36,492 bases of DNA, from assembly GCA_016871255.1 (NCBI GenBank), contig VFZH01000024.1, positions 1 through 36,492 on the forward strand. The letters are read 5' to 3'. This document shows, one piece after another, positions 1 through 36,492 of this stretch. The translations under genes were made by a program, and so were the position numbers. Source of the DNA: Acidimicrobiia bacterium. Its GTDB lineage: Bacteria; Acidobacteriota; Vicinamibacteria; Vicinamibacterales; UBA2999. Numbering within the stretch: the first letter of the stretch is position 1; every line of letters begins with the position of its first letter. A model generated the notes under the pieces. The model was given only the letters and a program-made list of their open reading frames with translations. It made no database searches and was not told where the DNA came from.

Positions 1-1964
1 GCTTCGGCGGCGGCGGCTTCGGCGGCGGCGGGGGCGGAGGCAACAACCGCTTCGAAGTCATTCAGCGGGGAGGGGTCGGCGACTATCACGGGAACTTCAG
101 CTTCGACTTCCGGGATGAATCGCTGACCGCGCGCAACGCGTTCGCCGACAACAAGCCGCCGTTTCAACAGCGGAACATCAACGCCAACGTCAGCGGCCCG
201 TTCATCCGGAACTTCCTGACGGCAAGCGTCACGTTCAACCAGAACGAGGAGGAGAACGCCGACACGGTCGTCGCCTCGACTCCGACGGGCGACGTTTCGT
301 TCGGCGTCGTGCGACCCGCCGTCCGTCGCTCGTACAGCAGCAACGGACAGATGCAGCTCGCCGCCCGGCACGCGCTCCATTTCGCGACGCGCTACGAGAA
401 CCGCACGAGCCAGAACAACGGGGTGGGCAACTTCACGCTGCCGGAGCGCGGCTGGACCTCGACGGGCAGCGACGTCTTCGTCGGCCTCCGTGAAATCTGG
501 TCCGTGTCGCCGAAGACGGTCCACGAGGTGTCGTTCAGCTACTTCGGGGGCAGCTTCGCGGGCGAGGCCGTGACCAGTCAGGCCACGATCAACGTCCTCG
601 ATGCGTTCCGCAGCGGCGGCGCCGGTCTCAGCAACGCCCGCAGCATCCGGAACCGGACGGTTTCGAACCTGTTCTGGTACGAAGGCGAACGGCTCACGTT
701 CAAGACCGGCATGGAGCTGGGATACCGGGCCGCCTCGTCGACCTCGAGGGACGGCTTCCTCGGCGAATTCACGTTCTCCAGCCTCGAGGACTTCCTCGCC
801 GGACGGCCCCTGACCTACCGCGTCACCAGGGGTGATCCGTCGCTCGACGTGTCGCAGACCGAGATCAGCGGGTTCGTGCAGACCGACTGGCGGGTGAACC
901 GCCGGTTGACGCTGTTTGCCGGCCTCCGGTACGAGGGGCAGACCAACCTGTCCCACAACGACGGCCTGGATCCCAGGGTCGCGTTCGCCTACGCGATGGG
1001 GTCCTCGACCGTGCTGCGCGGAGGCGGCGGGCTGTTCCGCCAGAACCTCAACCTCCCGCTCGTACAGGACGTCATGCGGCTGGACGGCACGCGGCAGTTC
1101 GAAGTGGTCGTCAGCAACCCGACCTACCCCGATCCGTTCGCGGGGGGCGGCGCCACGGTGGTCCCGCCGTCGTCCCGCCGGGTCTTCGCCCCGGACTTGG
1201 CCCTCCCGTACGAAGCCAGGGCATCACTGTCGGTCGAGCGGACGATGCGGTGGAACCTGCAGGTCGACGCGGCCTACAACGTCGATCGCGGTGTCAACCA
1301 GCTTCGGTCACGAAACGTGAACGCGCCGGCGCCGGGTGGGACGACGCGGCCGCTCCGGGGCGAGGGAAACATCCTGCAGCTCGAGTCGACGGCCCGATCG
1401 AGATCGCACAGCCTGCGCCTGGGCATCCGGCAGCGCCTCAGCTTCTTCAACTACAACGGCAGCTACACCCTCTCGTCCGATCACAACGACAGTGCCGGTC
1501 CGCTGATGCTGCCGATGAACAGCTACGACCCCGAGGCCGACTGGGGGCGGGCCGGCTTCTCCCGCCGGCATCGATTCAACTTCACGGCCAATTCCCAGGC
1601 ACCGTTCGGGACCCTGTTCACGATCCGGGGATCCGCCACCAGCGGGAACCCGTACAACATCACGACCGGCAGGGACGACAACAACGACCAGACGACGAAC
1701 GACCGTCCCCCGGGTGTGGCGCGGAACAGCGGCAACGGTCCCCGCTACTTCAACGTCGACATGACGCTGTCGAAGACGTTCCGGCTGCGGGGGAACGCGG
1801 ACGGTGGCGGGGCGTTGCTGAACGTCTACGCCAACCTGAACAACGCCTTCAACATCGTCAACCTGCAGAATCCGAGCGGCGTGCTCACCTCGAGCTTCTT
1901 CGGCATCCCGACGTCGGCTGCCTCGGCGCGCGACGTCGAGCTCGGGATGCGCTTTCAGTTCTGA
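1..1964 (+). CDS. TonB-dependent outer-membrane receptor, Oar-like, 3' part (5' end outside window)
   Basis: The frame is open from base 3, so the gene enters from the left and about 653 residues are visible. The first visible residues are a glycine-rich FGGGG stretch followed by FEVIQRGG, YHGNFSF and ARNAF. Such segments occur near the plug/barrel junction of the large TonB receptors with carboxypeptidase-like regulatory domains that are abundant in Acidobacteriota. The rest alternates short beta-strand segments with aromatic residues and ends in MRFQF, with a terminal Phe as in outer-membrane barrels. It probably imports an oligosaccharide, peptide or siderophore; the substrate cannot be read. 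Signal peptide, regulatory domain and plug are not in the window. The first internal ATG/GTG codons are not the true start. Confidence 0.88.
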   Translation, partial: FGGGGFGGGGGGGNNRFEVIQRGGVGDYHGNFSFDFRDESLTARNAFADNKPPFQQRNINANVSGPFIRNFLTASVTFNQNEEENADTVVASTPTGDVSFGVVRPAVRRSYSSNGQMQLAARHALHFATRYENRTSQNNGVGNFTLPERGWTSTGSDVFVGLREIWSVSPKTVHEVSFSYFGGSFAGEAVTSQATINVLDAFRSGGAGLSNARSIRNRTVSNLFWYEGERLTFKTGMELGYRAASSTSRDGFLGEFTFSSLEDFLAGRPLTYRVTRGDPSLDVSQTEISGFVQTDWRVNRRLTLFAGLRYEGQTNLSHNDGLDPRVAFAYAMGSSTVLRGGGGLFRQNLNLPLVQDVMRLDGTRQFEVVVSNPTYPDPFAGGGATVVPPSSRRVFAPDLALPYEARASLSVERTMRWNLQVDAAYNVDRGVNQLRSRNVNAPAPGGTTRPLRGEGNILQLESTARSRSHSLRLGIRQRLSFFNYNGSYTLSSDHNDSAGPLMLPMNSYDPEADWGRAGFSRRHRFNFTANSQAPFGTLFTIRGSATSGNPYNITTGRDDNNDQTTNDRPPGVARNSGNGPRYFNVDMTLSKTFRLRGNADGGGALLNVYANLNNAFNIVNLQNPSGVLTSSFFGIPTSAASARDVELGMRFQF

Positions 1965-2026
1965 GTGCCCGAGCCGTCCGTCCGGGCCACGGCCAGCCAC
2001 CGATCCGCCGTGCGGGCAGGTGAACA

Positions 2027-2743
2027 GTGATCGTTCACGAGACCCCCGATGGCCTGCGGCTCGTCACGCAGCCCGACCACGCGACGCTCGCCGGCGACAT
2101 CGCCGCTGCCATGCCGGGCGAGCCGGGGCTCCGGGGGCCGAATCGGGATCTCCTGCTGGCGGCCGTCCGCGAGCACGACAACGGCTGGCTCGAAACGGAT
2201 GCGGCGCCACGGGTCGATCCCGGCACGGAGCGGCCGTTCGACTTCGTCACGGAGCCCGCGCGGCTGAAACAGGAGGTCTGGACGCGGGGCATCCAACGGG
2301 CCGCCGGTCGGCACCCGCGCGTGGGTGCACTCGTGGCCGAGCACGCCCTCACGGTGTCTGCCGATCGCCGGAACGAACCGGACTGGCGGGCGTTCTTCAC
2401 CACCATCACGGCGCTGCGTGACGAGCTGCTGCGCCAGCTCGGTCTCGAGCGTGGGCCGGACCGCGAGCGCTTCGAGCGCGACTACCGGATCGTCCGGTTG
2501 ACCGACGTGTGGTCACTGCAGCTCTGTGGTGCGTTCGCGGCAGCCCAGGACACCTTCGGCCATCGCTCCGTATTCGACGGTCACACGCTCGTCATCGCAC
2601 CAGACCCGTTCGACGGCGCCACCATCCCGCTCACCGTGCCGGCACGCCGCATCCCGGCTCGACGGTATGCCGACGATGACGACCTTCGCGCGACCCTGGC
2701 ACGGGCAACCCCAGCGCCGATCGAGCGCACCATCCGCGGCTGA
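2027..2743 (+). CDS. DUF3891 family protein
   Basis: 238 residues starting at a GTG preceded by AGGTG. The protein starts with MIVHETPDGLRLVTQPDHA and contains EHDNGWLE near residue 50, both typical of DUF3891, a family without assigned function. The conserved HDNGW and early H/D residues suggest a metal-binding hydrolase-like core, but this is inference. There is no signal peptide or membrane segment, so it should be cytoplasmic. It follows the receptor gene by 62 bases on the same strand; I see no functional link between the two. The downstream intergenic DNA is a heptamer repeat tract. Confidence 0.8.
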   Translation: MIVHETPDGLRLVTQPDHATLAGDIAAAMPGEPGLRGPNRDLLLAAVREHDNGWLETDAAPRVDPGTERPFDFVTEPARLKQEVWTRGIQRAAGRHPRVGALVAEHALTVSADRRNEPDWRAFFTTITALRDELLRQLGLERGPDRERFERDYRIVRLTDVWSLQLCGAFAAAQDTFGHRSVFDGHTLVIAPDPFDGATIPLTVPARRIPARRYADDDDLRATLARATPAPIERTIRG

Positions 2744-2762
2744 CGTGAAGTCCCCCACGCGT

Positions 2763-2863
2763 CAATCGCCAATCGTCAATCCGCAATCCTCAATGCAATC
2801 CCCAATCCTCAATCGCCAATCCTCAATGCAATCTCCGATCCTCAATCATCAATCTCCAATGGG
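2763..2863. repeat. Heptamer tandem repeat, consensus CAATCNN
   Basis: About fifteen consecutive units start with CAAT (one is CGAT). Most are 7 bases long and two are 5-base CAATG units. A higher-order period of 33 bases is visible: the block starting CAATCCTCAATG at 2784 recurs at 2817. The tract is clearly poorer in GC than its surroundings and fills the space between the DUF3891 gene and the response regulator, ending at the candidate promoter of the latter. It does not encode a protein. Confidence 0.9.
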
Positions 2864-2868
2864 ATAAT
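2863..2868 (+). promoter_or_regulatory. Candidate -10 hexamer GATAAT, leaderless spacing
   Basis: GATAAT (5 of 6 to TATAAT) ends 6 nt before the GTG of the response regulator. Transcription starting about 7 nt downstream of a -10 would begin at the start codon, and I see no Shine-Dalgarno sequence. No convincing -35 is visible, because that position lies in the heptamer repeat. Confidence 0.45.
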
Positions 2869-2874
2869 CCCGCC

Positions 2875-3552
2875 GTGCCCCGCATCTTCGTCGTGGAAGA
2901 CGACCGCGACATCGCGGCCCTCGTCTCCCGCTACCTCACCAGGGCCGGCTGGCAGGTGGAACCGTTCGAGTCCGGCACGACGGCGCTCGCCGCCGCCAGG
3001 CAGGATCCACCGGACCTGATCGTCCTCGACCTGATGCTGCCGGGGCTGGACGGGCTGGCGGTCTGCCGAGCGCTCCGGGCGGACGGCTCGACCGCCGCCG
3101 TGCCGATCATCATGCTCACGGCGCGTGCCGAGGAGTCGGACCGGATCGTCGGCCTCGATCTCGGCGCCGACGACTACATCGCGAAACCGTTCAGCCCCAA
3201 CGAGCTCGTGGCGCGCGTCCGGGCGCTGCTGCGCCGGGTGGGGCGCGGCACCCCGCCCGACCAGCGGCTCCGCTACCGGTCGATCGCCGTCGATCTCACG
3301 CGCCACACGGTGTTGGACGACGGGCGCGACGTGAAGCTGACGGCCAAGGAATTCCTGCTGCTGCAGTACCTGCTGCAGCACCGCGGCCGCGTCCTGTCGC
3401 GCGACCTCCTGCTGAGCGACGTCTGGGGGTACCGCTACACCGGCGGCACGCGGACGGTGGACGTCCACGTGCGCCGGCTGCGGGAGAAGCTGCCGGCGCT
3501 CGTGGACGCGCTGGTCACGGTCAAGCAATTCGGCTACAAGCTGGAAGAGTGA
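2875..3552 (+). CDS. phoB: OmpR/PhoB-family response regulator
   Basis: 225 residues with an intact receiver domain: acidic pair D9/D10, phosphoacceptor D52, T82 and K104 in AKPFSP. A winged-helix DNA-binding domain follows (residues about 130-225, with [30 protein letters not shown] and the final GYKLEE). It overlaps the sensor kinase gene by 4 bases, so the two are translationally coupled. The kinase layout (two helices, PAS, HisKA) is that of PhoR. The nearby phosphate genes and 11-bp-phased operator repeats make a PhoB/PhoP role in the phosphate-starvation response the best reading. The symbol is therefore partly an inference from context; another OmpR-class regulator is possible. Confidence 0.85.
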
Positions 3553-4907
3553 CGTCACTCCGCACCAGGATCGCCGCCGGGGCCTTCGGGACGGCCATCG
3601 CGGCGCTCGCGGCCTTCTGGCTGCTCGACGACGTCTGGAATCCGGGGATCGCCGGCGTGCTGGCCATGGCCGTGGCCGCAGTCGTGGCGCTGCTGGGGGC
3701 GCGGCGGCTCGCGGCGCCGGTGTCGCGGCGGGTCCGGAACATCGAGGCCACGGCGCGACGCTACGCCACCGGCCGCCTCCTGCCGCCGGTCGGCGACTAC
3801 GGCGAAGACGAAGTCGGCGCCGTGGCACGCGCCTTCGACACGGCCGTCCAGGAGCTCGGCGTCCGTCTCGAGGGGCTGTCACGCGAGCGCGCGCGCATGG
3901 AAGCCATGCTGTCCGGCATGGTCGAAGGCGTCCTGGTGGTGGACGAACGGGGCCGCCTGCAGGTGGCGAACCGGGCCGCGCAGGCGATGCTGCGCGTGGA
4001 GGACGCGGCCATCGGCCGTCCGTACGTCGAGGCGATCCGCCACCCGGACATCACGGCGCTCCTCGGGTCGGCGCTGACGGGCGAGTTGCCGGAAGGCCGC
4101 GAGCTGTCGATGGTCCGCAACCCGGGCCGGCTCTTCGTCGCACGCGCGGCGCCGGTGGGGGTGGCCGGGGGCGGCGGGGCGGTGCTCGTCCTGCACGACA
4201 TCACCGACCTCAGGCGCGCGGACCAGATCCGCCGGGACTTCGTGGCGAACGTGTCGCACGAGCTGCGCACGCCGCTGACCGCGATTCGCGGCTACGTCGA
4301 AGCGCTGCTCGACGACGCGCCGGAGGGCAGCGAGGCGCGGCCGTTTCTGGAGATCATCCAGCGGCAGAGCGCCCGCATGGAGCGTCTGGTGTCCGACCTG
4401 CTCCGGCTCGCCCGGCTCGACGCCCGCCAGGAGACGCTGGACCTCTCGCGCTGCGACATCGACCAGCTCTTTGCCGGAGTGGTCGCCGACCTCGCGCCGT
4501 CGATCGACGCCAGGCGCCAGCGCGTCGCCGTACACGTCGACCCCGGGGCGGCCTCCATGGACGCCGACCCGGCCAAGCTGCACGACGTCGTCCGCAACCT
4601 CCTGGAGAACGCCGTCAACTACTCGCCGGACGACACGGACATCGCGCTCAGCGCGCAGCGCGGCGACGGCGTCGTTCGGCTGCAGGTGGCTGATTCGGGG
4701 CCCGGCATCCCCGCCGATGACCTCGGGCGCGTCTTCGAGCGCTTCTACCGGGTGGACAAGTCGCGCGCGCGCCCCGGGGGCACGGGGCTCGGCCTGGCGA
4801 TCGTCAAACACGTCGTCGAGCTGCACGGCGGATCGGTGCAGGCGGAGAACCGCCCTGAAGGCGGCGCCTGCTTCGTCGTCACGCTGCCAGCGCGACTGCA
4901 GCCATAG
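3549..4907 (+). CDS. phoR: PhoR-like sensor histidine kinase
   Basis: 452 residues from a GTG overlapping the regulator stop. Two hydrophobic helices (about 8-26 and 34-50) are joined by only about seven residues (DDVWNPG), so there is practically no extracytoplasmic sensor. A HAMP-like linker, a PAS domain (about 113-220, [16 protein letters not shown]), HisKA with phosphoacceptor H237 in [11 protein letters not shown], and a HATPase domain with [16 protein letters not shown] and [11 protein letters not shown] follow. This resembles E. coli PhoR, which reads phosphate through PstSCAB-PhoU at the membrane. The pst-phoU genes lie about 11 kb downstream. The ligand and the partnership with PhoU are inferences. 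Confidence 0.85.
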
Positions 4908-4910
4908 CCC

Positions 4911-5061
4911 CCGGAACAAGGTTGCCGACTCTCGGGCGGCGAGACGCCCGGATCGCCAGGCCCGAGGAGGGAGCAGGCCGGGTGCCTGTGACCGACGAGC
5001 CACGCCGCGAGGCGGGATGCCTCGTCGGCCGAGATGGCAACCCTGTTCCGGCCAGGGCCCT
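4911..5061. repeat. Inverted-repeat element, copy 1 (MITE-like or structured RNA)
   Basis: It fills the whole space between the phoR stop and the convergent SnoaL stop. It matches 8344-8504 at roughly 93% by eye (about ten differences in 150 bases). The right end (5036-5061) is inverse-complementary to the left end, but the left end is shortened: the outermost GGGCCCTGG is missing next to the phoR stop. Internally, CCGACGAG (4992-4999) pairs with CTCGTCGG (5021-5028) around a smaller CGCC/GGCG hairpin (5003-5014). No transposase is present. Confidence 0.85.
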
Positions 5062-5480
5062 TACTCGCCCGATCCGCCCTTCCCCCCCGTCCACGCCAGG
5101 TGGTGCTGGTGCGTGTCGGCCCGGTGGCGGAATCGGGACACGAGGCCGGCTTCGTTGAAGTGCCAGATGTGGACTTCGTCCTCTTCGACCACGCGCCGTC
5201 CGGTGGCGCGAACGGTGCCTTCGAGATCGACGAGCGCCACGACGATCGGACCCGAGTCGAGCAGCGTCTTCACCTGGAAGCGGGTGATCTCGACAGCGCT
5301 GAGCGACTGGAAGAAGGCCAGTGCCCCGTCACGGCCGCGTCGCGGCTGCAGCCACGGCACCTCCGTCGAGTTCACGCCGTACTCCCATGCCACGCCGTCC
5401 GCCAGCTTCGCGAGAATCGCCGGCACATCGCCGCGGCCGAACGCCTCGTAGATCGCCAGAACCGTGTCCCTGTAAGCCAT
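5061..5480 (-). CDS. SnoaL-like / NTF2-fold protein
   Basis: 139 residues. The start MAYRDTVLAIYEAFGRGDVP, the early W in VAWEYG and the closing strand with VHIWHFNEAGLVSRFRHRAD are characteristic of SnoaL-like (NTF2-superfamily) proteins, compact cone-shaped folds of about 130 residues used as small enzymes or binding proteins. No specific activity can be read. There is no signal peptide. The last residues (TGGKGGSGE) and the stop abut the inverted-repeat element, so the C-terminus may have been reset by insertion. It is a lone gene on this strand; its 5' flank is a 9-mer repeat tract. Confidence 0.8.
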   Translation of the reverse strand: MAYRDTVLAIYEAFGRGDVPAILAKLADGVAWEYGVNSTEVPWLQPRRGRDGALAFFQSLSAVEITRFQVKTLLDSGPIVVALVDLEGTVRATGRRVVEEDEVHIWHFNEAGLVSRFRHRADTHQHHLAWTGGKGGSGE

Positions 5481-5484
5481 CGTC

Positions 5485-5655
5485 CCCTCGCCCTATCGGT
5501 CCGTCCCACTCGCCCTACTCGCCCCACTCGCCCTGTCCTGTCCGCCCCACTCACCCCGCCCGTCTGCCCCACTCGCCCTGTCTGCCTGCCCCACTCATCC
5601 TACTCGCCCTACTCGCCCCACTCGCCCTGTCTGCCTGCCCCACTCGCCCTGCACG
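5485..5655. repeat. Degenerate pyrimidine-rich tandem repeat, unit CCCYACTCG
   Basis: A tract of roughly 9-base units (CCCCACTCG, CCCTACTCG and variants such as CCCTGTCTG). A 31-base block at 5566-5596 recurs at 5615-5645, an offset of 49. It lies in the 316-base divergent gap between the SnoaL gene and chrA. Apart from this tract and a candidate -10 before chrA, I see nothing in the gap. The pyrimidine bias opens long meaningless reading frames. Confidence 0.85.
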
Positions 5656-5781
5656 CCGTCGATCAGCCCCGCCGGGAAGCGTGTTACACGGCCCGTCGTA
5701 GGAACCCGCCATGATCCCGCCGTGACAGGGTTGTTGAAGGTGTGTTGCTGCCATACCGGCTCACGGCCCGGGGCTCGGCCG

Positions 5782-5787
5782 TAGAAT
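5782..5787 (+). promoter_or_regulatory. Candidate -10 hexamer TAGAAT before chrA
   Basis: TAGAAT ends 9 nt before the ATG of chrA, which predicts a leader of at most a few bases. The same CCGTAGAATG string occurs at 13846-13855 in the divergent CHAD/ppx gap. No clear -35. Confidence 0.4.
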
Positions 5788-5796
5788 GCTGCGCCT

Positions 5797-6930
5797 ATGG
5801 GTGCGGGCGGCGCTTCGCGGCTCGGGGAAGTGGCGCGGCTGTTCCTGCGGCTCGGGGTGACGGCATTCGGCGGCCCGGCCGCACACGTGGCGGTCATGGA
5901 AGACGAGTGCGTGCGGCGCAGAGGCTGGATGAGCCGCGAGCAGTTCCTCGACGTCCTGGGGGCGTCGAACCTCATTCCCGGGCCGACCTCCACGGAACTG
6001 GCGATGCACGCGGGCTACCACCGCGCCGGATGGCCGGGCCTCGTGGCCGCCGGATGCTGCTTCATCGGTCCTGCCGCCCTCATCGTGGGGGGCGTGGCGG
6101 CGCTCTACGTGGAAGGCGGGCGATTGCCGGCGCTCGGGGGTGTCCTGACGGTGGTGAAGCCGGTCGCGCTGGTCATCGTGATACAGGCGCTCGTCAGCCT
6201 CGCACGGGCGGCCCTGCGCACGCCGCTGCTGATCCTGCTGGCGGCGGGATCCGTGGCGGGAGCCCTGGCGGGTCTCGTCGAGGCGGCCGTGCTGATCGGC
6301 GCCGGCCTGCTGCACCTGTTCGTCTCGAAACGCCAGGTCGCCGCGGCAGCGGCGGTGCTCCTCGCGGTGCCGGCGCGTGCGCTCGCAGAAGGTGCCGCGG
6401 CGGTCGGAGCGGTGGCTCCAGGGGCGTTGTTCACCGCCTTCGCGAAGGCCGGTGCGGTCGTGCTGGGCAGCGGATACGTGCTGTTCGCGGTGCTGAAGAC
6501 ACAACTGGTGGAAGGCTCCGGCTGGATCAGCGAGGCACAACTGCTCGATGCCATCGCCGTCGGACAGATCACGCCCGGTCCCGTGTTCACGTCGGCCACC
6601 TTCATCGGCTACCTGCTCGGCGGGGCGCCGGGGGCCGCGATCGCCACGATCGGCGTGTTCCTGCCGGCGTTCGCGTTCACGGCCGCCAGCGTCCGCGTGC
6701 TGCAGCGCGTGCGCCGGTCCCCTGCCGCCCGCACGTTTCTCGACGGCGTGAACGCCGCAGCGGTCGCCCTGATCGCCGTCGTGGCCGTCGCGCTGGCGCA
6801 GACCGCCGTGACCGACGCCTGGACCGGTGCCGTCGCGCTCGCCGCCGCGGTGCTGGTCGGATGCCTGCGCCTCAACCCCTCCTGGGTCCTGGCCGCCGCC
6901 GCGCTCATCGGCGCGGCAGCCACCATCTGA
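5797..6930 (+). CDS. chrA: Chromate transporter, two-domain ChrA
   Basis: 377 residues, the usual length of the long-chain CHR family made of two homologous membrane halves. The N-terminal half carries the family signatures FGGPAAHVAVMEDE (about 24-37) and NLIPGPTSTELAMHAGY (about 59-75). The C-terminal half has the equivalent GSGYVLFAVLKTQLV and GQITPGPVFTSATFIGYLLGG. About ten to twelve hydrophobic helices are visible. Family members export chromate at the inner membrane, though some homologues lack proven chromate activity. It stands alone between the repeat tract and the phosphodiesterase gene; no ChrB-type regulator is present. Confidence 0.92.
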   Translation: MGAGGASRLGEVARLFLRLGVTAFGGPAAHVAVMEDECVRRRGWMSREQFLDVLGASNLIPGPTSTELAMHAGYHRAGWPGLVAAGCCFIGPAALIVGGVAALYVEGGRLPALGGVLTVVKPVALVIVIQALVSLARAALRTPLLILLAAGSVAGALAGLVEAAVLIGAGLLHLFVSKRQVAAAAAVLLAVPARALAEGAAAVGAVAPGALFTAFAKAGAVVLGSGYVLFAVLKTQLVEGSGWISEAQLLDAIAVGQITPGPVFTSATFIGYLLGGAPGAAIATIGVFLPAFAFTAASVRVLQRVRRSPAARTFLDGVNAAAVALIAVVAVALAQTAVTDAWTGAVALAAAVLVGCLRLNPSWVLAAAALIGAAATI

Positions 6931-7061
6931 CCCGTCCCACGCGTCCCATGGCGCCGTGAGCAGCCAGCCTCGGGTACAGTGTGCCGAGTGCGCGTCTCCT
7001 GGCGCCCTCACGCCTCCTGTGTCACGGGCGTTGGCGCGAACAGTCGTCCAGGTCACCTGTC

Positions 7062-8078
7062 ATGCCCATCAGCCTCCCCGCCGTTGCCAGTCTCGTTCTG
7101 GCGGTCGCACCGGTTGTGACTGCCGCCCTGCCGCTCGTCATTGCCCACCGGGGCGCGTCCGGTCACCGTCCGGAGCACACGCTGGAGGCGTACCGGCTGG
7201 CGTCGGAGATGGGCGCGGACTACATCGAGCCCGATCTGGTGTCCACGCGGGACGGCGTCCTGATCGCACGACACGAAAACGAGATTGGCGAGACGACCGA
7301 CGTCGCCGAGCGCTTCCCCGGGCGGCGGCGCACGCTGCAGGTGGACGGCCGCGCGGTCACGGGGTGGTTCACCGAAGACTTCACGCTGGCGGAGATCCGG
7401 ACCCTGCGCGCCAGGGAGCGGCTGCCGTTCCGGTCGAAGGAGTACGACGGGCAGTTCGGGATCCCGACGTTCGACGAGGTCGTCGCGCTGGCCCAGCAGC
7501 TGGGAATGGAGCGGGGACGCCCGCTGGGCGTCTACCCCGAGACCAAGCACCCCAGCCACTTCCGCGGCATCGGCTTGCCGCTCGAAGGACCGCTCGTGGA
7601 GGTACTGGAACGCCGGGACTGGAACCGGAAGGATGCGCCGGTCTTCATCCAGTCGTTCGAGACCGGGAACCTGCGAGAGCTGCGAACGCGGACCCCGGTG
7701 AACCTCGTGCAGCTCATCGATGCCCGGGGCGGGCCGTTCGATCGCCGCGGCGAGGCGACGTTCAGCACGGTGGCCGATCTGATCTCGGACGCCGGGCTGC
7801 GGGCGATCGCGAGCTACGCGAACGGGATCGGTCCGCACAAGGCGCTGGTGCTGCCGGCAGACGGGAGCGGGCGGCTCCTCGAGCCGACGGACCTCGTGGC
7901 ACGCGCGCACGCCGCGGGGCTCATCGTCCACGTGTGGACGCTGCGATCGGACGAGACGCTCCTCTCCCCCACCTACGACGGCGACCCTGCCGTCGAATAC
8001 CGGCAGTTCCGCGACCTCGGCGTGGATGGGTTCTTCACCGACTTCCCGGACGCGGCCGTTGCCGCCCTGGCGCCATGA
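7062..8078 (+). CDS. glpQ: Secreted glycerophosphodiester phosphodiesterase, GlpQ type
   Basis: 338 residues from the ATG at 7062, chosen because it begins with a signal peptide (hydrophobic residues about 5-23) directly before the catalytic strand. An upstream in-frame ATG at 6981 would bury that signal. Catalytic motifs of the GDPD family are visible: H29-R-G, E and D in YIEPDLV, and H in LIARHENE. YPETKHPSHFRGIG is typical of the longer periplasmic GlpQ branch. The enzyme hydrolyses glycerophosphodiesters to glycerol-3-phosphate and an alcohol, a way to scavenge phosphate. This fits the phosphate genes around it. I found no 11-bp-phased operator upstream. A strong hairpin follows the stop. 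Confidence 0.88.
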   Translation: MPISLPAVASLVLAVAPVVTAALPLVIAHRGASGHRPEHTLEAYRLASEMGADYIEPDLVSTRDGVLIARHENEIGETTDVAERFPGRRRTLQVDGRAVTGWFTEDFTLAEIRTLRARERLPFRSKEYDGQFGIPTFDEVVALAQQLGMERGRPLGVYPETKHPSHFRGIGLPLEGPLVEVLERRDWNRKDAPVFIQSFETGNLRELRTRTPVNLVQLIDARGGPFDRRGEATFSTVADLISDAGLRAIASYANGIGPHKALVLPADGSGRLLEPTDLVARAHAAGLIVHVWTLRSDETLLSPTYDGDPAVEYRQFRDLGVDGFFTDFPDAAVAALAP

Positions 8079-8343
8079 GACCGGACCCGGGCCGGTTTCA
8101 GCCGGCCCGGCCACGCCGCCCACGAGCCGTCGCGGTAGAGGGTCGACGCGACCTCCACGCCAGTTCCGTGCGGTGATCCCACAGGTCCTCGGACTCGTCC
8201 TCACGCACACCGAACGCCTTCCGGCCGGGCGTGTCCCGCCGGCCGGCCACCTGCGCCGCGCGTGTCCGCGGCACGCACCCGTCAGCCGTGGTATACCCAC
8301 GTCCATGGTCCACAGCCCAGGCGGCTGCGGTAACACGATCGTT
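8079..8343. other. Intergenic stretch without a supported gene
   Basis: Between the GlpQ-type gene and the second inverted-repeat element. It holds the hairpin at 8087-8110. Open frames on the minus strand have no recognisable domain or start signal. Together with the element and the short GlgC leader, the gene-free gap is 495 bases. Confidence 0.6.
8087..8110. terminator. Perfect 9-bp GGCC-type hairpin after the glpQ-like stop
   Basis: CCGGGCCGG (8087-8095) is exactly complementary to CCGGCCCGG (8102-8110) around a 6-base TTTCAG loop, starting 9 bases after the stop codon. There is no T-run, so it is not a classical intrinsic terminator. It resembles the GGCC hairpins at 23057-23076 and 34165-34204, so it may be an interspersed repeat that also ends or protects transcripts. 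Confidence 0.55.
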
Positions 8344-8504
8344 AGGGCCCTGGCCGGATCGAGGTTGCCGACTCCCGGGCGGCGAGGCGCCCGGATCGCC
8401 AGGCGCGAGGAGAGAGCAGGCCGGGTGCCTGTGACCGACGAGCAACGCCGCGAGGCGGGATGCAGCGTCGGCCGAGATGGCAACCTTGTTCCGGCCAGGG
8501 CCCT
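8344..8504. repeat. Inverted-repeat element, copy 2 (complete)
   Basis: The 26-base ends (8344-8369 and 8479-8504) are inverted repeats with three mismatches; the outer 15 and the inner 8 bases match exactly. Inside are a 7-bp hairpin (CCGGGCG 8375-8381 with CGCCCGG 8388-8394) and a longer stem with CCGACG (8435-8440) pairing CGTCGG (8466-8471). The core is about 93% identical to copy 1. CACGATCGT occurs just left of the element (8334-8342) and 11 bases beyond its right end (8516-8524), a possible but imperfectly placed target duplication. No protein is encoded. Confidence 0.88.
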
Positions 8505-8573
8505 CAGGTTTCGATCACGATCGTGTGAATCCCGCGGGGGACGTTCCGGAGACGCGGCGAACCGGGCGACCTC

Positions 8574-9836
8574 ATGACCAGCGACACGCTCGCCATCATC
8601 CTGGGCGGCGGCCAGGGGACGCGCCTCTTCCCGCTCACGGCCACCCGCTCGAAGCCGGCGGTGCCGATCGGGGGCAAGTACAGGCTGATCGACGTCCCGG
8701 TGAGCGGCTGCCTGCACTCCAACATCCGGCGCATCTTCGTGCTGACGCAGTTCAACTCGGCATCGCTCAACCGGCACGTCTCGCAGACCTACCACCTCGA
8801 CGAGTTCTCGGGCGGCTTCGTCGAGATCCTCGCCGCCGAGCAAACCCCCGACAACCCGCACTGGTACCAGGGCACGGCGGACGCGGTCCGGCAGGCGGCC
8901 CGGCACTTCACCCGGCACGAGGCGAGCTTCGACCTGATCCTGGCCGGCGATCACCTCTACCGCATGGACTACGAGCTGCTGATCGCCGAGCACCGCCGGC
9001 GGGGATCGGACATCACCATCCCGGCGCAGGCCGTGGACGCCGAAACGGCCACCCAGATGGGCATCTTCCTGTTCGACCGCGACGGACACATCGTGGCCTT
9101 CGAGGAGAAGCCCACCCCAGAGCGGCTGGCGGCGATCGGCCGCAGCGTGCCGGACGGATCGGCGTTCGCCCTGCACGACGACGCACGGCCGTTCACGGCC
9201 TCGATGGGGATCTACGTCTTCTCCCGGCAGGCGCTCCTCGAGATCCTCGAGCGGGAGGAGGGGCACGACTTCGGCCGCGAGGTGATCCCGGCGGCGCTCA
9301 ACCGCTACAACGTGCACTCGTACCTCCACGAAGGCTTCTGGGCGGACGTCGGCACGGTGGAGTCGTTCTACGACGCCAACGTCATGCTCGGCCAGCCGCT
9401 GGCGCCCTTCCGGTTCTGGGATCCGCAGGAGCCGATCTACTCGCACCTGCGGCATCTCCCCGGCTCGCGCTTGACTGACTGCCACGTGCGCGACTCGGTC
9501 GTGGCCGACGGCTGCTTCCTCGACCGCTGCACGATCGATGCGTCGGTCATCGGCATCCGGTCGAGCATCGGCGCGGGGACGCGGATCGCGCGATCGGTCC
9601 TGCTCGGTGCGGACCTCTACGAGGACCCGCTGTCGGCGCGGACGCCCGAGATCGGCATCGGCCGCAACGTCGTGCTGGAGCGCGTCATCGTGGACAAGAA
9701 CGCCCGCATCGGCGACGAGGTCCGCCTGGTGAACGAGCGGGGGATCGAGTTCGAGAACGGGAACGGCTACTACATCCGCGGCGGCGTCATCATCGTGCCG
9801 AAGGGCGGCGTGATCGAGTCGGGCTTCGTCGTCTGA
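8574..9836 (+). CDS. glgC: Glucose-1-phosphate adenylyltransferase
   Basis: 420 residues, the usual length for ADP-glucose pyrophosphorylase. The nucleotide-binding loop ILGGGQGTRLFPLT is at residues about 8-21. SKPAVPIGGKYRLIDVPVSGCLHSNI, LTQFNSASLNRH, WYQGTADAVRQ and LAGDHLYRMDY follow; this spelling is closer to cyanobacterial and plant enzymes than to E. coli GlgC. EEKP and a C-terminal left-handed beta-helix (from about 300, hexapeptide-like IGIRSSIGAGTRI) complete it. It makes ADP-glucose from ATP and glucose-1-phosphate for glycogen or trehalose synthesis. No other glycogen genes are in the window. The element copy ends 69 bases upstream of the start, in the likely promoter. Confidence 0.94.
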   Translation: MTSDTLAIILGGGQGTRLFPLTATRSKPAVPIGGKYRLIDVPVSGCLHSNIRRIFVLTQFNSASLNRHVSQTYHLDEFSGGFVEILAAEQTPDNPHWYQGTADAVRQAARHFTRHEASFDLILAGDHLYRMDYELLIAEHRRRGSDITIPAQAVDAETATQMGIFLFDRDGHIVAFEEKPTPERLAAIGRSVPDGSAFALHDDARPFTASMGIYVFSRQALLEILEREEGHDFGREVIPAALNRYNVHSYLHEGFWADVGTVESFYDANVMLGQPLAPFRFWDPQEPIYSHLRHLPGSRLTDCHVRDSVVADGCFLDRCTIDASVIGIRSSIGAGTRIARSVLLGADLYEDPLSARTPEIGIGRNVVLERVIVDKNARIGDEVRLVNERGIEFENGNGYYIRGGVIIVPKGGVIESGFVV

Positions 9837-9851
9837 GACATGAAACACGGT

Positions 9852-9917
9852 TGTAACGCAGAAGAGACACAGCGTTAACGCATCGGTCACGATTCGGTAA
9901 CGCCGGAGTCGTACACA
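9852..9917 (+). promoter_or_regulatory. Pho-box-like 11-bp-phased repeat array and -10 of the porin gene
   Basis: Seven-base units TGTAACG (9852), GTTAACG (9874), GGTCACG (9885) and GGTAACG (9896) lie at exact multiples of 11 bp. The unit expected at 9863 is degenerate (AGAGACA). TNAC cores start at 9854, 9876, 9887 and 9898. A candidate -10, TACACA (9912-9917), starts 14 bp after the last core, and the ATG is 10 nt further. The 11-bp period is that of PhoB boxes (7+4) and of TTAACA-type PhoP boxes. The same geometry precedes pstS. Confidence 0.72.
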
Positions 9918-9927
9918 TCACAGGTGT

Positions 9928-11091
9928 ATGACCCGACTGGTACGGACGATCGCATCGATGCTGCTCCTGGCCGCGCCGGCGCAGGCACAGGACGGCGCCA
10001 CCGCCGCCCCTTCGGCAGCCCCAACCGGGACGGACGCCGGCGGGTCCGGCATCGCCTACGACCGGGTGTGGGAGCGGTTCACCCACTGGTACGCCAGCGA
10101 GACGAACCCGCTCGTCCGGGACGTCCGCTTCAGCGGGCGCTATCAGCTCGACTACGCCGTCCTCGACGCCAGCCAGGGCTCCCTGTGGCAGTGGAACGTG
10201 CGCCGGCTGCGGCTCGGGCCGAAGATCGCCCTGGCCCACGGCATCACCCTCCACGGCGAGATCGAACTGAACCCGCAGGAGGCCGACCCGCTGTACGTGC
10301 GCTTCACGGACCTCTACGTCCAGTGGAAGCAGGGCCCGCAGGTCACGCTGACCGTCGGCAAGCACGGCGTCCCGTTCACGGTGGACGGCTCGACGTCCTC
10401 CAAGGAGCTGCTGGCCATCGACCGGAGCAACCTCGCCAACAACCTCTGGTTCCCCCAGGAGTACATCCCCGGCGTCAGCCTGTCGGGCGCCAGGGACGGG
10501 TGGCAGTACTGGGCGGGGCTGTTCTCGTCCGGTGCGGGCACGCGCGAGTTCGGGCACTTCGACGGCGGCCGTTTCGCGATCGGCTCGCTCGGGTACGACG
10601 TCGCCGATCGCCTCGGGATCCGGGAAGCGCTCATCAGGGGCAGCTACGTGTACCAGCAGCCCGACATCGCGAACACCTTCACCCGGCAGCTCGAGCACGT
10701 CGCCTCGCTCAACGTCCTGCTCGAGGCCACGCGCTGGGGCGCCAGAGTGGACCTGTCCCGGGGCGCGGGCTACCTGGGACAGAGCGACGTGTGGGGCACA
10801 ATGCTGATGCCCTTCGTCAACGTCACCGCCCAGCTCCAGTTCGTCGGCCGGCACACGTTCCTGCGGAGCAGCGACGCGAACGGCGTGCGGCTGGCCACAT
10901 ACGAGAACGGCATTGTCGCCGGACTGGGCGACCGCTACCGCGAGTGGTACCTGGGCGCCAACTACTTCTTCTACGGGCACAAGCTGAAACTGCAGGCCGG
11001 CCTGCAGCACGCGGCCATGGACGACCGGGCGGACGACGGGGGGCAGTACGCCGGCACGTCGTTCGTGTCGGGGCTGCGCGTGAGCTGGTAG
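9928..11091 (+). CDS. Porin of the phosphate-selective O/P family
   Basis: 387 residues with a signal peptide (hydrophobic 5-16, cleavage near PAQAQ). The body alternates short amphipathic strands. Recognisable blocks are LWQWNVRRLRLGPK, LYVRFTDLYVQWK, LTVGKHGVPFT, WYLGANYFFYGHKLKLQAGLQHA and the final LRVSW. These fit the OprO/OprP family, trimeric outer-membrane channels for phosphate or polyphosphate. The C-terminal residue is Trp rather than Phe. Selectivity cannot be read from the barrel, but the PhoB-type repeat array directly upstream supports phosphate-regulated expression. The start is the first ATG after the promoter, with an expected leader of only a few bases. Confidence 0.85.
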   Translation: MTRLVRTIASMLLLAAPAQAQDGATAAPSAAPTGTDAGGSGIAYDRVWERFTHWYASETNPLVRDVRFSGRYQLDYAVLDASQGSLWQWNVRRLRLGPKIALAHGITLHGEIELNPQEADPLYVRFTDLYVQWKQGPQVTLTVGKHGVPFTVDGSTSSKELLAIDRSNLANNLWFPQEYIPGVSLSGARDGWQYWAGLFSSGAGTREFGHFDGGRFAIGSLGYDVADRLGIREALIRGSYVYQQPDIANTFTRQLEHVASLNVLLEATRWGARVDLSRGAGYLGQSDVWGTMLMPFVNVTAQLQFVGRHTFLRSSDANGVRLATYENGIVAGLGDRYREWYLGANYFFYGHKLKLQAGLQHAAMDDRADDGGQYAGTSFVSGLRVSW

Positions 11092-11116
11092 CCCCCGGGG
11101 CGCGCATACGCGTGCC

Positions 11117-11462
11117 GCATGACGAGCGCTTTACCCACATTCAACGACGTCACCAGGCCCGTCAGCCTGCGCGAACTGGCCGCACGCGCCAGGGCTGCGC
11201 TGCGCCGGGGCGCCGCCCCCGCCGGGTGACCGGCCAGCCGGCACGCAGGTCTACAAGGGCAGGCAGCTGACGGCGGACTTCGACGCCGTGCCGGTCAGCG
11301 TGAACGGCGAAGCGGTTCGTCTCACGCGGCGCCAGTTCGAGCTGCTCCGCTACCTGCGTCCAGCACCGCAACCGCGTGATCTCCTGCGACCGGCTCCTCG
11401 AACACGTGCGGGGCTGCGACCGCGTGATCGAGACGGTGCAGCCGCACGTAGATTTCTCTTGA
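11117..11462 (+). pseudogene. Decayed OmpR-family response regulator
   Basis: Three frames together spell the second half of a response regulator. Frame one (from ATG 11117): NDVTRPVSLRELAARARAALRR, the end of a receiver (compare YITKPFSLRELxARVRA), then a stop at about 11227. Frame two: YKGRQLTADFDAVPVSVNGEAVRL and TRRQFELLRYL, the winged-helix start. After an extra base near 11356, frame three: VQHRNRVISCDRLLEHVRG, CDRVIETVQPHVDF, then TGA at 11460. Most of the receiver, the catalytic Asp and the C-terminal recognition wing are missing. At least two frameshifts make it non-functional. The 449-base gap it occupies holds no other gene. Confidence 0.82.
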
Positions 11463-11540
11463 CATCCCCGACATCGGGAGAGAGTGGAATGACCTAAGGG
11501 CCCTAATCTAACCGCGTGAATGTGCAACGTGTCGTCGGCA

Positions 11541-12428
11541 TCACGCCGTCACGCGCACGGTGAGGGCTCGCGGACGGATGCGCGCCACCAGCGCCGTTCC
11601 TCCGACAGCCGGCTCGCCGTCCGCGTGATACAGAAGCGGCATGGCGGCGGAAATCCGCACGTGCGCGGTCTGCAGGACGGACACGCCAGGGACGTCGGCC
11701 ACACGGCCCGAGAACATCTGCGGCATGCGCGCCAGCGTTCGCAGCGGCGAGCGGTGAGCCGCCACCACGACATCCAGACGGCCGTCCGACAGATCGGCCC
11801 CCGGAGCGATCAGCGCGCCGTTGCCATACTGCGGTCCGTTCGCCACCGCGACCAGCAGCGGCCTGACGTGCAGCGTGTCCGTCTCTGTCGAGACGACGCA
11901 GGGCTCCGGAACGTAGGTGAACAGCTCGGTGAGCGTCGCGACGACGTAGCGGCGGAGCCCGCGCTGCCTGCCCGAGCGGGCGAACCGGTGCGCGACGCGC
12001 GCGTCGAGCCCCACGCCCGCGATGTTGAAGAAGAGACGGCCGTCGATCTCGCCGGCGTCGACGACACGATTCCGCCCCCGCAGCAGGCCGCGCAACGCCG
12101 CTGCCGGGTCGAGCGGGATGCCCAGCGCCCGCGCCAGGCCGTTGCCCGATCCGCTCGGCACGATGGCGAGCGGAACGCTGCCGAACGCCAGCTCACTGCC
12201 CACTTCGTTCACCGTCCCGTCCCCGCCCCACGCGGCGACAAGGCCGGCGCCGCGGGCGATCGCCGCCCGGGTCAGCTCCCGTCCGTGTCCCTGCCCCTCG
12301 GTGACGAACACCTCGCCCGACAGCCGCTCCCGTTCGACGAACGCCGCGGCCATCTCGGCCCGTCGGCGCGCAGCGTCCGGCCGGCCGCCGGTACCGGAGA
12401 TCGGGTTGATGATGAAGACGATCCGCAC
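11541..12428 (-). CDS. Diacylglycerol kinase-family lipid kinase
   Basis: 295 residues from the GTG at 12428, placed 5 bases after the SixA stop. Frames further upstream are shadow. Family motifs: FIINPISGTGG at the N-terminus, AWGGDGTVNEV (GGDGT nucleotide loop), IVPSGSGNGLAR, and a C-terminal beta-sandwich ending in VRVTA. DagK/YegS-type enzymes phosphorylate diacylglycerol or related lipids with ATP at the inner membrane. Last gene of a tight three-gene run with SixA and CHAD. A role in lipid recycling during phosphate stress is suggested only by this context; the lipid substrate is unknown. Confidence 0.88.
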   Translation of the reverse strand: MRIVFIINPISGTGGRPDAARRRAEMAAAFVERERLSGEVFVTEGQGHGRELTRAAIARGAGLVAAWGGDGTVNEVGSELAFGSVPLAIVPSGSGNGLARALGIPLDPAAALRGLLRGRNRVVDAGEIDGRLFFNIAGVGLDARVAHRFARSGRQRGLRRYVVATLTELFTYVPEPCVVSTETDTLHVRPLLVAVANGPQYGNGALIAPGADLSDGRLDVVVAAHRSPLRTLARMPQMFSGRVADVPGVSVLQTAHVRISAAMPLLYHADGEPAVGGTALVARIRPRALTVRVTA

Positions 12429-12433
12429 GCGGC

Positions 12434-12940
12434 TCAGCGATCGAGGCGCCTGAGCACGCGCGGGGGCAGGAACCAGACCAGGGTGCCTGCGCGCGACGGC
12501 GGGAGGCTGTGGACGTCGATGCGGCAGATCCCGCCCTTCTTGAAGGGCACGGGGCTGCGCGCGCCGAGCAGGTGCGACACCAGCTCCCCGAGATCGGGTT
12601 CGTGGCCGACGAGCGCCAGCCGGCGGCGCCGGGGCTCGCGGGTGAGCGCGTCCAGCACGGCAGCCGGCCCATGTCCGGGCTCCAGCGCCTGGAGAACGCT
12701 CACCGGGGGCGGCGCCTCGAACGCCGCCGCGAGCAGGTCGGCAGTCTGGACGGCGCGGACGAGGGGGCTGGTGAAGATCGCGTCGAGCGAGACGTCCCCG
12801 ATCGCGACGAGGCCGTCGGCCGCCCGCTGGAAACGGGTGATGCCGTGGGCGGTCAGCGGACGCCTGGCGTCGTTGGGCCAGTCCGGGCCGCGATCGGCGG
12901 CGATCGCGTGGCGGACGAGGTACAGCTCGCAGCCCGTCAT
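12434..12940 (-). CDS. sixA: SixA-type phosphohistidine phosphatase
   Basis: 168 residues of the histidine-phosphatase superfamily. The catalytic RHG-like motif appears as LVRHAIA (His about residue 10), followed by TSPLVRAVQTA (second Arg) and VGHEPDLGEL (second His), all diagnostic of the short SixA branch. SixA removes phosphate from phosphohistidine on carrier proteins; in E. coli the known target is NPr. It lies 3 bases after CHAD and 5 before the lipid kinase, so it is cotranscribed with a polyphosphate-binding protein. Whether its substrate is a phosphoprotein or polyphosphate-linked here is open. Confidence 0.88.
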   Translation of the reverse strand: MTGCELYLVRHAIAADRGPDWPNDARRPLTAHGITRFQRAADGLVAIGDVSLDAIFTSPLVRAVQTADLLAAAFEAPPPVSVLQALEPGHGPAAVLDALTREPRRRRLALVGHEPDLGELVSHLLGARSPVPFKKGGICRIDVHSLPPSRAGTLVWFLPPRVLRRLDR

Positions 12941-12943
12941 CGC

Positions 12944-13813
12944 TCAGGCGGCGCGCGACGGGGCCCCGGCGATCGCCTCCGCGCAGATCCTGAGCAGCGT
13001 ATCGCGCGACGCCACGTAGTGGCCGTGCAGCAGCCGGCATTCGTTCTCGATCCGGCGCACGACGTCGTCCAGCTCGGCGGACACCTGCGGGCTGGGCGCC
13101 CCGGCCGCCCCCTTTAGGGCGCGGATGCGGGCGACGAGCATCTCCAGGTCGTGCATCTTGCCCAGCAGATCCTGCATCCGCTTCAACGCGGCGAGACGGG
13201 CCGTGCGGCGCGAGCCGGACAGCTCGCGCACCAGTTCGAGCGCGTACCGCAGCCGTTTGACCGAGATCCGCACGTCGTGGAGCCGCGTCGGCACGTACAA
13301 CCCCGACGCTTCCTCGACGGCGTCCGTCAGGCGCGCGGCGCGTACGGCTGCGCGCGCCCGGGCCCGCCTCAGCTGCTCCGCCGGCTCCGCGACGGAACGG
13401 CCGGGGTCGGCCACCGTGCGGGCGCGCTTCATGAAGCCAGCGAGGTCGCAGGCTTCCAGCCTCCGCCGCATCCGCTCGCGCCTCGTCTCGCGCTCCGCAT
13501 CGACCGCGTGCCGCAGATGGGCCATCGCCACCCGCGACGCGCGACCGGCGTGCGCGAGCTCCTCGAGCATGTCCGCGGCGACGTCGGATTCGCGCACGGG
13601 GCCGAGGGCGCGCGTGATCCGGCGGACGGTCTTCTCGACCTTCCGGCCCTGCCGGTCGTCGGACGCCAGCGGCAGCGCTTCACGCAGGCGACGGGTCGCC
13701 ACCCGGGCCTGGTGCAGGGCCGTGACGTCTCCGTCGACGGCGGCCGGCAGCGATTTCCGGAGCATGCGGAGCGGCTGCTGCATCAGCGCGCTCACATCGC
13801 GTCTGCGTGGCAT
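12944..13813 (-). CDS. CHAD domain protein (polyphosphate-binding)
   Basis: 289 residues, essentially one CHAD domain: two four-helix bundles rich in Arg/Lys with conserved His. Visible signatures are VTALHQARVATRRLREALPL (about 30-49), VRESDVAADML, LHDVRISVKRLRYALEL (about 183-199) and LGKMHDLEMLV. Known CHAD proteins bind polyphosphate and sit on polyP granules. There is no CYTH domain. It is the first gene of a minus-strand run (CHAD, SixA, lipid kinase) divergent from ppx, which encodes polyphosphate hydrolysis. A structural or targeting role in polyP metabolism is the likely function. Confidence 0.9.
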   Translation of the reverse strand: MPRRRDVSALMQQPLRMLRKSLPAAVDGDVTALHQARVATRRLREALPLASDDRQGRKVEKTVRRITRALGPVRESDVAADMLEELAHAGRASRVAMAHLRHAVDAERETRRERMRRRLEACDLAGFMKRARTVADPGRSVAEPAEQLRRARARAAVRAARLTDAVEEASGLYVPTRLHDVRISVKRLRYALELVRELSGSRRTARLAALKRMQDLLGKMHDLEMLVARIRALKGAAGAPSPQVSAELDDVVRRIENECRLLHGHYVASRDTLLRICAEAIAGAPSRAA

Positions 13814-13938
13814 CGTGACGTCCGAAGCTTCGATCGGGCGGGTCCCGTAGAATGTGCCGCGGACTGGTCCGTGTAGACACCGTGTGACAGCCAGCCGCGG
13901 TATCGTGCGATCTTAGCGCGCTTCACGTCCTCGAGCAC
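13814..13938. promoter_or_regulatory. Divergent CHAD / ppx promoter region
   Basis: 125 bases between divergent starts. TAGAAT at 13848-13853 (plus strand) is a possible -10 for ppx with a leader of about 80 bases; TATCGT at 13901-13906 is an alternative. I find no 11-bp-phased TAAC repeats here, so direct Pho control of these two genes is not supported. Confidence 0.3.
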
Positions 13939-15522
13939 ATGCGTCTCGCAGCCATCGACATCGGCACCAACTCCGTACACATGCTGATCGTGCGGGTGCG
14001 CGCCGATCTCTCGTTCGAGGTCGTGGACCGCGAGAAGGCCATGGTCCGGCTGGGTGCCGGCGGTCTCGGAGGGCGCAAGCTCTCTGCCGACGCGATGCAC
14101 GCGGGGCTGGAGGCGCTCTCGCGCTTCACGCGCCTGGCCGAGGCGCACCGGGTCGATCAGATCCTGGCCGCCGCCACGAGTGCCGCACGCGAGGCGGAGA
14201 ACGGCGGCGAGTTCCTCTCGCGCATCCGCCACGCCACCGGCATCCGGCCGCGCGTCATCTCCGGCGCCGAAGAAGCCCGGCTGATCCACCTCGCCGCCGT
14301 GTACGGCGTGGACGTGGGCGGGGGGCGCGCCGTGGTGCTCGATGTCGGGGGCGGCAGCGTGGAGATCACGCTGGGGACCGCTACGTCGATCCAGCTCGCC
14401 CGCAGCTTCAAGATCGGCGTGATCCGGCTCACCGAGCGGTTCGTGCACAGCGACCCGGTCACGCGTGGCGACGAACGGCGCATCGAGCAGCAGGTCGTGC
14501 AGGAGGTGGGCCGTCACGTCGAGCAGGTCGTGGCGGCCGGCTTCGACCGCGTCATCGGAACCTCGGGCACGATTCTCGGTCTCGGGGCGGTCGCCTCCGC
14601 GGCCGCGACCGGTACCCCGCCCGACGAGCTGCGCAACCGGCGGATCCCGGCCCGCCAGATCCGGCGGCTCCGGAGGGACGTGGCCACCCGCAACCTCGAG
14701 CAGCGGCTGGCCATGCCGGGCATGGATCCCAAGCGGGCCGATCTGATCGTCACCGGCGCGATCGTCCTCGACACGCTGCTGCGCCTCCTGGGCGCCGAGG
14801 AACTCACGCTCTGCGATCTGGCCCTGCGCGAAGGCCTCGTGCTCGACTACATCGGACGCCACCGCCGGCAGATCGCCCACGCGGACCGGATCCCGGACGT
14901 CCGGCGCCGCAGCACCATCGAGCTGGCGGAACGGTGCAATTACCACGTCGATCACGCCCACCAGGTCGCCCGTCTGGCGCTCGCCCTGTTCGACCAGACC
15001 CGCGCGGTGCACGGGCTGGGTGAGCGCGAGCGCGAGTGGCTCGAATACGCCTCGCTCATGCACGACATCGGCGTGCACATCAGCTACGCGCGCCACCACA
15101 AGCACTCGCAGTACCTCATCAAGAACGGCGATCTCCGCGGCTTCCATCCCGATGAGATCGACGTCATGGCCCTGGTCGCGCGGTACCATCGGCGGGCCGA
15201 ACCCAGCCGCGACCACCCCGAGTACGGGCGCCTTTCCCCGCCGCTGCGCCGGACCGTGCGGACGCTCGCGGCCATCGTGAGGCTGGCCGAGGGCCTGGAC
15301 CGGTCGCACAGCCAGGTCGTGTCCGGCGTCGAGGTGGTGGAGCGGAACGCGGCGCTGGAGCTGCGGCTCACGACCACGAGCGATGCCGAGCTGGAGATCT
15401 GGGCGGCGCACCGCCAGGCCGGACCGTTCGAGGCGGCCATCGGCCGGGCGGTCCGCTGCGAAGCCCACCCCGACCAGACGGGCGTGCGTAACGCGGATTT
15501 AACACCTCAGAAACGGCGGTGA
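13939..15522 (+). CDS. ppx: Exopolyphosphatase / GppA-family phosphatase with HD domain
   Basis: 527 residues. The N-terminal ASKHA ATPase-like fold shows AAIDIGTNSVHMLIV (3-17), ISGAEEARLIHL with the catalytic Glu, and LDVGGGSVEITLG. A C-terminal HD module follows (from about 310): HVDHAHQVARLAL, LMHDIGVHISYARHHKHS and VARYHRR. This is the layout of Ppx/GppA, which shorten polyphosphate to phosphate or hydrolyse pppGpp to ppGpp. The neighbours (CHAD, Pst) favour polyphosphate. Sequence alone does not separate the two activities, so the symbol is provisional. Its last codons overlap the Pho-box array of pstS. Confidence 0.88.
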   Translation: MRLAAIDIGTNSVHMLIVRVRADLSFEVVDREKAMVRLGAGGLGGRKLSADAMHAGLEALSRFTRLAEAHRVDQILAAATSAAREAENGGEFLSRIRHATGIRPRVISGAEEARLIHLAAVYGVDVGGGRAVVLDVGGGSVEITLGTATSIQLARSFKIGVIRLTERFVHSDPVTRGDERRIEQQVVQEVGRHVEQVVAAGFDRVIGTSGTILGLGAVASAAATGTPPDELRNRRIPARQIRRLRRDVATRNLEQRLAMPGMDPKRADLIVTGAIVLDTLLRLLGAEELTLCDLALREGLVLDYIGRHRRQIAHADRIPDVRRRSTIELAERCNYHVDHAHQVARLALALFDQTRAVHGLGEREREWLEYASLMHDIGVHISYARHHKHSQYLIKNGDLRGFHPDEIDVMALVARYHRRAEPSRDHPEYGRLSPPLRRTVRTLAAIVRLAEGLDRSHSQVVSGVEVVERNAALELRLTTTSDAELEIWAAHRQAGPFEAAIGRAVRCEAHPDQTGVRNADLTPQKRR

Positions 15523-15541
15523 AACCACTGTCCGGTACCGT
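15488..15541 (+). promoter_or_regulatory. Pho-box-like 11-bp-phased repeat array and -10 of pstS
   Basis: GTAACGC (15488), TTAACAC (15499), GAAACGG (15510) and GAAACCA (15521) are spaced exactly 11 bp. TAAC/AAAC cores start at 15489, 15500, 15511 and 15522. A candidate -10, TACCGT (15536-15541), starts 14 bp after the last core, the same distance as at the porin promoter, and the pstS ATG is 7 nt further. The array spans the ppx stop codon, so pstS-phoU can be induced separately from ppx. Confidence 0.75.
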
Positions 15542-15548
15542 GGCCTCC

Positions 15549-16595
15549 ATGCGTCTGCCCGGTCTCGTTCTGCCTGTTCTGCTCGTGTCGGCCGTGGCCT
15601 GCGGCGGCGGCGCCCCGTCGGGATCCGAAGACGGCGGCGCCATCGACATCAACGGGGCGGGCGCCACCTTCCCGTATCCCATCTACTCGAAGTGGTTCTT
15701 CGAGTACCACGCGCTCCGGCCGGACGTCCGGATCAACTACCAGTCAATCGGCTCGGGTGGCGGCATCCGGCAGCTCACCAACCGGACGGTGTTCTTCGGC
15801 GCATCCGACGGCCCGATGACCGAGGACCAGATCGCCGCGGCGCCCGGCGCCATCCTGCACCTGCCGACCGTCCTGGGCGCGGTCGTGCCGATCTACAACG
15901 TGCCGGGCCTGGCAGCCGATCTGCGGTTCGACGGCACGCTGCTCGCGGACATCTACCTGGGCACGGTCACGAAGTGGAACGACCCGGCCATTGCGCGTCT
16001 GAACCCGGGCGTGGCCCTGCCGGCTGACGACATCGTGGTCGTGCACCGATCCGACGGGTCCGGCACGACGTTCGTCTTCGTCGACTTCCTCTCCAAGGTG
16101 TCGCCGGCCTTCCGGGAGCGCGTCGGCGTGGCAACCGCCGTCAGCTGGCCCACGGGCGTGGGCGGCAAGGGCAACGAAGGTGTCGCCGGTCTGGTGTCCC
16201 AGACGCCGGGCTCGATCGGCTACGTCGAGCTCGTCTACGCCGAGCAGAACCGGATCGCGCACGGCGCCGTGCGGAACGCGGCGGGCGCGTTCATCCGGGC
16301 GTCGCCGGCGGCGGTCACGGCCGCCGCGGCGGAGGCCGCCGCCAACATGCCGGCGGACTTCCGCGTGTCGATCACGAACGCGCCAGGCGAGGCCGCCTAC
16401 CCGATCGCCTCGTTCACCTGGCTGCTCCTGTACGAACAGCCCGAGGACAAGGCCCGCAGCCGCGCCATGGTGGAGTTCATGAGGTGGGCGCTGACCGACG
16501 GCCAGCAGCACTGCGAAGCCCTGGGCTACGCGCCGCTGCCGCCCGAGGTCGTGTCGCTCGAACTGGCCGCCCTCGAGCGCGTCGCGGTGTCCTGA
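15549..16595 (+). CDS. pstS: Phosphate-binding lipoprotein PstS
   Basis: 348 residues from the ATG at 15549. An in-frame GTG at 15519 is rejected because it lies inside the Pho-box array. The signal peptide ends in SAVAC with lipobox Cys 18, so it is probably a lipid-anchored periplasmic protein. PstS signatures: INGAGATFPYPIYSKWF, SIGSGGGIRQL, FGASDGPM, VPIYNVPGL, VVHRSDGSGTTFVFVDFLS, and GNEGVAGLVSQTPGSIGYVEL. It delivers phosphate to PstCAB. First gene of pstSCAB-phoU, 12 bases before pstC. Confidence 0.95.
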   Translation: MRLPGLVLPVLLVSAVACGGGAPSGSEDGGAIDINGAGATFPYPIYSKWFFEYHALRPDVRINYQSIGSGGGIRQLTNRTVFFGASDGPMTEDQIAAAPGAILHLPTVLGAVVPIYNVPGLAADLRFDGTLLADIYLGTVTKWNDPAIARLNPGVALPADDIVVVHRSDGSGTTFVFVDFLSKVSPAFRERVGVATAVSWPTGVGGKGNEGVAGLVSQTPGSIGYVELVYAEQNRIAHGAVRNAAGAFIRASPAAVTAAAAEAAANMPADFRVSITNAPGEAAYPIASFTWLLLYEQPEDKARSRAMVEFMRWALTDGQQHCEALGYAPLPPEVVSLELAALERVAVS

Positions 16596-16607
16596 CGGCG
16601 CACGGCG

Positions 16608-17534
16608 ATGAACCTTCGATCGCCGGATCTGGGTTTCCGCCTGTCGGCGGGCGCCTTCGCCCTCGCCCTGGCGGCCATCGTCGTCGCGATCGGGGTCGAG
16701 CTGACGCGCCAGTCCTGGCTGTCGATCACCGAGTTCGGGTTCGATTTCTGGCGCTCGTCGGAGTGGGATCCCGTATCGGGAGAGTTCGGCGCGCTGCCCT
16801 TCATCTGGGGCACCCTCTACTCCTCGTTCGCGGCGCTGCTGATCGCCACTCCGGTCGCGCTGGGCATCGCCATCTTCATCTCCGAGCTGTCGCCGTCGTG
16901 GCTGCGCACGCCGCTGGTCTTCCTGACGGAGCTGCTGGCCGCGATCCCCTCGATCGTCTACGGGCTGTGGGGCATCTTCGTCCTCGTCCCTGCCGTGCGC
17001 TCGCTGCAGATGGTCACGCCGGAGTTCCTGCGCCAGCTCCCGCTGTTCTCGGGGCCGCCGCTCGGGATCGGCATGCTCTCGGCGGCGCTGATCCTCGCGA
17101 TCATGGTCGTGCCGTTCACCTCGGCCGTGGCGCGCGAGGTGCTGCGGACCGTGCCGAACACCCAGCGAGAGGGTGCGTACGCGCTGGGCGCCACGCGGTT
17201 CGAGGCGATCCGCGCCGTGATGTTCTACGCGCGCACGGGCATCGTGGGCGCGATCATGCTGGGCTTCGGCCGGGCGCTGGGTGAGACGATGGCGGTGACG
17301 ATGGTGATCGGGAACAACCCGCAGGTCTCCGCCTCGCTCTTCTCGCCGCAGCACACCATGGCCGCGGTGATCGCGAACGAGTTCACGGAAGCGGCCGACG
17401 ACCTGTACCTGCACGCGCTCATCGAGATCGGCCTCGTGCTGTTCGTGATCACCCTCGTCGTCAACGCGCTCTCGCGGCTGCTGATCTGGACCATGGCCGG
17501 GGGCGGCGGCACCGCCGCACGGGCAAAGGCATGA
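16608..17534 (+). CDS. pstC: Phosphate ABC transporter permease PstC
   Basis: 308 residues with six expected transmembrane helices, the first at about 12-32. ALPFIWGTLYSSFAALLIATPVAL and the permease loop EGAYALGATRFEAIRAVMFY (the EAA motif contacting PstB) are visible, as is GRALGETMAVTMVIGNNPQ. It forms the inner-membrane channel with PstA. Its stop overlaps the pstA start by 4 bases (ATGA), indicating translational coupling and 1:1 synthesis. Confidence 0.95.
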   Translation: MNLRSPDLGFRLSAGAFALALAAIVVAIGVELTRQSWLSITEFGFDFWRSSEWDPVSGEFGALPFIWGTLYSSFAALLIATPVALGIAIFISELSPSWLRTPLVFLTELLAAIPSIVYGLWGIFVLVPAVRSLQMVTPEFLRQLPLFSGPPLGIGMLSAALILAIMVVPFTSAVAREVLRTVPNTQREGAYALGATRFEAIRAVMFYARTGIVGAIMLGFGRALGETMAVTMVIGNNPQVSASLFSPQHTMAAVIANEFTEAADDLYLHALIEIGLVLFVITLVVNALSRLLIWTMAGGGGTAARAKA

Positions 17535-18376
17535 ACGGCACGCTGCGCCGAAAGGTCATCTCGGCTCTGTTCGTCGGCGCCTGCGCGCTGGCTGTGGTCG
17601 CCGCGCTCGTCCCGCTGGCCTTCATCCTGTTCTTCGTCGCCAGCCAGGGCCTCCAGGCGATCAGCCTCGAGTTCTTCACCGGCACGCCGAAGCCGGTCGG
17701 CGAGCCCGGCGGCGGCATGGCGAACGCGATCGTGGGCACGCTGATGCTCGTCGGCCTGGCGGCGCTGTTCGCGCTCCCGATCGGGATCATGACCGGCATC
17801 TACCTGTCGGAGTACTCCGGCGGCCGGTTCTCGTCGGCGGTCCGGTTCGCGACCGACACGCTGAACGGGGTCCCCTCCATCGTCATCGGCGTGTTCGCGT
17901 ACGGCGTCGCGGTGCTGCCGTTCCGGCAATTCAGCGCGCTGGCGGGCGGCATGGCGCTCGGCATCATGATGATCCCGATCATCGCCCGGACCACCGAGGA
18001 GCTCCTGCTGCTGGTGCCCGGCGCCATGCGCGAGGGAGCCCTGGCGCTCGGCGCGAGCCGCGCACGGGCGGTCTTCACCGTGATCGTCCCGGCCGCCCTG
18101 CCCGGCATCGTCACCGGCGTCGTGCTGGCTCTCGCCCGCGTCGCCGGAGAGACGGCGCCGCTCCTCTTCACCTCGTTCAACAACCGATTCTTCTCCACCA
18201 GCCTCACCGAGCCGGTCTCGTCGATCACGGTGCAGGTGTTCACCTACGCGATCTCGCCGTACGAAGACTGGCATCGGCAGGCCTGGGCCGGCGCCCTCGT
18301 CCTGGTGACGATCGTGTTCGTCTGCTCGCTGCTGGCCCGGCTGGCCACGGCACGTGTCGCCCGGATCCGGGACTGA
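17531..18376 (+). CDS. pstA: Phosphate ABC transporter permease PstA
   Basis: 281 residues; first helix at about 10-38. Characteristic blocks are PVGEPGGGMANAIVGTL, LPIGIMTGIYLSEYSGG, TLNGVPSIVIGVFAY, and the EAA-type loop EGALALGASRARAVFTVIVPAALPGIVTG followed by ARVAGETAPLLFTSFNN. Second half of the phosphate channel. It starts inside pstC and ends 9 bases before pstB. Confidence 0.95.
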   Translation: MNGTLRRKVISALFVGACALAVVAALVPLAFILFFVASQGLQAISLEFFTGTPKPVGEPGGGMANAIVGTLMLVGLAALFALPIGIMTGIYLSEYSGGRFSSAVRFATDTLNGVPSIVIGVFAYGVAVLPFRQFSALAGGMALGIMMIPIIARTTEELLLLVPGAMREGALALGASRARAVFTVIVPAALPGIVTGVVLALARVAGETAPLLFTSFNNRFFSTSLTEPVSSITVQVFTYAISPYEDWHRQAWAGALVLVTIVFVCSLLARLATARVARIRD

Positions 18377-18385
18377 GCCGCCACC

Positions 18386-19234
<849 letters not shown>

Positions 19235-19247
19235 AGGAGACACGCGC

Positions 19248-19931
19248 GTGGACCAGCGGGCCCTGCCGCACTTTCAGGAAGAGCTGCAGACACTGCAGCA
19301 GCGCCTGCTCCAGATGGGTGGGCTGGCGGAAGAGCGCGTCCGCGCGGCGATCGCGTGTCTCGTGTCGGGCGACGTGGACGGGCTGGACGCGATCGCATCG
19401 GGCGACGAGCCGGTCAACGAGCTGCACATCGAGGTCGATCGGCGCTGCTTCCAGCTCCTGGCGCTGTACCAGCCGATGGCGGTCGATCTGCGCGCGATCG
19501 TCGCCGCGGTCAAGATCAACACCGACCTGGAACGCGTCGGCGACCTGGCCGTGAGCATCGCGGAAGCGGCACGGCGCTACATGCTCCACCCCCCGGTCAA
19601 GCAGCTGATCGACATTCCCCGCATGGGCGACATCGCGCAGAGCATGCTGCGCGATGCCCTCGACGCGTTCGTCCGCCGCGACACCAGCATGGCGCAGCGA
19701 GTCCTGGACGAGGACGACACCCTGGATGCGCTGAAGAGCCAGATCTTCCGCGAGCTGCTGACCTACATGCTGAAGGACGCCGTCGCGGTCGAACCGGCCA
19801 TCGACCTGATCCTGATCTCGCGGCACCTCGAGCGCATCGGCGATCACGCCACGAACATCGCCGAAGACGTGATCTTCATGGTGTCGGCCCGGGACGTCCG
19901 CCACCAGGCCAGCCCGCTGCCCGATCGCTGA
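19248..19931 (+). CDS. phoU: Phosphate signalling protein PhoU
   Basis: 227 residues from a GTG preceded by AGAGGAGA (Shine-Dalgarno), 13 bases after pstB. The fold is two repeated three-helix bundles with metal-binding acidic motifs: RAIVAAVKINTDLERVGDLAVSIAE in the first half and LILISRHLERIGDHATNIAEDVIF in the second. PhoU represses PhoR when phosphate is plentiful and limits Pst uptake. Its place at the end of pstSCAB is canonical. The sensor kinase with almost no periplasmic loop at 3549-4907 is a plausible partner. Confidence 0.95.
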   Translation: MDQRALPHFQEELQTLQQRLLQMGGLAEERVRAAIACLVSGDVDGLDAIASGDEPVNELHIEVDRRCFQLLALYQPMAVDLRAIVAAVKINTDLERVGDLAVSIAEAARRYMLHPPVKQLIDIPRMGDIAQSMLRDALDAFVRRDTSMAQRVLDEDDTLDALKSQIFRELLTYMLKDAVAVEPAIDLILISRHLERIGDHATNIAEDVIFMVSARDVRHQASPLPDR

Positions 19932-19973
19932 CGGGCCCGCGCTGCGGCGATCCGCTCCCGGCCGGCCCCACGA

Positions 19974-19979
19974 TACAAT
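19974..19979 (+). promoter_or_regulatory. Candidate -10 hexamer TACAAT, leaderless spacing, before yacG
   Basis: TACAAT (5 of 6 to TATAAT) ends 6 nt before the GTG of yacG, so initiation would fall at or next to the start codon. It may give yacG, and perhaps gltA, expression independent of the pst operon. Confidence 0.5.
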
Positions 19980-19985
19980 CGGCCC

Positions 19986-20159
19986 GTGCAGGAGCCCGAC
20001 CTCTGCGTGCTGTGCCGCTGCCGGCCGGTGACCCCGCGCTGGGCGCCGTTCTGCCGCGAGCGGTGCCGCAACCGGGATCTCGCCGGATGGCTCGACGGCG
20101 CCTACCGCGTAGCGGGAGAGCCGGTCCCGTCGCAGGACACCGAGGCCGACGAGCGCTGA
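19986..20159 (+). CDS. yacG: YacG-like zinc-binding DNA gyrase inhibitor
   Basis: 57 residues from GTG. Four cysteines (C7, C10, C23, C27) in the arrangement CxxC...CxxxC are followed by RNRDLAGWLDGAYRV, which is the YacG signature (compare RLIDLGxWLDGEYR). In E. coli YacG binds GyrB and inhibits gyrase. An additional Cys (C12) lies in the first knuckle. It sits 54 bases after phoU with its own candidate -10 and 62 bases before citrate synthase. Confidence 0.85.
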   Translation: MQEPDLCVLCRCRPVTPRWAPFCRERCRNRDLAGWLDGAYRVAGEPVPSQDTEADER

Positions 20160-20221
20160 CCGCGGCCGGTTGACTCGCTTGCAGCGTTCTTGTCATCGTT
20201 GAGCATCCCCCGCGCCCCCAT

Positions 20222-21505
20222 ATGCCCGACACGCTGACCATCACAGACAACCGTACCGGGAAGCGCTACGAGCTTCCGATCAGCGAGGGCGCGATCCGCG
20301 CCACCGATCTCCGCCAGATCAAGGTGGCCCCGGACGACGGTGGTTTGATGACCTACGATCCGGCGTTCATGAACACCGCCGCGTGCCGGAGCCGGATCAC
20401 CTTCATCGACGGCGACAACGGCGTGCTCGAGTACCGGGGCTACCCGATCGAGCAGCTGGCCGAGCGCTCCACGTTCCTCGAGACGGCGTACCTCCTGATC
20501 TTCGGCGAGCTGCCGACGGTAACTCAGGCCGCGGAGTGGAAACAGCAGATCGGCGCCCGACTCGCCGTGCCCGAGGCCGTTCGCGGCCTGACCGCCAGCT
20601 TCGCGCGCGACGCGCACCCGATGGGCATGTACCTGAGCGCGTTCGGCGCACTGTCGGCCCTGTATCCCGACAGCAAACGCATCGCCGACGAGCCGACGCG
20701 CCGCCTCCAGCAGCACCGCCTGCTGGCCGCGGCACCCACCGTCGCGGCCTGCGGGTACCGGCACGGCACCGGAAGGCCGTTCATCGAGCCGGACCCCTCG
20801 CTGAGCTTTCCCGGCAACTTCCTGGCGATGCTGTTCACGGGAGACCGCCCGTACACGCCGCACCCCGTCCTGGAGCGCGCGCTCGACGTTCTCTTCGTCC
20901 TGCACGCCGACCACGAACAGAACTGCAGCACCAGCACGATGCGCGGCGTCGGCAGCTCCCACACCGACCCGTACGCGGCGATGGCGGGGGCCGTGGCCGC
21001 GCTGTACGGTCCGCTGCACGGCGGCGCCAACGAAGGCGTGCTGCGCATGCTGACCGAGATCGGATCCGTGTCGGCGATCCCGGGCATCATCGAACAGGTC
21101 AAGGCCGGCAAGCGCCGCCTCATGGGGTTCGGCCACCGCGTCTACAAGTCGTACGACCCGCGCGCCCTTATCATCAAGCAGACCGCCGACCAGGTGTTCG
21201 CCGTCACGGGCACCAACCCGCTGCTCGATGTCGCCCTCGCGCTCGAGCGCATCGCCCTCGAAGACGACTACTTCGTCTCCCGGAGGCTCTACCCGAACGT
21301 CGACTTCTACTCCGGCCTCATCTACCAGGCCATGGGCTTCCCCGCCAGCATGTTCACCGTGCTGTTCGCCATCGGGCGCACGGCGGGCTGGCTGGCGCAG
21401 TGGGAGGAGCTGGTCAACGATGCGGAGCAGAAGATCGCCCGGCCGCGCCAGATCTACTTCGGATCGGCGCGGCGCGACTTCGTGCCGCTGGAGCAGCGCG
21501 GCTAG
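20222..21505 (+). CDS. gltA: Citrate synthase
   Basis: 427 residues, the hexameric type II length with an N-terminal beta-rich region. Catalytic residues are in place: H266 in PLHGGANE, H305 in FGHRVYK and D361 in DFYSG. FIDGDNGVLEYRGYPIEQLAE and NCSTSTMRGVGSSHTDPYAA are further family blocks. It condenses oxaloacetate and acetyl-CoA into citrate in the cytoplasm. The TAG stop shares its last base with the GTG of the next gene, which suggests coupling to the M28 protein. Confidence 0.96.
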   Translation: MPDTLTITDNRTGKRYELPISEGAIRATDLRQIKVAPDDGGLMTYDPAFMNTAACRSRITFIDGDNGVLEYRGYPIEQLAERSTFLETAYLLIFGELPTVTQAAEWKQQIGARLAVPEAVRGLTASFARDAHPMGMYLSAFGALSALYPDSKRIADEPTRRLQQHRLLAAAPTVAACGYRHGTGRPFIEPDPSLSFPGNFLAMLFTGDRPYTPHPVLERALDVLFVLHADHEQNCSTSTMRGVGSSHTDPYAAMAGAVAALYGPLHGGANEGVLRMLTEIGSVSAIPGIIEQVKAGKRRLMGFGHRVYKSYDPRALIIKQTADQVFAVTGTNPLLDVALALERIALEDDYFVSRRLYPNVDFYSGLIYQAMGFPASMFTVLFAIGRTAGWLAQWEELVNDAEQKIARPRQIYFGSARRDFVPLEQRG

Positions 21506-22473
21506 TGTCCACGCGCCCCGGCACGTCCCGCCGCCGGCGCGCCCGCTCCCGGCCCCCGCAGCGGTCGCGAGCGGTTTCGGCCGTGTTCCTGCTGCTCGCC
21601 ATGCTCGCATGCGGCCCGGGCCCTGCCGGCGTGGACGCGCGCGAGGCGGCCTTCGACGCCTCCCGTGCCTGGGAGCACCTGCGCCGGCTGGTGGGGTTCG
21701 GACCCCGGCCGGCCGGCTCCGCCGCGCTGGCCGCCACGCGCCGATACATCGTCGGGCAGCTCGAGGCCGCCGGCGTCGCCGTGCGCGAGGAGGCCTTCGT
21801 GGCCGACACGCCGATCGGCCCGCTGTCGATGGCGAACGTCATCGGCACCATTCCCGGCCGGCGGCCCGACGTCGTCGCCCTGGCCAGCCACTACGACACC
21901 AAGCGCTACCAGGAGTTCCGTTTCGTCGGGGCCAACGACGGCGGTTCCAGCACGGCGGTGCTCCTCGAGCTGGCGCGCCTGCTCGTGTCCCGGAACAACC
22001 CGCTGACGATCGAGGTCGTGTTCTTCGACGGCGAAGAGGCCGTGCGGCCGCAGTGGGAGGGGCTGGACAACACCTATGGCAGCCGGCACAACGTCGCCAT
22101 GCGCCGCAAGGCCGGCACGCTGGGCCGGCTGAAGGCGCTGATCCTGCTCGACATGGTCGGCGACCGGCATCTCAACTTCCGCCGCGAGTCCGGCTCGACC
22201 CGGTGGCTCACCGACGCGCTGTGGGACGCGGCGAAGCGCCTCAAGTACGAGGCGCACTTCCTCGACGAGGAGTTCGCCGTCGGCGGCGACGACCACGTGC
22301 CGTTCCTCGAGGCCGGCATCCCCGCCGTGGACCTGATCGACTTCGACTACCCGCCCTGGCACACGCCGGCCGACACGATCGACGCGGTCAGCGCGCGCAG
22401 CCTCCAGGTCACGGGCGACGTCGTCCTCGAGGCGCTTCCGGCGATCGAGCGGCGCCTGACATCCGCGCGCTGA
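21505..22473 (+). CDS. M28-family metallopeptidase / glutaminyl-peptide cyclotransferase-like lipoprotein
   Basis: 322 residues from the GTG overlapping the gltA stop. An Arg-rich N-terminus is followed by a hydrophobic segment ending in LLLAMLAC, a lipobox-type signal. The M28 fold shows the metal site: H129 and D131 in ASHYDTK, NDGGSSTAVLLELA, FFDGEEA, LLDMVGD, and the last His in PPWHTPADTID. The insert after DGEEA, with DNTYGSRHNVAM, resembles animal-type glutaminyl cyclases rather than typical aminopeptidases. So it may cyclise N-terminal Gln of exported proteins. Peptidase activity remains possible. Confidence 0.82.
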   Translation: MSTRPGTSRRRRARSRPPQRSRAVSAVFLLLAMLACGPGPAGVDAREAAFDASRAWEHLRRLVGFGPRPAGSAALAATRRYIVGQLEAAGVAVREEAFVADTPIGPLSMANVIGTIPGRRPDVVALASHYDTKRYQEFRFVGANDGGSSTAVLLELARLLVSRNNPLTIEVVFFDGEEAVRPQWEGLDNTYGSRHNVAMRRKAGTLGRLKALILLDMVGDRHLNFRRESGSTRWLTDALWDAAKRLKYEAHFLDEEFAVGGDDHVPFLEAGIPAVDLIDFDYPPWHTPADTIDAVSARSLQVTGDVVLEALPAIERRLTSAR

Positions 22474-22508
22474 GGCCGCGCCGCACCCGGACCCGACTCC
22501 GAGACCAC

Positions 22509-22949
22509 ATGCCCCATCAGAACCCCACACACGATCAGATCCGGCAGATCCTGGCCGATGCGCGAACCATCGCCCTTGTCGGCGCAACCTCCAACCCCGA
22601 CAAGGCCGCGCACGGCATCATGCGCAAGCTGCTGTCGGCCGGCTACACGGTGTTCCCGGTCAACCCGCGGGAGACCGAGGTGCTCGGCCAGAAGGCGTAC
22701 GCGTCGCTCCGGGACATTCCGGAGAACGTCGACATCGTCGACGTCTTCCGCCGGGCCGAGGACACGCCGCCGATTGCCGCCGAGGCCGTGGGCATCGGCG
22801 CGAAGGTGTTCTGGCTGCAGTCGGGGATCACGAGCGCGGAAGCTGCGGTGCTGGCGGAAACGGGCGGGCTGACCGTGGTCATGGACGCGTGCATCGGCTC
22901 CATGCACGCCGTGCTGAACGTACCCCCAAGAACTGACGCCTCCTCGTAA
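22509..22949 (+). CDS. CoA-binding domain protein (YccU type)
   Basis: 146 residues, a single Rossmann-like CoA_binding_2 domain. Visible: TIALVGATSNPDKAAHGIMRKLLSAGYTVFPVNPR, VLGQKAYASLRDIPENVDIVDVFR, VFWLQSGI and VVMDACIG. Homologues bind CoA; their cellular role is unclear. Cytoplasmic, no signal peptide. It follows the M28 gene by 35 bases and ends just before the inverted GGCC hairpin pair. Confidence 0.9.
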   Translation: MPHQNPTHDQIRQILADARTIALVGATSNPDKAAHGIMRKLLSAGYTVFPVNPRETEVLGQKAYASLRDIPENVDIVDVFRRAEDTPPIAAEAVGIGAKVFWLQSGITSAEAAVLAETGGLTVVMDACIGSMHAVLNVPPRTDASS

Positions 22950-22981
22950 CCGCGGTCGGACAGCTGCCTTCGACGTCGCCC

Positions 22982-23076
22982 GGGCCAGGGAGCTGGCGCT
23001 ACGAGTGCCCGAGCGGCCGACAGTCAGAGCCCGCGCGCTGACCTGAATCCTCGCAGGGGCCAGCTCCCGCTGGCCC
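22982..23076. repeat. Inverted pair of GGCC-type hairpin repeats (REP/BIME-like)
   Basis: The right unit is CTCGCAGG followed by a perfect 8-bp hairpin GGGCCAGC/GCTGGCCC (23057-23076). The left unit (22982-23005), read on the minus strand, is CTCGTAG followed by a GCCAGC..CTGGCCC variant. The two units face opposite ways with about 44 bases between. A related tail-to-tail pair lies at 34161-34212. Confidence 0.75.
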
Positions 23077-23310
23077 GACGGCCTGCGGGTGCACGCCGCC
23101 GACGGCGCTGGCGTCCCTCGGCAGCAGCCCGAACCACCAGGCCGCCAGCAGCGCCAGCAGGAGGAGGACGAGCAGGGCGAGACCGATCGTGCGGGCCTTC
23201 CCTCGGCCGACCGGCGCGGGCGCGCGGACGGGTTCGGACGTGGCCGTGCCGCAACGGAAGCAGATCAGCGCCTTGTCGGCGATTTCGGTCCCGCATTGCC
23301 TGCACTGCAT
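22999..23310 (-). CDS. Zinc-ribbon single-pass membrane protein
   Basis: 103 residues. It starts MQCRQCGTEIADKALICFRCG, a four-Cys zinc ribbon (CxxC...CxxC), then a linker, a transmembrane helix at about 41-66 (LALLVLLLLALLAAWWFGLL) and a tail. The tail (VGPAGAGPCEDSG and beyond) is encoded by the GGCC hairpin repeat and its flank, so the original C-terminus has probably been replaced by repeat-derived residues. It follows the TPR-metallopeptidase gene by 37 bases and is likely cotranscribed. Function not recognised. Confidence 0.7.
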   Translation of the reverse strand: MQCRQCGTEIADKALICFRCGTATSEPVRAPAPVGRGKARTIGLALLVLLLLALLAAWWFGLLPRDASAVGGVHPQAVGPAGAGPCEDSGQRAGSDCRPLGHS

Positions 23311-23347
23311 CGGAGACCGGAACGAGGAAGGAGGTAAACGAGGCGGG

Positions 23348-25756
23348 CTACTCGAGCAGCTCGAGCAGCAGGTCCTGCGCGCGCTCGAAGCCGGGTGCGA
23401 TCTCGAGCGCAGCCAGCGTCTCGCGCCGCGCGTCCGGGCGGCGCCCGGCGAGCAGGTAGGCATCCGCCAGATCGGCGTGCGCGGCCGCGCGATCGACCGG
23501 CCCGCCGCCCAGGACCGCCTTGAACGCGGGAATCGCCGTTGCCGCATCGCCGGTCTCGAGCGCCAGCCGCCCGAGGCGCGCTCCGGCACCGAGGTCGAAG
23601 GGATCGATCTCGACCACAGCCGACAGGGCGCGGGCCGTCCGGCTCCTGTCGCCACGTGGCTCGGCGAGGGAGGCCAGCATGCGCGCCGCCTCGAGGTTCG
23701 TGCCGTCCACGGCCACGACCGCGTCGAGCGCCCGCACCGCGCGATCGGTGTCCTTCCGATCCGACGCGATCCGGGCGATGTGCATGTTCGGGCTGTCCTC
23801 CCCGGCCGCCTGCGGCGCCAGGGCGGCGGCGCGCTCGTAGGCGCGGATGGCCCCGTCGTAGTCGCCCGCCTCACGCAGCGTCTGCCCCTGCAGCACGAGC
23901 AGCGGGTAGCTGTCGGGATGCTGTTCCAGCAGCTTCTCCAGACCGGCGCCCCCCGCCTCCTTGAGGCCGTCAGGCCGCTGCATGGCGCGCTTGAGCGCGC
24001 CGAACCGCTCCTCGACGAAGCGATCGAAGCCGGCCTGCAACTCGTCGATCGACACCCCGAACGTGCTGGTCATCGCCTCGGGTGTGTCCACGCCGGTGGC
24101 GAACACGGCCACCAGCGCGCGCAGCTTGTCCTGCCCGTACGCCTCCAGCAGATGCTCGACCACCTGTCCGGCCTGGAAATAGGCCATGCCGATCCTCTGC
24201 GGGTCGCTGAAGGCGGCATTGAGCTCGGCCAGCGGAATGGCGCCCCCCTGGTTCAGCGCGTGCGCGAACTCCAGGTGCATCGGACGGGCCCACTCGGCGC
24301 GGGCGCGCTTCTCCTCGAACTCGGAAATCCCCTCGCTCAGCCAGCGCGGCACGCGTTGGCTGGAGAGCTGCAGCGTGATCACGTGCGCCAGCTCGTGCCA
24401 CAGGGTCGCGGCCCAGTTGAACTCGCCCGGTGGCAGCGCCCGCGGCGAGTCGACCGTCACGACGCGCCCGAAGCAGGCGCCGAGCGCGCCGATCATGCCG
24501 GGCAGGCCCAGCGTGCGCACGGCGAAATCGTCGTGCCGGGCGAACATCTCGATCAGGATCGGCCCCTCGGCCGTGAACGACCAGTGCGCCTCCAGCGCGT
24601 CCAGCGCCTCGCGTGCGAGCGACGTGGCGTATTCGCGCATGACCCCGGCCTCGTCCCGGTGCAGGCGCACCACCAGGTTGCCTTCGGTCACCGTCTCGTA
24701 CTGCTCGTCCAGCGTGTCGAGCAGCGTCAGCGAGTTGTACGTCACCACGTCGAACGGATCGCGCTCGAAGGCGGTCTCCAGCGCCGTGCGTGCCCCCGGC
24801 TCGTCGCCCGTCCTGAGCAGCGTCATCCCGAGCTGAGCCCACGCGGCCGTGTTCGCCGGATCCAGGTCCAGCGCCCGGCGCGTCAACACCTCCGCTTCCG
24901 GGAACCGGTAGCGGCGTGCGGCCTGAGCGCCCGCTACACGGTACACCTCGCCATAGGTCGGGTTGATCGCCAGGACGCCCGCCACCGCCTCGTCGAACGC
25001 GGCCGTGCGGTCGTCGAGGTACAGCAGCGCCGCCTGCAGCGACAGCGCTTCGAGGCTGGCCGGGTTCAGGGCCAGCGCCTTGTTGAGCCACGCCCTCGCC
25101 TCGGCCTCCCGTGCGTCTCCCAGCTCGAGATCGGCCAGGACCAGCAGCGCAGGGACGCTCGTGGCATCCGTCTCGAGCGCCTGCTCCGCCAGCTCGCGGG
25201 CCCGGGGCGGGTTGTCATCGAGCACCGTGCGGGCCAGGCCCACGAGCGCCGACACCCGTACCGGCTCGGCCGCCAGCGCGGCCTGGAAGGACTTCGCCGC
25301 TTCGCTCTTGCTGTACTTCTCGAGGAAGAGTTCGCCCCAGGCCGTGTTGACCGCCGGGTCCTCCGGGACGTGCGCGTTGGCGTCGCGGAAGAAGCTGTTG
25401 GCGTCCTGATAGGCGCCGAGCGCCCGGGCCGCCTGGCCCGCCCGCAGCAGCGTGGCCGGACTCGTGGCCCCGGCGTTCCGCGCCGCGACCGCCTGCAGCG
25501 TCCGGCGGCCCTCGTCGCGGCGGCCCAGATAGAGTTGCAGCAGCCCGAGCTCGAGCGCGGCGTCTCCACCAGGTGCGGCGTCTGTTACCGGACGAAGCGC
25601 CGTCAACGCGTCCTGATAGCGCCCGCGGCTGATGTCCGTGCGCGCGCGCTGCAGGACGGACTCGGCCTCGCGCGACTGCGCGATCGCCGCGACACCGACC
25701 CCGACGGCCGCCAGCGCCAGGCCCGCGATCGAGAGCCGGATCACACGCGCGCGCAT
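23348..25756 (-). CDS. TPR-repeat protein with gluzincin (peptidase MA-like) domain
   Basis: 802 residues from the ATG at 25756, which begins with a signal anchor (RLSIAGLALAAVGVGVAAIA). An ATG 29 codons upstream would spoil this. Several TPR repeats fill residues about 30-380. The metallopeptidase core follows with H454-E-L-A-H458 and PRWLSEGISEFEE, where the downstream Glu is the probable third zinc ligand. More TPR repeats follow (about 590-800). It is probably exported or periplasmic. TPRs would hold a substrate or partner near the active site. The substrate is unknown. Confidence 0.83.
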   Translation of the reverse strand: MRARVIRLSIAGLALAAVGVGVAAIAQSREAESVLQRARTDISRGRYQDALTALRPVTDAAPGGDAALELGLLQLYLGRRDEGRRTLQAVAARNAGATSPATLLRAGQAARALGAYQDANSFFRDANAHVPEDPAVNTAWGELFLEKYSKSEAAKSFQAALAAEPVRVSALVGLARTVLDDNPPRARELAEQALETDATSVPALLVLADLELGDAREAEARAWLNKALALNPASLEALSLQAALLYLDDRTAAFDEAVAGVLAINPTYGEVYRVAGAQAARRYRFPEAEVLTRRALDLDPANTAAWAQLGMTLLRTGDEPGARTALETAFERDPFDVVTYNSLTLLDTLDEQYETVTEGNLVVRLHRDEAGVMREYATSLAREALDALEAHWSFTAEGPILIEMFARHDDFAVRTLGLPGMIGALGACFGRVVTVDSPRALPPGEFNWAATLWHELAHVITLQLSSQRVPRWLSEGISEFEEKRARAEWARPMHLEFAHALNQGGAIPLAELNAAFSDPQRIGMAYFQAGQVVEHLLEAYGQDKLRALVAVFATGVDTPEAMTSTFGVSIDELQAGFDRFVEERFGALKRAMQRPDGLKEAGGAGLEKLLEQHPDSYPLLVLQGQTLREAGDYDGAIRAYERAAALAPQAAGEDSPNMHIARIASDRKDTDRAVRALDAVVAVDGTNLEAARMLASLAEPRGDRSRTARALSAVVEIDPFDLGAGARLGRLALETGDAATAIPAFKAVLGGGPVDRAAAHADLADAYLLAGRRPDARRETLAALEIAPGFERAQDLLLELLE

Positions 25757-25763
25757 GGGTGGA

Positions 25764-25769
25764 AGTATA
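25764..25769 (-). promoter_or_regulatory. Candidate -10 hexamer TATACT for the TPR-metallopeptidase
   Basis: On the minus strand TATACT ends 7 nt before the ATG, immediately next to the stop of the ICMT-like gene. It predicts an internal, leaderless promoter within the operon. Confidence 0.45.
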
Positions 25770-26300
25770 TCAACCGCCCCCGGGGGGTCGGCCGCCGAGC
25801 GCCCGCTCTTCGACCTCGATGCGCCGCCGCAGCAGCCAGACAAAGCCCAGGAGAGCGATGGGGCCGGCCAGCAGCGCCCCGAGCAGCATCTGGAACCCGA
25901 TCAGCTCACCGACAACGGCCACGTAGTTCGGGTGCGACAGCCGCGCGTACGGCCCCGAGCGCACGCGCACGCTGTCGGGGGGCACCAGCACCCGGAACGT
26001 CCAGCGCTCGCCGAGCGTGGCGATCGCCCAGTACTTGAGCCCCTTCGCCAGCAGGAACACCGCTCCGCCGGCCACCACGAACGCCAGGGGCGGGGGATCG
26101 GTGATCGCACCGTCGATCGCCATCGCCACGAAGGCGCCCGGGTACGCCCACTGCATCGCGCCGATCACGTCGGCCGCCGGCTCGACCGCCCCCCGGGCGC
26201 GCAGCCGCCGCTCGTTCCGCGCGGACAGGAGCGTTTCGCCAAGCATCGCCGCTCCGGCGATCGCGACACACGCGCCGGCGAAGGTCAGGCTGATCGTCAC
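25770..26300 (-). CDS. Membrane methyltransferase of the ICMT/PEMT type
   Basis: 176 residues with about four to five membrane helices. The C-terminal SAM-binding motif of isoprenylcysteine carboxyl methyltransferase-like enzymes is visible: VRSGPYARLSHPNYVAVVGELIGF (about 112-135), then a helix and the acidic-basic end RRRIEVEERAL. Bacterial members methylate small lipids, polyketides or phospholipid heads rather than prenylated proteins. It sits 27 bases after VapC and 13 before the TPR gene. Together with the ketosynthase and FAD reductase upstream, it suggests a lipid-like product. Confidence 0.82.
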   Translation of the reverse strand: MTISLTFAGACVAIAGAAMLGETLLSARNERRLRARGAVEPAADVIGAMQWAYPGAFVAMAIDGAITDPPPLAFVVAGGAVFLLAKGLKYWAIATLGERWTFRVLVPPDSVRVRSGPYARLSHPNYVAVVGELIGFQMLLGALLAGPIALLGFVWLLRRRIEVEERALGGRPPGGG

Positions 26301-26327
26301 GGCCGCGGAACCCCGGCCCCGAACGGC

Positions 26328-26693
26328 CTACAGCTCCAGCCGTTCCGCCGGGGAGAGCCGCTCCAGGAGCACCCCGTCGCCGGTCGCGAGCTTCCAGCCC
26401 CGGAACCGGGCGTGCGCCACGAGCAGCCGGTCGAAGGGATCGCGCGTCCAGCCCGCGTCCAGGGCCCGCATGAACCAGGGCGTGGCCGGCGGATCGTCCA
26501 CCAGCCATCGCGGCGACGCCACCAGATCGGCGAGCGCCCCCCGCAGCCGGATGCGGCCCCCTTCGAGCAGGAACTGCAGTTCGAGGATCGTCGCCGGCGA
26601 CACGTACGGCCGGCCGGGGGCGCGGGTCAGCGGACGTGCCCGCGGGTGTCCGCGGTCCAGCCAGATCAGTGCGCCGGTGTCGAGCAGGATCAC
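26328..26693 (-). CDS. PIN-domain ribonuclease toxin, VapC-like
   Basis: 121 residues from the GTG that overlaps the antitoxin stop by 4 bases. The frame upstream of this GTG is antitoxin shadow. PIN-domain acidic residues are visible: D5 in LLDTGALIW, E in SPATILELQFL, D in TRDPFDRLLVAHA, and the last D in LATGDGVLL. Toxins of this family cleave tRNA or rRNA when freed from the antitoxin. Complete by length and motifs. Confidence 0.87.
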   Translation of the reverse strand: MILLDTGALIWLDRGHPRARPLTRAPGRPYVSPATILELQFLLEGGRIRLRGALADLVASPRWLVDDPPATPWFMRALDAGWTRDPFDRLLVAHARFRGWKLATGDGVLLERLSPAERLEL

Positions 26694-26941
26694 GAACGCG
26701 TCCGACGGCGCCGGAACTGGAGCCCGCCGGGCTTCCAGGTCCAGCTCCACTGGCCGTCGTCGACGGCCGGATCGAGCACGTCGATCAGCGGAGCCTTCCG
26801 GCGCTTCGGGGCCGGAGCCGTGTCGCGACGCAGCACGTACCGCACACCCCGCCGTTCGATGCACACCGGAGTGCCCTGTTCCGCCTCGTTCAGCACGTCG
26901 GCCAGACGCTCCCGCACCTCGGCGACCGTGTACCGCTTCAT
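26690..26941 (-). CDS. Phd/YefM-type antitoxin partner of VapC
   Basis: 83 residues. MKRYTVAEVRERLADVLNEAEQGTPVCIERRGVRYVLRR is the Phd/YefM DNA-binding dimer fold. The C-terminal part with WSWTWKPGGLQF is the likely toxin-neutralising tail. The ATG overlaps the stop of the FAD reductase (ATGA), and the stop overlaps the VapC start (GTGA). A TGTACA double site lies just upstream, consistent with autoregulation. Confidence 0.86.
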   Translation of the reverse strand: MKRYTVAEVRERLADVLNEAEQGTPVCIERRGVRYVLRRDTAPAPKRRKAPLIDVLDPAVDDGQWSWTWKPGGLQFRRRRTRS

Positions 26942-28125
26942 GGTTGTACATTGTACATCGCAGGAGGGCGGCGCCCGCCGCTGTCCCTGCCGAGGCGCCG
27001 GGCGAGTGCCAGGTCGCCGGCGGCCGCGATGAGCGGCCGGAGCGGCGCGCTCCACCGGGCCACCACCGCCGAGGACACCCGCAGCGCACCGGGTGAGCCC
27101 ACGAGCGACCGCAGGGCGCGGTTCATTCCCCATCGCCCACCGAACTCCCGTCGCCTCGCACGGGCCAGCCAGCCGTGTGCGGGACGGCCGCTCGCCAGCT
27201 CCGCCAGCGCGGCCTCGGCCGCCAGTTCGGCGCCACGAATGGCGAACCGCAGCCCGTCGCCGGTCATCGGGTCCACGAAGCCCGCGCAGTCGCCGGCGAG
27301 CAGCAGCCCGGGGACGCCCGCGGCCGAGGCCTCGATGGCCAGCGGGCCGAGCGTGGCGACAGCGCTGACACGCTCGGCCCCGCGGAACCGCTCGCGCAGC
27401 ACGGAGTCTCCTGCGATCGCCTCCGCGATCACGTCGCCGCCGGTCCCCACCCGGCCGAGTTCCCGCACGGCGCAGACGTTGACCAGGCCGCCGGGCAGCG
27501 GCGCAATCCCCAGATAGCCATCCGTGCGGATGTGCATCTCGCCGCAGTCACCCGTCTCTGCCACGCCCACGTAGTACGCGCCGAACGCCCAGCGGCGAGG
27601 GCGTGCGAACCGGGCGAGGCCGTACTGTCGCGCCAGGCGGGCCTGTCGCCCATCGGCAGCCATCACGAGGCGTGCACCGAGGCCCGTCTCCCGCGTCCCG
27701 ACTCCCACGCGGACACCCGTCACCGTGCCACGCTCACCGGACGCTGCGCGGACGACGACGCCCTCGTCGATCTGCGCGCCGGCAGCGGCGGCGGCGGCCA
27801 GCAGGATCCGGTCGAGATCGCGTCGCCGGATCGCCCTGCCCTCCAGGCCCGGACCGTACCGGCTGCAGACGTCGGCGCCGCCGGGCCCGGTGATCCGCAT
27901 GCCGCGGATGGCATCCGCGTGACCGGCCACCGCCTCGCCAACGCCGAGACGGCCGAGCAGCGCCACGGCGCCGGGATTCAGCGTGTCGCCGCACAGCTTG
28001 TCGCGCGGGAAGACCGCCTGCTCGAGCAGGCGCACCCGCACGCCTGCCCGGGCCAGGCACAGCGCCGCCACGCTGCCGGCCGGCCCGCCACCCACGACCA
28101 GCACGTCTGCGCGCCCGGCGGCCAT
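26938..28125 (-). CDS. FAD-dependent oxidoreductase, geranylgeranyl reductase family
   Basis: 395 residues. The dinucleotide-binding motif VVGGGPAGSVAALCLARAG is at about 10-28, then FPRDKLCGDTLNPGAVALL (the Cys-Gly-Asp region of this family), a RRRDLDRIL motif, VMAADGRQARLAR, and the second FAD motif LLLAGDCAGFVDPMTGDGLRFA at about 285-306. The family reduces double bonds of prenyl chains or oxidises polyketide and lipid intermediates. Its last five codons (MYNVQ before P) contain the antitoxin operator. It starts 12 bases after the ketosynthase stop, so both probably act in one pathway. Confidence 0.87.
   Translation of the reverse strand: MAAGRADVLVVGGGPAGSVAALCLARAGVRVRLLEQAVFPRDKLCGDTLNPGAVALLGRLGVGEAVAGHADAIRGMRITGPGGADVCSRYGPGLEGRAIRRRDLDRILLAAAAAAGAQIDEGVVVRAASGERGTVTGVRVGVGTRETGLGARLVMAADGRQARLARQYGLARFARPRRWAFGAYYVGVAETGDCGEMHIRTDGYLGIAPLPGGLVNVCAVRELGRVGTGGDVIAEAIAGDSVLRERFRGAERVSAVATLGPLAIEASAAGVPGLLLAGDCAGFVDPMTGDGLRFAIRGAELAAEAALAELASGRPAHGWLARARRREFGGRWGMNRALRSLVGSPGALRVSSAVVARWSAPLRPLIAAAGDLALARRLGRDSGGRRPPAMYNVQP
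26945..26957 (-). promoter_or_regulatory. Antitoxin operator and leaderless -10
   Basis: Two palindromic TGTACA sites (26945-26950 and 26952-26957) are separated by one base. On the minus strand TACAAT (26955-26950) lies between them as a -10, ending 8 nt before the antitoxin ATG. Antitoxin bound here would cover the promoter. The site is inside the last codons of the FAD reductase. Confidence 0.6.
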
Positions 28126-28137
28126 CAGCTCCGTGCC

Positions 28138-29406
28138 TCAGACGTGCCCCAGCACCAGCGCACTGTTCTTCGACCCGAAGCCGAGGCAGTTGCAGAGCGC
28201 GGCCTCGACCCGCGCCTCCCGCGCCTGGTTGGGAATGAAGTCCATGTCGCAGGCGGGATCCGGATCGACCAGGTTGATGGTCGGGGGCAGGGTGCCCCGG
28301 CTCAGCGCCAGGGACGCGGCGACCACACCCGCGGCCCCGCTGGCCCCCTGCGGGTGCCCGATCATCGACTTGGTCGACGAGCCCGGCACCGCATCGGCGC
28401 GCCGGCCGAAGAAGCGGCGCACGCACCGCGACTCGATGGCATCGTTCAACTGCGTGGACGTCCCGTGGTAGTTCACGTATCCGATCGTTTCCCGTGCCCT
28501 GCCCGACCGTGCCACGGCCAGATCGAGGCACCTGATGATCTCGTCGCCGTCCGGATCCATCTGGACGCGGTGGTAGGCGTCGCAGGTGGATCCGTAGCCC
28601 TCGACGACGGCGTAGGCACGAGCCCCCCGGGCCCTCGCCCGATCCTCCCGCTCCAGCACCACCATCCAGGCTCCCTCTCCCAGGACGAACCCGTCACGCC
28701 CTGCGTCGAAGGGGCGAGAGGCTTCCGCCGGCCGATCGTTGTACCGGGTGGACACCGCCCGCATGCGGGAGAACCCGAAGATCATGCCGGGCAGCACGCA
28801 CCCATCCGTGCCGCCCGAGAGCACGACGTCGCTGTCGCCGGATCGGATCAGCGCAGCGGCGTAGCCGATGGCGTCCGTCGAGCTCGTGCACCCGCACGAG
28901 AGCACGTGACTGATCCCCCGCAGCCCGAGCGAGATGGACACCTCACTCGAGACCATGCCGCAGATGCCGACGGCGATCGCGTACGGCGTGACGTGCCGCC
29001 CGGCCTGCGTGAAGAAGTCTTCGTACTGCCGTTCGCCGACGTCGATCCCGCCACCGCCGCTGCCGATGACGACACCGGCGCCGGGCTCACCGACCCTGAG
29101 ACCGGCGTCGTGCCAGGCTTCCCGCCCGGCCACCACGCCGAACAGCGCGGCCCTCGAGTACCGTCTGGGATCCGCACGGCTCTCCACGTCATCGTCGCCT
29201 TCGAGAGGGAGGGCGTCTTCGATCGACACGGCGGGCACGGCGGCGGCCACGCGGCAGGGATACGGCGACGCATCGAACGACGTGATCGCGCGGGTGCCGC
29301 TCGTGCCCGTCCGCACGTGTGTCCAGAACCGCTCGCGGCCCACCCCGAACGGCGACACGACGCCGATGCCGCTGATGACCACGCGGGGCGATCGCGACGT
29401 GGGCAT
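28138..29406 (-). CDS. Beta-ketoacyl-ACP synthase (FabF-like)
   Basis: 422 residues from the ATG at 29406. A longer frame upstream overlaps the divergent promoter and is rejected. The catalytic triad of condensing enzymes is intact: C173 in CGCTSSTDA, H314 in NYHGTST, and H351 in SMIGHPQGASG. VVISGIGVVSPFG at the N-terminus and a GSKNSALVL end are typical. It condenses acyl groups with malonyl-ACP. No ACP, acyltransferase or ketoreductase lies nearby, so it is probably an accessory or secondary-metabolite ketosynthase rather than housekeeping FabF. First gene of the minus-strand run. Confidence 0.9.
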   Translation of the reverse strand: MPTSRSPRVVISGIGVVSPFGVGRERFWTHVRTGTSGTRAITSFDASPYPCRVAAAVPAVSIEDALPLEGDDDVESRADPRRYSRAALFGVVAGREAWHDAGLRVGEPGAGVVIGSGGGGIDVGERQYEDFFTQAGRHVTPYAIAVGICGMVSSEVSISLGLRGISHVLSCGCTSSTDAIGYAAALIRSGDSDVVLSGGTDGCVLPGMIFGFSRMRAVSTRYNDRPAEASRPFDAGRDGFVLGEGAWMVVLEREDRARARGARAYAVVEGYGSTCDAYHRVQMDPDGDEIIRCLDLAVARSGRARETIGYVNYHGTSTQLNDAIESRCVRRFFGRRADAVPGSSTKSMIGHPQGASGAAGVVAASLALSRGTLPPTINLVDPDPACDMDFIPNQAREARVEAALCNCLGFGSKNSALVLGHV

Positions 29407-29418
29407 GAAGGTGGTCAC

Positions 29419-29425
29419 TATAATA
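29419..29425. promoter_or_regulatory. Overlapping divergent -10 elements (TATAAT / TATTAT)
   Basis: The 7 bases read TATAAT on the plus strand (29419-29424), serving the membrane methyltransferase 41 nt downstream. On the minus strand they read TATTAT (29425-29420), 13 nt before the ketosynthase ATG. The two promoters cannot be occupied at once. No clear -35 on either side. Confidence 0.5.
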
Positions 29426-29465
29426 CGGAGCCCCAGATCACCCGTTGGTGCAGCGAACGCCAGAC

Positions 29466-30170
29466 ATGGCCGAGCACGTTTCACGCCTGACGCGCGCCAT
29501 CGCCCGGAGCGGTGCGCTGCTCTTCCTGCTCGCGCTGCTCTACGCTGCGTACACATACGAGGTCACGATGGGTACCCCCGCGGTCTCGTCGAACGTGTGG
29601 CCGGCAGCCGGCGTCAACGTCCTGCTCTTCTCGGTCTTCGCGCTCCACCACAGCGTGTTCGCCCGCACGCCCGTACGCGGCGCCATCCAGCGCGCCGCAG
29701 GCGCGCCGCTCGAGCGGCCGATCTACATCTGGTCCGCGAGCCTGCTGCTCGTGGCGGTGTGTCTGCTGTGGCAGCCGGTTGGCGGCGACGTCTGGCACGT
29801 GCCCGCGCCCTGGGCATGGGGCCTGCGCGCGGTGCAGGTTGCCGGCGTGTGGGTCTCGCTCCGGAGCGCGGCGGCGATCGACCTCGGCGAGCTCGCCGGC
29901 CTGCGACCTCCGGGGCCGTCTCCCAGGGCCGCACCGACGACGAAGAGCTTCTACGGCTGGGTGCGCCACCCGATCTACACCGGGTGGTTCGCGATGGTGT
30001 TCGCCGAGCCGGCGATGACCGCGACGCGCCTGGTGTTTGCGCTCGTATCGGGGGTGTACCTGCTGGTGGCGATACCGCTGGAGGAGCGGTCGCTGGCCGC
30101 TTCGATGGGGCCGGCCTACCGGGCGTACACGCGGCAGGTGCGGTGGCGGCTGCTGCCCGGCCTGTACTGA
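29466..30170 (+). CDS. Membrane methyltransferase, MddA/NnrU-like ICMT superfamily
   Basis: 234 residues from ATG 29466; an in-frame TTG seven codons upstream is unlikely. Five to six helices are predicted. Motifs: FALHHSVFARTPVR (about 52-65), typical of the NnrU/MddA group, and SFYGWVRHPIYTGWFAMVFAEP with IPLEERSLAASMGPAYRAYTRQVRW, the SAM-binding end. MddA methylates methanethiol to dimethyl sulfide, but the family is broad and the substrate here is not certain. It is divergent from the ketosynthase, the second ICMT-superfamily enzyme in about 4.5 kb. Confidence 0.82.
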   Translation: MAEHVSRLTRAIARSGALLFLLALLYAAYTYEVTMGTPAVSSNVWPAAGVNVLLFSVFALHHSVFARTPVRGAIQRAAGAPLERPIYIWSASLLLVAVCLLWQPVGGDVWHVPAPWAWGLRAVQVAGVWVSLRSAAAIDLGELAGLRPPGPSPRAAPTTKSFYGWVRHPIYTGWFAMVFAEPAMTATRLVFALVSGVYLLVAIPLEERSLAASMGPAYRAYTRQVRWRLLPGLY

Positions 30171-30250
30171 CGCCCGAGGAATCGGCCGGGAAGGACCGGG
30201 GCCTACAGTCACCCGCATCCAGGTGCACGGCCGCACGCATCGGGCCTGCG

Positions 30251-30568
30251 CTATTCCTCTTCCTCGACGTCCTTCGGCAGTCCCTCCAGCTCCTCGAGGA
30301 AGATCAGGCCGCGGTGCGACGGGATCTCGAAGCGCTTCCCGCACGTCCGGCAGGTGACGTCGTCGTCCACGCGCACCAGGTGATCGCGCACCTTGGCGAA
30401 GAGGGCCCGATCGCGTTCGCCCGCGCCCGGGGGCGGCTTGTCCCTGCGCGTGCGGCGCAGCCATCGCACCGCGTAGTCGTTCGTCCGGCCGCAGCGCGGG
30501 CATCGATAGCTCGCCTGCCTCTGCTCCGGCCGCTCCGTGAAGAAGTGCCGCTCGTCCACCCGCCGCAT
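30251..30568 (-). CDS. Small protein with two zinc knuckles
   Basis: 105 residues from the ATG at 30568. YRCPRCGRTNDYAVRWL (residues about 18-34) and VTCRTCGKRFEIP (about 71-83) give two CxxC pairs that can bind one or two zinc ions. The C-terminus is strongly acidic (KDVEEEE). I do not recognise a family; a nucleic-acid or protein-binding adaptor is possible. It is divergent from lon with 43 bases between starts, so the two share a promoter region. Confidence 0.7.
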   Translation of the reverse strand: MRRVDERHFFTERPEQRQASYRCPRCGRTNDYAVRWLRRTRRDKPPPGAGERDRALFAKVRDHLVRVDDDVTCRTCGKRFEIPSHRGLIFLEELEGLPKDVEEEE

Positions 30569-30611
30569 CTTAGCTGATAGACTGACTCCGCATCGACTCG
30601 CACGCCTCGGC

Positions 30612-32999
30612 ATGACCGACTCCCCTTCCAGCTCGACGTCGGCGCCTGACCAGCCCGCGCTGCCGCCGGAGCTGCCCGTGCTCCCGCTCCGGCGGACCGT
30701 GGCGTTTCCGCTGACGCTGCAGCCCCTGGCGGTGAACCGGCCGGGATCTGTCGCCGCCGTCAACCGCGCGCTGTCCGGCGACCGGCTGCTCGCGCTGTTC
30801 ATGCAGGACAGCGATGCGGACGAGCCGGGCCCGGACGACCTTCGACGGATCGGCACGGTCGTGGCCATCCGCCAGATGGCCAAGACTCCGGGCGGCGTGA
30901 ACATCATCGTGGAGGGGATCGCGCGGGTGCGAGCCGATGCGATCACCGTGGAGGCGCCGGGCCTCCGAGCCAGGCTGACGCCCGTTCCCGAGCAGGTCGA
31001 GAAGTCGCTCGAAGTGGACGCGCACGTCCGCCGCATCCAGGAACTGGTGGGCAAGGCCGTCTCGCTCGCCACCGGTCTGTCGGAAGAACTCCGGGGCCTC
31101 GTGATGAGCATCGACGAGCCGCTCAGGCTCGCCTACCTCCTCGGCAGCCTCATCGACCTCAAGCCCGCCGAGCGCCAGGCCCTGCTCGAAGAAGACGACC
31201 TCCTCAGGAAGCTCCACACCATCACGGTCGCGCTGGCCCGCGAGGTGTCGCTGCTCGAGCTGAAGGGGCAGATCGAGTCGCAGGCGCAGCAGGAGATGAC
31301 CGACCAGCAGCGCCAGTACTACCTGCGCCAGCAGCTCAAGGCGATTCAGCAGGAGCTGGGCGAAGGCGAGGAAGGCGAGATCGGCGACCTGCGTACCCGG
31401 ATCGAAGCCGCCCGGCTGCCCGAAGCGGTGCTGACCGTCGCCACCCGCGAGCTCGATCGGCTGGGGCGCATGACGTCGGCGTCACCCGAGTACCAGATGG
31501 TCCGGACCTACCTCGACTGGCTGCTGGACGTGCCCTGGTCGAAGGCCGCCGACGATCGGCTGGACCCGGTGGAGGCGCGGCGGGTCCTCGACGAGGATCA
31601 CTACGATCTCGACAAGGTCAAGGAGCGCATCGTCGAGCACCTGGCGGTCCGCAGGCTGAAGGGCGACATGAAGGGGCCGATCCTCTGCTTCGTCGGCCCG
31701 CCCGGCGTGGGCAAGACGTCGCTGGGACACTCGATCGCACGGGCCATGTCGCGGACGTTCGTGCGGATCTCGCTCGGCGGCGTCCGCGACGAAGCGGAGA
31801 TCCGCGGGCACCGACGCACCTACATCGGTTCGATCCCGGGACGCATCGTGCAGGCCCTGAAGCAGGCCGGCTCGATGAACCCCGTCTTCATGCTCGACGA
31901 GATCGACAAGGTGTCGGCGGGCTTCCAGGGCGATCCCGCCGCCGCGCTCCTCGAGGTGCTCGACCCCGCCCAGAATCACACGTTCCGCGATCACTACCTG
32001 GAAGTCCCGGTCGACCTGTCGCGGGTGCTCTTCATCGCGACGGCGAATCAGCTCGGCACGATTCACCCGGCGCTCCTCGACCGCATGGAAATCATTCCGC
32101 TCGGCGGCTACTCCCAGGACGAGAAGCGGCACATCGCGCGGAAGTACCTGATCCCCAGACAGATCACCGAACACGGCCTGACGGCCGGACAGCTCGAAAT
32201 CACCGATGACGCGCTCAAGCAGGTGATTGCTGCGTACACGCGCGAGGCGGGCGTGCGGAACCTGGAGCGCGAGCTGGGCGCGCTGGCGCGCAAGGTCGCG
32301 GCACGGATCGCCTCCGCCACCGATACGGCCACCGTCGTCACCACCGTCACCGCGGACGATCTGGCCGAGATGCTGGGGCCGCCGCGCTTCCGGAAGGAGC
32401 AGGCGTTCCGGACCTCACGGCCAGGTGTCGCGACCGGCGTGGCCTGGACCGAGACCGGCGGCGACGTCCTGTACATCGAGGCCACGCTCATGCCCGGCGG
32501 CTCGCAGCAGACCATCCTGACCGGTCAGCTCGGCACCGTCATGCAGGAGTCCGCCCGTGCGGCGCTCAGCCACCTGCGTGCTCACGCGTCGTCTCTCGGC
32601 CTGTCCCCGGACTTCCTCGCACACCGCGACCTGCACGTCCACGTGCCGGCCGGTGCCATCCCCAAGGACGGACCGTCGGCCGGGGTGACGATCGCCACCG
32701 CCATCCTGTCGGCCGCGCGGAAGGAACCGGTGCGCGACGACGTGGCAATGACCGGCGAGATCACGTTGTCGGGCCTGGTGCTGCCCGTCGGAGGCATCCG
32801 CGAGAAGGTGCTGGCGGCACGCCGGCAGGACATCCGCACGTTCATCCTCCCGGCGCAGAACGAGCCGGACCTGGCGGAACTGCCCGGGGACGTCCGGGCG
32901 GACCTGACGTTCGTGCCGGTCGAAACGCTGGAGCAGGCGCTGGCCGTGTCGCTGCCCGGCGCCGTCGAGCCTGCCTCTGCGACCGCCCCCGCGCGCTGA
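30612..32999 (+). CDS. lon: ATP-dependent protease Lon
   Basis: 795 residues from the ATG at 30612; the frame upstream lacks support. Order: substrate-recognition N domain starting [19 protein letters not shown] (about 22-40), coiled region with [18 protein letters not shown]-like sequence, AAA+ module (Walker [19 protein letters not shown]), and a C-terminal serine protease domain with S689 in KDGPSAGVT and the expected Lys in REKVLAARR about 43 residues later. It degrades misfolded and regulatory proteins, including many antitoxins. TAGACT at 30578-30583 is a possible -10. Confidence 0.97.
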
Positions 33000-33009
33000 C
33001 GGGGCCGCG

Positions 33010-34140
33010 GTGTCGGACTCTCTCGTCTTCTACATCTCCGGGCACGGCTTCGGGCACGCCTCGCGCGCGATCGAAGTGCTGCGCGCCCTGCTCGCCCGCT
33101 GCCCGGCGGCCCGGGCCATCGTGCGAACAGCGATCCCGCGCCGTCTGTTCCAGGCGGTATCCGGAGACCGGATACGGGTCGAGCCCTTCGAAGCCGACAC
33201 CGGCATCGTGCAGCTCGACAGCCTGCGGCTCGACGAAGCGGCCAGCATCGCCCGCGCCGACGCCTTCTACCGGACGCTCCCTGCCCGCGCCGCCGAGGAA
33301 GCCCGGTACCTGACCGGAGCAGGAGCGGCGCTGGTGGCCGGCGACATCCCGCCGCTCGCCTTTGCGGCCGCCGCGGCCGCGGGCCTTCCGTCGATCGCTA
33401 TGGGCAACTTCACCTGGGACTGGATCTACGAGGACTATCCCGGCGTCGATGCCGCGCCACGGCTCCTGCCCGCGATCCGGGGGGCGTATGCGGGCGCGTC
33501 CCTCGCCCTTCGTCTGCCGCTGTCAGGCGGTTTCGAGTCGACGCCCCTCGTCAGAGACGTCCCGCTCATCGCCCGACATGCCGTCCGGTCACGCGACGAG
33601 GTGTGCGGCGCCTTCGGTCTGCCGCCGGGCGTGCCGATCGTGCTCATGTCGTTCGGCGGACACGGGCTCGACGGGTTCAACCCCGCGTCGATCGCGCATC
33701 TCGAGGGGTATACCGTGATCGCGGCCGCCGACCTGTCCTTCTCGCGCGGCCCCGCCGGGCCAGATGCGCGTCGGGGGGTCGTGCCGATCGACGAGTCGGC
33801 CATCGCTGCGGCGGGCTTCCGCTACCAGGACCTCGTCGCCGCCGCGGACGTCGTCGTCACCAAGCCCGGCTACGGGATCATCTCCGAGTGCGCCGCCAAC
33901 CAGACGGCCATCCTCTACACCTCCCGGGGTCGCTTCCGCGAATACGACGTGCTGGTCCGGGAGATGCCGCGCTTCGTGCGCGCGGCCTTCATCGGGCAGG
34001 ACGATCTGTTCGCCGGCCGCTGGGAGAAGCACCTGGAGGCGTTGCTGGCCAGCCCGGCGCCTCCGAAGCCGGACACGACTGGGGCCGACGTGGTGGCGGA
34101 GATCCTGGCGCGCGCCCTGAACACCGGTCGCCTCGACTGA
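33010..34140 (+). CDS. GT-B-like protein related to the N-domain of L-arabinokinases
   Basis: 376 residues from GTG, 10 bases after lon. The N-terminal YISGHGFGHASRAIEVLRAL (about 8-27) is the glycine/His loop of a glycosyltransferase-like family found as the N-terminal domain of plant arabinokinases and as stand-alone bacterial proteins. IAMGNFTWDWIYEDY, VLMSFGGHGLDGF and VVVTKPGYGIISECAANQTAILYTSR (MurG-like nucleotide-sugar region) follow. No membrane helix. A sugar-transfer role is plausible but unproven; no kinase domain is attached. Confidence 0.78.
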   Translation: MSDSLVFYISGHGFGHASRAIEVLRALLARCPAARAIVRTAIPRRLFQAVSGDRIRVEPFEADTGIVQLDSLRLDEAASIARADAFYRTLPARAAEEARYLTGAGAALVAGDIPPLAFAAAAAAGLPSIAMGNFTWDWIYEDYPGVDAAPRLLPAIRGAYAGASLALRLPLSGGFESTPLVRDVPLIARHAVRSRDEVCGAFGLPPGVPIVLMSFGGHGLDGFNPASIAHLEGYTVIAAADLSFSRGPAGPDARRGVVPIDESAIAAAGFRYQDLVAAADVVVTKPGYGIISECAANQTAILYTSRGRFREYDVLVREMPRFVRAAFIGQDDLFAGRWEKHLEALLASPAPPKPDTTGADVVAEILARALNTGRLD

Positions 34141-34160
34141 TCCGCCAGGGATTGCACGTG

Positions 34161-34212
34161 TAGCGGCCAGCTTCAGCTGGCCGAGGGCCGGCTGGAGCTG
34201 GCCCCTGCGAGT
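34161..34212. repeat. Tail-to-tail pair of GGCC hairpin repeats
   Basis: GGCCAGCT/AGCTGGCC (34165-34182) is a perfect inverted repeat with a 2-base centre. After 4 bases GGCCGGCT/AGCTGGCC (34187-34204) follows with one mismatch. The flanks TAGC on the left and CCTGCGAG on the right match the outer ends of the units at 22982-23076. It lies in the 105-base gap between convergent genes. Confidence 0.78.
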
Positions 34213-34245
34213 GCTCCGCAGCCTCTCTGTCCTGTCCGGCCGTGG

Positions 34246-34932
34246 TCAGGCGCGGAGGCAGGTCACGAGCGACCACATCCCCAGCACGTTGACCTTTTCG
34301 ATCGAGACGGGCTGGAGGTCCGCCTGGGCGAGGAACCCGGGCAGGTCGAGGTCGCTCTTGAAGCCGATGTGCACGGTGAGCGGTGAGATGGCGCGCTCGG
34401 CCCGGGACAGTACGGGGTTGGGGCTCCGGAAGTGGTTCAGGATGACGATGCGGCCGCCCTTCCGGCAGACGCGGCGCATCTCGCGCGCCACCTGCACAGG
34501 ATCCGGCACGACGCTGACCAGGTAGGGCGCGTAGACGATGTCGAACGTCTCGTCCGCGAAGGTGAGGCTGGAGGCGTCCATCTCCATCAGCCGCACGTGC
34601 TGCAGCCCCTCGCGGGCCACGCGCTCGCGCGCCTTGTCGAGCATCGACCTGGACAGGTCGATGCCGGTCACGTGGCAGTGCCTGGGGTACAGCGAGGCGT
34701 TGATTCCCGTGCCCACGCCCACCTCGAGAATGCGGTCGCCCGGCTGGATGCGCATGTGCTCGAGCGCCGACAGGCGGCCCGGGTGCAGCGTGGGACCGAA
34801 GACGATGTCGTAGACCTTGGAGAGCTTGCCGTAGACGCGCTCGACGAAGTGGGTCTCGACGGCCGCAACCGACAGGGCCCGCGTGGCCACATCGCCGCCG
34901 TACTCGTTGTCCTCTCGCTCGAACAGCGCCAT
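34246..34932 (-). CDS. Class I SAM-dependent methyltransferase, PmtA-like
   Basis: 228 residues from the ATG at 34932, preceded by GGGAGAGG; a longer upstream frame contains the GCTGC hairpin and is rejected. SAM motif I ILEVGVGTG is at about 68-76, GIDLSRSMLDKARER is motif post-I, DIVYAPYLVSVVPDP is motif II, and GRIVILNHF is motif III. The start VERVYGKLSKVYDIVFGPTLHPGR resembles the soluble phosphatidylethanolamine N-methyltransferase PmtA. Methylation of a phospholipid head group is likely; a quinone or other lipid substrate cannot be excluded. Confidence 0.85.
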   Translation of the reverse strand: MALFEREDNEYGGDVATRALSVAAVETHFVERVYGKLSKVYDIVFGPTLHPGRLSALEHMRIQPGDRILEVGVGTGINASLYPRHCHVTGIDLSRSMLDKARERVAREGLQHVRLMEMDASSLTFADETFDIVYAPYLVSVVPDPVQVAREMRRVCRKGGRIVILNHFRSPNPVLSRAERAISPLTVHIGFKSDLDLPGFLAQADLQPVSIEKVNVLGMWSLVTCLRA

Positions 34933-34986
34933 GAACGGCCTCTCCCTTGTCCACCGAAGCCGCCGTGGGCCGCGACGGGTGGCTGT

Positions 34987-35017
34987 CCGCCGAAGCTGCC
35001 GCGAGCAGCTGAGGCGG
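34987..35017. repeat. Bipartite inverted repeat CCGCC..GCTGC / GCAGC..GGCGG
   Basis: CCGCC (34987-34991) pairs with GGCGG (35013-35017), and GCTGC (34995-34999) with GCAGC (35005-35009), around a CGCGA loop. This gives a two-step stem in the 225-base gap between the PmtA-like start and the stop of the bifunctional MTHFR. The rest of that gap shows nothing I can identify. Confidence 0.55.
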
Positions 35018-35157
35018 GCCGATCGAACTCGAGGTACGCCCGGCTGCCGGGTCACGTGCGCGGTCGGCGCGGCGGACCCCCAGCGGATAGCGTTCGACTA
35101 TAGCCGTTCACGCCCGGGAGAAACAAGGAAAATGGGCGGAATCGGGCCCGGCGTCGG

Positions 35158-36492
35158 CTACGCGGGGCCGATCAGGTCGAGTACGGCCAGGGCCGCCGCG
35201 CTGCTCGATGAAGGCGTGGACAGGTGCAGACCCTGGACGAGCCCGCGGACGCCGCGCCCCACCTCCGCGGCGATCAGCACGCCCTCACGAGCCGCCGCAT
35301 CACCGTCGCCGGCACGCCGCATCCGATCCAGCACGGCAGGGGGCACCTGCACGCCGGGCACTTCGTTGGCCATGAACTCGGCGTTCAGCACGCTCTCGAA
35401 CGGCCAGACCCCGGCCAGAATCGGCACACCGAACGCCTCGACCGCCTTCATGAACCGCTCCACCGTCCCGACGTCGAACACGGGCTTGGTGATGGCGAAC
35501 TCGGCGCCCGCTTCCACCTTCCAGGCGAACCGCTTCAGCTCGGCATCGACGTCATCGGCGCCGGGGTTCACCAGCACACCCACGTGGAACGCCGTGGGCC
35601 CGCCGATCGGCTGGCCACCGATGTCGTGGCCGTGGTTCAGGCGCGACACGACGTGCGTCAACCCGATCGAATCGACGTCGAACACGGCCGTGGCGTCCGG
35701 GAAATCGCCGACGCTGGCCGGATCGCCTGTGACCAGCAGGACGTTCCGCATGCCCATGGCGTGGGCGCCCAGCAGGTCCGACTGCATGCCGAGCAGGTTG
35801 CGATCGCGACAGGAGTACTGCAGGACCGTCTCGATCCCCGCGCGTTGCTGCAGGAGCACCGCGGCGGCCAGCGCGCTCATCCGGCTCCCGCGCACGCCGT
35901 CCGGCACCGACACGACGTCGACACCGCGCCCCTTGAACATCCGCGCGTCGGCCACGACCTCGTCCGCGTGCGATCCTCGCGGCGGCAGGAGCGAGACGGC
36001 CAGCGCGAACCGGCCGGAGGCCAGCGTCCGCGCCAGCACGGACTTCTCGGCGCGCGGCACGGCGGGCGTCTCGCCGGCCGGCGGCCGGTGCCCGTCGGGT
36101 TCCGCTGCGGCAACCGTCACTCCCGGACGACGGGCCTCCACCGCGCGGACACCGGCCTTGATCTGGCGGATGTGCTCCGGCGTGGTGCCACAGCACCCGC
36201 CCACCAGCCGCACGCCCTGACCGACGAAGCGGCGCGCGTACGAGGCCAGGTACTCAGGCGACGACAGGTAGATGTTCCGCCCCTCGATATCCCGCGGCCG
36301 GCCGGCGTTCGGCTGGGCCGACAACCGGGCGCGCGTGGCTGCCGCCAGCCGCTCGACCGTCTCCAGCATCGGGGCCGGACCTACGCTGCAGTTCACGCCG
36401 ATCACCGCCGCGCCGCGACGCTCCAGCTCCGGCGCGAACTGCTCCGGCGGCGTCCCGTCCAGCGTGTTGCCGTCGTCTTCGGTGGTCATCCG
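35158..36492 (-). CDS. Bifunctional homocysteine S-methyltransferase / methylenetetrahydrofolate reductase (5' end outside window)
   Basis: About 444 residues are visible and the frame stays open to the right edge; the apparent start at MTTEDDGNTLDG is internal. The homocysteine-methyltransferase part shows the zinc cysteines in GVNCSVGP and GGCCGTTPEH. After a Pro/Ala-rich linker (about 130-150), the MetF-like TIM barrel runs to the end: LLPPRGSHADEV, VSVPDGVRGSRMS, YSCRDRNLLGMQSDLLGAHAMG, LLVTGDPASVGDFP, FAITKPVFDV and AGVWPF. The protein makes methionine and links it to one-carbon supply. The fused layout is known from YitJ-type proteins. Confidence 0.92.
   Translation of the reverse strand, partial: RMTTEDDGNTLDGTPPEQFAPELERRGAAVIGVNCSVGPAPMLETVERLAAATRARLSAQPNAGRPRDIEGRNIYLSSPEYLASYARRFVGQGVRLVGGCCGTTPEHIRQIKAGVRAVEARRPGVTVAAAEPDGHRPPAGETPAVPRAEKSVLARTLASGRFALAVSLLPPRGSHADEVVADARMFKGRGVDVVSVPDGVRGSRMSALAAAVLLQQRAGIETVLQYSCRDRNLLGMQSDLLGAHAMGMRNVLLVTGDPASVGDFPDATAVFDVDSIGLTHVVSRLNHGHDIGGQPIGGPTAFHVGVLVNPGADDVDAELKRFAWKVEAGAEFAITKPVFDVGTVERFMKAVEAFGVPILAGVWPFESVLNAEFMANEVPGVQVPPAVLDRMRRAGDGDAAAREGVLIAAEVGRGVRGLVQGLHLSTPSSSSAAALAVLDLIGPA

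Follow-up and report, generated by a model that had tools for sequence, protein, structure and literature searches.

Pho boxes are direct repeats of 11 nt whose letters vary between species (PMC4415409). The box of E. coli, with two 11-nt units of the CTGTCAT type, lies before pstS and just upstream of a TANNNT hexamer (PMC4415409), whereas the cyanobacterial SphR/PhoB box, CTTAACCT (8 bp plus a 3-bp linker; PMC1906773, PMC11126600), consists of at least three tandem TTAA(C) units with a period of 11 bp, likewise before pst genes. Upstream of the pst genes of Desulfovibrio vulgaris, the PhoB orthologue (DVU1083) binds a direct repeat with the core (c/t)GT(n)AC, composed of 6-bp repeats and a 4-bp spacer, as established by DAP-chip and gel shift (PMC3333781). 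A box of very similar appearance is read by a regulator of another kind, the Streptomyces coelicolor GlnR, and has been given as gTnAc-n6-GaAAc-n6-GtnAC-n6-GAAAc (PMC10704036).

Here, we analyse a stretch of 36,492 nucleotides from a genome of the phylum Acidobacteriota (contig VFZH01000024.1; the whole stretch is hereafter called the window), in which an array of four 11-bp direct repeats precedes pstS. We propose, at a probability of about 0.86, that this array is the Pho box of the Acidobacteriota order concerned, i.e. a PhoB-type operator situated in the −35 region of a predicted leaderless promoter. The open-access literature that we searched held no description of a Pho box for Acidobacteria, the two terms occurring together only via a reference list, and the array has apparently not been described before for Acidobacteriota.

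The arrays ahead of pstS and of a porin gene

The four units of the pstS array, which in order and in full are GTAACGCGGAT-TTAACACCTCA-GAAACGGCGGT-GAAACCACTGT, begin with GTAAC (15488), TTAAC (15499), GAAAC (15510), and GAAAC (15521) in exact 11-bp spacing and have the consensus [GT][TA]AAC-n6 (for the coordinates of all features, see Table 1). An earlier, sequence-only reading of the window had placed TAAC cores at 15489 and 15500 and AAAC cores at 15511 and 15522, separated by three intervals of exactly 11 bp, and had described the array as straddling the ppx stop. We confirmed each of these statements: the array covers the last ppx codons together with the TGA (15520–15522), the 3′ end of ppx overlapping units 1–3 and reaching just into unit 4. 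A Pho box is recognizable by at least two direct repeats with an 11-nt period, and four are present here.

Table 1. Features of the window that bear on the proposed Pho box
Feature	Position	Strand	Basis or remark
PhoB-type response regulator, candidate reader	2875..3552	+	TIGR02154 PhoB best profile, below equivalog cut-off
PhoR/PnpS-type histidine kinase, partner of the regulator	3549..4907	+	NF046044 and TIGR02966 among best, below cut-offs
Second array, six units, exact 11-bp phase	9842..9907	+	Unit scan
Possible −10 TACACA	9912..9917	+	15 bp past unit 6 start; weaker than TANNNT
Phosphate-selective porin O/P-like (Porin_O_P) gene	9928..11091	+	PF07396, E=1.3e-15
Degenerate remnant of the paralogue's own box	11130..11157	+	TTTACCCACAT-TCAACGAC-GTCACC
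Decayed remnant of second phoB paralogue (residues 111–212, three frames)	11149..11450	+	tblastn, G005 orthologue as query
ppx/gppA exopolyphosphatase	13939..15522	+	Pfam PF02541, PF21447
Four-unit 11-bp direct-repeat array (putative Pho box)	15488..15531	+	Sequence, chance test, conservation
Predicted −10 hexamer TACCGT	15536..15541	+	15 bp past unit 4 start
pstS, predicted leaderless start ATG 15549	15549..16595	+	TIGR00975, 389 bits
pstC, pstA, pstB, phoU, remainder of operon	16608..19931	+	NCBIfam matches above cut-off

Scored with unit weights that had been trained on other species only, the window's own site being left out, the pstS array reaches 36.2, compared with a maximum of 15.8 in 200 shuffled 36-kb windows. 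The same unit-weight scan found nothing comparable to it at periods of 9, 10, 12, or 13. In the genome of 3.9 Mb, moreover, the array is the sole match to a degenerate four-unit pattern with up to three mismatches allowed.

The predicted −10 hexamer of pstS and the six-unit array ahead of the porin gene are both absent from the sequence-only reading. As is typical of Pho boxes, the promoter-proximal unit stands at a fixed short distance from a TANNNT hexamer, which here ends 7 nt ahead of the pstS ATG. A spacing of 15 bp between the start of unit 4 and a TANNNT hexamer holds in 43/43 tabulated sites of the family, a regularity that is partly built in because the hexamer columns belonged to the search model; the start codon, whose position lay outside that model, follows the hexamer at a distance of 6–7 nt in 36 of the same 43 sites. 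Only two of them have Shine-Dalgarno-like 4-mers, and TANNNT about 10 bp ahead of the start codon is a published mark of leaderless genes, those of Acidobacteria included (PMC3160421). The pst mRNA is thus predicted to be leaderless. The activator, in turn, would substitute for the −35 contact, given that the last repeat occupies the −35 place and is fixed at 15 bp from the −10. The longest pstS reading frame opens at GTG 15519; the likely start is nevertheless ATG 15549, which fits both the promoter geometry and the lipoprotein signal (MRLPGLVLPVLLVSAVACGG) beginning there.

The second array comprises the units GAAAC (9842), GTAAC (9853), GAGAC (9864), TTAAC (9875), GTCAC (9886), and GTAAC (9897) and, with six units, is longer than the pstS array with its four. 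Its possible −10 sits 10 nt before the porin ATG (9928). The model that we used to search for the array from sequence alone (R1) found only the pst site in the window's own genome; the porin array, being composed of differing units, escaped it, and a looser, unit-based scan was therefore employed. When four units with at most one mismatch were sought genome-wide, the matches consisted of the pst array, the porin array in four overlapping registers, and a single unrelated place, whereas a reversed-pattern control gave no match in the same genome. Since the only clear arrays of the genome precede the pst operon and the porin gene, both appear to serve phosphate uptake. A weak third match (G000:C94:4347–4384, equivalent to L254 1501–1538) lies before an FAD-oxidoreductase-like gene; it adjoins an ordinary −35/−10-like pair, and we discounted it as a chance match or the site of another regulator. 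We likewise rejected an RNA element, the window having no Rfam match and the array lying upstream of the predicted transcription start.

According to the mechanism that we propose, scarcity of phosphate would lead a phosphorylated PhoB-type regulator to bind the four repeats head-to-tail, along a single face of the DNA. The bound activator would then stand in for the −35 contact and recruit sigma-70 RNA polymerase, and transcription would start at or beside the pstS ATG to yield a leaderless pstSCAB-phoU mRNA. Via the six-unit array, the porin gene would come under the activating control of this regulator as well.

Recurrence of the array in relatives

In eight species, including that of the window, the array upstream of orthologous pstS genes gives a gap-free alignment that extends from unit 1 to TANNNT. 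R1 matches 40/43 genomes of the family and 89/162 genomes of the order, counts that refer to genomes rather than to independent events and in a group in which the public records nearest to the window genome are mostly metagenome-assembled genomes. The array precedes two non-orthologous PstS families (TIGR00975 and TIGR02136) and, within the order, also pstB, porin genes, and a second phoB paralogue; such repeated placement before phosphate genes is a further property of Pho boxes. Some weak matches to R1 at the level of the order (e.g. L236, L245, and L247) have downstream genes of unclear nature. The suggestion made in the sequence-only reading, that the cores may be the Pho box of a lineage for which none had been defined, is supported by this recurrence before phosphate genes, and it has withstood the check proposed along with it, namely whether the phased cores are conserved upstream of pstS orthologues in relatives.

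Outside the family, we looked for units learned within it in the regions ahead of pst genes, or of the heads of their operons, in other lineages. At a period of 11, 35 of 122 pst-linked regions were significant, whereas at each of the periods 8–10 and 12–15 between zero and four of the same regions were. Phased TTAAC/GTAAC arrays were also observed before pst genes in records bearing the names Desulfosporosinus (L083 4753), Chitinophagaceae (L089 3523), and Opitutaceae (L067 4814), in each case followed at 15 bp, or nearly so, by a hexamer resembling a −10, which suggests that the geometry of the array is common far beyond Acidobacteriota.

Candidate readers and rival explanations

Two types of PhoB-like regulator, both scoring below the PhoB equivalog cut-off, come into question as readers of the array in the family. 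The regulator encoded at 2875–3552 keeps the receiver motif LDLMLP, and the best structural matches to its DNA-binding domain, which we take to be GlnR proteins, have a recognition helix identical to its own. Regulators of this type reach the threshold in 37/43 family genomes, often have their gene immediately downstream of one for a PHO4 phosphate transporter in relatives, and have orthologues in nearly all array-bearing genomes (the ones without a detected orthologue being G029, G014, G023, and G008). Many phoB genes are autoregulated, unlike those of the 2875 type, of which 0/29 examined have the array in their own promoter. An imperfect short tandem repeat (CAATCNNCAATCC-like, ~9–10 nt) occupies positions 2745–2860, directly upstream of the 2875 gene.

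The second type, represented by the P0001-type paralogue with the recognition helix RSVDVHVGRLR, has the same array in the same geometry in 20/20 promoters measured, a count made without loci L180 and L190–L192. This paralogue reaches the threshold in 23/43 family genomes, is missing from roughly half of those that bear the array, and lies near ppx-pstS in several relatives. In the window, some 110 N-terminal codons are gone and the remainder contains two frame changes, in a slot that holds an intact, box-bearing gene in relatives; the degenerate remnant of its own box may be compared with GTAACCCACAT-TTAACGGCCGC-GTCACGG in L172. Directly before the second phoB of G005 lies the gene of a 965-aa protein (L148 8781–11678) that combines a glycosyltransferase, a histidine kinase, and a receiver domain. 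The paralogue is probably a target of the 2875-type regulator and may act as an amplifier.

In our assessment, the array is probably read by the PhoB-type regulator at 2875–3552 together with the kinase at 3549–4907, the 2875 type being the likely primary reader because the paralogue is found in only 23/43 genomes and as a fragment in the window. This regulator is a good candidate rather than a proven reader, as the only regulator gene that bears the box in relatives is the paralogue, a pseudogene here. Should the autoregulated paralogue be the reader instead, the array of the window would be a relic or would be read by cross-talk. Such a scenario would account for the array in every measured promoter of the paralogue and in none of the 2875 type, as well as for the location of the paralogue near ppx-pstS in several relatives; we consider it unlikely, since the array extends to 40/43 genomes, well beyond the paralogue, and is undecayed in the window despite the loss of the latter. 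The recognition helices point in the same direction: that of the 2875 type is shared with regulators presumed to be GlnR, readers of GTnAC/GAAAC, whereas the paralogue has a different one.

That shared helix also raises the question of whether the array might be the operator of a GlnR-like nitrogen regulator, a view to which the presumed GlnR identity of the best matches to the window regulator's DNA-binding domain lends itself but which we hold to be very improbable. Indeed, the S. coelicolor GlnR box matches the array in its letters and its 11-bp period (PMC10704036), yet clear arrays are found in the genome only ahead of the pst operon and the phosphate porin, with none at a nitrogen gene, while those of relatives precede pstS, pstB, phoB, and porin genes. 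The window regulator, furthermore, has LDLMLP and an adjoining PhoR-type kinase, whereas GlnR is reported to be an atypical regulator (PMC3087709). Next to no weight attaches to the reading that the phased cores arose as a side effect of coding constraint on the 3′ end of ppx or simply by chance, even though units 1–3 overlap the last ppx codons in the window. The ppx stop of L005 and L008 lies 28 bp upstream, leaving the array intergenic, and the frame of L002, L004, and L007 terminates at differing points of the array; it is thus the DNA and not the codons that is conserved, which refutes the coding-constraint reading. Coding constraint and chance alike are opposed by the arrays that precede pstS, phoB, pstB, and porin genes elsewhere, in different surroundings, and by the enrichment of period 11 alone.

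Returning to a Pho box read by PhoB-type regulators, we tentatively envisage a circuit of two layers, in which PhoB/PhoR would read GlnR-like GTAAC/GAAAC arrays and thereby activate uptake genes and a second, self-boosting PhoB paralogue. The second layer would have been lost repeatedly, also in the window genome, with the operators remaining intact.

Comparison with known operators

Acidobacteriota are among the most abundant bacteria of soil, where phosphate often limits growth. The array and its rigid spacing can serve directly as a model with which to search genomes without genetics for phosphate-responsive genes, and they predict an exact and easily tested transcription start.

Judged by their letters, the units are closer to the GlnR and Desulfovibrio PhoB boxes than to the CTGTCAT of E. 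coli. The sequence GTAAC-n6-TTAAC-n6-GAAAC-n6-GAAAC fits the actinobacterial GlnR box nearly throughout, the 11-bp period is the same, and the candidate regulator shares the recognition helix; GlnR, however, controls nitrogen genes, whereas all clear targets here are phosphate genes. The sequence-only reading had likened the array to the TTAACA of Bacillus rather than to the proteobacterial CTGTCAT. This holds insofar as the consensus differs from CTGTCAT, but the GlnR and D. vulgaris boxes are at least as close to the array as TTAACA is. The PhoP box of Bacillus is of the TTAACA type, with an 11-bp period; unit 2 of the array fits it, unit 1 does so partly, and units 3 and 4 have GAAAC instead.

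With the E. coli box, the array has in common its 11-nt repeats before pstS and its place just upstream of TANNNT, and it differs in its letters, its four or six units, the predicted leaderless transcript, and a distance to the −10 that is shorter by ~2–3 bp according to our own reckoning. Tandem TTAA(C) units, at least three in number, with a period of 11 bp and before pst genes link it to the cyanobacterial box, although its core is a mixture of GTAAC, TTAAC, and GAAAC in a GC-rich genome of another phylum. The box of D. vulgaris, bound by a PhoB orthologue, shares the direct-repeat core upstream of pst genes; in place of 6-bp repeats with a 4-bp spacer, the array has five defined bases followed by six others, four to six such units, and a fixed, predicted leaderless promoter. 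The array is set apart from known Pho boxes by its letters, by how many units it has, and by its rigid promoter, predicted to be leaderless, and it would offer a natural case of PhoB-family regulators changing the letters of their DNA sites while keeping the 11-bp geometry.
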